Assembly: GCF_000224335.1 (NCBI RefSeq)
Contig: NZ_AFXZ01000002.1
Span: forward strand, 310,001-374,000
Source: Bizionia argentinensis JUB59
GTDB taxonomy: Bacteria; Bacteroidota; Bacteroidia; Flavobacteriales; Flavobacteriaceae
DNA length: 64,000 nt
Reading direction: 5' to 3'
Part shown: in pieces, positions 1-64,000 of the stretch
How positions within the stretch are numbered: position 1 is the first letter of the stretch
Layout: each line of letters begins with the position of its first letter
Notes under the pieces: generated by a model
Database searches by the model: none
What the model was told of the DNA's origin: nothing
Seen by the model: the letters and a program-made list of their open reading frames with translations, nothing else
Made by a program: the position numbers and the translations under genes

Positions 1-1242
1 CCAAATAGATTTCTCTTGATCAATATTAGAGTGACTCTGATCTACATAGGAGATTTTAGCAGTATCACCCACTATAAACTCGCCTTTATCTGGAGTTTCC
101 TCACCCATAATCATTCTAAAAATAGTTGTTTTACCGGCACCGTTAGGTCCAATAACACCAACTATTCCTGCTTGAGGTAAATTGAAGTTTAAATCTTCAT
201 ATAACAACTTATCGTCATAACCTTTACTCACACCTTTGGCTTCAATAACATTAGTTCCTAAGCGTGGACCATTTGGAATGTAAATTTCTAATTTCTCATC
301 CAATTGCTTTTGATCCTGACTCATTAATTTGTCATAGTTATTCAAACGCGCTTTTTGTTTGGTCTGACGCCCTTTGGCACCTTGACGAACCCATTCCAAC
401 TCACGTTCTAATGTTTTCTGACGTTTAGAAGCAGCTTTACCTTCTTGAGCCATACGTTTTGATTTCTGATCTAACCAAGACGAATAGTTCCCTTTCCAAG
501 GAATACCTTCACCTCTATCCAGTTCTAAAATCCATCCTGCTACATTGTCCAAGAAATATCTATCGTGCGTTACAGCAATTACAGTTCCTTTATATTGTGC
601 TAAATGGTGCTCCAACCAATGTACGGATTCTGCATCCAAGTGGTTGGTAGGCTCATCTAGTAATAATACATCAGGCTCTTGCAATAACAAACGACATAAT
701 GCTACACGACGACGCTCACCACCGGAAAGCACACCAATTTTCTTGTCGCCATCTGGAGTTCTTAAAGCATCCATGGCAATTTCTAATTTAGTATCCAATT
801 CCCAAGCATCTGATGCATCAATTTGATCTTGAAGCAAAGCTTGGCGGTTCATGAGTTTTTCCATTTTGTCTGCATCAGAATATACTTCTTCCAGACCAAA
901 CATTTCGTTAATTTTATTGTATTCATCAAGAATAGCAACGGTTTCAGCAGCACCTTCACGAACGATTTCCATTACCGTTTTTTCATTATCCAATTGCGGT
1001 TCTTGTTCTAAAAATCCTACAGAATAATCTTGTAAAAAGGTTACATCGCCTTGATAGTTTTTATCCTGACCTGCAATAATTTTTAGTAAAGTTGATTTTC
1101 CAGAACCATTAAGACCTAAAATTCCAATTTTAGCGCCATAGAAAAAACTTAAATGAATATTCTTTAAAACAGGTGAATTAGCACCTGGAAATGTCTTGGT
1201 TAAACCAGACATAGAAAAAATTACTTTTTTATCGTCGCTCAT
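1..1242 (-). CDS. ettA: Energy-dependent translational throttle protein EttA (ABC-F), 3' end cut by window
   Basis: The 414 visible codons start [14 protein letters not shown] and run off the left edge, so the end of the second ABC domain is missing. Two ATPase domains are seen: Walker [10 protein letters not shown] at about residues 43-51, signature LSGGE near 171 and Walker B followed by DEPTNHLD near 193, then a charged linker and a second Walker A ([10 protein letters not shown] near 360). No membrane segment is present. ABC-F proteins bind the ribosomal E site; EttA couples translation to cellular ATP level. Assignment to EttA rather than another ABC-F paralogue rests on overall resemblance and the short linker. 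Nothing about regulation was seen. Confidence 0.9.
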
Positions 1243-1320
1243 TTTTTAAATAAGTTTTATTGTTGATTTGTGATAAATTTTATGACTTTAATTGTCAATT
1301 ACGAATAATTCGGAAGCTAA

Positions 1321-1503
1321 TTAAACCCGTCCTTTAAGTGCATTGAAAACCCATGCTATTGCAAAAAAACCGATTCCTACAGCAGCAAATCCCCAGCCGG
1401 CCACATCATCATATCTAAAGGCTCCTAGCGCAATTAGCGCTAGACCTACAAAAATCATAATAGCCGTTGCCCACGCTAATACTGTGTTTTTATTCATTGA
1501 CAT
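1321..1503 (-). CDS. Small CAL67264-type membrane protein
   Basis: A 60-residue protein with two hydrophobic helices (about residues 7-26 and 32-54) separated by a short RYDDVAGWG turn and ending in a basic tail. An upstream in-frame ATG at 1539 would add 12 residues, but family members begin near MSMNKN, so 1503 was chosen; the ATG at 1497 is also possible. I recognise it as the conserved flavobacterial membrane protein family named after a Gramella locus. Its function is unknown. It sits alone between ettA and the pirin gene on the same strand. Confidence 0.7.
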   Translation of the reverse strand: MSMNKNTVLAWATAIMIFVGLALIALGAFRYDDVAGWGFAAVGIGFFAIAWVFNALKGRV

Positions 1504-1605
1504 AATCTGTTTTTTTAGTTTAAAAGTTAGCAATAACAAATATCGGTATTTTTAATAGAATTTACACGCTAATGCTTGCTTTTTAACACGCCTGCGATAA
1601 AGACA

Positions 1606-2325
1606 TTAACTCATTGGAACTTCAATAAATAAAAGACCTGAAGCATCATTTGCTGTTATTAAAAATTGATCTGTTTGTGAAACTCCAAGTGCATCTCGTG
1701 TTTCTAAAGTCGTACTATCAATAGTTACGTTCCCTGAAATATTCATAATATATACTCCGTGGTTATTGCTTTTCAACGTATAATTGTACGTTTTATCAGC
1801 ATCCAAGTCAATTCTAGAAATGACAGCATCTTGATTAATTTTTAAACTGCCTTCATGACTATCATCCATTGAAATAACCAAAATTTGAAGATTATTGTTC
1901 CGATCTTCCTTTAAAAATTTTTTCTGGCCATATCGCGGATTAACATTCTGCTTATTAGGCGTTATCCATATTTGGAAAATATTTAAATGTTCCTTTTCCG
2001 ACCCATTAATTTCAGAATGTTGTATACCCGTTCCAGCACTCATTACTTGTACTTCATCGGACGAAACAGATTGCCAATCCTGATGCATATCATCACGATG
2101 TTTTAAAACGCCACTTAATGGAATGGTTATAATTTCCATATTCTCGTGAGGATGTGTTCCAAACCCCATTTTAGGCGCAATAACATCATCATTTAAAACG
2201 CGTAGAGCCCCGAAATTCATTTTTTCTTTATCAAAATAATTGGCAAAACTAAAAGAATGATTTGCTTGTAACCAACCGTGATTGGCAAAACCTCTGTCTT
2301 CTGCTTTATATAGTATAGTTTTCAT
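1606..2325 (-). CDS. Pirin family protein
   Basis: A 239-residue cupin-fold protein. The N-terminal pirin domain contains the metal-binding pattern THPHENME and TGIQHSE with the intervening HRDDMHQ loop; the C-terminal half is the second cupin. Bacterial pirins can be quercetinases or redox-sensing regulators; the actual role here is unknown. The start MKTILYKAEDRG fits the family; an upstream in-frame ATG at 2361 lies inside a tandem duplication and adds a non-family peptide. It is the last gene of the DoxX-reductase-GNAT-MarR run, which suggests MarR control, although 94 bp separate it from the MarR stop. Confidence 0.88.
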   Translation of the reverse strand: MKTILYKAEDRGFANHGWLQANHSFSFANYFDKEKMNFGALRVLNDDVIAPKMGFGTHPHENMEIITIPLSGVLKHRDDMHQDWQSVSSDEVQVMSAGTGIQHSEINGSEKEHLNIFQIWITPNKQNVNPRYGQKKFLKEDRNNNLQILVISMDDSHEGSLKINQDAVISRIDLDADKTYNYTLKSNNHGVYIMNISGNVTIDSTTLETRDALGVSQTDQFLITANDASGLLFIEVPMS

Positions 2326-2367
2326 CTTTATTGCCCACGAAAGTTCATCTTTATTGCCCACGAAAGT
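2322..2367. repeat. Perfect 23-bp tandem duplication over the pirin start codon
   Basis: Two exact head-to-tail 23-bp copies (2322-2344 and 2345-2367) each contain the reverse complement of an ATG and the motif CCCACGAAAGT. Both ATGs are in different frames relative to each other because 23 is not a multiple of three; only the inner one opens the pirin frame at 2325. The outer copy completes an inverted repeat CCCAC-GAAA-GTGGG at 2357-2370, a potential hairpin with a GNRA-type loop. Confidence 0.9.
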
Positions 2368-2419
2368 GGGTATATTTATTTATTATTTATTCTATCCGAT
2401 TAGTGTTAAATCCAAATTT

Positions 2420-2857
2420 TTATCGTAATTTATCTAATAAATCACTTAACTCTTCTGCTTCACCTTCAGATAAATTTTTTAAAATATCAAGGTTATAATC
2501 ACTGGAAATTGATTTTAAAAGATTCAAACCGTCAGTAGTTATATGGATGTAAACAACCCGCCTATCATTTTCGCAAGGCGAACGTTTAATCAAATTTTTA
2601 GCAACTAACTTATCCATGAGCCGCGTTGAATTTGGTGAACGTTCTATCATCCGATCCTTAACTTCTTGAGCCTTTAACGGCTTTTTAGCACCTTTTAAAA
2701 TACGTAAAATATTATATTGCTGCGGAGAAATACCAAACTGTTTAAAAAACATATTCTGCTTATTCGATATCCAACTAGCTGTATATAAAATATTAATTAA
2801 AGCTTTTACTTTATTGTTTTCAAAACGCGACTGTACATCTTCTACAATATTCCCCAT
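2420..2857 (-). CDS. MarR family transcriptional regulator
   Basis: A 145-residue protein with the MarR layout: N-terminal dimerisation helices, a winged helix-turn-helix around residues 45-105 (GISPQQYNILRIL, then SPNSTRLMDKLVAKNLI and the wing ENDRRVVYIHIT), and a C-terminal helix pair. MarR proteins usually repress their own operon and respond to phenolics or oxidants. It follows the GNAT gene by 29 bp and is probably cotranscribed with it. The palindrome at 4115-4134 over the operon promoter is the natural candidate operator. A half-site-like ATAGTTTC also lies at its own start (2856-2863), possibly by chance. Confidence 0.9.
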   Translation of the reverse strand: MGNIVEDVQSRFENNKVKALINILYTASWISNKQNMFFKQFGISPQQYNILRILKGAKKPLKAQEVKDRMIERSPNSTRLMDKLVAKNLIKRSPCENDRRVVYIHITTDGLNLLKSISSDYNLDILKNLSEGEAEELSDLLDKLR

Positions 2858-2886
2858 AGTTTCAAATTTTAAATATTTTGACCAAA

Positions 2887-3174
2887 TTAGCCAGAAATAA
2901 TATCCTTATACATTTCCTGTTTTTTATCAAAAACATGAGATACATACGAACAACTTGCCACAGCTTTTAAATTATTTTCTCTTAAAAATTTAACGGCAGC
3001 TTCTACTAATTTAGAACCGACACCTTCACCTTTTAAAGCATCATTTACTTCTGTATGATTGATATCAATAGTGTTTGTATTTATGTACCTATAGGTCATT
3101 TCAGCCTCTCTAGTTCCATTGATTTCGATAAAAAATGTTCCGCTTTCTTGGTCTTTTTGATGTTTAATCTCCAT
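2887..3174 (-). CDS. Small GNAT-family N-acetyltransferase
   Basis: About 95 residues, the size of the YjdJ-like minimal acetyltransferases. The acetyl-CoA binding segment GEGVGSKLVEAAVKFLREN and the terminal VSHVFDKKQEMYKDII are typical. The frame has two candidate starts, 3186 and 3174; both overlap the end of the preceding reductase gene (stop at 3164-3166). I prefer 3174 (MEIKHQKDQ), which agrees better with the family. The overlap implies translational coupling in the MarR operon. The substrate is unknown. Confidence 0.8.
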   Translation of the reverse strand: MEIKHQKDQESGTFFIEINGTREAEMTYRYINTNTIDINHTEVNDALKGEGVGSKLVEAAVKFLRENNLKAVASCSYVSHVFDKKQEMYKDIISG

Positions 3175-3712
3175 TTTTGATTTCATTTTTAAATAGTTCT
3201 ACTTTATTTTTGAATTCGGTTTTAAGCAACTCCTCAATTATTTCGCCATTTTTAAAATGTGTGTTAAACATAGGTAATGAGAAGTCAGCTACAATATGAG
3301 CATCATGTCTAGGAAATCTATCTTTGGCAATAGCTAAAACCGAAGCACCACCGCGACCTCCAGACGAGGTGGCCATAAGTAACATGGGTTTTTTAGCAAA
3401 TAATTTGGCCTCTATTCGAGACATCCAATCAAAAGCATTTTTAAAAACCGTACTATACGCGCCATTGTGCTCTGCTAAACTTAAAATAATCCCATCACAA
3501 TTTTTAATGTAATTAAATAAGTTTTTAGCTGATTCCGGATAACCATCACGAGATTCTAAATCGACTCCAAAAATTGGCATTTCAAAATCGTTTAAATCTA
3601 AAATAATTACTTCTAATCCTGATTCTTCGACTTGTTTTCTGGTATATTCTACCAGCATTTTATTTATAGATTGTTTACTATTACTACCGGCAAAAGCAAT
3701 GATTCTTTTCAT
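3164..3712 (-). CDS. NAD(P)H-dependent FMN reductase
   Basis: A 182-residue flavodoxin-like fold protein. The FMN phosphate loop GSNSKQSINKML follows the first strand MKRIIAFA, and the segment PMLLMATSSGGRGGASVL is characteristic of NADPH-dependent FMN and quinone reductases. The start at 3712 was chosen because upstream in-frame codons overlap the DoxX gene and lack family similarity. It begins one base after the DoxX stop codon and overlaps the GNAT gene, so it belongs to one operon. A role in quinone or electrophile detoxification is likely with a MarR regulator, but this is inference. Confidence 0.88.
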   Translation of the reverse strand: MKRIIAFAGSNSKQSINKMLVEYTRKQVEESGLEVIILDLNDFEMPIFGVDLESRDGYPESAKNLFNYIKNCDGIILSLAEHNGAYSTVFKNAFDWMSRIEAKLFAKKPMLLMATSSGGRGGASVLAIAKDRFPRHDAHIVADFSLPMFNTHFKNGEIIEELLKTEFKNKVELFKNEIKNGD

Positions 3713-3713
3713 A

Positions 3714-4070
3714 TTACGCGTTAATCTTTTTATTAAAAAAATATGAAACAAGCAATAATATTATAGCTAAAACTGCTGCTATTTGCTCGCCATCTCCAAT
3801 CATGTAATGTGCAAAAAATGCTAATATAAATGCAAAAAAGAATCCGGCATAAGTCCATTCCTTAATAATTTTTAAAGTTGGAACCCATAAAACAATTACG
3901 CCTATTAGTTTAATTACGGCGTAAGGATAAATTAAATAAGTTGGATAACCGAAATTAGTAAACTGACCTGCCACATCATCATACATAAGAAAATACATAC
4001 TAACGGAATACAAAAGTAACAAGCTTAACAAACCTGTGGAGATGTAATAAATAATTGTGTTTCTTTTCAT
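3714..4070 (-). CDS. DoxX-like membrane protein
   Basis: A 118-residue protein with four predicted helices, beginning MKRNTIIYYISTGLL; the first helix leads into the YDDVAGQF loop followed by GYPTYLIYPYAVIKLIG, the pattern of the DoxX/DoxD-like superfamily. It is the first gene of the five-gene MarR operon. The start at 4070 lies about 25 bp downstream of a perfect TAnnTTTG element, which rules out the longer frame starting at 4109. Function is unknown; DoxX-like proteins often accompany oxidoreductases in redox-stress operons. Confidence 0.8.
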   Translation of the reverse strand: MKRNTIIYYISTGLLSLLLLYSVSMYFLMYDDVAGQFTNFGYPTYLIYPYAVIKLIGVIVLWVPTLKIIKEWTYAGFFFAFILAFFAHYMIGDGEQIAAVLAIILLLVSYFFNKKINA

Positions 4071-4094
4071 TTTAATTGTTTTAAAGTTAGAAGA

Positions 4095-4125
4095 CAAATA
4101 TAAGGACAATATTAATAGTTTCCAA
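4095..4125 (-). promoter_or_regulatory. Promoter of the DoxX-MarR-pirin operon
   Basis: On the minus strand TATATTTG (4102-4095) matches the Bacteroidota -7 consensus TAnnTTTG exactly. A TTG (4125-4123) lies 20 bp upstream, fitting the -33 box. The predicted transcription start is near 4088, giving a leader of under 20 nt before the DoxX ATG at 4070. Confidence 0.6.
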
Positions 4126-4134
4126 GGAAACTAT
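4115..4134. promoter_or_regulatory. 20-bp palindromic operator over the -33 box
   Basis: ATAGTTTCC-AA-GGAAACTAT is a perfect 9-bp inverted repeat with a 2-bp centre. Its centre supplies the -33 TTG of the minus-strand promoter, so a bound dimer would block polymerase. The site lies in the divergent region between the MarR operon and the carboxyltransferase gene. Binding by the MarR protein encoded at 2420-2857 is inference. Confidence 0.65.
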
Positions 4135-4214
4135 TTCCGTGTAAAATTATTTATTAAAATATTCACTTTCAAACCATGTTCTTCTTTCGTAAATTCGTGG
4201 CAAAGAAAAAATCT

Positions 4215-5843
4215 ATGGACATCAACTTCAATAAAAACGAAGATCATAATAAAATGCTCGTTTCAGAATTAAAAAAACGCCTGGCGCATGTTAAATTAGG
4301 AGGCGGAAAACCGAGTATTGAAAAGCAACATGCTAAAGGAAAACTAACCGCACGCGAACGTGTTGATTATTTATTAGACCCGAAAAAACCAAGCATTGAA
4401 ATCGGCGCTTTTGCCGGCGAAGATATGTACGAAGAGCAAGGTGGTTGTCCTTCTGGTGGTGTGGTTGTTAAAATGGGTTATGTAAAAGGTAAACAGTGTT
4501 TAGTTGTAGCTAACGATGCTACCGTAAAAGCTGGCGCCTGGTTTCCAATTACTGCCAAAAAGAATTTACGCGCGCAAGAAATTTCTATTGAAAACAGATT
4601 ACCAATTATATATTTAGTGGATTCTGCAGGAGTTTATTTACCAATGCAAGATGAAATTTTTCCAGATAAAGAACATTTCGGACGTATTTTTAGAAATAAC
4701 GCCATTATGAGTAGTATGGGAATTACCCAAATTGCTGCCGTTATGGGGAGCTGTGTTGCTGGTGGCGCTTATTTACCAATTATGAGTGATGAAGCAATGA
4801 TTGTTGATAAAACAGGAAGTATCTTTTTAGCTGGAAGCTATTTAGTAAAAGCTGCTATTGGAGAGACTATTGATAACGAAACTTTAGGAGGTGCAACTAC
4901 CCATTGCGAAATTTCGGGAGTTACAGATTATAAAGCGAAAGATGATAAGGATGCTTTAGATAAAATCAAGAATATTATCGATAAAATTGGTGATTATGAT
5001 AAAGCAGGTTATAATCGTTCTGACGCCCTAAAGCCTAAAGAAAATCCAGAAGACATTTATGGTATTCTTCCAAAATCTCGTGCTGATCAATACGATATGT
5101 ATGAAGTGATTAAGCGTTTGGTTGATAATAGTGAATTTGAAGAGTACAAAGCCGATTACGGAAAAACTATTATTACCTGTTATGCACGTATTGATGGTTG
5201 GGCTGTTGGAATTGTTGCTAACCAACGAAAATTAGTGAAAACCGCAAAAGGTGAAATGCAATTTGGTGGTGTTATTTATAACGATTCAGCTGATAAGTCC
5301 ACCCGATTTATTGCGAATTGTAACCAGAAGAAAATACCTTTAGTCTTTCTACAAGACGTTACCGGATTTATGGTAGGAAGTAAAAGTGAACACGGCGGTA
5401 TTATAAAAGACGGTGCTAAAATGGTAAATGCTGTAAGTAATAGTGTGGTACCAAAATTCACTATTATCCTAGGTAATAGTTACGGTGCTGGAAACTATGC
5501 TATGTGCGGAAAAGCTTACGATCCAAGACTGATTGTTGCTTGGCCAAGTGCTGAATTAGCAGTTATGAGTGGTAATAGTGCTGCAAAGGTATTGTTACAA
5601 ATTGAAAAAGCATCGCTTAAAAAGAAAGGTGAAGAAATTACTCAAGAAAAAGAAGATGCCATGTTTAAAGAAATCAAAGATCGTTACGATAATCAGGTTT
5701 CGCCATATTATGCAGCTGCTCGAATTTGGACTGACGCCATAATTGATCCGTTAGATACCCGAAAATGGATAAGTATGGGAATAGAAGCTGCTAATCACTC
5801 GCCTATTGAAAAGAAATTTAATATGGGTGTTTTACAGGTATAA
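4215..5843 (+). CDS. Acyl-CoA carboxylase, carboxyltransferase (beta) subunit, methylcrotonyl-type
   Basis: A 542-residue crotonase-fold carboxyltransferase, normal length for the family. The N-terminal domain has KGKLTARERVDYLLD and SAGVYLPMQDEIFPDKEHFG; the latter resembles the methylcrotonyl-CoA carboxylase beta subunit rather than propionyl-CoA carboxylase. The C-terminal domain has QDVTGFMVGSKSEHGG and GNSYGAGNYAMCGKAYDP. These subunits transfer carboxyl from biotin to the acyl-CoA. The start at 4215 (MDINFNKN) is chosen over 4176, which adds an unconserved basic peptide. No biotin-carrying alpha subunit is in the window, so it must come from elsewhere. The stop overlaps the next ATG (TAATG). 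Confidence 0.9.
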   Translation: MDINFNKNEDHNKMLVSELKKRLAHVKLGGGKPSIEKQHAKGKLTARERVDYLLDPKKPSIEIGAFAGEDMYEEQGGCPSGGVVVKMGYVKGKQCLVVANDATVKAGAWFPITAKKNLRAQEISIENRLPIIYLVDSAGVYLPMQDEIFPDKEHFGRIFRNNAIMSSMGITQIAAVMGSCVAGGAYLPIMSDEAMIVDKTGSIFLAGSYLVKAAIGETIDNETLGGATTHCEISGVTDYKAKDDKDALDKIKNIIDKIGDYDKAGYNRSDALKPKENPEDIYGILPKSRADQYDMYEVIKRLVDNSEFEEYKADYGKTIITCYARIDGWAVGIVANQRKLVKTAKGEMQFGGVIYNDSADKSTRFIANCNQKKIPLVFLQDVTGFMVGSKSEHGGIIKDGAKMVNAVSNSVVPKFTIILGNSYGAGNYAMCGKAYDPRLIVAWPSAELAVMSGNSAAKVLLQIEKASLKKKGEEITQEKEDAMFKEIKDRYDNQVSPYYAAARIWTDAIIDPLDTRKWISMGIEAANHSPIEKKFNMGVLQV

Positions 5844-7114
5844 TGCTTAAGAAAAAATCGGCTTCATCTGCATTTATAATCATCTTGCTTATATTGGCGG
5901 GTGAAGCTGTTTTTGTTTTACCTTTTGTATTAGCGCGTATTTTTAGACCAACTTTTCTCGAAGTTTTTGCCATTAATAACACCCAATTGGGAAGTTGTTT
6001 TTCCGTTTATGGTGCTGTTGCGCTTATTTCCTACCTTTTCGGCGGACCTTTAGCAGATAAATTTAAACCTAGTAAATTAATGGCTGTAGCATTAATGCTA
6101 ACAGCATTTGGTGGTTTCTATCTTGCCTCATATCCCTCTTTAATCATGCTTCATATTTTGTATGGTTTTTGGGGATTTACTACTATTTTTTTATTTTGGG
6201 CTGCTATGATAAAAGCCACCCGCATATGGGGCGGTAATAACCATCAAGGCTTGGCATTTGGATTTTTGGATGGTGGTCGTGGTTTAACGGCTGCACTTTT
6301 TGGTTCCCTCGGTGTATTATTATTTTCTGTGTTTATCACTTCGGATATTGCAGAAACGAGTTTACTAGAACGACAAAAAGCCTTTAAAATGGTGATTATT
6401 GTCACCTCTTCAATTGTTTGCTTTATCGCGTTTTTAGTCTATTTTTTTCTAAAAAATAAAGGCTATTCTGAAACAGCCTCAAATTCAACTCAAAACTTAA
6501 CTTGGCGGAACTTTAAAACAGTCATGGCATATCCTAGTGTTTGGTTGCTAATGATAATTATTCTGTGTGCTTATTTTGGTTATAAAATGACAGATGTTTT
6601 TAGTTTATACGCAAAAGACGTCATGCTCTATAATGATATAGATTCTGCTCAAGTTGGTACCTATTTACTTTATATGCGCCCAATAATTGGTGTCGTTATA
6701 GGTTTATTAGCCGATAAAACGCGTGCTTCCTTGTGGATTGTCATTGGGTTTTTGGCAATGCTAATTACGAGCCTTATTTTTTCGACGTCTATGATAAACA
6801 GTCATACCACCATGCTTTTTGTATTATCAATTATCATTATGGCTATTGGTGTATATTCGGCACGCGTACTATATTTTGCCACATTAAACGAAGCTAAAAT
6901 CCCTGTAGCTTTAACCGGTACAGCTGTTGGTTTTATTTCTGTTGTTGGCTACACGCCAGACATTTTTGCTGGCCCAATAATTGGTTACTTTCTAGATGCA
7001 TCACCAGGAGCGCTGGGTCATAGACATGTATTTATGATTATGGCAGTAGTATCTCTAATAGGCCTGATTGCTTCTTATGCTTTCTATAAAATTTCAACAA
7101 GAAAGAACGCTTAA
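5843..7114 (+). CDS. MFS transporter, YihN-like
   Basis: A 423-residue protein with about 12 hydrophobic helices and the MFS loop GGPLADKFKPSK between helices 2 and 3. It resembles the YihN-like branch of uncharacterised major facilitator transporters (segment FGFLDGGRGLTAALFGSLGV). The gene overlaps the carboxyltransferase stop by one base and is surely cotranscribed with it, hinting at uptake or export of an organic acid or branched-chain catabolite. The substrate is not known. A strong terminator overlaps its stop codon. Confidence 0.88.
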   Translation: MLKKKSASSAFIIILLILAGEAVFVLPFVLARIFRPTFLEVFAINNTQLGSCFSVYGAVALISYLFGGPLADKFKPSKLMAVALMLTAFGGFYLASYPSLIMLHILYGFWGFTTIFLFWAAMIKATRIWGGNNHQGLAFGFLDGGRGLTAALFGSLGVLLFSVFITSDIAETSLLERQKAFKMVIIVTSSIVCFIAFLVYFFLKNKGYSETASNSTQNLTWRNFKTVMAYPSVWLLMIIILCAYFGYKMTDVFSLYAKDVMLYNDIDSAQVGTYLLYMRPIIGVVIGLLADKTRASLWIVIGFLAMLITSLIFSTSMINSHTTMLFVLSIIIMAIGVYSARVLYFATLNEAKIPVALTGTAVGFISVVGYTPDIFAGPIIGYFLDASPGALGHRHVFMIMAVVSLIGLIASYAFYKISTRKNA

Positions 7115-7132
7115 TTCCTTAAGCGTTCTTTC
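7101..7132 (+). terminator. Rho-independent terminator overlapping the MFS stop codon
   Basis: A perfect 14-bp stem (7101-7114 with 7119-7132) with the 4-nt loop TTCC is followed by TAATTTTTT. The last three bases of the left arm are the TAA stop of the transporter gene, so termination signal and coding end are merged. Confidence 0.85.
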
Positions 7133-7149
7133 TAATTTTTTAAATTTAA

Positions 7150-9255
7150 TTACAAGCTGTTATATGCATTTACCAATCTTAAAAACTCCGAACGGTAGCC
7201 ATTATTATCAATACCTCTACCCTGTTTCGCTAATACCAAGACATCTGTTATTTGTCCGTTGTTATCATATTTAGAATCCCGTAATTGCATGCCAAATAAG
7301 GCGACTGCCGATGCAAATTGCATATCCGTAGAAGCTTTATGAACTTTGTTTTCATGCACATGAACCATTTCAATGCTTTTTTCGCCATCAGGTTTTTTGT
7401 AACGGAATTTCACGGTAAACAATTCATCAGAAAAATTTAAAGTATTTTCACTTTTTGTATATTTCAAATCGGAAATATTTTTCATATAAGGACTCTTTAC
7501 ACCTACTGGGATCACTTCATATAAGGCAGTTACGGAATGTCCACTTCCTAATTCACCAGCATCTTTGGTATCGTCTATAAAATCTTCATCTGCTAATATT
7601 CTATTTTCGTAACCAATTAAACGATAAGCTTGAACGACTGCAGGATTAAATTCAACTTGAATTTTAACATCTTTAGCTATCGTATATAAAGTACCACCAA
7701 ATTCTTTTCCAAATACTTTTTGAGCTTCTTGCATGGTGTCAATGTATGCGTGATTTCCATTTCCTTTATCAGCTAATGTTTCGAGTTTAGAGTCTTTGTA
7801 ATTGCCATATCCAAAACCTAAAACCGACAAGAATACACCCGTTTTACGTTTTTCTTCAATTAATTTTTCCATGTCTTTATCTGAAGAAGCACCAACGTTA
7901 AAATCGCCATCCGTTGCTAATATAACACGATTATTGCCGTTTTTCTTAAAATGCTTTTCTGCTAAACTATATGCCAATTCTATACCTTGTCCACCAGCAG
8001 TTGATCCTCCTGCCGCTAATTTATCTAAAGCTGCTATTATTCTATCCTTTTTATTTCCTGAAGTCGGCTCTAAAACCACACCTGCCGCTCCAGCGTAAAC
8101 TACTATGGAAACCAAATCTTTTTCTCGTAATTGGTTAACTAATAATTTAAAAGCAGATTTTAATAATGGCAGTCTATTTGTACCATTCATAGAACCAGAA
8201 ACATCAATAAGGAATGTTAAGTTAGAAGCTGGCAGCGCATCATTCTCGTAGGTTTTCCCTTGTAAACCAATCCGAACTAATTGTGTATCGGTATTCCAAG
8301 GTGTTTTAATTTGTTCGGTATTGATAGAAAATGGATGCTTATCAACTGGCTGTGGATAATCATAATCGAAATAGTTTACCATTTCCTCAATTTTAACTGA
8401 ATTGGCAGGAACTTCTTGACCATTATTTATCATGCGTCTGATATTGCTGTAAGAAGCTTTATCTACATCAATGGAAAACGTTGATAAGGGTTTAGTTTTT
8501 ACGTTTTCAAAAGCGTTTTCTACAATTTCTTCATAGGAATCAGAATTATCATAAGTATTTGGATGCAAAATGTGCTGCTTAACTTCATTTGGAAGGATAT
8601 AATTCCCATCCTTTGTTGTTACAATTACAACCCCATTTGCGCCTTGTGCACCATATAAAGCTTTACCTCCTGCTCCTTTTATTACATTTACGATATCTAT
8701 ATTTTCAGGTTCTAAATTCGCTAAAGTTTCGGCACTAGATATATTGCCATCAATAACTATTATGGCTTCTTGGGGTCCTAGAATTGACCGATTTCCGCGT
8801 AAAACAATTTGTGAGGTTTGATTAATATGTTTGCCATTAGAGTTAATATTAACAGCTGCTACTTTGCCTTGTAATGAATGAACTCTATTTGTTTGGGTGT
8901 TTCGTTCTCTGTTTAATTCCTTTTCAAAACCTATAGATGACACAACCACTTCTTCTAAAACAGCAGAATCCACTTGCATAGCAAACGTAAGATTAGATGT
9001 ATTTTTGTTGACTTCTTTTTCTTCGATTTGATAACCGATAAATGAGAATACTAATAAATCACCTGGTTTTGCTTTAATACTGTAAAAACCATCAAAATTA
9101 GTTTGAGTTCCGTCTGATGTGCCTTTTATAATAACATTCACACCGGGTAACGCAATACCGTTTTCGTCAGAGATAGTTCCAGAGATAGTTCGTTGTTGCG
9201 CATGAATTTGAAGACTTATAAAAGCTACAAATACAAATTGTAATAGATTATTCAT
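7150..9255 (-). CDS. Exported protein: carboxypeptidase-regulatory domain, TonB plug and vWA (YfbK-like)
   Basis: A 701-residue protein. A signal peptide (about residues 1-19, cut before QQRTISG) is followed by a CarboxypepD-regulatory-like beta sandwich (about 20-95), a SusC-like TonB plug domain (about 110-215; VLRGNRSILGPQEAIIVIDG and YGAQGANGVVIVTTK), a YfbK N-terminal region (SIDVDKASYSNIRRMI) and a von Willebrand A domain with the MIDAS motif DVSGSMNGTNR near residue 350. The C-terminal part is the YfbK-type domain. No outer-membrane barrel follows the plug, so it is not a transporter. It probably binds a protein partner at the cell surface or periplasm. It is monocistronic. Confidence 0.85.
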   Translation of the reverse strand: MNNLLQFVFVAFISLQIHAQQRTISGTISDENGIALPGVNVIIKGTSDGTQTNFDGFYSIKAKPGDLLVFSFIGYQIEEKEVNKNTSNLTFAMQVDSAVLEEVVVSSIGFEKELNRERNTQTNRVHSLQGKVAAVNINSNGKHINQTSQIVLRGNRSILGPQEAIIVIDGNISSAETLANLEPENIDIVNVIKGAGGKALYGAQGANGVVIVTTKDGNYILPNEVKQHILHPNTYDNSDSYEEIVENAFENVKTKPLSTFSIDVDKASYSNIRRMINNGQEVPANSVKIEEMVNYFDYDYPQPVDKHPFSINTEQIKTPWNTDTQLVRIGLQGKTYENDALPASNLTFLIDVSGSMNGTNRLPLLKSAFKLLVNQLREKDLVSIVVYAGAAGVVLEPTSGNKKDRIIAALDKLAAGGSTAGGQGIELAYSLAEKHFKKNGNNRVILATDGDFNVGASSDKDMEKLIEEKRKTGVFLSVLGFGYGNYKDSKLETLADKGNGNHAYIDTMQEAQKVFGKEFGGTLYTIAKDVKIQVEFNPAVVQAYRLIGYENRILADEDFIDDTKDAGELGSGHSVTALYEVIPVGVKSPYMKNISDLKYTKSENTLNFSDELFTVKFRYKKPDGEKSIEMVHVHENKVHKASTDMQFASAVALFGMQLRDSKYDNNGQITDVLVLAKQGRGIDNNGYRSEFLRLVNAYNSL

Positions 9256-9328
9256 GGTTTTGTGTTTTAAATTCTATGTAAACCTAAAACACAAATACTA
9301 TATATAAAATCTGAAATTCGTGTATGCG

Positions 9329-10396
9329 CTATTTGATTGAGGCAACCGTCTTTTTACGTTGAATTTTCCCGGAATCTGTTTCTTTAAACCGTTTTACGAA
9401 GAAAATTTCTTTAGGAATTTCATGTTTATTTAAATTTGAAAACACCTCTGGTTTAAATGTTTTTGTTTCACCTTCAATAATAAGAATAACACGTTCTCCT
9501 AATTCATTATCTGGTAAAGAGGCGATAAAAAATCGAGAATCGATATTTGTCGCTAAAGCATTTTCAACCATTTCCGGATGAATTTTAACACCTCCAGAAT
9601 TAATTACAAAATCCGTTCGACCTAACCATTCAAAGGTTGAATCGCCATGAATTTTTACAACATCGTTGGTTGTAATTATCTCTTCAGCAATATTTTTGGC
9701 ATCTATAACCAGACAACCGCGCTCATCTTGCGAAATTAGAACACCAGGCAACACTACAAAAAAGTTGTTAGCGCTTGCTTCCGGAAAATTATTAAGCTGT
9801 TTAAGTGCTATATGACTAACAGTTTCCGTCATACCATAGGATTCAAAAACGGTTGGAGTAATATTTTGAATCGTCTTTTTTAAATCGCTTGACACAGGAG
9901 CGCCACCAACAATAATCATTTCTATTTTTTCGACTTTAGAAAGATTCATTTGCAATTGCATCGGAATCATAGCAGCAAACCTGTATACTTTACGCTCATT
10001 AATTTCCAATATTTTTTTTGGTGAAATAATGTCCAAGTGTAAACCCAACATCATAGCACGAATTAGCATCATTTTACCAGCAATAGTTCCCGCGGGCAAA
10101 CACAAAAGCGCACCATCTTTAGGTTGTAATTCGAAAAAATCTCCAGTCGTCAACGCTGAATGTACCATGGCTTGTTTACTAATACCAATGGTTTTAGGCG
10201 CTCCTGTAGATCCAGAAGTTTTGGCTTCCAAAGTATCATTAGGATCTAACCAATCCGCCAGGAATTCGCCAATAGCGATTTCAAAATCATCACCTTCCTT
10301 AATATAACTGTAAGCGACTTCTTTTAAACCTTCGCGATTATAATGAAAACCATTAAGTTGAAAATGGTTGTGTACTTTATCAAATGTAGGTGTCAT
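9329..10396 (-). CDS. menE: o-Succinylbenzoate-CoA ligase (MenE)
   Basis: A 355-residue ANL-superfamily enzyme, short as is usual for MenE of Flavobacteria. The ATP-binding loop SGSTGAPKTIGISKQ is near residue 60, the A5 motif ESYGMTETVSHIALK near 185, and the C-terminal hinge and lysine region DSGKIQRKK at the end. It activates o-succinylbenzoate with CoA in menaquinone synthesis. It is the last gene of a minus-strand run, starting 6 bp after the CPBP protease stop. Its place among other men genes supports MenE over a generic acyl-CoA ligase. Confidence 0.9.
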   Translation of the reverse strand: MTPTFDKVHNHFQLNGFHYNREGLKEVAYSYIKEGDDFEIAIGEFLADWLDPNDTLEAKTSGSTGAPKTIGISKQAMVHSALTTGDFFELQPKDGALLCLPAGTIAGKMMLIRAMMLGLHLDIISPKKILEINERKVYRFAAMIPMQLQMNLSKVEKIEMIIVGGAPVSSDLKKTIQNITPTVFESYGMTETVSHIALKQLNNFPEASANNFFVVLPGVLISQDERGCLVIDAKNIAEEIITTNDVVKIHGDSTFEWLGRTDFVINSGGVKIHPEMVENALATNIDSRFFIASLPDNELGERVILIIEGETKTFKPEVFSNLNKHEIPKEIFFVKRFKETDSGKIQRKKTVASIK

Positions 10397-10402
10397 CTTA
10401 AA

Positions 10403-11569
10403 TTATTCGTTTATACTATTAGTTGATTCGTTTGCCGGCTCTTTTACTGTACCAAAAAGTTTCTGTTGCCAATTGTTCCATTTGTATTTTCTCGAAAATA
10501 TATAAAGTAATATAGGAAACACGATAAATACTGGCATAAATACATCCATAAATCCTGCTGCTTCAGGCAATGATGTGTCTTTAAAAACAGAATGCGTTTG
10601 AAAGGCAGTCCAATCAGCCGTAACAAGTAAAGCCGTAAATAAATTATTAGCAGCATGAAAACCCAAAGCAAGTTCCAGGCCGTCGTCCATTAAGGTCATA
10701 ACACCTAAAAACAAGCCTGTTCCAATATAATATACCATAACTACATAGCCTAATTGCGCCACTTCTGGATTGGCAATGTGCAGTAAACCGAAAACTAAAG
10801 ATGTGATTAGAAGGGGTGTTGAATTTCTGTTCAAAACTTTATATAGCAAGCTATTTGGTTTGGAAATAACGATATTTTTAAAAAGATTAGAACTCGTTAG
10901 CCAGATTAAAAGTAATGGCATAAAAATGTAATATGCTGATTTCAAAATGGAACTAAATACAAAAACATAATCTAAATAGAAGTAAATCAGAATTGAGGCA
11001 ATTGAAAAAATAAAAATAAAAGGAAACTTATTTTGAATTGTTGCTATCCCTAAACCTTGCATGAAATAACCACGAAATAAATATTCTTCAAAACTAGTTT
11101 GAATAGGAATCAATACAATTGCAATCATGCATAAAATTAAAAATGGGACTAATTTAAAGTTTAAGACGTAATTTTCAGGTGATGAATAATAATCTAAAAA
11201 AATAAAGCTAGTAGCAATTACGCCCCATAAAATAAAGGCAAACCAAAATCGGTTCCAATCAATTTTTTTACGTGCTGTTGTTAATTCAGTAATAGATTGC
11301 TTATGCAGATATTTCACAACTAAAAAGACCCCTACTAAACCACCTGCAAAGGATAGAAGCATCAAAAATAAATTCAAATTAGATTCTAACATCCCCATTA
11401 AATCGGCCTCATTCATGCCCATTACACTTCCGCCCTCTGAAAATGCTTTTACAAATACGGCGACTGTAAATGGTATTTGACCAATCACCACTGCCGCAAC
11501 TATAGCAACAGTTCCAATAATATACCGCCACCAATCGTGAAATCCTTTAAATGCTTGAGCTATATACAT
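10403..11569 (-). CDS. CPBP-family intramembrane metalloprotease
   Basis: A 388-residue polytopic protein with about eight or more hydrophobic helices. The ABI/CPBP motifs are present: EEYLFRGYFMQG (glutamates and arginine), FGLLHIANPE and ALGFHAANNLF with their histidines. Members are Rce1-like proteases, sometimes bacteriocin-immunity proteins. It lies 36 bp after menC and 6 bp before menE on the same strand, an arrangement common in Flavobacteriaceae, but a role in menaquinone synthesis is not established. Confidence 0.88.
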   Translation of the reverse strand: MYIAQAFKGFHDWWRYIIGTVAIVAAVVIGQIPFTVAVFVKAFSEGGSVMGMNEADLMGMLESNLNLFLMLLSFAGGLVGVFLVVKYLHKQSITELTTARKKIDWNRFWFAFILWGVIATSFIFLDYYSSPENYVLNFKLVPFLILCMIAIVLIPIQTSFEEYLFRGYFMQGLGIATIQNKFPFIFIFSIASILIYFYLDYVFVFSSILKSAYYIFMPLLLIWLTSSNLFKNIVISKPNSLLYKVLNRNSTPLLITSLVFGLLHIANPEVAQLGYVVMVYYIGTGLFLGVMTLMDDGLELALGFHAANNLFTALLVTADWTAFQTHSVFKDTSLPEAAGFMDVFMPVFIVFPILLYIFSRKYKWNNWQQKLFGTVKEPANESTNSINE

Positions 11570-11605
11570 ATTTTATTTATGATTATATTTTAGTGAAATT
11601 ATAAA

Positions 11606-12646
11606 TTAATTTGGGAAATTAAATTCCCAAAATTTGTTGTGATCGTAATATAAAGAACCATGTTTTACAGTCAACGGGCTTTCAAAATTGTTAGTAAATA
11701 AACTACCTGTTCCTAAACCTTGAGGTAAATTACTTTGCAACGTATAGGTCCATTGTGCAATCGCATTTAAACCCACATTGCTTTCCAAAGCACTGGTTAT
11801 CCACCAACCTATTTGTTGTTTTTCGGCAAATTGAATCCATTCAGTACTACCCTGAAAACCACCAACAAAACTCGGCTTTAAAATAATAAATTGGGGATTG
11901 ATAGTCTTTAATAAAACTTCTTTTTCCGAAGTTTTAAAAACCCCAATCAATTCTTCATCCAAAGCAATTGGCAAAGGTGTTTGTTTACACAGTTTTGCCA
12001 TAACTTCTATTTGTCCCGCTTTTATTGGTTGCTCAATGGAATGTAATTCTAGTTCGGATAAACGCTTTAATTTCTCTAATGCTTCATCTGGTGAAAACGC
12101 GCCGTTAGCATCCACACGCAATTCGATATCTTTTGCTGAAAACTCTTTTCTTATAGCTTTTAGCAACGTGTATTCAGTTTCAAAGTCTATCGCTCCAATT
12201 TTCATTTTTATACAGCGGAAACCGGCTTCAATTTTCTCCTGAATTTGCTGTTTCATAAATGCTTCTGTTCCCATCCAAATCAAACCATTTATAGGAATCG
12301 ATTGGTTATTTTGAGTGAATTCTGAAGGAAATAAATCGAATTTATTTTCTGCTTGCAATGATTTAAAAGCCATTTCCAATCCGAATTGAATGCTTGGAAA
12401 TTCTTTTAATTCGTTATATAAAACGGATAAACCCAAATGAATATTTGCGCAAGTCCATTGTAGTTTCTCCTCGTAATTAGGAACATCGTCAGCACTTAAA
12501 CCACGTAAAATACCACATTCGCCAATACCTTGCTTTTTGTTTTCTTCTAGAATAATAAACCAAGTTTCTTTCGTTTTCAAAACACCGCGAGAGGTTCCAC
12601 TTGCTTGTTTAAAATTAAGAATATGTTGATAATAAGTTGCTTTCAT
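11606..12646 (-). CDS. menC: o-Succinylbenzoate synthase (MenC)
   Basis: A 346-residue enolase-superfamily enzyme. The KMKIG lysine motif, metal ligands in RVDANGAFSP, SIEQPI and IALDEEL, and the distal lysine ILKPSFVGG are all visible. It dehydrates SHCHC to o-succinylbenzoate. The start MKATYYQHIL at 12646 is chosen; the longer frame from 12703 overlaps the promoter region of the divergent sterol desaturase. It heads the menC-CPBP-menE run. Confidence 0.9.
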   Translation of the reverse strand: MKATYYQHILNFKQASGTSRGVLKTKETWFIILEENKKQGIGECGILRGLSADDVPNYEEKLQWTCANIHLGLSVLYNELKEFPSIQFGLEMAFKSLQAENKFDLFPSEFTQNNQSIPINGLIWMGTEAFMKQQIQEKIEAGFRCIKMKIGAIDFETEYTLLKAIRKEFSAKDIELRVDANGAFSPDEALEKLKRLSELELHSIEQPIKAGQIEVMAKLCKQTPLPIALDEELIGVFKTSEKEVLLKTINPQFIILKPSFVGGFQGSTEWIQFAEKQQIGWWITSALESNVGLNAIAQWTYTLQSNLPQGLGTGSLFTNNFESPLTVKHGSLYYDHNKFWEFNFPN

Positions 12647-12703
12647 ATAGTATTCAAAAGTACTCAAATTATTTTGTATTTTAGACAACATAAAACAAAC
12701 CAA

Positions 12704-13666
12704 ATGCCTGAATTTCCAAACATCATACTATTTGCCATTCCAGTTTTTGTCTTGGCCATGTTGCTAGAAATGTATGTTACTGCCAAACAACAGATTAAAT
12801 CTTACGAAGTAAAAGACTCCTTTTCATCCATTGCCATGGGATTGGGTAATGTTTTTGTTGGATTTTTGAGTAAGGCTATCGTATTATTAGCATTTTTTTG
12901 GATTTATGATAACTTCCGTCTATTTACCATTCCGATTGCCTGGTGGAGTTTTATATTGATTTTCTTTGCCGATGATTTGTCCTATTATTGGTTTCATCGT
13001 ATTTCTCATGAAAGTCGGTTGTTTTGGGCCTCGCATGTCGTGCATCATTCCTCAAAACATTATAATTTAAGTACGGCCTTACGGCAAACCTGGTCTGGCG
13101 GATTTTACTCTTTTATATTTTGGTTATGGATGCCGCTAGTCGGTTTTCATCCTGGCATGATTTTACTGCAGATGTCTATTAGTTTATTATATCAGTTCTG
13201 GATTCATACTGAAGCAATTGATAAAATGCCAAAATGGTTTGAAGCCGTTATGAATACACCTTCTCACCATCGCGTACATCATGGTAGTAATCCATTGTAT
13301 TTAGATAGGAATCACGCCGGTATTCTTATTATTTGGGATAAATTATTTGGAACCTTTCAACCGGAATTAAAAGACGAAAAAGTAGTGTATGGATTAGTAG
13401 TTAACATTGATACTTATAATCCAGTGAAAATTGCTTTTATAGAATGGCGAAATTTATTTAAAGATGCCTTTTCGGGCAACAAACCTTTTAAAAGTCGCTT
13501 ACTATATTTTATAAAACCACCTGGATGGCTCCACGATGGCACCGGAAAAATGAGTGGTGATTTACGGGATGAGTGGCTTGAAAATAGCTCGCAGTCGCAG
13601 TCGCAGTCGCAGTCGCAGTCGCAGTCGCAGTCGCAGTCGCAGTCGCAGTCGCATAATGAAAATTGA
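12704..13666 (+). CDS. Sterol desaturase / fatty acid hydroxylase family protein with Ser-Gln repeat tail
   Basis: A 320-residue membrane-bound di-iron oxygenase. The three histidine clusters are HRISH, HVVHH and HRVHH, with four or so membrane helices around them. The start MPEFPNII at 12704 is preferred over 12605, which lies inside menC on the other strand. The extreme C-terminus is encoded by ten copies of a hexanucleotide giving ten Ser-Gln pairs, then SHNEN. The enzyme family hydroxylates sterol, carotenoid or alkyl lipids; the substrate here is unknown. The next gene is an SDR reductase 39 bp downstream, possibly acting on the product. Confidence 0.88.
   Translation: MPEFPNIILFAIPVFVLAMLLEMYVTAKQQIKSYEVKDSFSSIAMGLGNVFVGFLSKAIVLLAFFWIYDNFRLFTIPIAWWSFILIFFADDLSYYWFHRISHESRLFWASHVVHHSSKHYNLSTALRQTWSGGFYSFIFWLWMPLVGFHPGMILLQMSISLLYQFWIHTEAIDKMPKWFEAVMNTPSHHRVHHGSNPLYLDRNHAGILIIWDKLFGTFQPELKDEKVVYGLVVNIDTYNPVKIAFIEWRNLFKDAFSGNKPFKSRLLYFIKPPGWLHDGTGKMSGDLRDEWLENSSQSQSQSQSQSQSQSQSQSQSHNEN
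13589..13653 (+). repeat. (TCGCAG)10 microsatellite in coding sequence
   Basis: Ten perfect copies of TCGCAG (13589-13648) plus a partial TCGCA, in frame, encode alternating Ser and Gln at the C-terminus of the sterol desaturase. A six-base unit cannot shift the frame, so copy-number change alters tail length only. Confidence 0.97.
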
Positions 13667-13705
13667 TTTATTAATTAAGAGATAACCACTTTCGCGAGCA
13701 TTATT

Positions 13706-14497
13706 ATGGATTTCAACAATCAAGTTATTTGGATTACAGGTGCTTCTAGCGGAATAGGAAAAGCGTTAGTGATGATTTTAGCAAAACAAAACTGTCAACT
13801 CATTATTTCCTCACGACGGATAGCTGATTTGGAAGCCGTAAAAAATGCCTGTCCAAAACCCGAAAACATAGCCTGTTTACCATTTGATTTGGCTGATTAC
13901 CAAACTATGTCAACTATTGTAGAAAAGGCAGTTTCTGCATTTGGCAAAATTAATATTTTAATAAACAACGGTGGTATTAGTCAACGATCGCTAATTATTG
14001 AAACCGATATTTCCGTGGATAAAAAATTAATGGAAGTCGATTATTTAGGAACTGTTGCACTTTCCAAAGCACTTCTGCCCTATTTTGTTAAACAGCAGTC
14101 TGGGCAATTTGTAGCGGTTACAAGTTTAATGGGGAAATTTGCTTCGCCTTATCGATCGGGGTATTGTGGGGCCAAACATGCGCTTCATGGCTTTTTTGAT
14201 GCTTTGCGATTAGAGCATGAAAAAGATGGGATTAGCGTCACGCTTATTTGTCCGGGATTCGTAAATACAGATATTGCCAAAAATGCTTTAACTGGTGATG
14301 GCAGTTTACAAAACACTCAAGATACTGCTACCAAAAACGGACTAGACGTAAACCTTTTTGCCGAGCGCATGCTAAAAGCTATTCATAAAAATAAATTCGA
14401 AGCGTATTTTGGAAAAAAAGAAGTTTTGGGTGTATATTTAAAACGCTTTTTTCCCAAGTTTTTGCATTGGTATATTTTGAGAAGTGTGGTACGATAA
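13706..14497 (+). CDS. SDR-family oxidoreductase
   Basis: A 263-residue classical short-chain dehydrogenase. It has the nucleotide-binding motif TGASSGIG near residue 12, NNGGIS in place of NNAG, the catalytic serine in TSLMGKF and the active-site YCGAKHA (YxxxK). The C-terminal LRSVVR lacks a clear membrane anchor. Reductases of this branch act on lipids or sugars; no substrate can be named. It is codirectional with the desaturase and converges with the MBL hydrolase, the two stops being three bases apart. Confidence 0.87.
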   Translation: MDFNNQVIWITGASSGIGKALVMILAKQNCQLIISSRRIADLEAVKNACPKPENIACLPFDLADYQTMSTIVEKAVSAFGKINILINNGGISQRSLIIETDISVDKKLMEVDYLGTVALSKALLPYFVKQQSGQFVAVTSLMGKFASPYRSGYCGAKHALHGFFDALRLEHEKDGISVTLICPGFVNTDIAKNALTGDGSLQNTQDTATKNGLDVNLFAERMLKAIHKNKFEAYFGKKEVLGVYLKRFFPKFLHWYILRSVVR

Positions 14498-14500
14498 ACT

Positions 14501-15178
14501 CTACAAATCTAAACTCTCACCAATTCCCAATAACATCAAGTCTTTATCTTTTTCAAAAAACTTGCGTTTAGCATCTTCATGATTGATTTCTATATAACCA
14601 AAGGTGTCAAAATGGTAACCGAGTACTTTATCGCATTCCACAAAATCACTGGCTAAAATAGCATCGTCGATTCCCATGGTAAAATTATCTCCGATTGGTA
14701 AAATAGCTAAATCTAATTTCGTGCTTAACGGAATCAGTTTCATATCCATTGTTAGCGCTGTATCACCAGCAATATAAATATTTTTATGTTCGCCTTTAAT
14801 GACAAATCCACCAGGTTGCCCACCATAACTACCATCTGGAAATGACGATGTGTGAATTGCATTTACATATTTGACTTCACCAAACTCGAAATCCCAAGAA
14901 CCTCCATGATTCATTGGATGCCCTTCAAATCCTTTATTTTGAAAATACGTAACGATTTCAAAGTTCGAAACAATTACAGCATCTGTTCGCTTGGCAATCG
15001 CTTCTACGTCCAGAATATGATCTTGATGCGCGTGCGTAAGTAAAATATAATCGGCTTTTAACGTATTGATATCTATGTGAGAGGCCTTTTCGTTACCAGT
15101 AATAAAAGGATCCACCAAGATGTGAACACCATCTACTTCTATTCCTAAACTGGCGTGGCCGTAAAATGTAATTTTCAT
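14501..15178 (-). CDS. UPF0173-type metal-dependent hydrolase (MBL fold)
   Basis: A 225-residue metallo-beta-lactamase-fold protein. Metal ligands: FYGHASL, THAHQDHI (HxHxDH), AIHTSSF and AGDTAL, with GYHFDTF near the end. This is the YtkL/UPF0173 family of unknown substrate. It is conserved beside menaquinone genes in Flavobacteriaceae, and lies between menA and menC here. Confidence 0.88.
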   Translation of the reverse strand: MKITFYGHASLGIEVDGVHILVDPFITGNEKASHIDINTLKADYILLTHAHQDHILDVEAIAKRTDAVIVSNFEIVTYFQNKGFEGHPMNHGGSWDFEFGEVKYVNAIHTSSFPDGSYGGQPGGFVIKGEHKNIYIAGDTALTMDMKLIPLSTKLDLAILPIGDNFTMGIDDAILASDFVECDKVLGYHFDTFGYIEINHEDAKRKFFEKDKDLMLLGIGESLDL

Positions 15179-15256
15179 TGAAAAACGTTTTAAATTTTAT
15201 GTACTGAAAAATACAAAATCTAAAACAATTTCATCAAAAGAAGTGGATAAAATATA

Positions 15257-16159
15257 TTAGATGAGATACCCAACACCCATTAAAATAGCCAAGAAAAATG
15301 TAGAAAGCGCTACTTTTTTTAATTCCTGATCTAAATTCGAAGGTTCTGTTGTTTTTTTAACGTAAAACAAATGCTTTACCAACGGAATATACAACACCAT
15401 AAACAATAAATTAAATGGCGATACATAGTAGAAAGCGGTAAATACCAAAGATAGAACGATAGCACCACCAATTAAAAAGTAATGATATTTTTTCGCATTT
15501 TTCAAACCTAATTTAACAGCCAATGTGATTTTATTGGCATTTTTATCGGAAATAATATCACGCATATTATTCAAATTCAAAACTGCCACACTTAATAAAC
15601 CGATAATACAGGCTGGAAGAAAAATGATATGATCAATTTTTAATGCATAGAGAAAATACGTTCCAAAAGTGCTGACTATTCCGAAGAAAATAAAAACGAA
15701 AATATCACCTAAACCGCGATAGCCATAAGCAGAATCGCCCACTGTATAACTAATAGCCGCGTAAACTGAAAAACCTCCAAGTACTAAAAACCCCATAGTA
15801 TAAAGGAAATAGCGCATACCAAATGCAGTTAAAAGCAAAGCAATAACCAAAATTATAATGATGGCAATATTGATTTTAATAGCGACCAGCATCTGCGCTG
15901 CAGATACCGCGCCACTTTGTAAAGCCCGCTGTGGACCAATCCGTTCGTGATTATCGGTACCTTTTACGCCATCACCATAATCATTAGCAAAATTGGATAA
16001 CACTTGTAATGCAACCGTAGTTAAAATGGCCAAAATACAAATAGGCCAATTCATAAAACCATTATAAGCCGCAAAACAGGTGGCTATAATAATTCCAGAA
16101 AGAGATAAGGGTAACGTGCGGACACGTGCCGCAGAAACCCAATGTTTAAATGATGGCAT
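15257..16159 (-). CDS. menA: 1,4-Dihydroxy-2-naphthoate polyprenyltransferase (MenA)
   Basis: A 300-residue UbiA-superfamily prenyltransferase with eight or nine membrane helices. The first aspartate motif NFANDYGDGVKGTDN is at about residues 58-72; the second, NLNNMRDIISDKNANK, near 196-211. It attaches the polyprenyl chain to DHNA, giving demethylmenaquinone in the inner membrane. It starts 9 bp after the menB stop, so the two are cotranscribed. Confidence 0.92.
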   Translation of the reverse strand: MPSFKHWVSAARVRTLPLSLSGIIIATCFAAYNGFMNWPICILAILTTVALQVLSNFANDYGDGVKGTDNHERIGPQRALQSGAVSAAQMLVAIKINIAIIIILVIALLLTAFGMRYFLYTMGFLVLGGFSVYAAISYTVGDSAYGYRGLGDIFVFIFFGIVSTFGTYFLYALKIDHIIFLPACIIGLLSVAVLNLNNMRDIISDKNANKITLAVKLGLKNAKKYHYFLIGGAIVLSLVFTAFYYVSPFNLLFMVLYIPLVKHLFYVKKTTEPSNLDQELKKVALSTFFLAILMGVGYLI

Positions 16160-16168
16160 AGTTATTAT

Positions 16169-17008
16169 TTAAGGAATCCACTTTTTAGGAAAGTTAGGCT
16201 TACGTTTTTCTAAAAAGGCATCACGACCTTCTTTTGCTTCGTCTGTCATATAAGCTAAACGTGTTGCTTCGCCAGCAAAAACCTGTTGCCCAACCATGCC
16301 ATCGTCTGTTAAATTCATAGCAAATTTCAACATTTTAATGGATGTTGGTGATTTTGCTAAAATTTCCTGCGCCCATTCATAAGCTGTCGCTTCTAACTCA
16401 TCATGCGGAATTACAGCGTTAACCATACCCATTTCGTAAGCTTCTTGAGCAGAGTAGTTTCGACCTAAAAAGAAAATTTCACGTGCGCGTTTCTGACCAA
16501 CCATTTTTGCTAAATACGCAGAACCATAGCCACCATCAAAACTGGTAACATCGGCATCCGTTTGTTTAAAAATAGCGTGTTCTTTACTGGCAAGCGTTAA
16601 ATCGCAAACAACATGTAAACTGTGTCCACCACCAACAGCCCAACCTGGAACTACGGCAATAACCGCTTTAGGCATAAAGCGAATTAAGCGTTGTACTTCT
16701 AAAATATTTAAACGGTGATAACCATCTTCACCTACATAACCTTGATGACCTCGCGCCTTTTGATCGCCGCCAGAGCAAAAACTGTAAACACCATCCTTAC
16801 TTGAAGGTCCTTCAGCAGATAATAATACAACACCAATATTTACATCTTCCCCGGCATCATAGAATGCATCATATAATTCTTTCGTCGTTTTCGGACGAAA
16901 AGCATTTCTAATATCAGGTCTGTTAAAAGCAATACGCGCCACACCATTACATTTCTGATAGGTGATATCTTCATATTCTTTAGCGGTTTTCCAGTTTGCT
17001 ACACTCAT
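16169..17008 (-). CDS. menB: 1,4-Dihydroxy-2-naphthoyl-CoA synthase (MenB)
   Basis: A 279-residue crotonase-fold enzyme. Diagnostic features: SGGDQKARG, VPGWAVGGGHSLHVVCDL and TDADVTSFDGGYGSAYLA, followed by GRNYSAQEAYEMGMVN. It closes the naphthoate ring from o-succinylbenzoyl-CoA. The start at 17008 is preferred to the in-frame ATG at 17026 because a TAnnTTTG promoter element at 17024-17031 would otherwise overlap the coding start. It heads the menB-menA run. Confidence 0.93.
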   Translation of the reverse strand: MSVANWKTAKEYEDITYQKCNGVARIAFNRPDIRNAFRPKTTKELYDAFYDAGEDVNIGVVLLSAEGPSSKDGVYSFCSGGDQKARGHQGYVGEDGYHRLNILEVQRLIRFMPKAVIAVVPGWAVGGGHSLHVVCDLTLASKEHAIFKQTDADVTSFDGGYGSAYLAKMVGQKRAREIFFLGRNYSAQEAYEMGMVNAVIPHDELEATAYEWAQEILAKSPTSIKMLKFAMNLTDDGMVGQQVFAGEATRLAYMTDEAKEGRDAFLEKRKPNFPKKWIP

Positions 17009-17023
17009 TTTATCTATTTTAGA

Positions 17024-17031
17024 CAAAAATA
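17024..17031 (-). promoter_or_regulatory. Candidate -7 promoter element of menB
   Basis: TATTTTTG on the minus strand matches TAnnTTTG exactly, with a TTG about 16 bp further upstream. It predicts transcription starting near 17018 and supports the shorter menB start. It lies in the divergent gap before the C1 peptidase gene. Confidence 0.4.
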
Positions 17032-17058
17032 ATTATTATTTAGCTAACAAACCATCCT

Positions 17059-18177
17059 ATGAAGAACATTCTATTTTTATTAGCCCTTCTTTTCAGTTTT
17101 ACAAACAGTTTTTCGCAAGTTTACACCTTTGAACAAGTTATTAATTTGGAAACTACCGAAGTTATTAGTCAAGGAACTACGGGAACGTGCTGGAGTTTTT
17201 CGACCTCTTCATTTTTAGAAAGTGAAATAAAACGTTTAACCGGAAAACAAATTGATGTTTCTGAAATGTATCAGGTCCGCCATACCTATCCTAAAAAAGC
17301 TTGGAATTACGTTATGCGCCAAGGAAAAGCGCAATTTGGAGAAGGCGGTTTAGCACATGATGTTATGAATAGTATTCGTGAAAATGGGTTAGTTCCAAAA
17401 TCGGTTTATAGTGGAATGGACGCCGATGCTAGCGGACATAACCACGCCGAATTGGCTGCCCTTTTAAAAGGCATGTTAGATGTTTATATTGATAATCCGA
17501 GCAGAAGCTTATCGCCTAAATGGCAAGGGATTGTTAGCCATACGCTAGATACGTATTTAGGTAAAGATATTACAGATTTCACTTATGAAGGTGTTCAATA
17601 CACCCCAAAATCCTTTCAGGCAATGACTAAAATTAATCCTGATAATTATGTGAGTCTAACGTCATTTACACATCATCCTTTTTACTCGCAATTCATTTTA
17701 AATATTCCTGATAATTTCTCAAATGGTAGTTTTTATAATGTGACTTTAGATGATATGATGGCGACACTTAATCGTGCATTAGAAAATGGTTATACAGTTG
17801 AATTAGATTGTGATGTAAGTGAAAGAACTTTTTCTGCCAAGCAAGGTCTTGCTGTAATTCCAGATGATGAAGCGCATTTTAAAGAAATTATGACGCAAGT
17901 TCGTCCAGAGAAAAATATTACGCAAGCATACAGACAACAAGAGTTTGAAAGCTATGCAACGCAAGACGATCATTTAATGCATATTACTGGAACCATGAGC
18001 GATCAAAATGGCAAAATTTATTATAAAGTAAAAAACTCTTGGGGAACCGATGACATGTATATAGCTAATGGTGGATTCGTTTACATGAGTGAAGCTTATA
18101 TGCGCCTAAAAACTATTGCAATAATGATTCATAAAGATGCTATGACTAAAGATTTGAAAAAGAAATTGAAGTTGTAA
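17059..18177 (+). CDS. Secreted C1-family cysteine peptidase (bleomycin hydrolase-like)
   Basis: A 372-residue protein with a signal peptide (about residues 1-19, MKNILFLLALLFSFTNSFS). The catalytic cysteine is in GTTGTCWSFST, the histidine in DDHLMHITG and the asparagine in KNSWG, the arrangement of papain-clan peptidase C/bleomycin hydrolase. Unlike cytosolic bleomycin hydrolases it is exported and shorter than the usual ~450 residues. It is probably an aminopeptidase of the periplasm. It is transcribed alone, divergent from menB. Confidence 0.87.
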   Translation: MKNILFLLALLFSFTNSFSQVYTFEQVINLETTEVISQGTTGTCWSFSTSSFLESEIKRLTGKQIDVSEMYQVRHTYPKKAWNYVMRQGKAQFGEGGLAHDVMNSIRENGLVPKSVYSGMDADASGHNHAELAALLKGMLDVYIDNPSRSLSPKWQGIVSHTLDTYLGKDITDFTYEGVQYTPKSFQAMTKINPDNYVSLTSFTHHPFYSQFILNIPDNFSNGSFYNVTLDDMMATLNRALENGYTVELDCDVSERTFSAKQGLAVIPDDEAHFKEIMTQVRPEKNITQAYRQQEFESYATQDDHLMHITGTMSDQNGKIYYKVKNSWGTDDMYIANGGFVYMSEAYMRLKTIAIMIHKDAMTKDLKKKLKL

Positions 18178-18371
18178 AAATAGTAATGCCGGACAGATAA
18201 TTTAGACCCCTTCGCTTATAGAAACAACCCGTCTGACGCTAGCCAAGGAATGAAAACCTGATTTATATGCATTTAAAACATAAATACGCAAAAAATCATA
18301 GTTATAAATCCATTCTTTGAGTTTTCTACTTCACAACTTTCATAGTTAAGACTACTAATGCTTTAAAACAC

Positions 18372-18413
18372 AAAAAAGTCATCAACTTCTAAATCGTAGT
18401 TGATGACTTTTTT
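18372..18413. terminator. Bidirectional terminator between C1 peptidase and cvfB
   Basis: A 16-bp perfect stem (18372-18387 with 18398-18413) with a 10-nt loop has an A-run on the left and a T-run on the right, so it can stop transcription from both converging genes. Confidence 0.85.
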
Positions 18414-18452
18414 TTAAATGCTTTTCTAGTTATTGAATATACCAGAAAAATC

Positions 18453-19286
18453 TTATTCTACTAAATAAATTCCGTCGTCTTTAATTTCAATAAGTTTTTG
18501 CTTATAAAGTGTACCGATCGCTTTTTTAAAGCTCTTTTTACTCATTTGAAGCGCATTTTTAATAGCTTCCGGATCAGATTTATCCGTCAACTTTAAAAAA
18601 CCACCATGATCATCGAGTTCTTTCATGATTAAATCAGCATTAGGCTCAATACTTCTATATCCTATTTTACCTAAACCGATATCCAGCTTATTGTCAGGAC
18701 GTATTTTTTTAACAAAACCTTTTAAGCGATCACCAATAGATAAATCTTGAAAAATATCATCGGTAAAAATTAAGCCTTGATGTATTTTGTTTACAATAAC
18801 ATTCATGCCAATATCCGATGGATGCGAAACTATTAAATCCACTTCCTGAAATTGTTCAACAGTTAATTCCTTATTATCTAAAAACTGATTGGTTTTACTA
18901 GAAGCCACTAAACGATTCGATTCGTCATCTAGAAAACAATAAACTAAATACCAGCCGCCTTTTTTCATACTAAAAGCTTGCTCTCTAAACGGACAGAATA
19001 ATTCTTTAACCATTCCCCAGTCTAAAAAAGCACCATGATCGGTAACTGCATTACAGCGTAATACAGCAAACTCACCGCGCATTATATAAGGCTTATCGGT
19101 AACGGCAACTAGTCGTTCTTCATTATCTAGATACACAAATACATCCAGCTTATCCCAAATTTTAAATTCCTTCGGTACATAGCGGTTTGGCAATAATACT
19201 TCATTGCCTTCATCGTCTTCTAAAAACAATCCAGGTTCTGTTTCCCGTAATATTTCTAATGTATTGTATTCTCCAATTTTTATCAT
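18453..19286 (-). CDS. CvfB-like S1 RNA-binding protein
   Basis: A 277-residue protein with tandem S1-like OB folds (about residues 1-65, 70-135, 145-215) and a C-terminal winged helix (about 220-277, KNALQMSKKSFKKAIGTLYKQ). This is the CvfB/YitL domain order. Family members bind RNA and affect virulence or stress expression in Firmicutes; its role in Bacteroidota is not known. It sits between DUF2853 and menB in the menaquinone locus, in the same orientation, though terminators on both sides make it a separate transcription unit. Confidence 0.87.
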   Translation of the reverse strand: MIKIGEYNTLEILRETEPGLFLEDDEGNEVLLPNRYVPKEFKIWDKLDVFVYLDNEERLVAVTDKPYIMRGEFAVLRCNAVTDHGAFLDWGMVKELFCPFREQAFSMKKGGWYLVYCFLDDESNRLVASSKTNQFLDNKELTVEQFQEVDLIVSHPSDIGMNVIVNKIHQGLIFTDDIFQDLSIGDRLKGFVKKIRPDNKLDIGLGKIGYRSIEPNADLIMKELDDHGGFLKLTDKSDPEAIKNALQMSKKSFKKAIGTLYKQKLIEIKDDGIYLVE

Positions 19287-19374
19287 GGCACAAAGATAAT
19301 ATTTTATAGGATACTAAGCACATCTGTTTATTGGATTTAGATATGGTAATTTTAAAATCACTTTTGTCCATAAA

Positions 19375-19405
19375 AAAAACGTCACTTGAAACAAGTGACG
19401 TTTTT
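19375..19405. terminator. Terminator downstream of the DUF2853 gene
   Basis: A 14-bp perfect stem (19375-19388 with 19392-19405) with a 3-nt loop and flanking A and T runs. On the minus strand it follows the DUF2853 stop and precedes cvfB. Confidence 0.85.
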
Positions 19406-19444
19406 AAAATTTGAAATTTTATATTTATGAAGTTTTACTAATAT

Positions 19445-19783
19445 TTAGTAAATACCTTCTTTTTTGAAATGTTTCGTTAATAAATAATAAACAACTGCTC
19501 TGTACTTATTTCGGTTTGATTTGCCGTATTGTTCCATGACTGAATCAATTGCTTTATCTAATTCTGGACTATCTTTTAAGCCTAGCTTCTTAATTAAGAA
19601 ATTATTCTTTACCGTAGCTAATTCAGCTGGATCTGTAGCCGATACTGTTGCAGCATCTGCATTGTAAATTGATGGTCCACAACCAATAGTTACTTTAGTT
19701 AATAAGTCCATATCTGCAGTTACACCAATTTTATCTTTTAAATCGGCTGCGTATTTGGTGATTAAATCGTCTCTCTTACTCAT
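19445..19783 (-). CDS. DUF2853 family protein
   Basis: A 112-residue soluble protein beginning MSKRDDLITKYAADLK. The KVTIGCGPSIYNADA segment and the YRAVVYYLLTKHFKKE tail are those of the DUF2853 family. The upstream ATG at 19795 adds only MQNK and is less likely. The function is unknown. It lies 74 bp downstream of menD on the same strand and ahead of a strong terminator, so it probably ends the thioesterase-menF-menD transcript. Confidence 0.85.
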   Translation of the reverse strand: MSKRDDLITKYAADLKDKIGVTADMDLLTKVTIGCGPSIYNADAATVSATDPAELATVKNNFLIKKLGLKDSPELDKAIDSVMEQYGKSNRNKYRAVVYYLLTKHFKKEGIY

Positions 19784-19857
19784 TTTATTTTGCATTTAAA
19801 TTAAAAAATCACTCTTTGATCTAAATATAAATAATATCTAGTTAATTTAAAAGAAAA

Positions 19858-21618
19858 TTACTTAACAAACTTGAAATAATTCAGTAAAACTTCATCGTTT
19901 ACCGTTCTAGGTGTAAATATCTCCAATATTTTAGGCTTTTCGGACTCACTATAAAAATCCTTTAATTTATTTTTAACCTGTATGGCATTGGATGCGGTTA
20001 CATATTGAAAACCATACATGCTAGCAAGATGCTTAGCTGTTAAATCATGTTTTGTTTCAAAGAAGTTTTCAAAATTTTCGGAATCTGTATTTCCTGGTAA
20101 AATTCTAAAAATACCACCACCCTGATTATTGATTATAACAATCCTAAAATTTGCTGGAATATAATTATTCCATAAAGCATTACTGTCGTAAAAAAAGCTT
20201 AAATCGCCAGTAATAAAAACGGTTTGCTTGGTGTTACTTACCGCACAACCAATAGCAGTTGATGTACTACCATCAATACCACTTGTACCGCGATTACAGA
20301 ACACTTGTATGGATTTATGAATATCGAAAAGTTGAGCGTACCTAATTGTGGAGCTGTTTCCTAATTGTAACACAATACCGCGTGGTAGACTTTTAAATAA
20401 GGTTTCAAAAGCTTGAAAATCGCTAAAAGGAATTGTGGTTAAATATTCGCTATGCTTCTCTTTACGGTGATTTTTAACCGCTTCCCAAGTAGCTTTATAA
20501 TCACTTTTTACAAAATGTGTGATTTGCGGTAAAAAGGTTTCAAAGAAATTATTCGGTGTTGTTTCAATATGCTTTTCTAAACAGAAAAAAGTATCATTTG
20601 CATAATCCCTGTCAATGTGCCAATGTTCTTTAGGCTGATATGTTCTTAAATAGTCTTTAATTTTTTTAGAAACTATCAATCCTCCAAAAGTAAGTAGAAT
20701 ATCCGGTTGTAAAGCCTTGAAATCTTCCTCATCCAAAGAGGCAATCATGGTATCAATACTATTAAAAAACCCAGGATTATGAATATTGGATGTTGTTTCT
20801 GTAAAAACAATAACGCTATTATCCTTAACTAACTCGTCTAACCATTTTTGCTCAACAGCATTTGGAGGATTAACACCTACCAAAACCATTTTTTTAGCTG
20901 AACTGTTCCATGCATCCAAGCATTGGTTGTAAATAAAATCGTCTATTTTACTAGGGCGTTTTTCAAAACCTATAACTTTCGGGTTTACAATTAAAGTATC
21001 CGTTAATTCATAAAGTGGCTCATGAAAAGGCATATTTATGTGAACAGGTCCACGTTTCGATAAAGCTTTATTCAACGCTTTATTAATTTCGGTTTCATTT
21101 TCCTGCTGCAATTCCTGTTTTCTTCCTAAAAGACGTTCAAGTTTATTTTCAATATTTTTAAAAATAGCAGGTTCGTCTTCATCGCGGTTTTTAAATTCAG
21201 CATCCATTTGAGAACTCAAATTAGCCGTATAAAGTATATGGTTTTTATAAACATCCTGCTGATTAATGGTTTGCCCATCTCCTATTCCAATTAAATGCTT
21301 TGGCCTGTCTGCCGATAAAACGACTAATGGAATATGACTATAATATGCCTCCGCAACTGCTGGATAATAATTTAAAAGCGCACTACCAGAACTACAAACA
21401 ACAGCAACTGGTTTTTGAATTTGCTGCGCAATTCCTAAAGCAAAAAAAGCAGCACAACGCTCGTCCACAATGCTGTAACAAGTAAAGAAATCATCGTTGG
21501 AAAAACCAAGAGTTATAGGTGCATTTCGGCTACCCGGAGAGATTACTATGTGTTGAACGTTTTTAGCTTTACAAAGCTGAATAATCGTTTGAGCAAGCGG
21601 AATTTTTGGGTATTGCAT
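19858..21618 (-). CDS. menD: SEPHCHC synthase (MenD)
   Basis: A 586-residue thiamine-diphosphate enzyme of normal length. Visible motifs: SPGSRNAP, VDERCAAFFALG with the catalytic glutamate, CSSGSALLNYYPA, RGTSGIDGSTS and GDLSFFYDSNALWN with NNQGGGIF. It joins isochorismate and 2-oxoglutarate. It follows menF by about 50 bp on the same strand. Confidence 0.94.
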   Translation of the reverse strand: MQYPKIPLAQTIIQLCKAKNVQHIVISPGSRNAPITLGFSNDDFFTCYSIVDERCAAFFALGIAQQIQKPVAVVCSSGSALLNYYPAVAEAYYSHIPLVVLSADRPKHLIGIGDGQTINQQDVYKNHILYTANLSSQMDAEFKNRDEDEPAIFKNIENKLERLLGRKQELQQENETEINKALNKALSKRGPVHINMPFHEPLYELTDTLIVNPKVIGFEKRPSKIDDFIYNQCLDAWNSSAKKMVLVGVNPPNAVEQKWLDELVKDNSVIVFTETTSNIHNPGFFNSIDTMIASLDEEDFKALQPDILLTFGGLIVSKKIKDYLRTYQPKEHWHIDRDYANDTFFCLEKHIETTPNNFFETFLPQITHFVKSDYKATWEAVKNHRKEKHSEYLTTIPFSDFQAFETLFKSLPRGIVLQLGNSSTIRYAQLFDIHKSIQVFCNRGTSGIDGSTSTAIGCAVSNTKQTVFITGDLSFFYDSNALWNNYIPANFRIVIINNQGGGIFRILPGNTDSENFENFFETKHDLTAKHLASMYGFQYVTASNAIQVKNKLKDFYSESEKPKILEIFTPRTVNDEVLLNYFKFVK

Positions 21619-21668
21619 TTAAGGTTGATTCTAACGGTAAAAATAACAAATAGCGGACTGTAAAAAAA

Positions 21669-22805
21669 TTATTGTAATACCTTTTTCATAGTTTGAGATT
21701 TTGCCACCGTTTCCTCCCATTCCTTGGTCGGATTAGATCCATCGGTAATACCGCCGCCTATATATATAAAGGCTTCATTATTTTGAATTTCCATACAGCG
21801 AAGATTGACAAATAAATTAGAAACAGTTTTAATACTCGCGTAGGCATTGTTTTCAACATTACGTCGATTGGAGTTTCTGGAAACTGATTTTTTAAGATTT
21901 AATTCTCCTAAAAACCCAGAGTAATAGGTACGTTTATAAAGTTCATTTTCAATGATAAAACTTTTAGCAATTTCTTTTGGCATTCCACAAACCGCCGGTG
22001 TTGGATGTAACGTTTTTATAATATTCTTTAAACCTGACTCTTCGGAATTGATGCGCCCTGAAATATGCGTTTTTAAATGCAGTAAACTTCCTGCTTTTGT
22101 TGTTTCCACGTCTGAAACTGTAATAGATTCCAGATGATTCTTTAGACCTGAAACTATAAAATCAGTAACTATTTGTTGCTCATGTAATTCCTTTTCCTGC
22201 CAAATAACATCGGTGGTATCTTTATAAACTTGCGTACCCGCGAGTGCCATAGTTTTTACTTGCTTATTTTCTACGTGTAGTAAGGTTTCTGGTGTAGCGC
22301 CTAACCACAACCCTATTTGTGGATGAAACCATATGTAAACATAAGCGGTTGGATAGGCAGATAGTAATTTTTTAAATACTTCAATCTGTTGTGCTTCTGA
22401 AATTGTAACTGCTTCTTTTCTGGATAATACCACTTTTTCAAAAGCATCATCAAGAATGGCTTCGACACCTTTTTCTACAAGTTCAATATGATCTTGCTTT
22501 GCGGAAGATTCCTTTATTATTTGAGTCGCTTCAGAAGTTGAATTTGTGCTTTTTTTAACTTTAAAATCAAGGGAATCACATTCCATAATTTCAGATGCAT
22601 CTACAGGAATTAAAACACTAGGATCTTCTAAATTAAATGGCGCAAAAACGAATCCACTTTCCGTAAAATCTGTCGTTTTATAAAGTGTATTATCATTCTG
22701 TAAAAAAGATTTTATAGCAGTGGCACCTGGGTTTCTATAGGCAGCAAAAGGTAAATTGTTGGCAAACTGATCTTGAAGTCGCTCAAAAAAAGTCGTAAAA
22801 GTCAT
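21669..22805 (-). CDS. menF: Isochorismate synthase (MenF)
   Basis: A 378-residue chorismate-utilising enzyme with a short N-terminal region. Motifs: KVVLSRKEAV, GLWLGATPETLL, MALAGTQ, HPTPAVCGMPKE and IGGGITDGSNPTKEWEE. The context (thioesterase-menF-menD) favours isochorismate synthase over a siderophore EntC homologue or anthranilate synthase. It starts 3 bp after the thioesterase stop, so the two are cotranscribed. Confidence 0.92.
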   Translation of the reverse strand: MTFTTFFERLQDQFANNLPFAAYRNPGATAIKSFLQNDNTLYKTTDFTESGFVFAPFNLEDPSVLIPVDASEIMECDSLDFKVKKSTNSTSEATQIIKESSAKQDHIELVEKGVEAILDDAFEKVVLSRKEAVTISEAQQIEVFKKLLSAYPTAYVYIWFHPQIGLWLGATPETLLHVENKQVKTMALAGTQVYKDTTDVIWQEKELHEQQIVTDFIVSGLKNHLESITVSDVETTKAGSLLHLKTHISGRINSEESGLKNIIKTLHPTPAVCGMPKEIAKSFIIENELYKRTYYSGFLGELNLKKSVSRNSNRRNVENNAYASIKTVSNLFVNLRCMEIQNNEAFIYIGGGITDGSNPTKEWEETVAKSQTMKKVLQ

Positions 22806-22808
22806 AGC

Positions 22809-23234
22809 TTATTTTTTTCGTGGTAAAGAAATAGTTGAAAGTCGGCAAATTGAAATCAAATTGTCATCATCGTCAGTCACACGAATATCTAAAAGTTGCG
22901 TGGTTCTACCCTTATGTAAAAAAGTCGCTTTTGCATAAACATGGCCTTCGGTTACACTTTTTACGTGATTGGCCGTAATTTCAATACCACGAACAAATAC
23001 TTCATCTAAATTTGAAAATAAATGCGAAGCAAAACTACCAACACTTTCCGCTAATGCTGCTGTCGCGCCACCATGTAAAACACCATCTGGTTGATATACG
23101 CGCGAATTAACAGGCATTTTAGCAATTAGGAAATCATCTCCAAAATCCGAAATCGTAATTTCCAGAGTTTCCATTAAGGTATTTTTGCAAACCGCATTGA
23201 TTTGTTTAAGTTTGGCTTCTTTAGATATTGACAT
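22809..23234 (-). CDS. PaaI-type hotdog thioesterase, candidate DHNA-CoA thioesterase (MenI)
   Basis: A 141-residue hotdog-fold enzyme with the PaaI signature PDGVLHGGATAALAESVGS. The start at 23234 (MSISKEAK) is taken rather than 23258, because TACATTTG of the likely promoter spans 23256-23263. It is the first gene of the menF-menD operon, so hydrolysis of DHNA-CoA (MenI activity) is a reasonable inference, though phenylacetate-type thioesterases look alike. Confidence 0.85.
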   Translation of the reverse strand: MSISKEAKLKQINAVCKNTLMETLEITISDFGDDFLIAKMPVNSRVYQPDGVLHGGATAALAESVGSFASHLFSNLDEVFVRGIEITANHVKSVTEGHVYAKATFLHKGRTTQLLDIRVTDDDDNLISICRLSTISLPRKK

Positions 23235-23255
23235 AAAATACTGTATTTTTAAATC

Positions 23256-23263
23256 CAAATGTA
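23256..23263 (-). promoter_or_regulatory. Candidate -7 element of the thioesterase-menF-menD operon
   Basis: TACATTTG on the minus strand matches TAnnTTTG, with TTTTG 21 bp further upstream as a possible -33 box. The transcription start would be near 23249, which fits the start codon at 23234 and excludes 23258. Confidence 0.45.
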
Positions 23264-23288
23264 AAAGTACAAAAACACGCGCTACAAA

Positions 23289-23930
23289 ATGAATTTAACC
23301 GAAAAGGAAATATCCTATACCACCACAAATAGTTATGCCACTTTAAATACGCTAACCGCTTCCACAAAAAACGTTTGGTTTGTTTGCCATGGCATGGGTT
23401 TTTTAAGTCGGTATTTTTTACGGTATTTTCAAGCATTATCTGCTGAAGAAAATTATATTATTGCACCACAAGCCCAAAGTAAATACTATATTCCTCCTAA
23501 ATTCAAACATGTTGGCTCCAGTTGGTTAACCAAAGAAAATACGGTTAAAGAAACCGAGAATATTATGCGTTATTTTGATTCGGTTTTAGAAGCCGAAGCA
23601 ATTCCAGAGGATGTGAATCTTATAGTTTTAGGGTATTCCCAAGGTGTAAGTGTTGCCACACGGTATTTAGTGAAACGGCAATTAAAGTGTGCCCAATTAG
23701 TGTTGCATTCTGGCGGTATTCCTAAAGAATTAACGGAGAATGATTTTGACTACTTAAGTGAAACAACCAAGGTTTCCCTAATATATGGTGATTCTGATGA
23801 GTATTTAAATGATGAACGTATGAATTATGAAGAAAAGCGTGCGCAAGAATTATTTGGCAAACGTTTACAATTAGTACCTTTTCAAGGTAAACATGAAGTA
23901 AATGTTGAAATTATAAACAGTCTGGTTTAA
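23289..23930 (+). CDS. Alpha/beta hydrolase (carboxylesterase-like)
   Basis: A 213-residue serine hydrolase. The nucleophile elbow is LGYSQGVSVA, the aspartate lies in YGDSDEYL, and the histidine in FQGKHEVN; this is the phospholipase/carboxylesterase layout. It is divergent from the thioesterase-menF-menD operon. A MenH (SHCHC synthase) role is conceivable since no other MenH is in the window, but the sequence looks closer to esterases, so I leave the substrate open. Confidence 0.8.
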   Translation: MNLTEKEISYTTTNSYATLNTLTASTKNVWFVCHGMGFLSRYFLRYFQALSAEENYIIAPQAQSKYYIPPKFKHVGSSWLTKENTVKETENIMRYFDSVLEAEAIPEDVNLIVLGYSQGVSVATRYLVKRQLKCAQLVLHSGGIPKELTENDFDYLSETTKVSLIYGDSDEYLNDERMNYEEKRAQELFGKRLQLVPFQGKHEVNVEIINSLV

Positions 23931-23933
23931 TAT

Positions 23934-24902
23934 TTAGCTAATCAGATTTTGGATAATCTCTCGTGTTGGTAAAATAGCTTTAGTATGTTCAATACTTGGT
24001 CCAGCAACCCAAACCGTTTTATACGTTGCTTCTTTAGCTGCTTTTTCTGTAGCTTTCATACCAATATAAAAACGAACCATTTTAACCCATTTTTTAAGCG
24101 TTTTGTTTTTATTTAATAGCTTTTCGATTCCAGTAGATTTGGTTCCAATTTTCTGAACATAAGGTGTGTTAATAACGGTACATGGCGTTCCGGAAATACG
24201 CTCTGTCATGACGATATCTTTGGCGCCATAATTCACACACGCTTGCTTATAATCGTCGGTTACACCAGCTTCTATTGAGGCAATAAATGGACTTCCCACA
24301 GAAACGCCGTCAGCTCCATAACTCATCATTTTATCCATATCCGCTTTGCAGCCAACACCACCTGCAGAGATAACAGGAATAGATATTTCTTTTTTAAGTA
24401 AAAGGATTAATTCTTCCGGTGATAAATTTCCACGATGACCACCTGCTTCGCTATTTACCGCAATGGCAGCATCGGCTCCGAGCTGCTCTACTTTTTTAGC
24501 GAAATGTAAATCGGTAACATCACATAATACTTTAATACCAACAGCGTGTGCTTCTCTAATAGTTTCTTCAGGACTTCCAAGAGAGGTAATTATAAAATCG
24601 CAACCCTCTTCGCAAATTACGCGTAACTGCTCAAGGTATTTAACGTTAGATTTGTTTACAATTAGGTTAAATCCAAACGATCCTCCCGTGCCATCCGGCT
24701 GGCTAGCTTTTGCTTTCGCTTCTTTTAATTCTAAAATAGCTTCACGTAACTCGTCTAAAGTGCGGTAGTTTAAAGCGGGAATACAACCAGCAACGCCACT
24801 TTTCATGCCTTCTATAACCATTGCGGTATTGGACACCAAAAACATTGGTGCTATGATAATTGGGTGTTTTATTTTAAGAAGTTTTGTGAGTTGTGTAGAC
24901 AT
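23934..24902 (-). CDS. Nitronate monooxygenase-like flavoprotein
   Basis: A 322-residue TIM-barrel FMN protein of the nitronate monooxygenase/2-nitropropane dioxygenase family. It has PIIIAPMFLVSN at the N-terminus, AVNSEAGGHRG and VISAGGVGCKADM in the FMN region, and DGVSVGSPFIAS. It probably detoxifies nitronates. It converges with the hydrolase, only 3 bp separating the stops. A second family member lies at 36381-37358. Confidence 0.87.
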   Translation of the reverse strand: MSTQLTKLLKIKHPIIIAPMFLVSNTAMVIEGMKSGVAGCIPALNYRTLDELREAILELKEAKAKASQPDGTGGSFGFNLIVNKSNVKYLEQLRVICEEGCDFIITSLGSPEETIREAHAVGIKVLCDVTDLHFAKKVEQLGADAAIAVNSEAGGHRGNLSPEELILLLKKEISIPVISAGGVGCKADMDKMMSYGADGVSVGSPFIASIEAGVTDDYKQACVNYGAKDIVMTERISGTPCTVINTPYVQKIGTKSTGIEKLLNKNKTLKKWVKMVRFYIGMKATEKAAKEATYKTVWVAGPSIEHTKAILPTREIIQNLIS

Positions 24903-25012
24903 TTTTAAATTTTTAATGGACCTTACAGCTTTCTAAAACCTGTGAGATTTAAATAACGAATGCAAATGTAATTAAATTTATTATGCACGCATAGTTTATT
25001 TGATGTAAAAAC

Positions 25013-25747
25013 TTAAGACTTCTGCGCTAGAATAATGTTTTCATTTTCTGAAAATCCAAAGTAATTGTCAGCAGTTTCATTAAAGGATAAAACTTCTGTT
25101 TTAAAACCAGATTCTTCTAATCTTTTAGATAATCCTGAAACTGAATATACTCTTAAATGATCTTCTTGGCCAAAATGCTGTAAAAGTTCTTTTTCAGTTG
25201 TAATGGAATGATTTTTATAGATTTCTCCAGCTTTAAAAGGCGTTTGTACATAACACAAGCCTTTTGTTTTTAATATTCTATATAGTTCATGCATGGCTTT
25301 TTTATCTTGCAAAACGTGCTCTAAAACATGATAACATAATACAACATCATAGTAATTGTCTGGCTCATCAATCGCTTCGATGTTGAGCGTTTTCATAGTC
25401 TTAAACTCACCCAAATAATCTGATGTTATATACTCGCAAGTATTATATTTCTCTATTTTACTTTTCATGCTTTTAGAAGGTGAAAAGTAAAATATTCTTT
25501 TATTTTCTAACGTATTTTCAAGTATGGTATATAATCTTCTATTTCGAGCAACACTGCCACATTTTGGACAAAGTTTATCGAAGTTTTCTGTTCTAACAAA
25601 TTTGGATAATTTAAAATCACACATATTACATTGGTGGGTATTTCCTCTGTAAAAGAATGCAATAATACTTCTAAAAAAGCCCTCATTTTTCTCTATGAAT
25701 TTACTGGGTAAGACGCTTTTTATTTTTTTCTTTAGTATTTGGTACAT
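25013..25747 (-). CDS. SAM-dependent methyltransferase with N-terminal zinc ribbon
   Basis: A 244-residue protein. Two cysteine pairs (CNMC near residue 40 and CPKC near 60) form a likely zinc ribbon. A class I methyltransferase fold follows, with YYDVVLCYHVLEHVLQD as the motif II/III region and LYRILKTKGLCYVQTPF as the post-motif. The acceptor is unknown; such proteins often act on sugars or small molecules in surface-glycan pathways. It is transcribed alone, downstream of dnaK on the same strand but beyond a terminator. Confidence 0.8.
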   Translation of the reverse strand: MYQILKKKIKSVLPSKFIEKNEGFFRSIIAFFYRGNTHQCNMCDFKLSKFVRTENFDKLCPKCGSVARNRRLYTILENTLENKRIFYFSPSKSMKSKIEKYNTCEYITSDYLGEFKTMKTLNIEAIDEPDNYYDVVLCYHVLEHVLQDKKAMHELYRILKTKGLCYVQTPFKAGEIYKNHSITTEKELLQHFGQEDHLRVYSVSGLSKRLEESGFKTEVLSFNETADNYFGFSENENIILAQKS

Positions 25748-25803
25748 TTAGCTGTAATTCTTATATGTTTCGAAGATAACTTTTTTAACAATTATAAATA
25801 AAA

Positions 25804-25847
25804 AAAAACGCAATCTACACCGGTAATTATCGGGAGATTGCGTTTTT
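25804..25847 (-). terminator. Terminator downstream of dnaK
   Basis: A 13-bp perfect stem (25804-25816 with 25835-25847) with an 18-nt loop and flanking A/T runs lies between the dnaK stop and the methyltransferase gene. Confidence 0.75.
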
Positions 25848-25912
25848 AATACTAATATAATATTGCTTTTTAAGGCCTTTCAATTGGGCTCAACATTACA
25901 ATATCAATTTAA

Positions 25913-27817
25913 TTATTTCACTTCTTCGAAGTCAACATCTTCTACATCGCTACCTTCATCTTCAGATTGTCCTGAAGCATCTGGACCAGCTTGACCACCT
26001 TCTGGTTGACCTTCACCTTGTGCTTTGTACATTTCTTCGCTTGCTACTTTCCATGCTTCGTTGATTTTCTCTAAAGCTGGATCAATAACTGCGATATCTT
26101 TTGTTTCGTAAGCAGTCTTCAATTCTTCAAGTGCATCTTCAATTGGCTTTTTCTTATCGTCAGATAATTTCTCACCAAATTCTTTCAGCTGACTTTCCGT
26201 TTGGAAAATCATAGCGTCAGCACTATTCAATTTTTCAGCAGTTTCTTTTGCTTTGGCATCTGCATCTGCATTTGCTTCAGCATCAGCTTTCATTTTCTTA
26301 ATATCTTCTTCTGATAAACCTGAAGATGCTTCAATACGAATATCTTGTGTTTTATTCGTCGCTTTATCCGTTGCAGATACCTTAATGATACCGTTGGCAT
26401 CAATGTCAAACGTTACTTCAATTTGAGGTGTACCACGTTGAGATGGTGGAATACCATCTAAATGGAAACGTCCAATTGTTTTATTATCGGCTGCCATAGC
26501 ACGCTCTCCTTGTAACACATGTATTTCAACAGATGGCTGATTATCGGCCGCTGTAGAGAATACTTGCGATTTTTTAGTCGGAATAGTCGTGTTGGCTTCA
26601 ATAAGTTTCGTCATTACGTTACCCATTGTTTCAATACCTAATGATAATGGTGTAACATCTAATAAAAGTACATCTTTAACATCACCTGTTAAAACACCAC
26701 CTTGAATAGCAGCTCCTAATGACACTACTTCATCAGCATTTACACCTTTACTTGGTTTTTTACCGAAAAATTTCTCAACAGCTTCCTGAACTGCAGGAAT
26801 ACGCGTTGATCCACCTACTAAAATAATTTCATCAATATCACTTTTCGTTAAACCTGCTGCTTTCATAGCAGATGCACAAGGTGCGATTGTACGCTTAACT
26901 AAATCGTCAATTAACTGCTCAAATTTAGAACGTGATAATGTTCGTACCAAGTGTTTTGGTCCACTTGCAGTAGCCGTTACATATGGTAAATTAATTTCTG
27001 TTTGTGCAGTAGATGATAATTCAATCTTCGCTTTTTCAGCAGCTTCTTTTAAACGTTGTAAAGCCATTGGGTCTTTACGTAAATCAATATCTTCTTCAGA
27101 TTTAAATTCGTCAGCTAACCAATCAATGATTTTCTCATCTACATCATCACCACCTAAATGGGTATCACCTTCAGTTGATAATACTTCAAAAACACCATCA
27201 CCTAATTCTAAAATAGATACATCATGAGTTCCACCACCAAAATCGAAAACTACGATTTTTTGGTCAGTTCCTTTCTTATCCATTCCGTATGCTAAAGCAG
27301 CAGCAGTAGGTTCGTTAATAATACGTTCTACTTTTAAACCTGCAATTTCACCAGCTTCTTTAGTTGCTTGACGTTGTGAGTCATTAAAGTAAGCAGGTAC
27401 TGTAATTACAGCACGTGTTACATCTTGACCTAAATAATCTTCAGCAGTTTTCTTCATTTTCTGAAGAATCATAGCTGATAATTCTTGTGGCGTATATAAA
27501 CGACCATCAATATCCACACGTGGTGTGTCATTGTCACCTTTTACTACTTTGTAAGGTACGCGTCCTGCTTCTTTTGAAGATTCAGAAAACTTATTACCCA
27601 TAAAACGCTTAATAGAATAAACCGTTTTTGTTGGATTGGTTACGGCTTGACGTTTTGCTGGATCTCCAACTTTAATTTCTCCGCCTTCAACGAAAGCGAT
27701 TACAGATGGCGTTGTTCTTTTGCCTTCTGCATTTGGTATTACAACTGGCTCATTACCTTCCATTACAGAAACACAAGAGTTGGTTGTACCTAAATCGATT
27801 CCAATAATTTTACTCAT
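25913..27817 (-). CDS. dnaK: Chaperone DnaK (Hsp70)
   Basis: A 634-residue Hsp70 of standard length. Begins [17 protein letters not shown]; the ATPase domain has [14 protein letters not shown] and [13 protein letters not shown]; the linker [10 protein letters not shown] leads into the substrate-binding domain; the acidic C-terminus ends [11 protein letters not shown]. It folds nascent and damaged proteins with DnaJ and GrpE, which are not in this window. Its upstream region holds inverted repeats of TGACA/TGTCA and more than one plausible promoter. Confidence 0.97.
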
Positions 27818-27889
27818 AATATATATGTTCTTTTAATTTGTATTTTTCCAAGTGACCCTGGAAACGTTATATTCTTTTTGATTTCGAAT

Positions 27890-27937
27890 AGTATAAGACA
27901 AGGATTGTGCCATGACAAAAAATATGACACCTTGTCA
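27890..27937 (-). promoter_or_regulatory. dnaK promoter region with TGACA/TGTCA inverted repeat
   Basis: Reading the minus strand: a 13-bp palindrome TGACA-N3-TGTCA (27937-27925), then TTGTCA (27918-27913), 17 bp, TATACT (27895-27890), which is close to a classical -35/-10 pair. The 17-bp spacer contains TGGCAC-N5-TTGT, a near match to a sigma-54 -24/-12 promoter. Which element is used cannot be decided by eye. No CIRCE element is present. Confidence 0.45.
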
Positions 27938-28016
27938 GAACTCTTTGTTAATTATAAACAAAAACACGACGTTATATGGAATTATCACTACTTTTAAGTT
28001 CTAATAAAAAATGATT

Positions 28017-28529
28017 ATGAAAAATCTTATAGCTGTATTATTTGTATCTGCTTTACTTATAACGTCTTGCGAAGGGCCACAAGGTCCTCCAGGCTCCCCC
28101 GGATTGCAAGGGAATGATGGAATTGATGGGGAAACTATTGTTGCGCCTTCTTTCGAAATAGAGCTCGATTTTACGGCAGCTAATAATTTTGAGTTTTTCG
28201 AACCTTATGGTTTTAACACCCTTTCTTCTGATATAACTTTAGTTTATATTCTTTGGGAAGTAAATAACGGTCAAGATGTTTGGCGTTTATTGCCTCAAAC
28301 AGTGGAATTTAATAACGGTACTTTGGTCTATAATTACGATTTCACTCAAACTGAAGTCAGTATTTTTTTAGATGGAACCATAGATTTTAATACGCTCGAT
28401 ATTTCTTGGACAAATAATCGCGTATTCCGTGTTGTTGTTGTTCCTGCTGATAATGTTGGCAGACAAGACTTCAGCGATATCAATGCTGTGATGGCACATT
28501 ATAATATTACACATTTTGATAAACGGTAG
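28017..28529 (+). CDS. Lipoprotein with short collagen-like segment
   Basis: A 170-residue protein. The signal peptide ends in the lipobox LITSC (Cys about residue 18), followed directly by collagen-like triplets GPQGPPGSPGLQGNDGIDG, and then a beta-rich region without a recognised domain. This is a common flavobacterial exported-lipoprotein architecture; its function is unknown. ATGs at 28011 and 28017 are both possible; the second gives the better signal peptide. It is transcribed alone. Confidence 0.78.
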   Translation: MKNLIAVLFVSALLITSCEGPQGPPGSPGLQGNDGIDGETIVAPSFEIELDFTAANNFEFFEPYGFNTLSSDITLVYILWEVNNGQDVWRLLPQTVEFNNGTLVYNYDFTQTEVSIFLDGTIDFNTLDISWTNNRVFRVVVVPADNVGRQDFSDINAVMAHYNITHFDKR

Positions 28530-28597
28530 ATTAAAAATCTATTAAATTCTGTTTTGAATATCCATGGGTTTCTTTAAGAAACATCATAAACTAACTG

Positions 28598-28605
28598 TAT
28601 CTTTG
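28598..28605 (+). promoter_or_regulatory. Candidate -7 element of the serine dehydratase gene
   Basis: TATCTTTG matches TAnnTTTG exactly, 25 bp before the ATG at 28631. No clear -33 TTG is seen. Confidence 0.4.
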
Positions 28606-28630
28606 CTTTAAAACTAAAAACTATTGCTAC

Positions 28631-30055
28631 ATGGAGTGTATTTCTGTATTTGATATGCTAAAAATTGGTGTTGGTCCTTCCAGTTCTCACACACTAGGAC
28701 CCTGGCGTGCTGCCGAACGTTGGATAGCCGATTTGAAAACTGATAATAAGTTTGAAAAAGTAGAAAGAATTACAGTCGATCTATATGGCTCTTTATCCTT
28801 AACTGGTAAAGGTCATGCTACCGATTTCGCCGTTATGCTAGGCTTAAGTGGTGGCGATCCCGAATATATTCCAGTGGATTCTATTGATGGTATTATTGCA
28901 GAAATAAATAATACTAATAAAATAAGTTTTAATGGCGAACGTACAGTCGATTTTAATCCGAAAACCGATATTATTTTCAATAGAAAGTTTTTACCATACC
29001 ATGCAAACGGTATGCGGTTTACGGCAGAAATTAATGGTAAAAAATCACATGCTTATTACTACTCCATTGGGGGTGGTTTTGTAGTTCAAGAAGAGCGTAA
29101 AAACTCCAAAGCCAAAAAAGAAACATTCTATCGCACATTTCCTTATCCTGTTGAAAATGGCGTGAAATTATTAGAGTTTTGTAAGCAATTAAATTTACCA
29201 GTTTCAAGTGTTGTTTTAGAAAACGAAAAATCTTTACGTAGTGAAGAAGAAATCGATTTCGAATTAAAACGTATCTGGAATACCATGTTAGAGTGTATGT
29301 ACACAGGCTGTCATACCGAAGGTAATTTACCTGGTGGTTTAAATGTGCGCCGTCGTGCTTTCGATATGCATGAGAAATTAAATAATGATGTGCCTTACGA
29401 TTCACCTGAAACATGGTTACAAGGTATTCGCCAAACTGAAGTTAAATTCCGATCTATATTAAAATGGGTTAGCTGCTTTGCATTATCGGTTAATGAAGTT
29501 AATGCGGCATTAGGTCGTGTAGTTACGGCACCTACTAACGGAAGCGCTGGCGTTATTCCTGCTGTTTTAATGTATTATTTGGTAATTGAAAACCATGAAG
29601 CTGACTTTGAACATATTAAAAAATTCTTATTAGTAGCTGGTGAAATTGGTTCTATCTTTAAAAAAGGAGCCACTATTTCTGCCGCTATGGGAGGTTGTCA
29701 AGCTGAAATTGGTGTATCGTCTGCCATGGCAGCTGGTGCATTATGTGAATTATTAGGCGGAACACCGGATCAAGTTTTAATTGCTGCCGAAATTGCTATG
29801 GAGCATCATTTAGGTCTTACCTGCGATCCTATTGGAGGTTTAGTACAAATACCATGTATTGAACGAAATTCTATGGGCGCTATAAAAGCCATTAATGCTG
29901 CTGAATTAGCATTAGATACGGATCCTAAAAACGTAAAAGTACCATTGGATAAAGTGGTTCAAACTATGTGGGAAACCGCTAAGGACATGAATTCCAAATA
30001 TAAAGAAACGAGTGAAGGTGGATTAGCAGTAAGTGTCAATATAACGGATTGTTAA
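28631..30055 (+). CDS. sdaA: L-serine ammonia-lyase (single chain)
   Basis: A 474-residue iron-sulfur serine dehydratase with fused beta and alpha domains. [15 protein letters not shown] lies near residue 12, [10 protein letters not shown] and [18 protein letters not shown] in the alpha domain, and [16 protein letters not shown] near the end supply the cluster cysteines. It converts serine to pyruvate and ammonia. It is monocistronic. Confidence 0.93.
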
Positions 30056-30217
30056 TCGGTTATAAATAAAACAAAACTAATTTCATTCTGTATTTATATT
30101 ATTAATTGGAATGATTCCGAATTTGCTTTTTGAACCAATAAATGGATTGAAATAATTATAAATTTAATCATATCAATTCTAAATTTATTAATTTTACACG
30201 CATTTTAAACAAAACAT

Positions 30218-31036
30218 ATGTCAGTCGCAAAAAAACAGTACAAACGAATTACAGTTAAAACATTAGTGGATATGAAAGCCAAAGGCGAAAAAATATCCAT
30301 GTTAACTGCCTATGATTATACCATGGCAAAAATTGTTGATGGCGCTGGGATAGATGTTATTCTTGTTGGTGATTCTGCAAGTAATGTAATGGCTGGTCAT
30401 GAAACGACCTTACCTATTACTCTAGATCATATGATTTATCATGCATCTTCTGTAGTTCGTGCAGTTGAGCGCGCTTTGGTTGTTGTAGATTTGCCTTTTG
30501 GAAGTTACCAAAGTGACCCTAAAGAAGCCTTACGCTCTGCTATTCGTATTATGAAAGAAAGTGGCGGACATGCCGTTAAATTAGAAGGAGGAAAGGAAGT
30601 TAAGGACTCTATCAAGCGTATTTTAAATGCTGGAATTCCTGTTATGGGCCATTTAGGATTAACGCCACAATCTATTTATAAATTTGGAACATATACAGTT
30701 CGCGCCAAAGAAGATGAAGAAGCTGAGAAACTAAAAGAAGATGCTTTAATGCTTGAAAGAGCTGGTTGTTTTTCTATTGTTTTAGAAAAAATCCCTGCGA
30801 AATTAGCACAAGAAGTTGCCGAAAGTGTCAGTATTCCTGTCATAGGAATTGGCGCAGGAAAAGGTGTGGATGGTCAAGTTTTAGTTTTACATGATATGAT
30901 TGGTATGACCCACGAATTCAACCCACGTTTTTTACGTCGTTATATGAATTTGTATGAAGATATGACCAATGCTATTTCACAATATGCGAAAGATGTTAAG
31001 TCGGTTGACTTTCCAAATGACGATGAGCAGTATTAG
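30218..31036 (+). CDS. panB: 3-Methyl-2-oxobutanoate hydroxymethyltransferase (PanB)
   Basis: A 272-residue TIM-barrel enzyme of normal length. Motifs: [38 protein letters not shown] and [20 protein letters not shown]. It makes ketopantoate in coenzyme A synthesis. It is followed by a 200-bp repeat-like spacer and then an RluA-type gene. Confidence 0.95.
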
Positions 31037-31239
31037 TGTTCAGTTTGTAGTTGCTTTAGACAGTGTTCAATAATCAATCGCGGTTTACAGTAGGTAATTT
31101 AGATTTTTTTATCGCAAGGACCTAAAGAACTAAAGTTTAAAAGTTCGTGAGCAATTCTCCGCGAATCTCTGTGGTATTCTTTGTGAATTTCCGCGCTATA
31201 ACATCCGTGAAATCCGTGTCAAGTAAAATTTAATAATTC
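31037..31239. repeat. Intergenic spacer with degenerate CTCCGCG/CTCTGTG repeat
   Basis: Contains CTCCGCGAATCTCTGTGG and TTTGTGAATTTCCGCG at about 31157-31196, similar to segments at 37559-37616. No coding potential is seen. Confidence 0.45.
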
Positions 31240-31941
31240 GTGTCGAAAACCCTATCCAACAAATCAAATCTCCAAGTTCTCTACGAAGACAATCACTTAA
31301 TAATTGTCAATAAACGTGCTGGTGATATTGTTCAAGGCGATAAAACGGGTGACACTCCGTTAAGCGACGTTGTGAAAGACTATATAAAAGATAAATACAA
31401 CAAACCAGGAAACGTATATTTGGGGGTGGTTCATCGTTTGGATAGACCCACAACTGGTGTCGTTATGTTTGCAAAAACCAGTAAAGCATTACCGCGACTT
31501 AACAAATTATTTGTAGACAGAAAAGCCGATAAAACCTATTGGGCTTTGGTTAAAAATGTACCGGAAAAACAAGCCGATACGTTAACGCATTGGTTACGAA
31601 AGAATCCTAAGAATAATAAATCGACAGCCTTTCCTAATAAATCTCCAGATAGTAAAAAGGCTATCTTACACTATCAAGTTTTAAAACAATTAGATAATTA
31701 CGTTTTAGTTGAAGTATCTTTAGAAACCGGTAGACATCATCAAATTCGAGTACAATTGGCAAGTATTGGAAGTCCAATAAAAGGCGACTTAAAGTACGGC
31801 TTTAACCGAAGCAATCCCGATGGTAGTATTAGTTTGCACGCCAGATATTTAAAGTTTACACATCCCGTTTCTAACCATGTTATTGATGTTACCGCAGCAT
31901 TACCAAAAGATCCTGTTTGGGATGCCTGTTTAGAAAGTTAA
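31240..31941 (+). CDS. RluA-family RNA pseudouridine synthase
   Basis: A 233-residue synthase starting with GTG; no in-frame ATG lies upstream. The catalytic motif VHRLDRPTTGVVMFAKT contains the essential aspartate, and ETGRHHQIRVQLA follows. No S4 domain is present, so it resembles the short RluC/D-type or YqcB-type enzymes. It isomerises uridines in rRNA or tRNA; the target is not known. Its 3' end overlaps the convergent histidine kinase gene by 12 bp. Confidence 0.88.
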   Translation: MSKTLSNKSNLQVLYEDNHLIIVNKRAGDIVQGDKTGDTPLSDVVKDYIKDKYNKPGNVYLGVVHRLDRPTTGVVMFAKTSKALPRLNKLFVDRKADKTYWALVKNVPEKQADTLTHWLRKNPKNNKSTAFPNKSPDSKKAILHYQVLKQLDNYVLVEVSLETGRHHQIRVQLASIGSPIKGDLKYGFNRSNPDGSISLHARYLKFTHPVSNHVIDVTAALPKDPVWDACLES

Positions 31942-32769
31942 CATCGTTTCTTCACGATATGGATACTGTAATTCTAATTTGGTTCCTTGTTTTATGGCTG
32001 AATGTAATTTTAAATCAGCATGAATTAAATCTGCTCGACTTTTCATATTAATTAAACCTGAACCTTTTTCTGCGGAAGCGATATCAAAGCCTTTCCCATC
32101 ATCTAAAATTTTAATCAATAAGCTTTCTTTTTGATATTCTAATCTCACAAATAAACTAGCGGCAGACGCATATTTAACGGTATTCGAAATAAACTCTTGA
32201 ATAATACGGAATAAGATAATGCTGTCTTTTGAATTACTAAACAACGTTTCATCACCAATAATTTCTAGATTAGCCGACAATAATTTTAATTTGTTTAACC
32301 GAGAGATTTCATTTTCAACTGATTTCTGAAAACCCTTATTAATAATCACATCACTATTTAAGGATTTAGAAAGCGCACGCACTTCACTTAAACTTTCTTT
32401 AACGACATTCTTCGTTTCTGTGAATTGCTCCCTAATACCTTCCTGAACTTGGGTATTCATAATACTCATTTGCATATTGGCAACAGATAATAACTGACCG
32501 ATATTATCATGTAACTCCTGACCAATATTTTTTAGTGTTTGTTCTTGAATTTCAATTTGGGTACTGGTTAATTCTTCTTGAAACGCTTGTTCGCGTTCAA
32601 TTTTATCTAATAATAATTTATTTTTACGTTTATTAAAAAATATAAAAATCAAAATAATAAGCGTACAAATAATAAGTAGAACACCTATCATGTAGACTAA
32701 CAAATAGCGTTCAGCGGCTGTTGAGACAGATATTTCTTGAAACACTTTAAGAGGTAAATTATTAATCAT
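31930..32769 (-). CDS. Sensor histidine kinase (HisKA_3 type)
   Basis: A 279-residue membrane kinase. One helix (about residues 24-45) is followed by a coiled coil (48-80), the HisKA_3 phospho-acceptor ELHDNIGQLLSVA with His87, and the ATPase domain with ILDDGKGFD and GSGLINMKSRADL. No periplasmic sensor domain is present, so it may sense through the membrane protein encoded just upstream, which overlaps it by 8 bp. No response regulator is adjacent, so its LuxR-type partner must lie elsewhere. Confidence 0.88.
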   Translation of the reverse strand: MINNLPLKVFQEISVSTAAERYLLVYMIGVLLIICTLIILIFIFFNKRKNKLLLDKIEREQAFQEELTSTQIEIQEQTLKNIGQELHDNIGQLLSVANMQMSIMNTQVQEGIREQFTETKNVVKESLSEVRALSKSLNSDVIINKGFQKSVENEISRLNKLKLLSANLEIIGDETLFSNSKDSIILFRIIQEFISNTVKYASAASLFVRLEYQKESLLIKILDDGKGFDIASAEKGSGLINMKSRADLIHADLKLHSAIKQGTKLELQYPYREETMLTF

Positions 32770-33466
32770 ACTTTGGTTGGCAAAAAATTAAGGCTAAAGT
32801 AAAACTTAAGTACATAAATACATTAGCAAACAGAAAAATTTGATATTTTAAAAACACAAAATTCCAATCCGCAGTTGAAAAATAGATCTCATAAAAAACC
32901 AATGGCGTGGTAATTAACCACCAAATTAATACGGTAACACTTATATAAAAGTTGATGGATTTGTAGAAATTTAGAATGGTATCACTATTTAAAATTTCAT
33001 AAAGATATAAACTGGTAGCGATAACAACCACTATAGTTGACATAATGTGTATAATAGGGATAGTTCCCAAATATAAATTTTCAAAATAAATAATTAAAAA
33101 AAGTATAGATAATATGATAAATAACCATTTTATAAAATTTAAAAAATTTTTCAATAGAATTTTATGAATTATTTTCTGAAAATAGAAAACGTAAAATATA
33201 GTACTGCCAATAAACCAAAATATAGTAGCATACCAATAATTCTTTTCAAAGATGGTATTCTCAATACTATCAAAAATTTCCAAATAATGAAAAAATCTTG
33301 GATACCTTGATGTTAAATCTGAAAGTGAGCTATAAACAAGAAACCATATAAAATAAATAACAGCAGTTGATTTATACTTTTTATAAAAGAATAAGCCAGT
33401 AACTGCCGCTAAAAATTCAACTGTATGCGTAATTAAAAAATAATTTTGGCTTAAAAACTCCTTCAT
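32762..33466 (-). CDS. Seven-helix membrane protein, unrecognised
   Basis: A 234-residue protein with seven predicted hydrophobic helices and little else (an N-out bundle reminiscent of 7TM sensor domains). It is translationally coupled to the downstream histidine kinase (overlap TATGATTAA) and so probably forms its sensory partner. I do not recognise the family. Confidence 0.72.
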   Translation of the reverse strand: MKEFLSQNYFLITHTVEFLAAVTGLFFYKKYKSTAVIYFIWFLVYSSLSDLTSRYPRFFHYLEIFDSIENTIFEKNYWYATIFWFIGSTIFYVFYFQKIIHKILLKNFLNFIKWLFIILSILFLIIYFENLYLGTIPIIHIMSTIVVVIATSLYLYEILNSDTILNFYKSINFYISVTVLIWWLITTPLVFYEIYFSTADWNFVFLKYQIFLFANVFMYLSFTLALIFCQPKYD

Positions 33467-33475
33467 TTTTAGAGA

Positions 33476-33966
33476 TTATTGTTGGTAATTGGCACTTGGT
33501 GGATCACCATCACTACCCATATACAATCCATCACCACAAGGAATGCCACCGCCTTCTTCACGTAAGAAAGGAATCATACATATTTCTATTTCCGGTTGGT
33601 ACTAAAAATACCGTAGCTTGACCTGCCTTACCATTTGTTTCATTTTCACCATAAGGCAATATAAATACGGACACCATCCATATCATAACCCAAATCTTGA
33701 GCTTGATTTTCAGTATAATCCAGATATGCTCTTATATCTTGTAGCGAAAATTTTACCGAACGATTGTCCGGTTTTCCGATAGCAGCCTCAATGGCGTTTG
33801 CATGTATAGCCGACCAATTATTATTTAATTCTTGGGCTCGCTCTGGCGAAATAATACCATAAGATGCTTTAAATTTCCTGGGTGACAAGGCATCATCATT
33901 ATTAGTAACTTTAACGTCATCATTAGAACAACTAAAGTTAATAAACAACATACATAAGAATTTCAA
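33476..33966 (-). pseudogene. Frameshifted lipoprotein gene, paralogue of the 34004-34540 gene
   Basis: The intact frame covers 106 codons (33646-33966) starting MKFLCMLFINFSCSN with a lipobox-like FSC. It aligns with the 178-residue neighbour through KPDNRSVKFSLQDIRAYL and LGYDMDGVRIYI, then stops early. The missing C-terminus continues in two other frames: PYGENETNGKAGQATVFLVP, then after a second shift near 33577-33582 IPFLREEGGGIPCGDG and GDPPSANYQQ to a stop at 33476. Two shifts relative to the neighbour suggest a decayed gene; sequencing error is the alternative. It lies 9 bp before the membrane protein gene, inside the kinase operon. Confidence 0.75.
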
Positions 33967-34003
33967 ATTAAAATAATTTATTTAAGGGTTAACAATTACG
34001 AGG

Positions 34004-34540
34004 TTATTGTGGATAGCTGGCAGAAGGTGGGTCTCCTAATCCTCCCACATTCAAGCCATCTCCTCCAGGAATGTCTTCGCCTCCATTCTGAAAATTAAAT
34101 GGTATACTAGATCCTTTAGACAACGCTTTCATGCCTGTAGGTATAAAAAACATAGTTGTATAGCCACCACCTTTCTCCTTTGTATCTGGATACGCACCTA
34201 AATATACTCGAATTCCATCCATTTTATAGCCTAGTTCTTGTGTTTGAGTTTCAGCATGTTTTAAATAATTCCGCACATCCTCCAAGGACCACCAAGCCGA
34301 ACGGTTATCTGGACGCTTAACAATGGAATCACTGATGAGTTTGTGTCTATCGTTAAAAGCATTATCTAATTTTTTAGCTTGTTCAGATGTAATGATGCCC
34401 TTAGGTTTCATACTCACTTTACTAAATAATGCTGGATCTGTACTACTGACGTTTTTACTAATTTCAGAATTAAAAACAAAATAATACGTGACTAAAGCAC
34501 CAATGATGATGCCTACAATAAATAAGGATAAATTTTTCAT
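34004..34540 (-). CDS. Membrane-anchored protein of unknown function
   Basis: A 178-residue protein with one N-terminal helix (about residues 5-22) and an extracytoplasmic domain. Conserved-looking segments are RPDNRSAWWSLEDVRNYL and LGYKMDGIRVYLGAYP, with a Gly-rich C-terminus GGEDIPGGDGLNVGGLGD. I recognise the type as a recurrent flavobacterial hypothetical protein but cannot name a function. It is the first gene of the module paralogue-7TM-kinase and is a candidate signal-receiving or target protein. Confidence 0.72.
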   Translation of the reverse strand: MKNLSLFIVGIIIGALVTYYFVFNSEISKNVSSTDPALFSKVSMKPKGIITSEQAKKLDNAFNDRHKLISDSIVKRPDNRSAWWSLEDVRNYLKHAETQTQELGYKMDGIRVYLGAYPDTKEKGGGYTTMFFIPTGMKALSKGSSIPFNFQNGGEDIPGGDGLNVGGLGDPPSASYPQ

Positions 34541-34684
34541 GGTTGATTAGTTAGCTAATTTAAAAGTTAAATTTATAAAAAAGAATGTGAATAGACCTGT
34601 TTTAGACTTTAAATGTAAAATCAGTAAGTTTTCAATTCTCATAATATCTAATATTTACCATTTAACTTGTCAGAAAGACTTTAC

Positions 34685-36223
34685 CTAACCTAACCAGCCA
34701 TCACGATCTAAACTGCGGTACTGAATAGCTTCACTAATATGCGACCCATTTATGTGTGGACTTGCTTCTAAATCGGCAATGGTTCGGGATACTTTTAAAA
34801 TCCTGTCGTAAGCACGAGCAGATAAATTTAAACGTTCCATTGCGGTTTTTAAAAGTTCTTTGGATGTATCATCTAATCGGCAATGTTTTCTAATTTGCTT
34901 AACATTCATTTGCGCATTATAATGTACGCTTTCGGATTCTACAAAACGATCGGTTTGCCTCTCTCTAGCTTCTGTAACACGTTTTCTAATATCTATGGAA
35001 CCTTCTCCTTTGCGTTCATCAGATAGTTTTTCAAAAGGTACTGGCGTCACTTCAATATGGATATCAATTCGATCCAATAGAGGTCCAGAAACTTTGCTCA
35101 AGTAGCGTTGCATTTCTGCTGGGGATGACGTTACCGGCGCACTAGGATCGTTAAAATAACCGCTTGGACTCGGATTCATACTGGCTACTAACATAAACGA
35201 ACATGGATAAGTAACCGTAAACTTGGCTCTAGAAATTGTCACTTCCCGATCCTCCAAAGGTTGGCGCATGACTTCTAAAACATCGCGCTTAAATTCTGGT
35301 AGTTCATCTAAAAATAAAACACCGTTATGGGACATGGAAATTTCGCCCGGTTGTGGGTAGCTTCCGCCACCAACTAAAGCGACATTTGAAATTGTGTGGT
35401 GAGGACTTCTAAAAGGCCGTTGAGCCATTAAACCTGTATTTTCTTTTACGCGACCAACTACAGAATGAATTTTAGTAGTTTCCAAGGCTTCTTGCAAGGT
35501 CATAGGTGGTAAAATACTAGGTAAACGTTTGGCAAGCATCGTTTTTCCAGCACCTGGTGGACCAATTAATATAATGTTATGACCTCCAGCTGCCGCAATT
35601 TCCATACAACGTTTTATACCTTCTTGACCTTTAACATCAGCAAAATCGAATTCAGGAAAATTAAGACTTTTATTAAATTCTTCCTTCACATCAATAATAG
35701 TTTGCTCTAAAGCTTCGCCTTTATCAAAATAATTAATGACTTGCGTAATATTATCCACACCATATACATTAAAACCAGAAACGATAGCAGCTTCTTTTGC
35801 ATTTTGGCTTGGCAAAATAAAGCCTTTAAAACCTTCTTCGTGTGCTTTAATAGCAATGGGCAACGCGCCTTTTATGGGCTGCAAGGTTCCATCTAAAGAC
35901 AATTCGCCCATAATAACATAATTCTCTAGATCATCGGCTTTTATTTGATTAGTGGCTGTCAGAATCCCCATGGCTAGCGTTAAATCGTATGCACTTCCCT
36001 CCTTGCGTAAATCGGCTGGAGACATATTAATTATAATTTTCTTTCCTGGAATTTTAAAACCGTTATTTTGAAGTGCAGCAGCTATTCTAAAATTGCTTTC
36101 TTTAATAGCATTATCTGGCAAACCTACTAAATGATAGCCTACGCCTTTATCCACGTTTACTTCTACTGTAATTGTTGTAGCTTCAACGCCAAAAACGGCA
36201 CTTCCAAAGACTTTTTTTAGCAT
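34685..36223 (-). CDS. YifB-family Mg-chelatase-like AAA ATPase (ComM type)
   Basis: A 512-residue protein: N-terminal Lon-like S5 domain (about residues 1-180), AAA domain with Walker A GPPGAGKTMLAKRLP near 218, RPFRSPHHTISNVALVGGG, Walker B GVLFLDELPEF, and the C-terminal chelatase domain with SARAYDRILKVSRTIADLE. ComM homologues act as helicases in natural transformation. It is divergent from the flavoprotein gene at 36381. Confidence 0.92.
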   Translation of the reverse strand: MLKKVFGSAVFGVEATTITVEVNVDKGVGYHLVGLPDNAIKESNFRIAAALQNNGFKIPGKKIIINMSPADLRKEGSAYDLTLAMGILTATNQIKADDLENYVIMGELSLDGTLQPIKGALPIAIKAHEEGFKGFILPSQNAKEAAIVSGFNVYGVDNITQVINYFDKGEALEQTIIDVKEEFNKSLNFPEFDFADVKGQEGIKRCMEIAAAGGHNIILIGPPGAGKTMLAKRLPSILPPMTLQEALETTKIHSVVGRVKENTGLMAQRPFRSPHHTISNVALVGGGSYPQPGEISMSHNGVLFLDELPEFKRDVLEVMRQPLEDREVTISRAKFTVTYPCSFMLVASMNPSPSGYFNDPSAPVTSSPAEMQRYLSKVSGPLLDRIDIHIEVTPVPFEKLSDERKGEGSIDIRKRVTEARERQTDRFVESESVHYNAQMNVKQIRKHCRLDDTSKELLKTAMERLNLSARAYDRILKVSRTIADLEASPHINGSHISEAIQYRSLDRDGWLG

Positions 36224-36348
36224 AATTGATTGATTTGCATAAATGTAGGTAAATTGTGCGGAATAAAAAATCTAAATTCTTAATCGCAACTATCTAATAT
36301 TAATAAACACTTAAGATGGAATTTCGAGACTAATAAGCAGTTTTTAAT

Positions 36349-36356
36349 TATATTTG
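36349..36356 (+). promoter_or_regulatory. Candidate -7 element of the second nitronate monooxygenase gene
   Basis: TATATTTG matches TAnnTTTG, 24 bp before the chosen start at 36381. It argues against the longer frame from 36354, which overlaps the element. Confidence 0.4.
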
Positions 36357-36380
36357 ATACCCTATCAAAAAAAAAATAAA

Positions 36381-37358
36381 ATGAGTAAAGCTTCCTTTAT
36401 AAAAGATTTGACATTGCCAGCAATTGCAGCACCTATGTTTTTAATTTCTGGACCAAAATTGGTTATTGAATGTTGTAAAAATGGTATTGTTGGTACTTTC
36501 CCTGCCTTAAACCAACGAACCAGTGAAGGTTTTGAGGAATGGCTTATAGAGATTAAAACAGCGCTTGCCGATTTTGAAAAAGAAACGGGTAAAAAAGCGG
36601 CGCCATTCGGTGTCAATTTAATTGTTCATCAAACGAATCCACGAGTTCAAGCCGATTTAGAATTATGTGTGAAACATAAGGTCCCTTTAATTATTACCTC
36701 TTTAGGAACAGTTTCAGAATTGGTGGATGCCGTTCATAGTTACGGCGGATTAGTTTTTCATGATATTATTAAAAAGCGTCACGCAGAAAAAGCTGCGGAA
36801 GCTGGTGTAGATGGTTTAATATTAGTGTCGGCCGGCGCTGGTGGTCATGCAGGAACTCTTAACCCAATGCCATTAGTGGCTGAAATTAAGCGCTTTTTTA
36901 AGAAAACGATTGTACTTGCTGGTACTATTAGCACGGGACGCGATATTGCTTCCGCTTTGCAAATGGGTGCTGATTTAGCTTATATGGGAACACGATTTAT
37001 TAATGTGCAGGAAAGTAAAGCGCCTGCAGCATATCGGGATATGATAATAGATGCTGGAGCAGACGACATTGTTTACACAGCTGCTATTTCTGGTGTTGCT
37101 GCTAACTTTTTAGGACCAAGCATTAAAGCTATGGGAATTACTGAAGAAATGTTAACACGTGAGAAAAAGGTCGATTTTGGAAACGAATTAACCGTTCATA
37201 AAGATGAAGCTAAAGCATGGGCGACTATTTGGTCGGCTGGACAAGGTGTAACGAATATTCATGATACGCCACATGTTTCGGAATTGGTGGCTGAATTAAA
37301 GAAAGGATTTTTAGAGGCTATTGAAGAGCAAATTAAGTATTTGGATATTTATAAGTAG
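36381..37358 (+). CDS. Nitronate monooxygenase-like flavoprotein (second copy)
   Basis: A 325-residue TIM-barrel FMN protein related to that at 23934-24902 (shared APMFLIS, VSAGAGGHAGTLNP, YMGTRFINVQESKAP), with a longer C-terminus. It probably oxidises nitronates or related substrates. The start MSKASFIKD is taken because the -7 element lies upstream of it. It is monocistronic. Confidence 0.86.
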   Translation: MSKASFIKDLTLPAIAAPMFLISGPKLVIECCKNGIVGTFPALNQRTSEGFEEWLIEIKTALADFEKETGKKAAPFGVNLIVHQTNPRVQADLELCVKHKVPLIITSLGTVSELVDAVHSYGGLVFHDIIKKRHAEKAAEAGVDGLILVSAGAGGHAGTLNPMPLVAEIKRFFKKTIVLAGTISTGRDIASALQMGADLAYMGTRFINVQESKAPAAYRDMIIDAGADDIVYTAAISGVAANFLGPSIKAMGITEEMLTREKKVDFGNELTVHKDEAKAWATIWSAGQGVTNIHDTPHVSELVAELKKGFLEAIEEQIKYLDIYK

Positions 37359-37639
37359 AGTTCACATGGGTTTTTAGACTCGGATGTAATTTCACAGAGA
37401 TACATGAAAAAATTACGGAGATGTACAGAGAAATATTTCTGATATTTAAATCTGCTTACACGTTCCTTCTTCAAAACTCCGTGTAGCAACTCTACCTTCC
37501 AAATGGCGGGCAGGCAACAAACAGCTTAACACCTTTGCACCTTTACGCCTTCGCGAGAAAACAACGTAAATCCTTTTCCGAAAAACTCCGTGTTTCTCTG
37601 TGAATCTCCGCGTATCAACTAAAACAACTCACTATCATT
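37359..37639. repeat. Intergenic repeat-like spacer
   Basis: Non-coding. Holds several short variants of ACTCCGTGT, CTCTGTGAATCTCCGCGT (37598-37615) and CCTTTGCACCTTTACGCC. The same motifs recur at 31157-31196 and near 38640-38700, indicating a degenerate dispersed repeat rather than regulatory sequence. Confidence 0.5.
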
Positions 37640-38599
37640 TCAATTCTCCTGAATAAACTCCAAAGTGCGTAGTTCATTATAATAAAAAGCTCCTTTTTGA
37701 ATAAACCCCACATGACCGCCATATTTTGGCATTTCTAAAAATAAATTCGGATTGTTTTTTGCTGCTTTTATGGGGTAGCATTCGGATGATAAAAAAGAAT
37801 CGTTTAACGCGTTTATTATAAGCGTAGGAATCTTGATATTCGGAAGAAACTGTAAAGAACTACTTTGTTCATAATAATCCGACGCGTCTTTAAAACCATG
37901 AGCTTTCGCCGTATAAAAATTATCAAAATCATATAAAGTTCTTATTCCTTTTAAATCTTCTAGCGAAATTTTATCTGGATAACTCAAACTTTTAGCACGT
38001 AACTTATTAACTAAATTGCGCTTAAATCTTTCATGAAACGCTTTGTTTTTAAACGTATGCAACTCTCTAGCTGAACCGGCCAAATAACAAGGTACTGAAA
38101 TTGCTATCCCGCCTTTAACTTCTGTTGGAATGTTAGTGTTTTGGCCCAAATATTTAAGGGTAACATTGCCACCTAAACTAAAACCTTTTATATAGATTTC
38201 TGAATAAGCCTTAGTTTCCATAACATGAGAGATTACTTCTTGTAAATCTTCCGTAGCTCCGGAATGATACGATTGAAATAATAAATTATCTTCACCACTA
38301 CACCCTCGAAAATTAACAGAAACTGCATCAACACTATTTTGATTACACAATTTAGCAGTTCCTGTAACATAAGCGCGCTGGGCACTACCTTCCAAACCAT
38401 GCAAAATTATGATGAGTTTCTTTGTTTTTTCCTTGGTAAAACTCCAATCTAAATCTAAAAAATCACCATCAGAAACAGTAATGCGTTCTCTTTGTTGAGT
38501 TAGACCTTTAACATTTCGAATTAATCCTGAATAAACGGTTGCAACAAAGCCTTTTCTGAATAAATAAGGTGCTTTGTAGGTTGATTCTATTATGGGCAT
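37640..38599 (-). CDS. YheT-family alpha/beta hydrolase
   Basis: A 319-residue hydrolase. Oxyanion and nucleophile segments LIIILHGLEGSAQRAY and KGFSLGGNVTLKYLG; aspartate in NALNDSFLS and histidine in GGHVGFI. This is the YheT/ABHD1-3 pattern, probably acting on lipid esters. The start MPIIESTYK at 38599 is taken rather than 38665, which adds an unconserved peptide. It is monocistronic. Confidence 0.87.
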   Translation of the reverse strand: MPIIESTYKAPYLFRKGFVATVYSGLIRNVKGLTQQRERITVSDGDFLDLDWSFTKEKTKKLIIILHGLEGSAQRAYVTGTAKLCNQNSVDAVSVNFRGCSGEDNLLFQSYHSGATEDLQEVISHVMETKAYSEIYIKGFSLGGNVTLKYLGQNTNIPTEVKGGIAISVPCYLAGSARELHTFKNKAFHERFKRNLVNKLRAKSLSYPDKISLEDLKGIRTLYDFDNFYTAKAHGFKDASDYYEQSSSLQFLPNIKIPTLIINALNDSFLSSECYPIKAAKNNPNLFLEMPKYGGHVGFIQKGAFYYNELRTLEFIQEN

Positions 38600-38840
38600 A
38601 AAATAATATGTTATTAAATGGATTATTACCTGGTTTTTCCACGAAGTTGCACGGAGGATTTTCACAAACCTGTCTTAAACAGAATGAGATCCACAGAGGT
38701 ATTTTGCAGAATTTGATTAAAATAAACTACAGCACAAACAATTACACTTTTCAAAAACAAACAACCAATTACTTTACCAACTTGGCGAGAAAAACACTTA
38801 ATACTTTGTCCGCTTATATACGGGTCAATCTGTGTATGAA
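38600..38840. other. Non-coding spacer with weak repeat similarity
   Basis: Between the YheT hydrolase start and the adenine deaminase stop. TTTTTCCACGAAGTTGCACGG and a CCACAGAGG segment (38637-38700) resemble the spacers at 31.1 and 37.4 kb. No gene or clear promoter was recognised. Confidence 0.3.
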
Positions 38841-40460
38841 CTAAACTTCTAAAGAGGTAAATTTAAATGTATTCCCATCAAACAAACCTTTATCACTCAA
38901 TTTTAATGAAGGAATAACTAACAAGGCCATAAAACTCAAAGTCATATAAGGCGCATTTAATGTACTACCTAGTTGCTTCGCCATTTTGTCTAGTTTTCCA
39001 TATGCTTCACCAATTGTTTCGGCATCTTGATCGCTCATAATACCAGCGACCGGTAATGACACAATTTGACTGTCCGTTTCTGAAACCGCACAAATTCCGC
39101 CTTTGTTTTCAATAATAAGATTTACAGCTTTGCAAATGGCTTCATCGTTAACACCAACGGCAATAATATTATGCGAATCATGACCAACAGAACTTGCAAT
39201 GGCTCCAGATTTTAGTCCAAAGTTTTTTATAAATGCGCATGAAGGTTTATCATCGTTATACCGATTAACCACCGTCATTTTTAGAATATCTTTTTCTATG
39301 TTTGAAATGATATTGCCATCTTCAATTAATGCCTCTTCAATTAATTCATTGGTCACCAATTGACCTTCTAAAGCTTCAATCACTCTTATTTCTTTAGCAG
39401 TTGAATTAATTCTAAAGTCGGAAATTTGTTTTTTAGAGGTATTAAAATTATTGAGAATTTGAAACGGTGTATGAGGAATTAGTGATTTTTCATTCTCGAA
39501 AACCACTTCGCCATTGATATAAGTTTGCAATGTTTTAAAATTAATCAAGTTTTCAATAACAATAAAATCAGCAGCATCATTTACTTGAAGTAAACCAATA
39601 GGTAACTTATAATGCTTTACAGGATTAATACAAGCCATTTGCAAAACTTGGAATACATCATAACCTTTAGCAACGGCGCGCGCGCACAATTGATTTATAT
39701 GACCAATTAATAAATCGTCGGGATGTTTGTCATCACTACAGAACATCATGTTTTCATAGTGCTGCGGTAATAAACCGATTAAAGCTTCAAAATTTTTGGC
39801 TGCACTACCCTCTCGGATTAAAACTTTCATGCCTTTTTGAAGTTTCTCTAAACCTTCTTCAAAAGAAAAACATTCATGATCTGTGGTTATTCCCGCCTTG
39901 ATATATTTTGTTATATCGTCCCCATGTAACCCTGGTGCATGACCATCAACAGGTTTATTATAATTTTTTGCCCATGCTATTTTTTTTAAAACTTCCTCAT
40001 CATCAAATAAAACACCGGGATAATTCATCATTTCGGCTAAATACATAATATCCGGATTCGCCATTAGCTTCTTAATATCTTCCGAATCTATTACCGCACC
40101 TGCAGATTCAAAGGTTGTGGCTGGAACGCAAGACGGCGCGCCAAAATTGAATTTAAAAGGCGTTTGTTTGCCATTTTTAATCATGAATTCAACACCTTCA
40201 ATTCCTAAAACATTGGCAATTTCATGCGGATCTGAAACGGTTGCAACAGTTCCATGCGTAACAGCGATTCTTGCAAACTCACTCGGCACCAACATGGAGC
40301 TTTCAATATGAATATGTGCATCTACAAAACCAGGAATAATAAAATGCGCTACGTTGTGTTCTAATTCTTCAATTGCCGAAATTTTGCCATTCAGCACCGT
40401 AATTTCACCTGAAAAAATACGTCTGTTCGGAATATCGACAATCTGTCCTTGAATTTTCAT
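38841..40460 (-). CDS. ade: Adenine deaminase
   Basis: A 539-residue amidohydrolase. The metal motif [18 protein letters not shown] is near residue 47, followed by [12 protein letters not shown] and DDKHPDDLL; the C-terminal adenine-deaminase domain has [15 protein letters not shown]. It converts adenine to hypoxanthine for purine salvage. A terminator for dsbD lies just upstream, so it has its own transcript. Confidence 0.93.
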
Positions 40461-40498
40461 AAAATCATTTTGGTAAAATTACTTATTTTATATAAAAA

Positions 40499-40519
40499 AA
40501 GCGAGAACTAGTCTCGCTT
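40499..40519 (-). terminator. Terminator downstream of dsbD
   Basis: An 8-bp perfect GC-containing stem (AAGCGAGA/TCTCGCTT) with a 5-nt loop, followed on the minus strand by a T-run. Lies between dsbD and the adenine deaminase gene. Confidence 0.75.
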
Positions 40520-40540
40520 GATTTATACAAATTATAATTA

Positions 40541-42577
40541 TTAGTTCTCTTTAAATCGGTCTACACCTTTAGATAACCATTCGTGATACTCTTCCGCATC
40601 TGGTGTATAACCTACAGGTTTACTAATATCCTTTCCTTCGGTATCCTGCATTACATATAAAGGTTGTGCATTGGTATTATAACGAACTTGCTGAAGTTCT
40701 AACCATTTATGACCTAAAGTCGTAACATTATTCCCGGTTAATTCAGACTCGTACTGTTCTTCTTTAGGAAGTTTAGTTCTATCATCCACATAAAGTGAAA
40801 TTAAAACAACATCGTTATTCAACACATTAAAAACATGTTCTTTAACCCAAACTTGTTCTTCCATTTTACGACAATTCACGCAGGTTAACCCCGTGAAATC
40901 TAACATAATAGGTTTATTTACTTTCTTCGCATACGCTAAACCATGTTCATAATCGCGAAAAGCAATTAGGTTATTTGGGCCATAATGTGCATGTTCTGGA
41001 AGTTTAACAGCTGTTCCTGATCCACCAGAAAAAGCAGCCGGCTTCGTGTTACCAACGCCATAAGGTGATTCACTATTTGTGCTCATTGGAGGTGGAAAAC
41101 CACTAATTAATTCTACTGGCGCACCCCAAAGTCCTGGTAACATGTATATGGTAAACGATAAAGCTAATAACGCCATACATAAACGTCCTACCGAAATATG
41201 TGGTAAAGGCGAATCGTTTGGTAATTTAATTTTCCCTAATAAATACAAGCCTAGCGCTCCAAAAATAGAAATCCAAATCGCTAAAAACACTTCACGTGAT
41301 AGGATGTGCCATTCTAATACTAAATCGACCATTGATAGGAATTTGAATGCAAAAGCTAATTCTAAAAATCCTAAAACTACTTTTACTGTATTTAACCAAC
41401 CACCAGATTTTGGCATGGAATTTAACCAACTTGGAAAAAATGCAAATAAGGCAAATGGTAATGCTATAGCTGATGAAAAACCTAGCATACTAATTATTGG
41501 TGCAATACCACCTTTTGTTGCCGCATCTAATAAAGCAGTTCCGGCAATTGGGAAGGTACATGAAAATGACACTACTGCTAAAGCTAAAGCCATAAAGAAG
41601 ATACCGACAATGCCACCTCTATTGGCACCACTATCTACCTTATTAACCCATGAATTAGGTAGCATAATTTCAAACGCACCTAAAAATGAAAAGGCGAATA
41701 CTAATAAGGCAATAAACATGATGGTGTTGAATGTTACACCTGTTGAGAATTCATACATCGCGTTACTTCCAAATAACGCTGAAATAGCTGTTCCTAAAAG
41801 TGTATAGATAACGATGATAAAGAAACCATATAATAAAGCATTTCTAATACCTTGTGCTCTTGTTTTACTTTGTTTAGTAAAGAAACTCACCGTCATAGGA
41901 ATCATTGGAAACACGCACGGTGTTAATAAAACCAAGAAGCCTAAAAAGAAAGCGGTAAAGAATGTAATCCAAAGCCCCTTGGATTCGTTTTCTGTTTCTA
42001 CATCAGAATCTATAGCTGTAGTATCTTGTTTGGCATCTGCTTTGTTATCATCGGCAGATGCAACGTTTGAAGGTGTTTCTGAATCTGCTAGAGTTGCTAT
42101 AGTAGCTTTCGTAGCCGTTTCTAAATTAAATGTTATCGACTCTTGCTCATAAATACATCGGGCATCATCACAGGCTTGATATTCAATATTAACCTTTATT
42201 GTTTTTAAATTAGGGTTTAAAACTTCTATTGTTTGAGCAAACGTTGCCTCACGATCAAAAAAGTTTAAATCCATTTCAAACACCTGATCGTAAGAAGTAA
42301 TATATTTACTTTCTTTTACTTTGCCAATCCGCTTATAGTTATCCACCTGACTAATGGAATCAAACATAAACACTGTTTCTAATGGTCCACCTTCTGGTAA
42401 ATCTTGAGTATACAAATGCCATTTATCTTCAATTGTAGCCTCAAAAATTAAGGTATATTCTGTTTCTGATAATTTTTCAGTTTTACCACTCCATTTTACA
42501 GGATTTAAAACTTGCGCATTTATTGAAAGTGCAGTAATGAACAGGGTTGCAAATAGGACTAAATTACGTTTCATCAT
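40541..42577 (-). CDS. dsbD: Thiol:disulfide interchange protein DsbD-like
   Basis: A 678-residue protein. Signal peptide (about residues 1-21), an N-terminal DsbD-alpha-like domain with a CDDARC pair, an acidic Asp/Ser-rich linker, a central domain of about eight helices (LTPCVFPMIPMTVSFF and SFSCTFPIAGTALL supply the membrane cysteines), and a C-terminal thioredoxin-like domain with TGLTCVNCRKMEEQVW. It carries electrons across the inner membrane to periplasmic thiols. The start overlaps the end of tilS by 14 bp. Confidence 0.92.
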   Translation of the reverse strand: MMKRNLVLFATLFITALSINAQVLNPVKWSGKTEKLSETEYTLIFEATIEDKWHLYTQDLPEGGPLETVFMFDSISQVDNYKRIGKVKESKYITSYDQVFEMDLNFFDREATFAQTIEVLNPNLKTIKVNIEYQACDDARCIYEQESITFNLETATKATIATLADSETPSNVASADDNKADAKQDTTAIDSDVETENESKGLWITFFTAFFLGFLVLLTPCVFPMIPMTVSFFTKQSKTRAQGIRNALLYGFFIIVIYTLLGTAISALFGSNAMYEFSTGVTFNTIMFIALLVFAFSFLGAFEIMLPNSWVNKVDSGANRGGIVGIFFMALALAVVSFSCTFPIAGTALLDAATKGGIAPIISMLGFSSAIALPFALFAFFPSWLNSMPKSGGWLNTVKVVLGFLELAFAFKFLSMVDLVLEWHILSREVFLAIWISIFGALGLYLLGKIKLPNDSPLPHISVGRLCMALLALSFTIYMLPGLWGAPVELISGFPPPMSTNSESPYGVGNTKPAAFSGGSGTAVKLPEHAHYGPNNLIAFRDYEHGLAYAKKVNKPIMLDFTGLTCVNCRKMEEQVWVKEHVFNVLNNDVVLISLYVDDRTKLPKEEQYESELTGNNVTTLGHKWLELQQVRYNTNAQPLYVMQDTEGKDISKPVGYTPDAEEYHEWLSKGVDRFKEN

Positions 42578-43889
42578 TGTGGAGACTAATTTTTAATATG
42601 GGATTCGTTTCGTTAGTTACTTTAAATCGGTTATCAGCTCGTAAACCAATAACCCAAACAATTTGATTACCGGAATACAATAACCATGTTTGTTCTTTTT
42701 CTAGAAGGGAGAGTTTTTCATCTTTAAAAAATTTACTTAATTTCTTTTTTCCCGTCATTCCAAAGGGGTAAAAATAAGCCCCTTTTTCCCATTTTTTCAA
42801 GGATAAAGGATATTTTAACAAATTTTTATTAACATAAATCGTCTTTACGGATGTATCCTCCATATTATCAACGTCTTCAAAGCGCAATTTCCCCATAAGA
42901 AATGATGCTTCATTTACCTCTTCTTGTAAGAAAATAGTCGTTTCTTCAGATTCCTCAATAAGTTCTGATAAAATTAACGTATCGCGATCCTTTAACAGTC
43001 GGTGCGTTTTTGATACTAAAAATTTCCCCGATTGCGCATCTAATAATTGATAAACATCATCCCATTCCGTAAAATGAAAATCTTTAAGAAGTTGATATAA
43101 ATATATCTTCGGATTAGATAATTGCTGTAATTTTTTAATGTCTAAATGAATGAAATCATCCGTTGCTTTTACCACTTTCTTCTGGACGCGAACCAAAGCA
43201 TCATCAATTATTTCTGTTGACTCTTGTAAATGGGCTTGCGTTTTTTGAAAATTTTGAAGCAATTTCGGATTCATTTCTTTAAGAATCGGAATGACATTAT
43301 GTCGTAATTTATTACGAACATATTTAGTGGATGCATTAGTACTATCCTCACACCAATCTATTTTTTCGCTTTGAGCAAAAGTTTTCAATTCAGCGTGAGA
43401 AAACGGTAATATTGGTCGCACTAAAACACCATTCGTTTCTGGAATCCCAATTAATCCGTCTAAACCTGTTCCACGCATTAGATTTATAAAAAACGTTTCC
43501 AAATTATCATCGGCGTGATGAGCGGTTAAAACATAATCAAATTTTAACTGTTCAGCTAATTCTTGAAACCAGTTATAACGCAAATCTCTTGCGGCCATTT
43601 GAATGGAAATATTATGTTCTTCGGCGTAAACTTCAGTCTCAAAACTCTCTATAAAAACTTCCAAATCTAAATCTTCGGCTAACTCCAATACAAAATCTTC
43701 GTCTCCATCACTTTCATCTCCACGTAAGTTAAAATTACAGTGTGCTAAAGATATATTTAATTTTAATTTATGACATAAATGCGTTAAAACTACGCTATCC
43801 ATACCTCCAGAAATGGCAATTATTAGCTTGCTCTTCGCTAAAAAGGGAAGGTTTTTCTCGATATGGTTTTCAAAATCAATTAAGGTCAT
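42564..43889 (-). CDS. tilS: tRNA(Ile)-lysidine synthetase TilS
   Basis: A 441-residue N-type ATP pyrophosphatase. The P-loop ISGGMDSVVLTHL is near residue 25, HHADDNLETFFINLMRG and LRHNVIPILKEMNP follow; the C-terminal domain has KLSKFFKDEKL. It modifies C34 of tRNA-Ile to lysidine. Its end overlaps dsbD by 14 bp, an uncommon partnership but likely one transcript. Confidence 0.94.
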   Translation of the reverse strand: MTLIDFENHIEKNLPFLAKSKLIIAISGGMDSVVLTHLCHKLKLNISLAHCNFNLRGDESDGDEDFVLELAEDLDLEVFIESFETEVYAEEHNISIQMAARDLRYNWFQELAEQLKFDYVLTAHHADDNLETFFINLMRGTGLDGLIGIPETNGVLVRPILPFSHAELKTFAQSEKIDWCEDSTNASTKYVRNKLRHNVIPILKEMNPKLLQNFQKTQAHLQESTEIIDDALVRVQKKVVKATDDFIHLDIKKLQQLSNPKIYLYQLLKDFHFTEWDDVYQLLDAQSGKFLVSKTHRLLKDRDTLILSELIEESEETTIFLQEEVNEASFLMGKLRFEDVDNMEDTSVKTIYVNKNLLKYPLSLKKWEKGAYFYPFGMTGKKKLSKFFKDEKLSLLEKEQTWLLYSGNQIVWVIGLRADNRFKVTNETNPILKISLHNDET

Positions 43890-43963
43890 ATATTTATATT
43901 GCGTTTTTTTAGTCGACTTAAAATAACATAATTACCAATTTACACTTTTTAAATAAGCAAAAT

Positions 43964-45292
43964 CTATAATCCTTTAGCTTCCAAGGCTTGTCGCATAGCT
44001 TTCGCTTTCACTAAACACTCATCATACTCATTTAGCGGATTACTTTTTGCCGTAATAGCGCTACCAACTGAATAGGATACATATTGATTGGTCTGGTTAT
44101 ACAGAATACTGCGAATAACTACATTAAAATCGAAATTACCAGTCGGCGTAATATACCCAACAGCGCCAGAATATAAACCGCGCTTGGTTTCTTCCAGATT
44201 TTCAATAATATTCATGGCCGATATTTTCGGCGCTCCCGTCATGCTTCCCATAGGAAATGTAGACTCAATAATATCTACAGGATTTGCGGTTTCTGTAACC
44301 GTACTTTGAACAGTTGAAATCATTTGATGTACTTGCTCAAAACTATATATCTGGCATAATTCGGGTACATGAACGCTCCCTTTTATAGCGGTTTTGGATA
44401 AATCATTTCGTACTAAATCGACAATCATTATGTTTTCACTCCGTTCTTTTTCATCAGCTGCTAATGCAGTTTTAAGCCTATTATCTTCTTCTTGATTCCC
44501 TGAACGTTTAGCGGTTCCTTTTATAGGTTGAGAAATCACGGTGTTTCCTGTTTTTTTCAAATACCGTTCAGGAGAAGCAGACATGAGATATTTATCTGCT
44601 ATTTTTAAAAATGTGGCAAATGGTGGTTTAGAAATTGAATTGAGATTATTATAAATTTCTAATGGATTAACTTGAGTGTTTTCAGCATAAAATTCCTGAC
44701 AGAAATTAGCTTCGTAAATATCGCCACGATGAATATGAACGAGCACTTGTTTTACTTTTTCTAAATACGCATCCTTTGAGATTCGCTGTTTTATTTTGAT
44801 AAGATTATCAGAAATTTTCAGATTGGATGTCTTTCGACTGCACTCAAGATGACAATCGTTAAACTCTTCAATAAACTCTAAATCCTCCTCAATTTCGTCA
44901 TCTATCATATTCAAATAAAGCATTTCAACCTGATTACCTTTAAATAAAAAGATTTTCTTTGGTTGAAAAAAACATAAATCAGGAAATTCTAAACCATCAA
45001 AATTTTTGGATTTCAATGGTTCGGTGTCGTTTTTCAAGTCGTAAGTTAAATAGCCAAATAGCCAATCGTTTGTTAACGTTTGATATTCTTTTAATTTTTG
45101 AAAAGCGTCTATAAAATCGGTTTGCATGCTTGTAAAAGCATCCACGGCTAAAACAGCATCATAACTGTTATTTACGTCGGTGTAGTTATTAGAATCCAAC
45201 CATAAAACCTCACGGAATTGTTGACTCCAAAGAAGTAACTGATTTTTAAAGACCTGAATGTCTTTTGGCTGATATATGTGTAATTTTCTCAA
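43964..45292 (-). CDS. pabB: Aminodeoxychorismate synthase component I (PabB)
   Basis: A 442-residue chorismate-utilising enzyme starting with TTG (no in-frame ATG nearby). Motifs: ISQPIKGTAKRSG, ENIMIVDLVRNDLS, FPMGSMTGAPKIS and RGLYSGAVGYI, all typical of PabB. It makes aminodeoxychorismate for folate. Residues about 147-156 (CHLECSRKTS) coincide with a dispersed-repeat-like DNA segment and may be an insertion. It is divergent from the RNA helicase. Confidence 0.9.
   Translation of the reverse strand: MRKLHIYQPKDIQVFKNQLLLWSQQFREVLWLDSNNYTDVNNSYDAVLAVDAFTSMQTDFIDAFQKLKEYQTLTNDWLFGYLTYDLKNDTEPLKSKNFDGLEFPDLCFFQPKKIFLFKGNQVEMLYLNMIDDEIEEDLEFIEEFNDCHLECSRKTSNLKISDNLIKIKQRISKDAYLEKVKQVLVHIHRGDIYEANFCQEFYAENTQVNPLEIYNNLNSISKPPFATFLKIADKYLMSASPERYLKKTGNTVISQPIKGTAKRSGNQEEDNRLKTALAADEKERSENIMIVDLVRNDLSKTAIKGSVHVPELCQIYSFEQVHQMISTVQSTVTETANPVDIIESTFPMGSMTGAPKISAMNIIENLEETKRGLYSGAVGYITPTGNFDFNVVIRSILYNQTNQYVSYSVGSAITAKSNPLNEYDECLVKAKAMRQALEAKGL
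44825..44853 (-). repeat. Dispersed-repeat-like insertion within pabB
   Basis: The minus strand reads GTCATCTTGAGTGCAGTCG followed by AAAGACATCC, a sequence I associate with short dispersed repeats in Flavobacteriaceae genomes. Here it is in frame and codes for about ten residues between an acidic helix and the segment NLKISDNLIKIKQRI. Confidence 0.5.
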
Positions 45293-45604
45293 GAAAAAAG
45301 TTATTTACAAATTACCGAAAATTTCATTGGATAAAAAAGCAAGAATGCCCTTGTTATAAATAGTGTTCGGTTAGAAAGAGACGAATTTTAAAAAATGATT
45401 TGTTTTTGATACCATTTTATTTTAATTTTCTTGAGTTAATGCTTTAGTGTCGTGAGATTAAAATTCTATAAAAAACGCGCAAAAAAAAACATTTTTAGTT
45501 TGGCTGTATTTCCGACCACACATTAAATACATGTTATAAAGTTGCAATGCCATAAAGCATAAGAGTTATAAAAGATTTATCTTTGTAGACTAAAACAAAA
45601 ACTT
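45293..45604. other. Divergent intergenic region, pabB / RNA helicase
   Basis: Apart from the helicase promoter element at 45578-45585, no gene, terminator or clear operator was recognised. It is AT-rich with an A-run at 45481-45489. Confidence 0.5.
45578..45585 (+). promoter_or_regulatory. Candidate -7 element of the RNA helicase gene
   Basis: TATCTTTG matches TAnnTTTG exactly. Transcription would begin near 45592, leaving a short leader before the TTG start at 45605 and supporting that unusual start. Confidence 0.45.
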
Positions 45605-46963
45605 TTGGACGCTATTACATTTCAAGATTTAAAATTAAATACACCTTTATACAACGGATTAGACGATTTAGGTTTTACCAATCCCACACCAATTCAAGCT
45701 GAAGCCTTTAACGTGGTGGCATCAGGAAAGGATGTTGTTGGTATAGCACAAACTGGTACGGGGAAAACCTTTGCTTATATGTTACCTATTTTAAGAAGTC
45801 TAAAATACTCGGATCAGGAAAATCCACGTATTTTGGTTTTAGTGCCAACTCGGGAATTGGTGGTTCAAGTGGTTGATGAAATTGAAAAACTTGCCAAATA
45901 CATTAACGTTCGTGTTTTAGGCGTTTATGGTGGTGTAAATATTAATGCCCAAAAACGTGCGGTAGCTGAAGGCGTAGATATTATTGTAGCAACACCAGGA
46001 CGATTATATGATTTAGCAGTAAGTCGTGTTTTACAGTTAAAATCCATACAGAAATTAGTAATTGATGAAGTGGACGTTATGTTGGATTTAGGGTTTAGAC
46101 ACCAACTGATTAATATTTTTGATATTTTGCCAGAACGTCGTCAAAACATTATGTTTTCGGCAACAATGACAGACGATGTGGACGAATTAATAAATAGTTT
46201 TTTTATTGCCCCACAACGCGTTTCTATTGCAGTTTCTGGAACACCTTTAGAAAATATTGCCCAAGAGAAATTTGCTGTTCCTAACTTTTACACCAAATTA
46301 AATTTACTTAAAAGTCTTTTAAAGGATAAGGAAAACTATCATAAAGTATTAATTTTTGTGGCTTATAAGAAAATGGCCGACAGACTTTTTGACGCTTTAG
46401 ATGAACGCTTTCACGAAGAATTATGCGTAATTCACTCTAACAAAACACAAAATTATCGTTTACGCAGTATTGAGCAGTTTCGCGCTGGAGACAATAGAAT
46501 ATTAGTCGCTACAGATGTAATGGCTCGTGGATTGGATATTGATAATGTATCGCATGTTATAAATTTTGATACACCAAGTTTCCCGGAAAACTATATGCAT
46601 CGAATTGGTAGAACCGGTCGTGCAGAACGCGAAGGTCATGCCCTACTTTTTTATACTGAAAAAGAAAAAGAAGCTTTAGATCGCATTGAAAGTTTAATGC
46701 AAATGACGATTCCAGAATTGCCTTTTCCTGAAGATGTTGCGATTTCTACAGATTTATTAGAAGAAGAACGTCCGCAAATTAAAGAACGAAACAATCCAAC
46801 AAAGTTGCGTGATGAAGATGCACCCGGACCTTCATTTCATGAGAAGAAAGAAAAAAATCAGAAGGAAAATTTAGGAGGATCTTATAAAGCGAAGATAGCA
46901 GCGAAATATAAAAAGCCTAAAACTCGTGGCGATAAGAATTATAATAAGCGGAATAAGAAATAG
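45605..46963 (+). CDS. DEAD-box ATP-dependent RNA helicase
   Basis: A 452-residue helicase starting with TTG; no in-frame ATG is nearby and the N-terminus MDAITFQDLKLNTPL fits the family. Motifs in order: Q motif TNPTPIQAEAF, AQTGTGKT, PTRELVVQV, ATPGRLYDL, motif II VIDEVDVML (DEVD rather than DEAD), SATM, ATDVMARGLD and HRIGRTGRAER. A Lys-rich basic tail (from about 400) probably aids RNA binding. Likely RhlE-type roles in ribosome assembly or RNA turnover at low temperature. Confidence 0.92.
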   Translation: MDAITFQDLKLNTPLYNGLDDLGFTNPTPIQAEAFNVVASGKDVVGIAQTGTGKTFAYMLPILRSLKYSDQENPRILVLVPTRELVVQVVDEIEKLAKYINVRVLGVYGGVNINAQKRAVAEGVDIIVATPGRLYDLAVSRVLQLKSIQKLVIDEVDVMLDLGFRHQLINIFDILPERRQNIMFSATMTDDVDELINSFFIAPQRVSIAVSGTPLENIAQEKFAVPNFYTKLNLLKSLLKDKENYHKVLIFVAYKKMADRLFDALDERFHEELCVIHSNKTQNYRLRSIEQFRAGDNRILVATDVMARGLDIDNVSHVINFDTPSFPENYMHRIGRTGRAEREGHALLFYTEKEKEALDRIESLMQMTIPELPFPEDVAISTDLLEEERPQIKERNNPTKLRDEDAPGPSFHEKKEKNQKENLGGSYKAKIAAKYKKPKTRGDKNYNKRNKK

Positions 46964-47408
46964 TAAATCTTGATTTATTAAAACAAATAAGTTTTAGAAG
47001 AAATGGGGACTAGATAGTCTGGAATTATTCAGTTATTCGAGAATATCTATTAGTTTGTTCGAAGTTTCTTTAATTTATAAGGAGTCGTCAATACCTTTAG
47101 ATTATTCAAAATTTATTATCTTAAGTTTAAGATCGACCTATTTTATCAAGTTATAGTTCGCAATTTATACTTATATCAAACACTGTTCAATCAGTTGAAA
47201 ACTGAAAGGCTTTTTGCAATAGTTAATTCTTTGTCTTTCTATATAAACTAAAAAGTTTCAATTTGAGCCTTAATGGATAAAATGGTTGGGTGTTTTTATA
47301 AAAATCACTCCTCTAATAAATTAAATAACTACGTCCATATTATTATCTCTTATTTTTCTTTAAATCGAGAAGGATGAAAAGGAATAAACAGATTTCTTGT
47401 TTCTAGAG
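46964..47408. other. Gene-free intergenic region
   Basis: About 445 bp of AT-rich sequence between the helicase stop and the MscS stop (convergent genes). I see no ORF with family resemblance, no strong hairpin and no repeat similarity to the rest of the window. Confidence 0.55.
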
Positions 47409-48233
47409 CTAGTTTTTATCACCTTGATAAACAAGACGTTTTGGAATAGCGAGATGAATATCATTTTTATCAAGCGCTTTTTTAACGGCTTCCATTTGTT
47501 CAAAATATACATTCCAAAAATCATCGGAAGTAGACCAACATCTGGCAGAAACTTTCATTGCATAATCACCCATACCGGTTAACCAAACTTGTATAGGTTC
47601 GCCTTTAACCAAATCAGGATGTACTTTTAAAGCGTTCGTGATTATTTCACGGAGTTCGTCAAAATCTTCATCGAATGAAAAATTTAGATCTATTTCTATT
47701 CGTCGATAAGGTTCTATGGAACGATTGTCCATATCATCGTTGGCTACTTTACCATTTGGCAAGGTGATTAACCTGCCATCAAAAGTTTTAATTCGGGTAT
47801 ACAAAATGTCAATTTGTTGTACATAACCCAAATGATCATTGATGTAAACCAAATCATTAATTTTGAAAGGTTTAAACGCCAAAATAAGCACGCCACCAGC
47901 AAAGTTGGCTAAACTGCCTTGTAGAGCAAAACCAATAGCAAGCGCCGCAGCGCCAAACATGGCCATAAACGAAGAGGCTTCAATTCCGAGAATGGTACCA
48001 ACAACAAAAATTAATAAGGCATAAAGAACGAAAATACTCAAACTTTGAATAAAAGTTTTCAAAGTGGGCTCCATATGCGATTTATTCATAAAAGTACGAA
48101 GCAAGCGCATCGTAAATTTAATAACAAATAAACCAAAGAATAAAGCCACAGCAGCATATATCACATTGGGACCAAAATCGATTAAAAACTTTAATAAGGC
48201 ATCTTTTAGTTTTGTCCAGATACTTTCATTCAT
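47409..48233 (-). CDS. Small-conductance mechanosensitive channel (MscS family)
   Basis: A 274-residue channel with three N-terminal helices; the pore-lining TM3 region is GAAALAIGFALQGSLANFAG, followed by GVLILAFKPFKINDLVY and the beta domain (ITLPNGKVANDDMDNRS). It releases solutes under hypo-osmotic shock. Normal length for the minimal MscS type. It is monocistronic, at the start of the stress/respiration region. Confidence 0.92.
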   Translation of the reverse strand: MNESIWTKLKDALLKFLIDFGPNVIYAAVALFFGLFVIKFTMRLLRTFMNKSHMEPTLKTFIQSLSIFVLYALLIFVVGTILGIEASSFMAMFGAAALAIGFALQGSLANFAGGVLILAFKPFKINDLVYINDHLGYVQQIDILYTRIKTFDGRLITLPNGKVANDDMDNRSIEPYRRIEIDLNFSFDEDFDELREIITNALKVHPDLVKGEPIQVWLTGMGDYAMKVSARCWSTSDDFWNVYFEQMEAVKKALDKNDIHLAIPKRLVYQGDKN

Positions 48234-48362
48234 AGGATTCGGATTCTTTTATTTAAAATTAAGGTTTCTCAATAGATTTTCGCCCACTTAATCTGACGTT
48301 TTTTTAACGTAATTGGCAAAGGTAAGCACTATATACTCTTTATATGCATAGTTTTTTAAAAT

Positions 48363-48602
48363 CTGGACATCTCTAGTAACACTTCCCAAAAATAAATCCA
48401 TAATATTATTTCCGGTTATTGCTTAACTTAAAATAATATTAATTTAACCTTTTATAGCATGAATTAAAATGGCTTCACGTTTCTTTTAAATGACGAATGG
48501 TTTTAATAACTTCTTTTTAAATATTTATATAGGGAATAAAAAGGGCTAAAAATTTTAAACGTGATGGGCGTCAATTTATCCTCTGGGTCTTTCGACTAAA
48601 CT
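48363..48602 (-). pseudogene. Remnant of a universal stress protein gene
   Basis: The DNA aligns with the 3' half of the intact USP gene at 49621-50499: AGTAACACTTCCCA-AAATAA and TATTATTTCCG...TATTGC...ACTTA.AATAATAT in 48375-48445, then after an ~75-bp deletion AATATTTATATAGGGAA, AAACGTGATGGGCGTCAATTT and TTCGACTAAACT up to 48602. Stops and indels break every frame. It is most likely a decayed tandem duplicate of the neighbour. Confidence 0.75.
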
Positions 48603-48744
48603 ATGACTTATTATAAAATATTTTGCCGTATTGGAACTTAAACCCGTAACCAAAAATAATTTCACGCCTGTTTGTTCCATCAAAATCACTTACATAAGGA
48701 TTAATACCAAAGCTGTTAAAATAAAGACTAAAGGATAAATCCTA
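48601..48744 (-). pseudogene. Fragment resembling the C-terminus of an outer-membrane beta-barrel protein
   Basis: Between an in-frame TAG (48742-48744) and a terminal TAG (48601-48603) lie 46 codons ending in alternating aromatic strands (INPYVSDFDG, then NRREIIFGYGFKFQYGKIF). It has no start codon and directly abuts the USP remnant. The family cannot be named. Confidence 0.4.
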
Positions 48745-48817
48745 TATAGTTTCTCCTTAAGCCGACGTTAATACTATAAAAATTACAATACTTTTACATA
48801 ACTAATAGCAATATTTT

Positions 48818-49585
48818 ATGACGTATATTATAATCGCTTTTGTGGCATTGGTTGGATTTGTCATTTTCGCCTTTTTCTTTACAAGGAAAAAGCCTGTTGA
48901 ACCCTTTCCAAAGCCTTGGCACGATTTACTTTTGGAGCATGTCGAATATTATAGTCAACTTTCAAAAGTTGACCAAAAGCGTTTTCAGCAACGTATGATG
49001 TTGTTTTTAAGCGAAGTATACTTGGACAGTGTCGGTTTTGAACTTAATGATTTAGATAAAATCCTGATTGCTTCCAGCGCCGTAATTCCCGTTTTTAATT
49101 TCGCAGAATGGCACTACCACAATTTAAGTACTGTTTTAGTATACCCTGAAGATTTTAATGAAGATCTGGGTTTTGATGAGACCGATAAAAAACGTCATAT
49201 CTCGGGAGTTGTGGGAAATGGCCGATTTGAAAAACAAATGATTCTCTCGCGGAAAGCACTGCATCATGGATTTCATCCAAGTTCTCATAAAACTAATACA
49301 GCTGTTCATGAATTTGTACATTTAATTGACAAAATGGATGGTATTACAGACGGCGTTCCAGAGCGATTAGTTGCTAGACCTTATATTATTCCATGGCTAA
49401 AACTCATACATAAGGAAATGGAAGCTATTAATGATAATAAATCGGATATCAGAAATTACGGAGGAACCAATGAAGCAGAATTTTTAGCAGTTGCTTCAGA
49501 GTATTTTTTCGAACAACCTAAACTGATGAAAAAAAAGCATCCTGAATTGTACAAAATGCTTAAATCCTGCTTTCGAACACCATAA
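48818..49585 (+). CDS. MtfA-type zinc-dependent peptidase
   Basis: A 255-residue protein with one N-terminal helix (about residues 2-21) and the MtfA/DUF980 domain. The zinc motif HEFVHLIDKMDG (HExxH) and the downstream NEAEFLAVASEYFFEQP with its glutamate are intact. In E. coli MtfA binds Mlc and is an aminopeptidase; here it is membrane-anchored, role unknown. It converges with the USP gene, 35 bp apart. Confidence 0.87.
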   Translation: MTYIIIAFVALVGFVIFAFFFTRKKPVEPFPKPWHDLLLEHVEYYSQLSKVDQKRFQQRMMLFLSEVYLDSVGFELNDLDKILIASSAVIPVFNFAEWHYHNLSTVLVYPEDFNEDLGFDETDKKRHISGVVGNGRFEKQMILSRKALHHGFHPSSHKTNTAVHEFVHLIDKMDGITDGVPERLVARPYIIPWLKLIHKEMEAINDNKSDIRNYGGTNEAEFLAVASEYFFEQPKLMKKKHPELYKMLKSCFRTP

Positions 49586-49620
49586 AATTTATAACTACAC
49601 CTAAATTATCAAGCGCTTTT

Positions 49621-50499
49621 TTAACGAATAACGAGCAAGGGCACTTTTATATTACTTATCAATAAATCGTTGGTAACACTTCCCACAAATAAGGATGTTA
49701 TATTATTTCCGCCTATTGCCGAACTTACAATAATATCAAATTTACCTTTTTTGGCGTGAAGCACAATGGCTTCAACTACAGACAAGTTCTCTCTGTCCGT
49801 ATACCGGAATTGAAGTTGCTCTGGAAGTTTATATTTTTTCCGAAATTGCTTAACTTTCTCCTTCAAATGAAGAATCGTTTTACCGATTGCTTTTTCAGTG
49901 TTGATATATGGGAAGAAAAAGGACGGAATATTGTAAACGTGAAGCGCCTCAATTTTTCCGCCAGATCGTTCGACTAAACTGTCAGCTACTCCAAAACATT
50001 TTGATGAAGCGGAACTGAAATCCGTTGGAACTAAAACGTTGTCCATGCTATGTTTGGCTTCTTCCGGAACCAACAAAACATGAGCGTCTAGCATCCTAAC
50101 TAATTTCTGACTTAAAGCACCTGTTCCCTGCAGTTCGTCCTTATTACCTGTAACCATGACATCAATTCTATATTCGTCAGCCATATGACTTAAAATGCTT
50201 TCGGTATAATCGTCAGAAGTAATTAGCACCGTATGCGGAACTGCAGCCGTATAATTTTTATCGATAGTTTTTTGCAAACCACGATCTACAATGTCTTCTA
50301 CCGTAATACCTTCTTCAAGGAACTCGTCGTATAAATCGTATAATTTATATTGTTTAATGTTATGTGTAAAATATAAATGTTCAATATTCCATACCTTACA
50401 AAGAAAGCTTACATATCCCAATAAAATGGCATCCATTTCAGTCAAGTCCAAAGCCACCATTAATCTCAACTCATTTTCTAACTTTATCTTCTTTGTCAT
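49621..50499 (-). CDS. Tandem-domain universal stress protein
   Basis: A 292-residue protein made of two USP domains (about 1-145 and 150-292). The second has VLVPTDFSSAS and the ATP-loop-like VVSSAIGGNNITSLFVGSVTNDLL with GS(V)TNDLL; the first is more divergent. Such proteins respond to starvation, low oxygen or redox stress. It starts 34 bp after the BCCT transporter stop on the same strand, suggesting one transcript. A degraded copy lies at 48363-48602. Confidence 0.88.
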   Translation of the reverse strand: MTKKIKLENELRLMVALDLTEMDAILLGYVSFLCKVWNIEHLYFTHNIKQYKLYDLYDEFLEEGITVEDIVDRGLQKTIDKNYTAAVPHTVLITSDDYTESILSHMADEYRIDVMVTGNKDELQGTGALSQKLVRMLDAHVLLVPEEAKHSMDNVLVPTDFSSASSKCFGVADSLVERSGGKIEALHVYNIPSFFFPYINTEKAIGKTILHLKEKVKQFRKKYKLPEQLQFRYTDRENLSVVEAIVLHAKKGKFDIIVSSAIGGNNITSLFVGSVTNDLLISNIKVPLLVIR

Positions 50500-50533
50500 T
50501 TTTTTAGCTTAACTATTTCAAATTTTGGTTTAT

Positions 50534-52207
50534 TTACAGATCCGTTGTATTCGATTTTTTATCGGGTTCTTTTTCAGGTTCAATCTTTTTCAAGTTTTTC
50601 TCTTCCCGCTCCTCGTTTACCAGATTCAATATGTTTTTTCTATAGGTTGCCCGCTCCAGTAACTTTTCTTTTCGTTCTGCTTTATCATAATCTTCATTAA
50701 TTCCTCTAAACAAGGAAAAGCACATCATAATTAAGAGAATAGCAAAGGGTAATCCAGAAATGGTAACAACCGTTTGTAGCGCGTTTAAACCACCTCCGTA
50801 CATTAAAACAGAAGCAATAATACCTGTGGCAACTGCCCAGATGACTCTTTGATATCTTGGCGTTTTTAATTTGCCGCCAGACGTAATACTATCAACAACT
50901 AAAGCGCCTGAATCCGCTGAAGTTATTATAAAACTACATATAAGAATAACGCCTAAAACTTTGAGTAACATGGCTAATGGAAACTTATCGAAAAACACAT
51001 AAAGTGCTGTAGAAATATTATCATTAACTGCGGCAATCATTGCTGTATCTCCGAGAAGTATATCGCGCATGGTGGTACCTCCAAAGGCACTAAACCATAG
51101 GAATGTTACCAAAGCAGGTAAAATAAGTACACATAGAATAAACTCTTTTATGGTTCGTCCTTTAGAAATTCGTGCAATAAACGTCCCAACGAATGGCGAC
51201 CAAGATATCCACCAACCCCAATACATAATGGTTCGTGTTTTTTGCCAATTAGTTCCTTGTAAGGATTCGGTCCAAGTGGACATATCTACAAAATGCACTA
51301 AATAACTTCCAATATTTTGTATATAGGATTTAAAAATAAATGTGGTAGGTCCTAAAATTAATACGAGCAAAAAGATAGTTGATGCAACTCTCACGTTCAA
51401 CTTACTTAACATTTGAACACCTCTATTAACACCGCTAAACGCGGAAATAGTGGCTGCTAATGTTACCCCTACAATAATAAGTACTTGATAAAACAAGGAA
51501 CTCGGAATACCAAATACATGCGTAAGTCCGGAGTTAATTTGTCCTACTCCAAATCCGATAGTTGTAGCTAGCCCAAAGAGTGTTGTAATGACAGCCATAA
51601 TATCAATTACATCTCCCATCCATCCATAAATTCGATTTCCTAATAAGGGATAAAATGCGGAACGTAACGTTAATGGCATTTTTCTATTAAACGTAAAATA
51701 CGCTAAAGAAAGTCCAACAACCGAATAAATAGCCCAACCGTGAATACCGTGGTGAAGAAAAGAAAAATTAATAGCTTCTTGTGCTATAAGCGCTGGGTCT
51801 TGTCCTGCTAATCGTGGTGGATTTAAAAAATCGCGAACAGGATCGGCAATACTGAAAAGCACCAATCCATTTCCAATTCCAGCACTAAAAAGCATAGCAA
51901 ACCATGCCCATAAACTAAATTCGGGTTTTGCTTTATTACCGCCTATTCGAATAGCTCCAAACTTACTAAAGGCCATATACAAACAAAAGACAATGAATAA
52001 ATTAACTGCCAAGGTATAAATCCACCCGCCGTGAGCAGAAACATAGGTTTGAGCCATTCCGAAATAATAATCGGCTTCTTCCTCAAATATTAAAGTGAAA
52101 CCAACAGTAAGAATCATAACGGCAATAGCGGAGAAAAACACCGTTTTGTTAACAACCAGACCTAAAAACTGGGAAGCACTTTCTTTTCTAGTGACTTTTA
52201 TTGACAT
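50534..52207 (-). CDS. BCCT-family betaine/choline/carnitine transporter
   Basis: A 557-residue transporter with about 12 helices. The BCCT signature WWISWSPFVGTFIARISKGR lies in the middle, with SADSGALVVDSI after it. The C-terminus is a charged, Lys/Glu-rich tail of about 60 residues, typical of osmosensing BCCT carriers. It imports compatible solutes with Na+ or H+. It precedes a universal stress gene; with the MscS gene nearby the cluster handles osmotic stress. Confidence 0.92.
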   Translation of the reverse strand: MSIKVTRKESASQFLGLVVNKTVFFSAIAVMILTVGFTLIFEEEADYYFGMAQTYVSAHGGWIYTLAVNLFIVFCLYMAFSKFGAIRIGGNKAKPEFSLWAWFAMLFSAGIGNGLVLFSIADPVRDFLNPPRLAGQDPALIAQEAINFSFLHHGIHGWAIYSVVGLSLAYFTFNRKMPLTLRSAFYPLLGNRIYGWMGDVIDIMAVITTLFGLATTIGFGVGQINSGLTHVFGIPSSLFYQVLIIVGVTLAATISAFSGVNRGVQMLSKLNVRVASTIFLLVLILGPTTFIFKSYIQNIGSYLVHFVDMSTWTESLQGTNWQKTRTIMYWGWWISWSPFVGTFIARISKGRTIKEFILCVLILPALVTFLWFSAFGGTTMRDILLGDTAMIAAVNDNISTALYVFFDKFPLAMLLKVLGVILICSFIITSADSGALVVDSITSGGKLKTPRYQRVIWAVATGIIASVLMYGGGLNALQTVVTISGLPFAILLIMMCFSLFRGINEDYDKAERKEKLLERATYRKNILNLVNEEREEKNLKKIEPEKEPDKKSNTTDL

Positions 52208-52521
52208 ATTAAAAATAAATTGTTAAAAATAAGTAAGAATAAAAAACCAAATCGATAAAGCGATAGAGATTGTAGTTTTAGAAATAACGGTTAATTAAAA
52301 TCCTTTATAAATGAATTATAAATCAGAAAAAGTTATAAATAGTAATCTGAAGTTGAGGCAGTAATTTATAGCGAATAAGGCTGGTTTTCATAAGTGATTG
52401 TCTTAAAAATGATCAAAGCATATAATACTACAAAATAATTCCCTTTACAAGTTTTCATATGATTGTTTTATAATTATCTTTAAGATTACAACTTAAAAAA
52501 AAGATGATTAAAAGAGTGATT

Positions 52522-52539
52522 GTGCAACTATTGTTACAC
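52522..52539 (+). promoter_or_regulatory. GTAAC-N4-GTTAC type operator upstream of cydA
   Basis: GTGCAAC-TATT-GTTACAC: an imperfect palindrome whose core (52524-52537) matches GTAAC-N4-GTTAC at 9 of 10 arm positions. Its centre lies 29.5 bp before the -7 box, i.e. near -41.5, typical of class II CRP/FNR activation. Confidence 0.6.
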
Positions 52540-52559
52540 TTAAAAACACTGATAACTTC

Positions 52560-52567
52560 TAATTTTG
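52560..52567 (+). promoter_or_regulatory. -7 promoter element of cydAB
   Basis: TAATTTTG matches TAnnTTTG exactly and sits inside the inverted repeat AACTTCTA/TAGAAGTT (52554-52561 and 52575-52582), so a second regulator could act there. Confidence 0.5.
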
Positions 52568-52630
52568 CACGTAATAGAAGTTGTTATTTTAAATAGTTGG
52601 AATAAAACAACAAATCAAATTCAAATATAA

Positions 52631-53962
52631 ATGGAGGATATGATCTTTTATGATAGAATGCAATTTGCATTTACTATCACGTTTCATTATTTGTTTCCGC
52701 AATTAACCATGGGTTTATCCTTACTAATTGTCTATTTTAAATGGAAATTTTTAAGAACTAAAATCGATAAATATAATGATGCTGCCATATTTTGGATGAA
52801 AATTTTCGCATTAAATTTCGCTATGGGTGTTGTAACCGGAATCCCCATGGAATTTCAATTTGGAACCAATTGGGCAAAATTTTCGGAACTCACCGGTGGT
52901 ATAATTGGTCAAACCCTTGCCATGGAAGGTATGTTTTCTTTCTTTTTAGAATCCTCCTTTTTAGGTCTATTTCTGTTTGGCGAAAAACTACTTGGCCATA
53001 AATTACACTTTGTTACCGGGTTTTTGGTCTTTCTAGGCTCTTGGGCTAGTGGTTATTTAATACTTGCCACACACTCATGGATGCAATATCCTGTTGGTTA
53101 TGAAATTTTAGAAAACGGTAAATTTGTTCTAAATAATTTTGGTGCCTTATTTTCTAATCCTTGGCTACTTCCCTCCTATTTACATAATCAAGCTGGCTCC
53201 ATGGTAACATCATCATTTGTTATGGCCGGTGTTGGTGCTTTTTACTTGTTGAGTAATAAACATAATGAATTCGGAAAACTTTTTGTAAAAACAGGTGTTA
53301 TTTTCGGTCTAATTTCAAGTTTATTAGTCGCATTTCCTACAGGCGATTTATTAGCTAAAAATGTTGCAGAACATCAACCTGTTGCTTTTGCGGCTATGGA
53401 AGGTATTTTTGAAACAGAAGATGGTGGAGCCGAAATTGTACTAATTGGCCAACCTAACATGTTAGAGAAAAAACTAGACAATAAAATTGCCGTTCCTAAC
53501 ATTTTAAGCTTCTTAACCTACCAGGATTGGAATATGCAAATAAAAGGGCTGAATGAGTTTGATGAAGATGTTCATCCTACTAACGTTCCTGGTTTATATT
53601 ATGCATATCATATTATGGTTGGTTTAGGAACTATTTTTATTGGCTTAATGCTTTTAGCAGCTTTTCAGCTGTTTCGAAAAAAGCTCTACAAAACTACTTG
53701 GATTCTCTGGGCGCTCATGCTTATGATTCCGTTTCCATATATTGCTAATACCACGGGTTGGTACACAGCCGAATTAGGGCGACAGCCTTGGTTAGTATAC
53801 AATTTATTGCGCACGGCCGACGGTGCATCACCAACGGTTTCTTCTGGAAACACATTATTTACTTTACTTGGTTTTATAGGTTTATATCTGCTTTTAGGCA
53901 TGTTGTTTTTAATGTTAGCAGGGAAAATTATTAATAAAGGACCACAACTTAATCAACATTAA
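52631..53962 (+). CDS. cydA: Cytochrome bd ubiquinol/menaquinol oxidase subunit I (CydA)
   Basis: A 443-residue inner-membrane protein with nine helices. His19 in TFHYLFPQLTMG is the high-spin haem ligand, LAMEGMFSFFLESSF gives the conserved glutamates, LPSYLHNQAG the second His, and GRQPWLVYNLLRT the conserved C-terminal motif. It is shorter than E. coli CydA (522), consistent with the short Q-loop class. It reduces O2 with (mena)quinol at low oxygen and resists sulfide and NO, which fits the neighbouring sulfur genes. cydB follows 2 bp later. Confidence 0.95.
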   Translation: MEDMIFYDRMQFAFTITFHYLFPQLTMGLSLLIVYFKWKFLRTKIDKYNDAAIFWMKIFALNFAMGVVTGIPMEFQFGTNWAKFSELTGGIIGQTLAMEGMFSFFLESSFLGLFLFGEKLLGHKLHFVTGFLVFLGSWASGYLILATHSWMQYPVGYEILENGKFVLNNFGALFSNPWLLPSYLHNQAGSMVTSSFVMAGVGAFYLLSNKHNEFGKLFVKTGVIFGLISSLLVAFPTGDLLAKNVAEHQPVAFAAMEGIFETEDGGAEIVLIGQPNMLEKKLDNKIAVPNILSFLTYQDWNMQIKGLNEFDEDVHPTNVPGLYYAYHIMVGLGTIFIGLMLLAAFQLFRKKLYKTTWILWALMLMIPFPYIANTTGWYTAELGRQPWLVYNLLRTADGASPTVSSGNTLFTLLGFIGLYLLLGMLFLMLAGKIINKGPQLNQH

Positions 53963-53964
53963 TT

Positions 53965-55041
53965 ATGGAGTTATTTTGGTATATAGTATTAATGACTATG
54001 CTAGCTATTTACGTCGTTTTAGATGGCTATGATTTTGGTGCAGGAATTATTCATTTATTCTTTGCAAAAACAGAAAAAGATAAAAAAGCAATTACCAATG
54101 CTATTGGACCCTTTTGGGACGCTAATGAAGTTTGGTTAATTGCTGTAGGAGGTGTCTTATTTTTTGCCTTTCCTACTTTGTATGCGTCATCATTTAGTGG
54201 TTTTTATTTACCGCTCATGTTAATTTTGTGGTTACTTATTTTTAGAGCTATTGGTTTAGAGCTACGCGGTCAAATTAAAAACGCCATGTGGGAAGCCATA
54301 TGGGATAAGGCTTTTGGAATAGCCAGTTTATTATTAGCACTATTTTTTGGTGTCGCTTTAGGAAATATTGTAAGAGGTGTAAATTTAGGAAATGTTGTAA
54401 ATGGTGTTTCTACCCATGAAGCGCATTATTTCTTTTTACCGCTTTGGAATTCAACTTTTAGTCCGCAAGCAGAGCAATTAGGAGTTATAGATTGGTTTAC
54501 ATTATTATTAGGGGTAATTGGTGTTGTAGCGCTGACTATCCATGGCGCCAATTGGATTATTTTTAAAACGAATTCAGACCTTAATAAAAAACTTAAAAAA
54601 GTAGTCTTTAATCTGAATATAGTTATGGTGGCTTTAGTTATCACCTCATTATTAGTTTGGCATGTTATAGAGCCTAAACCATTTCATAACTTTATGCAAT
54701 ACCCATGGTTATGGATATTGCCAGTAATTGCTTTAACAGGTTTAATCGGGTTGTTTAAAGTGAAATCTTTCAAAAAAGATGGACATGGTTTTGTTTTTTC
54801 AACCTTATTTCTATTAGGAGGCTTGGCTTCTACGGTAGCTTCAATTTTTCCTAAAGTTTTGCCTTCAACAAATGCTATAAACCCAGATTTAACAATCTAT
54901 AATGTGGCTGCGGATGATTATGGATTAACAGTTGGAGTCTATTGGTTTGCCATTGCCGCCGTTTTAGTGGTTATTTATATGATCATTCAATACAGAGTTT
55001 TTAATGGCAAAATGGACGATGTAGGTTACGGAGACCACTAA
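53965..55041 (+). CDS. cydB: Cytochrome bd oxidase subunit II (CydB)
   Basis: A 358-residue membrane protein with about eight helices. The N-terminal MTMLAIYVVLDGYDFGAG and ITNAIGPFWDANEVWLIAVGG are diagnostic. It partners CydA. Start 2 bp after the cydA stop indicates strict cotranscription. No cydX-like ORF was recognised directly after it; the next gene is a small membrane protein. Confidence 0.95.
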   Translation: MELFWYIVLMTMLAIYVVLDGYDFGAGIIHLFFAKTEKDKKAITNAIGPFWDANEVWLIAVGGVLFFAFPTLYASSFSGFYLPLMLILWLLIFRAIGLELRGQIKNAMWEAIWDKAFGIASLLLALFFGVALGNIVRGVNLGNVVNGVSTHEAHYFFLPLWNSTFSPQAEQLGVIDWFTLLLGVIGVVALTIHGANWIIFKTNSDLNKKLKKVVFNLNIVMVALVITSLLVWHVIEPKPFHNFMQYPWLWILPVIALTGLIGLFKVKSFKKDGHGFVFSTLFLLGGLASTVASIFPKVLPSTNAINPDLTIYNVAADDYGLTVGVYWFAIAAVLVVIYMIIQYRVFNGKMDDVGYGDH

Positions 55042-55058
55042 TTAAAATATTTAAAACC

Positions 55059-55373
55059 ATGACGGGAACTTTAATTTCTTTAATCAGTATTTTCATAGGT
55101 ATTGTTGGTGCTAATCTTATGGGGTATTTCAAAAAGAAATACGCTTTAGGTTTTACGGGAAATACTTTAGTCGGTGTGTTTGGTAGTATTTTACTTGTAA
55201 AGTCTTTTGGAAGAATAGGTTTTAGTCCCTGGGATATTATTTATAATGACGGCTTCAATATTAATTTATTTATAATAAATTGCGTGGTTTCATTTTTAGG
55301 CGGCGCTTTAGGAGTTGTAGTTGTAAAAAAAATAATGAAAAAGTTGAATAAGGCGGACACCCCTAGAGAGTGA
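55059..55373 (+). CDS. Small membrane protein, GlsB/YeaQ-like
   Basis: A 104-residue protein with three hydrophobic helices and many glycines (IGIVGANLMGYF, TGNTLVGVFGSILL, VSFLGGALGVVVV), the pattern of GlsB/YeaQ transglycosylase-associated stress membrane proteins, though longer. It starts 17 bp after cydB and is probably the third gene of the operon. A structural or assembly role for the oxidase is possible but unproven. Confidence 0.65.
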   Translation: MTGTLISLISIFIGIVGANLMGYFKKKYALGFTGNTLVGVFGSILLVKSFGRIGFSPWDIIYNDGFNINLFIINCVVSFLGGALGVVVVKKIMKKLNKADTPRE

Positions 55374-55426
55374 ATAGATTATTTAATTTAAGGGTTGACT
55401 TTCCATTGTGATTAACCAAATTAATT

Positions 55427-55528
55427 ATGGAATTAAAACACATATTTAATTATGAAGCAAAAGGCAGCATGAAACAAAGCTACAATGAGACTCTATTTTA
55501 TAAAAACGTTTATATTGCGTTAAACTAA
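55427..55528 (+). other. Possible 33-codon ORF of unknown meaning
   Basis: An ATG-to-stop frame (MELKHIFNYEAKGSM...) in the 237-bp gap before the TauE gene. No hydrophobic segment, family match or promoter supports it; it could be the eroded start of a former gene. No other element was recognised in this gap. Confidence 0.2.
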
Positions 55529-55610
55529 AAAAAAATAACTTCTTAATAAAACTCATTATACTGCTGACGAATTATTAGCATAACATTTTTAAAATCATAA
55601 ATTACAAGCC

Positions 55611-56420
55611 ATGGAATTAATAGAAGTTTTTGGATATTTAAGCGCATTAGTAATTGGTATCACGCTCGGTCTTATTGGCGGCGGCGGATCTATTTTAGCT
55701 GTTCCAGTATTGGCCTATTTATTTTCTATCGATGAAAAAGCAGCAACAGCCTATTCCCTATTTATTGTTGGCGCCAGCGCTTTAGTTGGTGGTGTAAAAC
55801 AGCACCTAAAAGGTTTTGTAGACTGGAAAACAGCTATAGTTTTTGGTATTCCATCTATAATTGGTGTCTCATTAGTTCGCTTATATGTCGTTCCTGCTTT
55901 ACCTGAATCTTTATTTTATATTGGCGACTTTGAAGTTACCAGACGTATGGCAATGTTCGGTTTTTTTGCTTTCTTAATGATTCCTGCGGCTTTTTCTATG
56001 CTAAAAAAACCAAAAGAAAAACTAGCGGATTTAACTGTTCAAGTTTCTTATAATTATCCTTTAATTATTCTTGAAGGATTAATAGTTGGCGGAATTACTG
56101 GTTTTATTGGAGCCGGCGGTGGTTTTTTAATTATTCCTGCACTTGTTATATTAGCAAAAGTAGAAATGAAGATAGCCATTGGCACATCTTTAATAATTAT
56201 AGCTATTAAATCCCTACTCGGTTTCTTTATTGGCGACGCCTTAACCATGACTATAGATTGGTCTTTTCTAATGCTTTTTACAGGTTTATCCTTTGTTGGA
56301 ATTTTTATTGGTAGTTATTTAAGTAATTTTATTGATGGTAAAAAACTAAAAAAAGGCTTTGGATACTTCATTTTCGTAATGGCTGCCTTTATTTTCTATA
56401 TGGAATTTTTTGTGCAGTAG
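55611..56420 (+). CDS. TauE/SafE family sulfite exporter-like protein
   Basis: A 269-residue protein with about eight helices and the two-repeat TauE/SafE pattern: GLIGGGGSILAVPVLAYL near residue 20 and GFIGAGGGFLIIPALVIL near 165. Members move sulfite, sulfoacetate or other sulfur anions. It directly precedes the rhodanese remnant and the peroxiredoxin and MBL-rhodanese genes, supporting a sulfur role here. Confidence 0.9.
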   Translation: MELIEVFGYLSALVIGITLGLIGGGGSILAVPVLAYLFSIDEKAATAYSLFIVGASALVGGVKQHLKGFVDWKTAIVFGIPSIIGVSLVRLYVVPALPESLFYIGDFEVTRRMAMFGFFAFLMIPAAFSMLKKPKEKLADLTVQVSYNYPLIILEGLIVGGITGFIGAGGGFLIIPALVILAKVEMKIAIGTSLIIIAIKSLLGFFIGDALTMTIDWSFLMLFTGLSFVGIFIGSYLSNFIDGKKLKKGFGYFIFVMAAFIFYMEFFVQ

Positions 56421-56497
56421 AAATAGATGATAAATATCATAACTTTTATGATTTAGAAGTTATATTTTTAATTTGAAGTTATTAAATCATTTTACGT

Positions 56498-56839
56498 ATA
56501 AATTTTTTCAATTCTATTTTTGGAAAAAAAGAAAAACCAAAAGATACCGTTAAACTTCTGGATCCTGCCGATTTTAAAGATGCTACATTAAACCAAAATG
56601 TACAATTAATAGACGTTAGATCGCCTGACGAATACCAGTCTGGACATATTAAAGATGCAAAAAACATCGATTTCTATTCTGGCAAGTTTAATGTTGACTT
56701 TAATAATATTTCAGATCCAAAATTAAAACGCATGCTTGTTTTTAATTGCCAAAAAGAGCATTGGAGATTATGGATGGTTAAAAAATACATACTTCCTTAT
56801 TTATACTGGAACAAAATGCTGAAAGGAAAAGAGATTTAA
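56498..56839 (+). pseudogene. Decayed single-domain rhodanese gene
   Basis: Reading from ATA at 56498, the frame gives a rhodanese N-terminal half typical of Flavobacteria (NFFNSIFGKKEKPKD, QLIDVRSPDEYQSGHIKDA, IDFYSGKF). The start codon appears mutated from ATG to ATA. The catalytic loop, normally CRSGxR, reads CQKEHWR and what follows (LWMVKKYILPYLYW) does not resemble the rest of the domain, so there is probably also an internal deletion or frameshift. It lies 77 bp after the TauE gene. A functional but divergent protein with a non-standard start is the alternative. Confidence 0.65.
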
Positions 56840-56866
56840 AATATTCTATTTTACACTTAAAATGAT

Positions 56867-56906
56867 AAAAGAGGTATGGACTTATTATAAGCCTTTACCT
56901 CTTTTT
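56867..56906 (+). terminator. Terminator after the rhodanese remnant
   Basis: A 10-bp stem AAAAGAGGTA/TACCTCTTTT with a 19-nt loop that can itself pair (CTTA/TAAG), followed by a T-run. It still marks the end of the former TauE-rhodanese transcript. Confidence 0.7.
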
Positions 56907-56949
56907 AGTTATCTAATTTTCGGGCTTTTGTCTTGCTTTTCTGCGCAAA

Positions 56950-56963
56950 GTAACTTATGTTAC
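56950..56963 (+). promoter_or_regulatory. Perfect GTAAC-N4-GTTAC operator upstream of the peroxiredoxin gene
   Basis: GTAAC-TTAT-GTTAC, a perfect palindrome. Its centre (56956.5) is 29.5 bp upstream of the -7-like TATCTTTA (56986-56993), the same spacing as at cydA. Confidence 0.7.
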
Positions 56964-56985
56964 AGTATAGCACTCGACTATAGCT

Positions 56986-56993
56986 TATCTTTA
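56986..56993 (+). promoter_or_regulatory. -7-like element of the peroxiredoxin promoter
   Basis: TATCTTTA matches TAnnTTTG at all but the last position. No -33 TTG is evident, consistent with an activator-dependent promoter. Confidence 0.45.
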
Positions 56994-57029
56994 TAGTAAA
57001 TTTAAAAACAATAATAAAAAACAATAATT

Positions 57030-57692
57030 ATGGAAGCAGATTTAAATATTCAGGAAGTAAACGCTATGCCAAGAATTGGCGATAATGCTCCTGATTTTGA
57101 AGCCGTCACAACTACAGGCAAAATAAAATTTTCAGAATTCGCAATAGATAAGTGGGTTATAATGTTTTCGCATCCAGCGGATTTCACGCCAGTATGCACA
57201 ACAGAGTTAACTGGTTTTGCTAAACGTAAAGGCGAATTTGACGCACTTAATACCCAGCTATTAGGTTTAAGTATTGATAGTATTCATTCCCATTTAGGTT
57301 GGGTTCAAAACGTAAGAGAAAACACAGGCGTTTATTTCGACTTTCCAATTATAGCGGATATCGATATGAAAGTAGCCAAACTTTACGGGATGTTACAACC
57401 TAATGAAAGTGAAACAGCTGCTGTACGTGCGGTATTCTTTATAGATCCGAAGAAAAAAATTCGGTTAGTCATGTATTACCCATTAAACGTTGGTAGAAAT
57501 ATGAATGAAATTTTACGTTCTTTGGAAGCCCTTCAAATTTCAGATAAACATAAAGTTGCCATGCCATTAGATTGGAAAAAAGGTGATAAAGTTATTGTAG
57601 GTCCACCAAAAACTTTAGATGAGTTAAATGCACGATTAGCAGATGATTCTGTTGAAAAAGTAGATTGGTACCTTGCTATGAAAAATATTTAG
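57030..57692 (+). CDS. Peroxiredoxin, Prx6/1-Cys-like
   Basis: A 220-residue thioredoxin-fold peroxidase. The peroxidatic cysteine Cys56 is in HPADFTPVCTTEL; the conserved arginine is in ETAAVRAVFFID; the long C-terminal extension (VAMPLDWKKGD, TLDELNARL) is that of Prx6-type enzymes. It reduces peroxides. ATGs at 57030 and 57066 (MPRIGDNAP) both occur; the longer form is kept because relatives often carry a short N-terminal extension. A strong terminator follows. Confidence 0.9.
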   Translation: MEADLNIQEVNAMPRIGDNAPDFEAVTTTGKIKFSEFAIDKWVIMFSHPADFTPVCTTELTGFAKRKGEFDALNTQLLGLSIDSIHSHLGWVQNVRENTGVYFDFPIIADIDMKVAKLYGMLQPNESETAAVRAVFFIDPKKKIRLVMYYPLNVGRNMNEILRSLEALQISDKHKVAMPLDWKKGDKVIVGPPKTLDELNARLADDSVEKVDWYLAMKNI

Positions 57693-57701
57693 TATATTCA
57701 G

Positions 57702-57734
57702 ATCAGTCTTGATTTTAATTAAATCAAGACTGAT
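57702..57734 (+). terminator. Terminator after the peroxiredoxin gene
   Basis: A 14-bp perfect stem (57702-57715 with 57721-57734), 5-nt loop and following T-run. It separates the peroxiredoxin from the MBL-rhodanese gene. Confidence 0.88.
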
Positions 57735-57760
57735 ATTTTTTTAATTTAACTCCATAACTT

Positions 57761-59104
57761 ATGATAATAAAGCAATTTCAAGACAAACCGTTAGCACATT
57801 ACTCCTACGCTATTATTAGCGAAGGTAAGATGGCGTTGGTAGATCCAGCTAGAAATCCTACGCCCTATTATAAATATGCTGAAGAAAATAATGCTAAAAT
57901 TATAGCGATTTTTGAAACACATCCGCATGCCGATTTTGTGAGTAGTCATTTACAAATACATGAGGAAAAAGGCGCAACAATCTATGTAAGTAAATTGGTT
58001 GATGCCAATTACCCACATCAATCTTTTGATGATGGAGATACTCTTAAAATGGGAAAAATCACATTCTCCGCTATTAATACGCCTGGTCATTCGCCAGACG
58101 GGATTACTATTATGGCTAAAGATGAAAATAATAAACACGCTATGTTTTCTGGAGACACGTTGTTTATTGGCGATGTTGGAAGACCCGATTTACGTGAAAA
58201 AGCGGGTAACATGAGAGCTACCAGAGAGAAATTGGCCAAAAGTATGTACCATACCATCCAAAATAAATTCAACCATTTACCTGATGATACTTTAGTATAT
58301 CCAGCACACGGAGCTGGTTCCTTATGTGGAAAAAACATGAGCACAGATCCATCCAGTACTTTAGGCGAAGAGCGCGCGAGCAATTGGGCTTTCAAAAAAC
58401 AAACAGAAAAAGAGTTTGTCGATACTATTTTAATGGATCAACCTTTTATTCCTTCCTATTTCGGTTATAATGTGGATATAAATAAAACGGGCGCTGAAAA
58501 TTTTGATAAAAATACTAATAGTATTCCTATAAAACTTGAAGTTAAAAGTCTTCCAGAATCAAGTTTGATTATTGATATTAGAGATGAGGCCGATTTCAAA
58601 AAAAATCATCTTAAAGGAAGCATTAATATTATGGCTAGAAATGAAGACGATAAAATAGAAACTTGGTTAGGCTCTATTGTTAATCCTAAAGAAAAGTTTT
58701 ATCTCGTTTTAAATTCTATTAATGATAAAGATGAAATAATTGCGCGTATTGCCAAAATAGGCTACGAAAATCAAATTGAAGCTATTGTTACACTTTCAGA
58801 TAATTCATTACAAAAATCAGAAACATTTGATTTAGAACATTTTAAAAATAATGAGGATGCGTATACTATTATCGATATAAGAAATAAGAGTGAGGTTGCT
58901 GAAGGCAAGATATTTGAAACTGCCATTAATATTCCGCTTAACGAATTACGAGAATCAGAAGAAACGCTTCCAACTAACAAACCTTTTGTTGTGCATTGCG
59001 CCGGCGGTTATAGAAGTGCAGCGGGAAGCAGCATTCTTCAAAAAAATCTTGATTATGCAACGGTTTTTGACTTAAGTGACGCCATAAAAGAATTTCAAGA
59101 TTAA
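57761..59104 (+). CDS. MBL-fold persulfide dioxygenase-like protein fused to two rhodanese domains
   Basis: A 447-residue protein. The N-terminal metallo-beta-lactamase domain (about 1-250) has THPHADFVSSH and AHGAGSLCG, the ETHE1-like pattern with iron ligands. Two rhodanese domains follow: the first (about 265-350; IIDIRDEADFKKNHLKG) has no catalytic cysteine, the second (about 360-447) has VVHCAGGYRSAAGS with Cys and Arg intact. Such fusions oxidise glutathione or other persulfides and transfer sulfane sulfur. It begins 26 bp after the terminator and converges with the tlpA operon. Confidence 0.9.
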   Translation: MIIKQFQDKPLAHYSYAIISEGKMALVDPARNPTPYYKYAEENNAKIIAIFETHPHADFVSSHLQIHEEKGATIYVSKLVDANYPHQSFDDGDTLKMGKITFSAINTPGHSPDGITIMAKDENNKHAMFSGDTLFIGDVGRPDLREKAGNMRATREKLAKSMYHTIQNKFNHLPDDTLVYPAHGAGSLCGKNMSTDPSSTLGEERASNWAFKKQTEKEFVDTILMDQPFIPSYFGYNVDINKTGAENFDKNTNSIPIKLEVKSLPESSLIIDIRDEADFKKNHLKGSINIMARNEDDKIETWLGSIVNPKEKFYLVLNSINDKDEIIARIAKIGYENQIEAIVTLSDNSLQKSETFDLEHFKNNEDAYTIIDIRNKSEVAEGKIFETAINIPLNELRESEETLPTNKPFVVHCAGGYRSAAGSSILQKNLDYATVFDLSDAIKEFQD

Positions 59105-59155
59105 GTTTTGTATGCTCCAAGGATATTAATTAACACTTTATAAAATTATAAATAG

Positions 59156-59190
59156 AAAACCGCATTAGATTAAAAATCTGATGCGGTTTT
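59156..59190. terminator. Bidirectional terminator between MBL-rhodanese and TlpA genes
   Basis: A 16-bp stem with one G-T wobble (59156-59171 with 59175-59190), 3-nt loop, A-run left and T-run right. Confidence 0.87.
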
Positions 59191-59214
59191 TTTTATATAC
59201 TAATTTGAAGATTA

Positions 59215-59841
59215 TTATTTCAAACTCTTCAAAAATTCTTTAAAATCGGGTGCATTATAATCTGCCATTCCTTTGTGTTTTAGTGCTAAATTTCCTTTAG
59301 CGTCAATAACATAGGTTGTTGGTATCGCGGTTGATTCATACATTTTTGGTAATCTGCTAGCTGCTGCATAAATAGGCAAATTATAACCTTTACTTGAATT
59401 AAAAGCTTTGGCTGTTTCAAAATTCTTATCTACGGACAGAATTACAAAAGCTACATCATCCCCTACTTCATCGTACAAGTTTTTAATGCTGGGCATTTCA
59501 GCTATACAAGGCGGACACCAAGTGGCCCAAAAATTTATAAAGATAACTTTACCTTTTAATGCTTCCATAGATGTGATGTTTCCATCTTTATCCATCAGCT
59601 TCAAATTATAATCAGCCTTTATAGCGTTCGTCACCTCCTTACTATCTTTATTTTTGTCTGCATTTTGTATTTCATTTTCCAAATTAAGATTCATAATACC
59701 TGTAGCCAATATACCACGTTGTGCAAAACCAATAACTTCCGCATGCATTCCAGTTGCATAAAGTGTTATAGCAACTACGGCAATGATGCCGTAGTTTAAC
59801 CATGTTTTATTTTTCTTATAAGATGATTTAATATTTTTCAT
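59215..59841 (-). CDS. TlpA-like thiol-disulfide oxidoreductase
   Basis: A 208-residue protein with an N-terminal helix region (about 17-50) as a membrane anchor and a thioredoxin-like domain with the redox motif WATWCPPCIAE (Cys109 and Cys112). It reduces periplasmic disulfides. It is the last gene of the operon, 12 bp after the SoxB-like gene, and might reduce the DsrE or SoxB-like partner. Confidence 0.88.
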   Translation of the reverse strand: MKNIKSSYKKNKTWLNYGIIAVVAITLYATGMHAEVIGFAQRGILATGIMNLNLENEIQNADKNKDSKEVTNAIKADYNLKLMDKDGNITSMEALKGKVIFINFWATWCPPCIAEMPSIKNLYDEVGDDVAFVILSVDKNFETAKAFNSSKGYNLPIYAAASRLPKMYESTAIPTTYVIDAKGNLALKHKGMADYNAPDFKEFLKSLK

Positions 59842-59853
59842 AATCTTTCGGAC

Positions 59854-61515
59854 TTATTGAAATTTATAATCAGTTCCTGGAACCGTCGAAAAAGAATACT
59901 CTCCTAAATAATCGCAATAAGCACGACCATCTAATTTTGGTGAAACTGGTGAATGTACTTTAAGGTATTCTTCTATCACATCATGAATGGTATAATTCAT
60001 TTCTTTCACATCCTTTACATCAGACATTCTACACAAGTTATCAATTGGATCACCAGGACGCACACAAGCAGAAATTGTATAATATTGGTCGTCTTTCATT
60101 TCTTCACCTTTTACTATGATGCTAGAAATACGTTCGCCTCGTGGGTTCTGACTTTTAAAATCGACATCCATTCCAGAGAATCTAACTAACCAACCACCAA
60201 AACGCTCGGTTGGATTTTGCGCAAACGCATTATGCATTTCCTTTTCTAACCAATCCTTAATTTGTTTACCAGTAGCTTTCCCTGTTTTAACATTTTCATT
60301 AACCGGTAGTAAATTCCAAAGGTTTGCTCTTGTAATAGCCGCTGGCTCTCCATTTTCTGGAACCACTGGATTACCAAAACGAAAACCGTTTGAAATAGAA
60401 ATATCAGCTCCAGTTTTCCATCTTGCTGCATCCGTGAATAAATTATCCATTGGATTTTCAACGGTTAAGTAACGATAAAGAGGTGCGTTTGTATAGCCAA
60501 TTATCGTTTCTAAATGATCTTTATAAGGTGCTTTTTCTTGATCTACAAGTGCTTGCATCTGTTTATTGGCTGGGTAAACTTCAGGATCTACATCAATTAA
60601 ATCGTAATCATCGCCTACTAATTTACCTTCAACAAAATGAAGCGTTAATTTTCCAACAAACGAGCCAAATGCACCTGGTTCTGTAACCTTGGCATATTTA
60701 CCTTGAATCATTTCTCGCAGGCGCTCGTGTGTATCATTTCCTAATATATAATCCGCATTTTCTGCAATTGGGCTACTTGCTAATTCTACTTGTTTAAAAA
60801 TTCCAATATGCGTTACCAAGAAAATAACATCTGCTTTTTCTTTAAATTTAATATCATCTACTAATTGCTTCACGCTATTATCTAAACCACTAAAAGCAAT
60901 TCCTTCACTAAAAATCGGGTTTTGTCTTACTGGAACATCTGGATCATTAATACCAATAAAAGCTAAACGAACGCCTTCAATTTCTTTTATGGTATAAGCT
61001 GGAAATAATGGTTCTTTATCTTCGTCGTGGTACATATTCTGAACAATAACTTCCGTATCAAAATCTTCCATAACTTCCATCATGATGTCTTTACCGTAAA
61101 CAACTTCCCAGTTTCCTGGAATGATCACGTCATAACCCATGTTTTTTATGACTTTGGACATTACTCGACCTTGAGATAATGCTGCATAGCCACTACCCTG
61201 TATTAAATCGCCACCATCTATAATAAGCGTTCTATTTGGATTTTTTTTGCGTTCCTCATCAAAAATAGTTTTAATGTTTGCTAAACCACCTCGTTCTTTA
61301 AAAACGATCTCGCCATCTTCCCAAAATAATTCGGGGTGCGAATCTAATTGCCCATGAATATCCGCCGTTTGAAGTATGGTTATACTTATTGTGTCATTTT
61401 TCTTGACCTTGTTTTCTGTCAAGGCATTTCCTTTTTCTGATTTGCAGGAAACTGATAACGTTAGTATTCCTAATAGACCAACGGCTGCTAAAATAGTTTG
61501 TTTAATATTTTTCAT
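59854..61515 (-). CDS. SoxB-like / 5'-nucleotidase-family lipoprotein
   Basis: A 553-residue lipoprotein (lipobox TLSVSC, Cys24). The calcineurin-like domain has TADIHGQLDSH, IIDGGDLIQGSG and the variant GNWEVVYGKD where nucleotidases have GNHE; SoxB has the similar GHWE. GNDTHER and VTHIG follow. The C-terminal domain has SACVRPGDP and VHSPVSPKLDGRA. SoxB cleaves thiosulfate from the SoxYZ carrier; a nucleotidase is the usual annotation. Presence with DsrE, DoxX and TlpA supports a sulfur role. No SoxAX or SoxYZ is in the window. Confidence 0.82.
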   Translation of the reverse strand: MKNIKQTILAAVGLLGILTLSVSCKSEKGNALTENKVKKNDTISITILQTADIHGQLDSHPELFWEDGEIVFKERGGLANIKTIFDEERKKNPNRTLIIDGGDLIQGSGYAALSQGRVMSKVIKNMGYDVIIPGNWEVVYGKDIMMEVMEDFDTEVIVQNMYHDEDKEPLFPAYTIKEIEGVRLAFIGINDPDVPVRQNPIFSEGIAFSGLDNSVKQLVDDIKFKEKADVIFLVTHIGIFKQVELASSPIAENADYILGNDTHERLREMIQGKYAKVTEPGAFGSFVGKLTLHFVEGKLVGDDYDLIDVDPEVYPANKQMQALVDQEKAPYKDHLETIIGYTNAPLYRYLTVENPMDNLFTDAARWKTGADISISNGFRFGNPVVPENGEPAAITRANLWNLLPVNENVKTGKATGKQIKDWLEKEMHNAFAQNPTERFGGWLVRFSGMDVDFKSQNPRGERISSIIVKGEEMKDDQYYTISACVRPGDPIDNLCRMSDVKDVKEMNYTIHDVIEEYLKVHSPVSPKLDGRAYCDYLGEYSFSTVPGTDYKFQ

Positions 61516-61518
61516 AAT

Positions 61519-61941
61519 TTATAGGCTTAAGCTTTTATACCCTTGTTTTTGTAATTGAAAATTGTGTAATATGCCGTTTTCTACGGTATTTATTTTATTT
61601 GGGATTTTTGATTTATCTACTTTAAATTTATTCATCGAGAAACCACATGCTATTAACTCCACTCCTGCTTTTTCGGCTTCACCAATAAAGTTTTTCATTT
61701 TTTCGGGATTTGTAATATCGCCGATATTCCTTCCGCAAATAATGACTTTAAATTGCCCAAAATCGTTACCTTCTTCAGCTTTTAAAGCTTGAGCGGTTAA
61801 AATTATGGGTTGTAATTGTGGGATTTTCTTGGTTAGTACCACATAATTATTTTTACTGGAATCCACTTGCTGCGCCTGAATATCTGTATGAGCAAACAGG
61901 GTCATAATGAATAAGACTGAACTAAAAATGTACGTTTTCAT
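61519..61941 (-). CDS. Exported DsrE-like protein
   Basis: A 140-residue protein with a signal peptide (about residues 1-23) and a DsrE/DsrF-like fold. The cysteines in IICGRN and LIACGFSMNK are positioned like the sulfur-carrying residues of the family. DsrE-like proteins accept or transfer sulfane sulfur; here the protein is periplasmic. It starts 16 bp after the DoxX stop and ends 3 bp before the SoxB-like gene. Confidence 0.83.
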   Translation of the reverse strand: MKTYIFSSVLFIMTLFAHTDIQAQQVDSSKNNYVVLTKKIPQLQPIILTAQALKAEEGNDFGQFKVIICGRNIGDITNPEKMKNFIGEAEKAGVELIACGFSMNKFKVDKSKIPNKINTVENGILHNFQLQKQGYKSLSL

Positions 61942-61957
61942 ATTTATTTATATTGAT

Positions 61958-62356
61958 TTATATTTGAGTGTTTTTGGTGTCGTTGAGTATAAAAAATAGA
62001 AGTCCACCTAGTATTGCTATGTTTTTAAACAGAGGTCCAAGTGATGTAATTTGTCCAACTTGAACCGTTAATGTAATGGGAATTAAAACTGCCACCAGTA
62101 CGATAGCCGCCAATTTAGTTTTATAACCTATGAGAAAAAAGAAACCTGCTGCCAGCATTACTATACCTGATAGAATGACTAGTAATTGAGGTTCACCGAA
62201 AAAATAGGCGAAACCTTTAAAATTAACTTGTTCTATGCGTTGCGCCGTTTTCTCTACGTTTAATAAGTGATTTAATCCCGCCACTAGGAATATACCGCTC
62301 ACCATTATGCGTAAGAGTTGTATGGAACGGCGACTAATTAATATTTTGGTCGTCAT
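61958..62356 (-). CDS. DoxX/DoxD-like membrane protein
   Basis: A 132-residue protein with four helices and GIFLVAGLNHLLNVEK near the N-terminus, the DoxX pattern. DoxD-type proteins form part of thiosulfate:quinone oxidoreductase in Archaea. Its operon (DoxX-DsrE-SoxB-like-TlpA) makes electron transfer from sulfur compounds to menaquinone an attractive guess. It starts 126 bp after the stop of the small exported protein. Confidence 0.8.
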   Translation of the reverse strand: MTTKILISRRSIQLLRIMVSGIFLVAGLNHLLNVEKTAQRIEQVNFKGFAYFFGEPQLLVILSGIVMLAAGFFFLIGYKTKLAAIVLVAVLIPITLTVQVGQITSLGPLFKNIAILGGLLFFILNDTKNTQI

Positions 62357-62482
62357 TATAAATGATGTAAAATGAATTGTTGATATTTCTCAATGTTAGA
62401 ATGCTATAATTCATAAGACTGTGTTTTTACAGAAATAGAATTACAACGAGAGCATTGACTTTTAAATAATTAGTAATAGAAA

Positions 62483-62845
62483 TTAAGCCGTCCGAGGAGG
62501 AGGTGATACGTTATCTAAATAACGGTAACTTAATGAGGACGTGAAATGATCGTCAAAAACAGTAATAAATTCTGCATCTCTAGTTTCCCACGAGAATAAA
62601 TCAAATTGAAATGATGTTGTACAATTAATACTTAAAGTTAGCAATTGCACACTTGCATGATCTAATTGAGAAAAGCTGGCAGTATCATCTGTATTTTTAG
62701 AATTCGTGTGTTTCTTACAAAACGGATTTACCAACATAATATCACCGTTGGATATAAACGTATTCAATCCATTAGCATCTACAGCAAGAAATTTTGCCAT
62801 AAAAATGAATATCAAAAGAGTCGATATGTACGTTTTATTCTTCAC
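62483..62845 (-). CDS. Small exported protein of unknown function
   Basis: A 120-residue protein starting with GTG (no in-frame ATG upstream) with a signal peptide (about 1-24). The mature part has two cysteines (PFCKK and SINCTTS), a SWETRD segment and a Pro-rich end SPPPRTA. It resembles short flavobacterial exported proteins of unknown role. It probably heads the DoxX operon, being directly downstream of the operator and -7 element, although a 126-bp gap follows it. Confidence 0.65.
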   Translation of the reverse strand: MKNKTYISTLLIFIFMAKFLAVDANGLNTFISNGDIMLVNPFCKKHTNSKNTDDTASFSQLDHASVQLLTLSINCTTSFQFDLFSWETRDAEFITVFDDHFTSSLSYRYLDNVSPPPRTA

Positions 62846-62852
62846 GATGGGA

Positions 62853-62860
62853 CAAACATA
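62853..62860 (-). promoter_or_regulatory. -7 element of the exported protein / SoxB-like operon
   Basis: TATGTTTG on the minus strand matches TAnnTTTG. It predicts a very short leader before the GTG start at 62845. Confidence 0.5.
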
Positions 62861-62881
62861 AGAAAAGAATAGGCTCTATTT

Positions 62882-62895
62882 GTAACCTTTGTTAC
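62882..62895 (-). promoter_or_regulatory. Perfect GTAAC-N4-GTTAC operator of the SoxB-like operon
   Basis: Reads GTAAC-AAAG-GTTAC on the minus strand. Its centre (62888.5) lies 28.5 bp upstream of the -7 element at 62860-62853, within 1 bp of the spacing at cydA and the peroxiredoxin gene. Confidence 0.7.
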
Positions 62896-63004
62896 GTATC
62901 AATGTTAAATTACTATTAAAATAGAACAACACTCAAGTTTCACAGTCCTATGTTTTTCTAGAACTCCTTATATTTATTTAAGTAAAATATTTTGGCAGAA
63001 AGAA

Positions 63005-64000
63005 TTACTGCGGATAAATAATCATTTTACTTAATTCAGAAAAATGTTTTTCAAGTTTAGCTGGAATTTTATCCAATTGACCAAAATAAGATATATAACC
63101 TCTTCTAGCCGATACCAATATAATAAAATCGCTATCATTTATGACTTTAGAAAGAATGAGAAAATCTTCCCAGTCTTTAAAATTATGGTAATTTAAAGTC
63201 ATAGTTAATTTATTGGTTTTAGCATATTTCAAAATGGAAGTATATGTTTCCTTTGTACAATATAGATGAATTGGAATGGACAACTCTAAAGATAGTTTTG
63301 CGATTTTATGGATCCAAATAGCAAAACCTTCTTCCATCTCTGCATTTGGAGGAACAACTAAAAATAATCGTTTATGGTTTACCAAAGGCATTTCAAAATC
63401 ACATATAAAAAGTGTTTTATCTGTATTCTCTAATATACTTTCCATTTTATCACCTATCAATTTATCTAGAAACCCTGTTTTTTGCGGCCATCCTAGCAAG
63501 ATAATATCTGCCATAATCTCCTTGGCTGTCCTGGAAATTCCACTAGCAGCATTATGATCAATGGTGGCCATAATTTTAGCATTAGTATCTGAAGCCGTAG
63601 TCTCTTTAATAAATGATTCTAGACCTTGTTTAGACTTAAAAATAGCTTTTTCAGCCTCATCAGTATTAGGTACTACCGTTAACATGTGTAATGCATTAGG
63701 AGATTTTTTCTCTTTAATTAAAACGGCAAAATCCAGCACTTTCTCTATATTAACCAAATTAGCAATTGGAATAAGAATGGTTTCTCCTTTAGTTAAGGAA
63801 CTTAATTCTAAGCTATCATCTTCATCTGAATTATGAATAATTTCTTTAGCTGCACTTTCAGTAGCAAAAGATGCAATTATACAGGTAACAAGGATAAGAA
63901 CAACCGTTCCGTTTAAAATATTATCATCCAAAATTCCTGCTTTGTAACCCACTAAAATCACGGCCAAAGTTGCAGCCGCGTGCGCACTACTTAATCCAAA
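63005..64000 (-). CDS. Cation:proton antiporter with C-terminal USP-like domains, 5' end outside window
   Basis: 332 codons are visible, continuing to the right edge without a start. The first part (FGLSSAHAAATLAVILVGYK, IILNGTVVLILVTCII-like helix) is the end of a CPA2/NhaP-type membrane domain. Two cytoplasmic domains follow that resemble USP folds (GETILIPIANLVNIEKVLDFA and HKRLFLVVPPNAEMEEGF). This antiporter-USP fusion is common in Bacteroidota. It regulates pH or ion balance. Confidence 0.82.
   Translation of the reverse strand, partial: FGLSSAHAAATLAVILVGYKAGILDDNILNGTVVLILVTCIIASFATESAAKEIIHNSDEDDSLELSSLTKGETILIPIANLVNIEKVLDFAVLIKEKKSPNALHMLTVVPNTDEAEKAIFKSKQGLESFIKETTASDTNAKIMATIDHNAASGISRTAKEIMADIILLGWPQKTGFLDKLIGDKMESILENTDKTLFICDFEMPLVNHKRLFLVVPPNAEMEEGFAIWIHKIAKLSLELSIPIHLYCTKETYTSILKYAKTNKLTMTLNYHNFKDWEDFLILSKVINDSDFIILVSARRGYISYFGQLDKIPAKLEKHFSELSKMIIYPQ

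Follow-up and report, generated by a model that had tools for sequence, protein, structure and literature searches.

Which regulator acts at a palindrome that recurs upstream of a cytochrome bd gene, a peroxiredoxin gene and a sulfur gene cluster in the flavobacterium Bizionia argentinensis JUB59, and to which signal would it respond? The window, the whole 64,000-nucleotide stretch analyzed here, carries three copies of the motif GTAAC-N4-GTTAC. A preliminary description assigned them to a low-oxygen and sulfur regulon under one CRP/FNR-superfamily protein. We consider it likely that all three serve as class II operators in a single reactive-sulfur regulon, activated by a 210-aa Crp/Fnr protein that would respond to a persulfide-type signal. 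Sequence comparison establishes the operator, its geometry, its targets, its linkage to the regulator, its co-variation with the recognition helix and the conservation of the regulator's cysteines.

Three operators and the genes behind them

All three palindromes have the coordinates and mismatch counts first reported for them. The operator upstream of cydAB, GCAAC-N4-GTTAC (52524..52537, + strand), has one mismatch and was recovered in the genome scan by the operator-plus-promoter pattern with one mismatch; the -7 box TAATTTTG (52560..52567, +) starts 29.5 bp past its center. A perfect operator, GTAACTTATGTTAC (56950..56963, +), precedes the peroxiredoxin-persulfide dioxygenase (PDO) pair with the box TATCTTTA (56986..56993, +) again at 29.5 bp, while the perfect operator GTAACAAAGGTTAC (62882..62895, -) lies upstream of the exported protein/DoxX/DsrE/SoxB-like/TlpA operon with the box TATGTTTG (62853..62860, -) at 28.5 bp. 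These distances to a TAnnTTT[G/A] box are the ones originally measured. Without the promoter geometry, matches to the motif with up to two mismatches number 27 in the window and 24.2 in shuffled sequence.

The gene cydA (52631..53962, +) encodes a short (443 aa) cytochrome bd subunit I whose best model, PRK15097, gives 254 bits where the cut-off is 968. The open frame directly behind it (53965..55041, +) is presumably cydB, as the layout also suggests. It is followed by a TauE/SafE family (TSUP) exporter (55611..56420, +; PF01925), which has no perfect site of its own within the window and is a paralog of the TSUP protein encoded beside the candidate regulator on contig C42. The second operator heads a 1-Cys-type peroxiredoxin (57030..57692, +; PF10417; NF009668, 285 bits, cut-off 211) and a putative persulfide dioxygenase with a metallo-beta-lactamase fold and rhodanese domains (57761..59104, +; PF00753, PF00581). 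On the opposite strand, the third operon starts with a small exported protein lacking a Pfam match (62483..62845, -; its ATG version starts at 62800), followed by a DoxX family membrane protein (61958..62356, -; PF07681). Next comes an exported protein read from an open frame (61519..61941, -), without a Pfam match at E 0.001, which we take to be DsrE-like, as it was first named. The operon ends with a SoxB-like/5'-nucleotidase lipoprotein (59854..61515, -) and a TlpA-like thiol-disulfide protein (59215..59841, -; PF08534/PF00578). The lipoprotein has profile matches but reaches only 261.5 bits with the SoxB model TIGR04486, whose cut-off is 550, and the periplasmic sulfur oxidation proposed earlier is therefore not established.

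Operator geometry and targets in the genome and in relatives

Motif counts alone were rejected as evidence, as they do not separate signal from noise. The 3.28-Mb genome contains 10 perfect sites; a reversed control has 5, and the composition of sampled stretches predicts about 3.5. With up to one mismatch and no geometry required, the genome has 103 sites and the reversed control 146, and such one-mismatch sites were treated as background. The perfect pattern operator-N22-TAnnTTTR, however, occurs seven times against 0.015 expected. The genome scan proposed as a check bore out the earlier view that such constant geometry is unlikely by chance: site and promoter geometry together lie far beyond it, whereas the motif by itself is barely over-represented. 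Allowing two mismatches gives 17 matches and 12 in the reversed control (all mismatch classes pooled), which is not clearly above. The box is in place at nine of the ten perfect sites, counting two with 21-nt spacing (62882 and C4:156372), and these nine face sulfur, RND-efflux or, in one case, fatty-acid-hydroxylase-like genes; the tenth, inside a TonB-receptor-like gene, has no box on either strand. In B. argentinensis, the box at the YeeE site points instead to the divergent fatty-acid-hydroxylase-like gene. A further perfect site (C69:375516, window coordinate 65516) lies just past the window end, upstream of an SQR-like gene. Two candidates were not counted as targets: C58:46750 (one mismatch, with geometry), which is separated by about 400 bp from a receptor-like gene, and the intragenic C4:102992.

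Among the best 80 of 589 relatives' loci, 78 contain the operator, which occurs 235 times (227 intergenic, a count lowered by longest-ATG gene calls that place some intergenic sites inside genes). Fifty-nine rearranged half-site controls average 1.5 occurrences in the same loci, and other spacer lengths (0-12) yield at most 3 sites; shared ancestry of the loci makes P values overstate significance in such comparisons. Of the 255 gene-facing sides of these loci, 169 have the box at exactly 29.5, the next commonest offset accounting for 6; on sides facing away from genes, 15 have it there (next 9). The logo of the operator region drew on 195 of the 235 sites, namely the ones where just one side has a gene within 250 bp. 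A flavobacterial map of transcription start sites is described as placing the -7 box at -12 to -5 (PMC9723704), with which the proposed class II position near -41.5 agrees.

The genes on these 255 sides (80 loci, best of 589) indicate reactive sulfur, in a regulon that would mostly handle sulfide and persulfide. The named targets are led by a persulfide-dioxygenase-rhodanese fusion (49), followed by TSUP (37), YeeE (22), SQR-like (16), peroxiredoxin (9), the regulator itself (9) and CydA (5). Operators of the right geometry precede SQR, PDO, rhodanese and YeeE genes, which would be under their control, although the box is missing on 17 of the 22 YeeE-facing sides. The idea that every neighboring sulfur gene has its own operator was discarded, with sites directly upstream of TlpA in 0/2, TPMT in 0/12 and thioredoxin in 0/6 cases. 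When orthologous upstream regions were compared, as had also been proposed, the site recurred upstream of PDO-rhodanese, TSUP and SQR-like genes and was patchy at cydA. Five of 11 CydA homologs in 30 genomes, including two of the three close ones, have a site with up to one mismatch and the 29.5 box, and a perfect site lies upstream of 4 of 11 CydA homologs in the 80 loci (best of 589); control of cydA within the regulon would be similarly patchy. The SoxB-like protein has matches in two of 30 genomes, with a perfect site upstream of its operon in one. Cytochrome bd oxidases are described as sulfide-insensitive (PMC4815019), and cytochrome bd as a target fits the role of a sulfide-resistant oxidase.

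A Crp/Fnr protein as candidate regulator

The window was said to hold no regulator gene of this type, and the candidate indeed lies outside it: a 210-aa Crp/Fnr protein (G000 C42:23534-24166) whose neighbors are TSUP, persulfide-dioxygenase and rhodanese genes together with three operators. A Crp/Fnr gene carrying the same site had been proposed as a check; in B. argentinensis, the 6.5 kb examined upstream of the gene contain no perfect site. In relatives, a perfect site lies within 600 bp upstream of the regulator in 33 of 79, and 60 of 80 loci (best 80 of 589) have a site within 150 bp past its stop codon. Of 120 family genomes, 103 have a homolog (E<=1e-20), and in 23 of 30 loci a perfect site lies within 1.5 kb of it, B. 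argentinensis being included in both counts. Perfect sites per Mb number 1.96 in the 95 genomes with an orthologue at E<=1e-60, against 0.69 in 8 with a weak match and 0.77 in 17 without; the 8 were tested together with the 17, and the 1e-60 split was picked after the list had been seen.

The protein belongs to the CRP/FNR superfamily: its cNMP-binding-like domain (PF00027, 39.6 bits) and Crp-type HTH (PF13545, 34.4 bits) both exceed their cut-offs, and the predicted model of an 80%-identical orthologue has the CRP fold and matches CRP/FNR structures. The single CRP/FNR-superfamily regulator originally proposed holds at the level of sequence comparison, with one operator, a predicted class II position, and targets that include cyd, peroxiredoxin and sulfur genes. 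The NCBIfam CRP model gives 51.6 bits against a cut-off of 266, on which ground cAMP control was rejected. The best PDB sequence match (E 2e-14, about 23% identity), also Foldseek's first, is 3dv8, a Eubacterium rectale Crp/Fnr protein whose function is not known; it has a Cys at the regulator's position 77 and one near 83/84. The regulator shares with E. coli-type FNR and CRP the fold, the recognition-helix arginines and probably the class II position, but lacks Fe-S cysteines and has Val in place of Glu in the recognition helix. Where CRP has its cAMP-holding stretch, the regulator has a Cys-containing segment, in an alignment that we assume. Flavobacteriales CRP/FNR proteins have been tentatively assigned to MalR (PMC8510549).

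Proposed signal and mode of action

A dimer of this protein would bind GTAAC-N4-GTTAC through Arg182, Val183 and Arg187 of the recognition helix, centered near -41.5, where it would overlap and replace the -33 element and recruit RNA polymerase to TAnnTTTG promoters as an activator. SQR-like, persulfide-dioxygenase-rhodanese, rhodanese, DsrE-like, YeeE/YedE, peroxiredoxin and RND-efflux operons would be switched on. Some members of the family would add cydAB, since cytochrome bd sustains respiration in the presence of sulfide. Persulfide or polysulfide from sulfide oxidation would most likely be the signal, read by Cys77, Cys83 and Cys84 at the place where CRP binds cAMP. Binding, activation, signal and cysteine chemistry are what we infer from the comparisons.

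The motif TC[AS]MTxxCC is present in 77 of 80 regulators, and exactly three cysteines in 76 of 80 (best 80 of 589), a degree of conservation consistent with the proposed persulfide sensor. Regulators of the SqrR, CstR and FisR kind have at least two conserved cysteines, which join through polysulfide links and thereby alter DNA binding. Among 61 wider rows, Cys77 is found in 60, the remaining one being a gap; Cys84 is absent from 22 and Cys83 from 11, so a three-cysteine scheme cannot hold for all. Confidence in the model is lowest at the cysteine loop (block means of 62 and 58 for residues 71-90, below 50 for 79-81), and the loop's arrangement is therefore not claimed. The sensors SqrR, BigR and CstR are repressors, and FisR needs sigma-54. 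SqrR/BigR (ArsR), CstR (CsoR) and FisR (sigma-54) are described as governing sulfide-oxidation/PDO operons through cysteine-based persulfide sensing (PMC9774590, PMC7315123). They come from unrelated protein families, whereas the regulator here has a Crp/Fnr fold and would act at sigma-A-type promoters. The same protein might instead read thiosulfate, sulfite, sulfide itself or general thiol/peroxide stress through the same cysteines, as YeeE/YedE and TSUP transport and sulfite-oxidase-like genes, and the broader stress genes for peroxiredoxin and RND efflux, are among its targets. This is unlikely, given that the persulfide-dioxygenase-rhodanese fusion heads the named targets and that SqrR, CstR and FisR, the cysteine sensors of such operons elsewhere, are reported to read persulfides (PMC9774590).

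Repression from these sites would suit an operator that covers the -33 region; it is improbable, since on most gene-facing sides the center keeps a constant distance of 29.5 bp to the box that follows, and no complete -33 TTTG is present; both would be expected of class II promoters that depend on an activator.

FNR needs [4Fe-4S] cluster cysteines, an N-terminal group and one more, and cydA ranks among the classic targets of low-oxygen control. In sediments, low oxygen and sulfide coincide, the class II geometry suits FNR-type activation, and one SQR-like gene (locus L105) is preceded by both the present operator and the ATGAC-type one described below. An O2-sensing CRP/FNR protein that induces cytochrome bd and sulfur genes under falling oxygen is nonetheless very improbable. 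The regulator's only cysteines, 77, 83 and 84, provide no N-terminal Fe-S ligands, a pattern of three cysteines shared by most of the 80 relatives (best of 589), and it scores 20.9 bits with the NCBIfam Fnr model, against a cut-off of 228. A second operator, ATGAC-N4-GTCAT, with the same 29.5 geometry, lies upstream of a presumed cbb3-type gene in four relatives' loci, and CTGAC/ATGAC-N4-GTCAT variants with this geometry number 6 in the B. argentinensis genome (control, 0), none of them at cyd. Another genome paralog (L016), with a CxxC near its N-terminus, adjoins genes that we likewise take to be cbb3-type. On the cysteines and the separate operator, FNR-type control was set aside, and the low-oxygen label of the preliminary description was dropped with it.

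Operator choice by the persulfide-type activator may depend on residue 183, which is Val without exception in 20 and in 40 orthologues; in 61 wider rows it is either Val or Glu. In 60 wider loci, hand-picked for spread over families from among the matches listed, the site occurs in 17 of 35 with Val183 (10 of 35 counting intergenic sites only) versus 0 of 25 with Glu183; outside the family, only about half of the Val loci show it. Promoter-placed variants are of the A/T type in 13 of 17 Val cases versus 0 of 7 Glu cases, and these 7 sites suggest a GTGA-type operator for Glu183 regulators. The least probable reading assigns the operators to HcpR2, an FNR-like NO/nitrosative-stress regulator of Bacteroides and others that is described as controlling hcp and has the identical operator consensus GTAACnnnnGTTAC (PMC1274295), and it was rejected because the B. 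argentinensis genome has no hcp (PF03063) match and the regulator has Val183 where HcpR2, compared by description with no named HcpR2 aligned, has Pro (the equivalent of CRP Glu181), the observed targets being mostly sulfur genes.

Bacteroidota are abundant in sulfidic sediments and guts, and most dedicated persulfide regulators come from other phyla. In a 2022 review, such regulators are described as ArsR, CsoR and sigma-54 proteins (PMC9774590). Titles and abstract openings of the papers listed, with subscription journals thinly covered, yielded no Crp/Fnr sulfide/persulfide regulator in Bacteroidota and no account of how Bacteroidota sense sulfide. There is perhaps an even chance that the protein represents a Bacteroidota-wide Crp/Fnr subfamily in which the cyclic-nucleotide pocket became a cysteine persulfide sensor. 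Such a subfamily would be the phylum's main sulfide/persulfide activator and would couple the detoxification of sulfur to RND efflux and to a change-over to sulfide-proof respiration; a one-residue Val/Glu change in the recognition helix would re-set the operator from GTAAC to a GTGA-type. The Val/Glu operator switch offers a clear example of a regulator and its operator evolving together, and with the regulator, its 14-bp operator, the fixed geometry and the target list in hand, sulfide sensing in Bacteroidota becomes directly testable. In flavobacteria, one conserved operator and a cysteine-bearing Crp/Fnr protein appear to switch on sulfide/persulfide defense and, in some members of the family, a sulfide-proof oxidase; cytochrome bd in this regulon would tie sulfide detoxification to sulfide-resistant respiration.

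Operators and promoter geometry in the genome

Three palindromes built on GTAAC-N4-GTTAC lie where the preliminary description placed them, at 52524-52537 (GCAAC-N4-GTTAC), 56950-56963 and 62882-62895 (both perfect). Measured from the operator centre, a TAnnTTT[G/A] -7 promoter element (the box) starts 29.5, 29.5 and 28.5 bp away, toward cydA, the peroxiredoxin gene and the exported-protein/DoxX operon, respectively. Counted without its context, the motif says little: 27 window matches with up to two mismatches vs. 24.2 in shuffles, and, in the 3.28-Mb genome of Bizionia argentinensis (70 contigs), 10 perfect sites vs. 5 for the reversed control and about 3.5 expected, and 103 sites with at most one mismatch vs. 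146 for the reversed control. The geometry was said to be unlikely by chance, and here the claim holds genome-wide: the exact arrangement operator-N22-TAnnTTTR occurs seven times vs. 0.015 expected from composition, and a box stands at 28.5 or 29.5 bp for nine of the ten perfect sites.

The exception, C4:102992, is intragenic, within a TonB-receptor-like gene. On the window's contig the perfect operators are those of the peroxiredoxin (C69:366950) and the DoxX operon (C69:372882), and one before an SQR-like flavoprotein just past the window end (C69:375516). Others precede a DsrE-like protein (C4:31208), a persulfide dioxygenase (PDO)-like rhodanese fusion (C42:25052) and a rhodanese (C42:26591), or lie between YeeE/YedE and a fatty-acid-hydroxylase-like gene, with the box facing the latter (C42:30617). 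Allowing one mismatch in the operator and promoter pattern adds cydA, a Thioredoxin_9 protein (C4:191779) and C58:46750, about 400 bp away from a receptor-like gene; with up to two mismatches there are 17 matches vs. 12 in a reversed control that is not split by mismatch number. The names SQR and SoxB are used only as 'like', because both proteins score below the NCBIfam cut-offs (53.8 vs. 525 bits for SQR; 261.5 vs. 550 bits for the SoxB-like protein at 59854-61515 of the window).

Perfect operators with promoter geometry are also found at two RND efflux operons, one at C4:156372, which we take from its likeness to be of the metal type, and a TolC-RND operon at C2:10290, which may point to export of sulfur-stress products, or of metals with sulfide.

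A candidate regulator and its conserved putative targets

The single CRP/FNR-type regulator that had been proposed was sought in the genome. One of six PF00027 matches, a 210-aa protein encoded at C42:23534-24166, is directly followed by a gene for a TauE/SafE family (TSUP) exporter and the three C42 operators. Of 120 family genomes sampled, 103 have a homologue (E≤1e-20), as do 149 of 247 class genomes (E≤1e-25), and a perfect site is present in 23 of 30 family loci with flanks of about 1.5 kb, B. argentinensis being counted in both family figures. Where an orthologue is present (E≤1e-60; 95 genomes), perfect sites number 1.96 per Mb, compared with 0.69 in eight genomes with weak matches only and 0.77 in 17 with none (first group vs. 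the other two combined, Mann-Whitney P 2e-10), a comparison confounded by shared ancestry and genome reduction. The regulator is identified with good comparative evidence, and is predicted to bind the operator.

The best 80 of 589 relatives' loci from named genomes (flanks up to 10 kb), sampling Hanstruepera, Tamlana, Maribacter, Aequorivita, Aquimarina, Cellulophaga and other genera, hold 235 perfect operators, 227 of them intergenic, and 78 loci have a site. For the 59 other letter arrangements of the half-site the mean is 1.46 sites, or 0.39 if intergenic (ATGAC leads with 13 intergenic), and none of the other spacers from 0 to 12 yields more than three sites. Of the 255 gene-facing sides, 169 have a box exactly at 29.5, and the second most frequent offset accounts for 6; among sides facing away from genes, 15 have it there (runner-up, 9). 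The logo of these sites reads operator, weak TG and -7 box; the full -33 TTTG is not seen in it.

Gene-facing sides lead to PDO-rhodanese (49), TSUP (37), YeeE (22), SQR-like (16), fatty-acid-hydroxylase-like (15), regulator (9), peroxiredoxin (9), cytochrome-c-like (8), rhodanese (8), window-type PDO (5), CydA (5), TolC (3), RND leader (3) and HMA (1) genes. The remaining 65 include DUF983 genes preceding the regulator, a sulfite-oxidase-like enzyme and what we take, by likeness, to be SulP transporters and SQR-type flavoproteins. Counted per gene, a site lies within 250 bp of 37/47 TSUP, 49/70 PDO-rhodanese, 15/18 SQR-like, 9/13 peroxiredoxin and 4/11 CydA genes. The fatty-acid-hydroxylase family gene (PF04116; L022:12665-13540, minus strand), with 21 similar genes in loci L067-L146, recurs as a putative target in the sulfur regulon: 13 of the 15 sides that face it show the box geometry, vs. 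5 of 22 for YeeE. The DUF983 gene often found ahead of the regulator is itself preceded by operator and box (L101:9604-9990 and similar), suggesting that the DUF983-regulator operon is autoregulated in part of the family.

Upstream regions of the window's targets were compared in 30 genomes, 22 with the regulator and eight without. For the peroxiredoxin, among 13 matches in 11 genomes, ten have a site with at most one mismatch no more than 80 bp from the ATG, eight of these with the box at 29.5. For CydA, site and 29.5 box accompany five of 11 matches, including two of the three close ones, and are absent from six. For the SoxB-like protein, one of two matches (locus L171) carries a perfect site ahead of the corresponding operon, and the other has no perfect site. 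The eight genomes without the regulator yield a single CydA match, lacking a site, and, by the same threshold, neither a peroxiredoxin nor a SoxB match. In the L171 operon, from another genus, two operators lie 22 bp apart (L171:4600-4655), and the gene-proximal, one-mismatch copy holds the 29.5 position.

Co-variation of operator and recognition helix

Sixty further loci, none labelled as the window's family, carry Val (35) or Glu (25) at the residue matching CRP Glu181, which is Val183 in B. argentinensis. Among the Val loci, 17 of 35 contain a perfect GTAAC site (10 of 35 when restricted to intergenic ones), compared with none of the 25 Glu loci (all sites, Fisher P 1.7e-5). A relaxed pattern, GTRAY-N4-RTYAC 21-23 nt ahead of a box (shuffles average 0.07 and 0.03), finds 17 sites in Val loci, 13 with A/T at the key pair, and seven in Glu loci, none of A/T type and all containing one G or more (P 0.001). 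As the loci share descent, P values are indicative. This pattern agrees with a published E181/base correlation (PMC1274295). As far as sequences can tell, the co-variation ties this protein itself, rather than just some Crp/Fnr paralogue, to its predicted operator. Where homologues carry Glu at the Val183 position (L183, L209, L212, L213, L217, L229), the palindromes standing at this promoter distance are of GTGA or hybrid type.

The sequence GTAACnnnnGTTAC has already been published for HcpR2 (PMC1274295), which has Pro at the helix residue where the B. argentinensis regulator has Val; hcp has no match in the B. argentinensis genome. Persulfide regulators of other families have been reviewed (PMC9774590), 'Crp' appearing in that review only in reference titles, and a Crp protein of A. 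baumannii is persulfidated with unknown effect (PMC7315123). In the literature searched, which covers few subscription papers, titles and abstract openings among the matches listed include no Bacteroidota Crp/Fnr sulfide regulator.

Reactive sulfur and oxygen as candidate signals

The regulator has exactly three cysteines, Cys77, Cys83 and Cys84. The stretch TC[AS]MTxxCC is present in 77, and exactly three cysteines in 76, of the best 80 of 589 relatives' regulators; wider homologues retain Cys77 wherever that position is filled (60 rows), Cys83 in 50 of 61 rows and Cys84 in 39 of 61. In alignment with CRP, this cysteine-bearing stretch presumably stands in place of the phosphate-binding cassette. 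The predicted model of an orthologue has a CRP fold (mean pLDDT 83), with the Cys loop as its weakest part. Among PDB entries the best relative is 3dv8, a Eubacterium rectale protein of unassigned function, which shares the Cys at position 77 and has another Cys in common. For a regulator whose putative targets produce, transport and break down persulfides, the simplest reading is a persulfide or polysulfide sensor, with putative sensing chemistry at the cysteines. Consistent with this, a sediment study reports Bacteroidota sqr and pdo transcripts rising on added sulfide (PMC12345210), in a main text where 'regulator' does not occur.

Oxygen, the signal first proposed, is rejected: the regulator has no FNR ligands, and a distinct palindrome, ATGAC-N4-GTCAT, precedes a cbb3-type gene in relatives. 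It stands with 29.5 geometry before this 732-aa gene, which we take to encode a cbb3-type oxidase, in four Maribacter loci; a fifth locus has palindrome and box without a gene start within 400 bp. Fifteen such palindromes lie ahead of varied genes, and sites of the ATGAC/CTGAC-N4-GTCAT form in relatives are L093:190, L095:236, L097:164, L101:223 and L121:625. In B. argentinensis, CTGAC/ATGAC variants with the geometry number six (C20:18404, 19051, 38053 and 47247, C58:115403 and C62:95372) vs. 0 in the control. The genome-wide search finds none at cyd, and the window's two one-mismatch copies are not close to it. ATGAC/CTGAC-N4-GTCAT is probably the FNR-type low-oxygen operator in these bacteria. 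The contig with four CTGAC sites also encodes a 357-aa protein (C20:48548; L017:1162-2235) that appears to join a response-regulator receiver, judged by its sequence, to a Crp/Fnr-like domain and helix-turn-helix.

Cytochrome bd has its own reason for a place in a sulfur regulon, as bd oxidases are resistant to sulfide, which shuts down the heme-copper bo3 oxidase (PMC4815019). The observation of three operators is confirmed, and is larger in extent than first stated; its interpretation needs the signal switched from oxygen to reactive sulfur.
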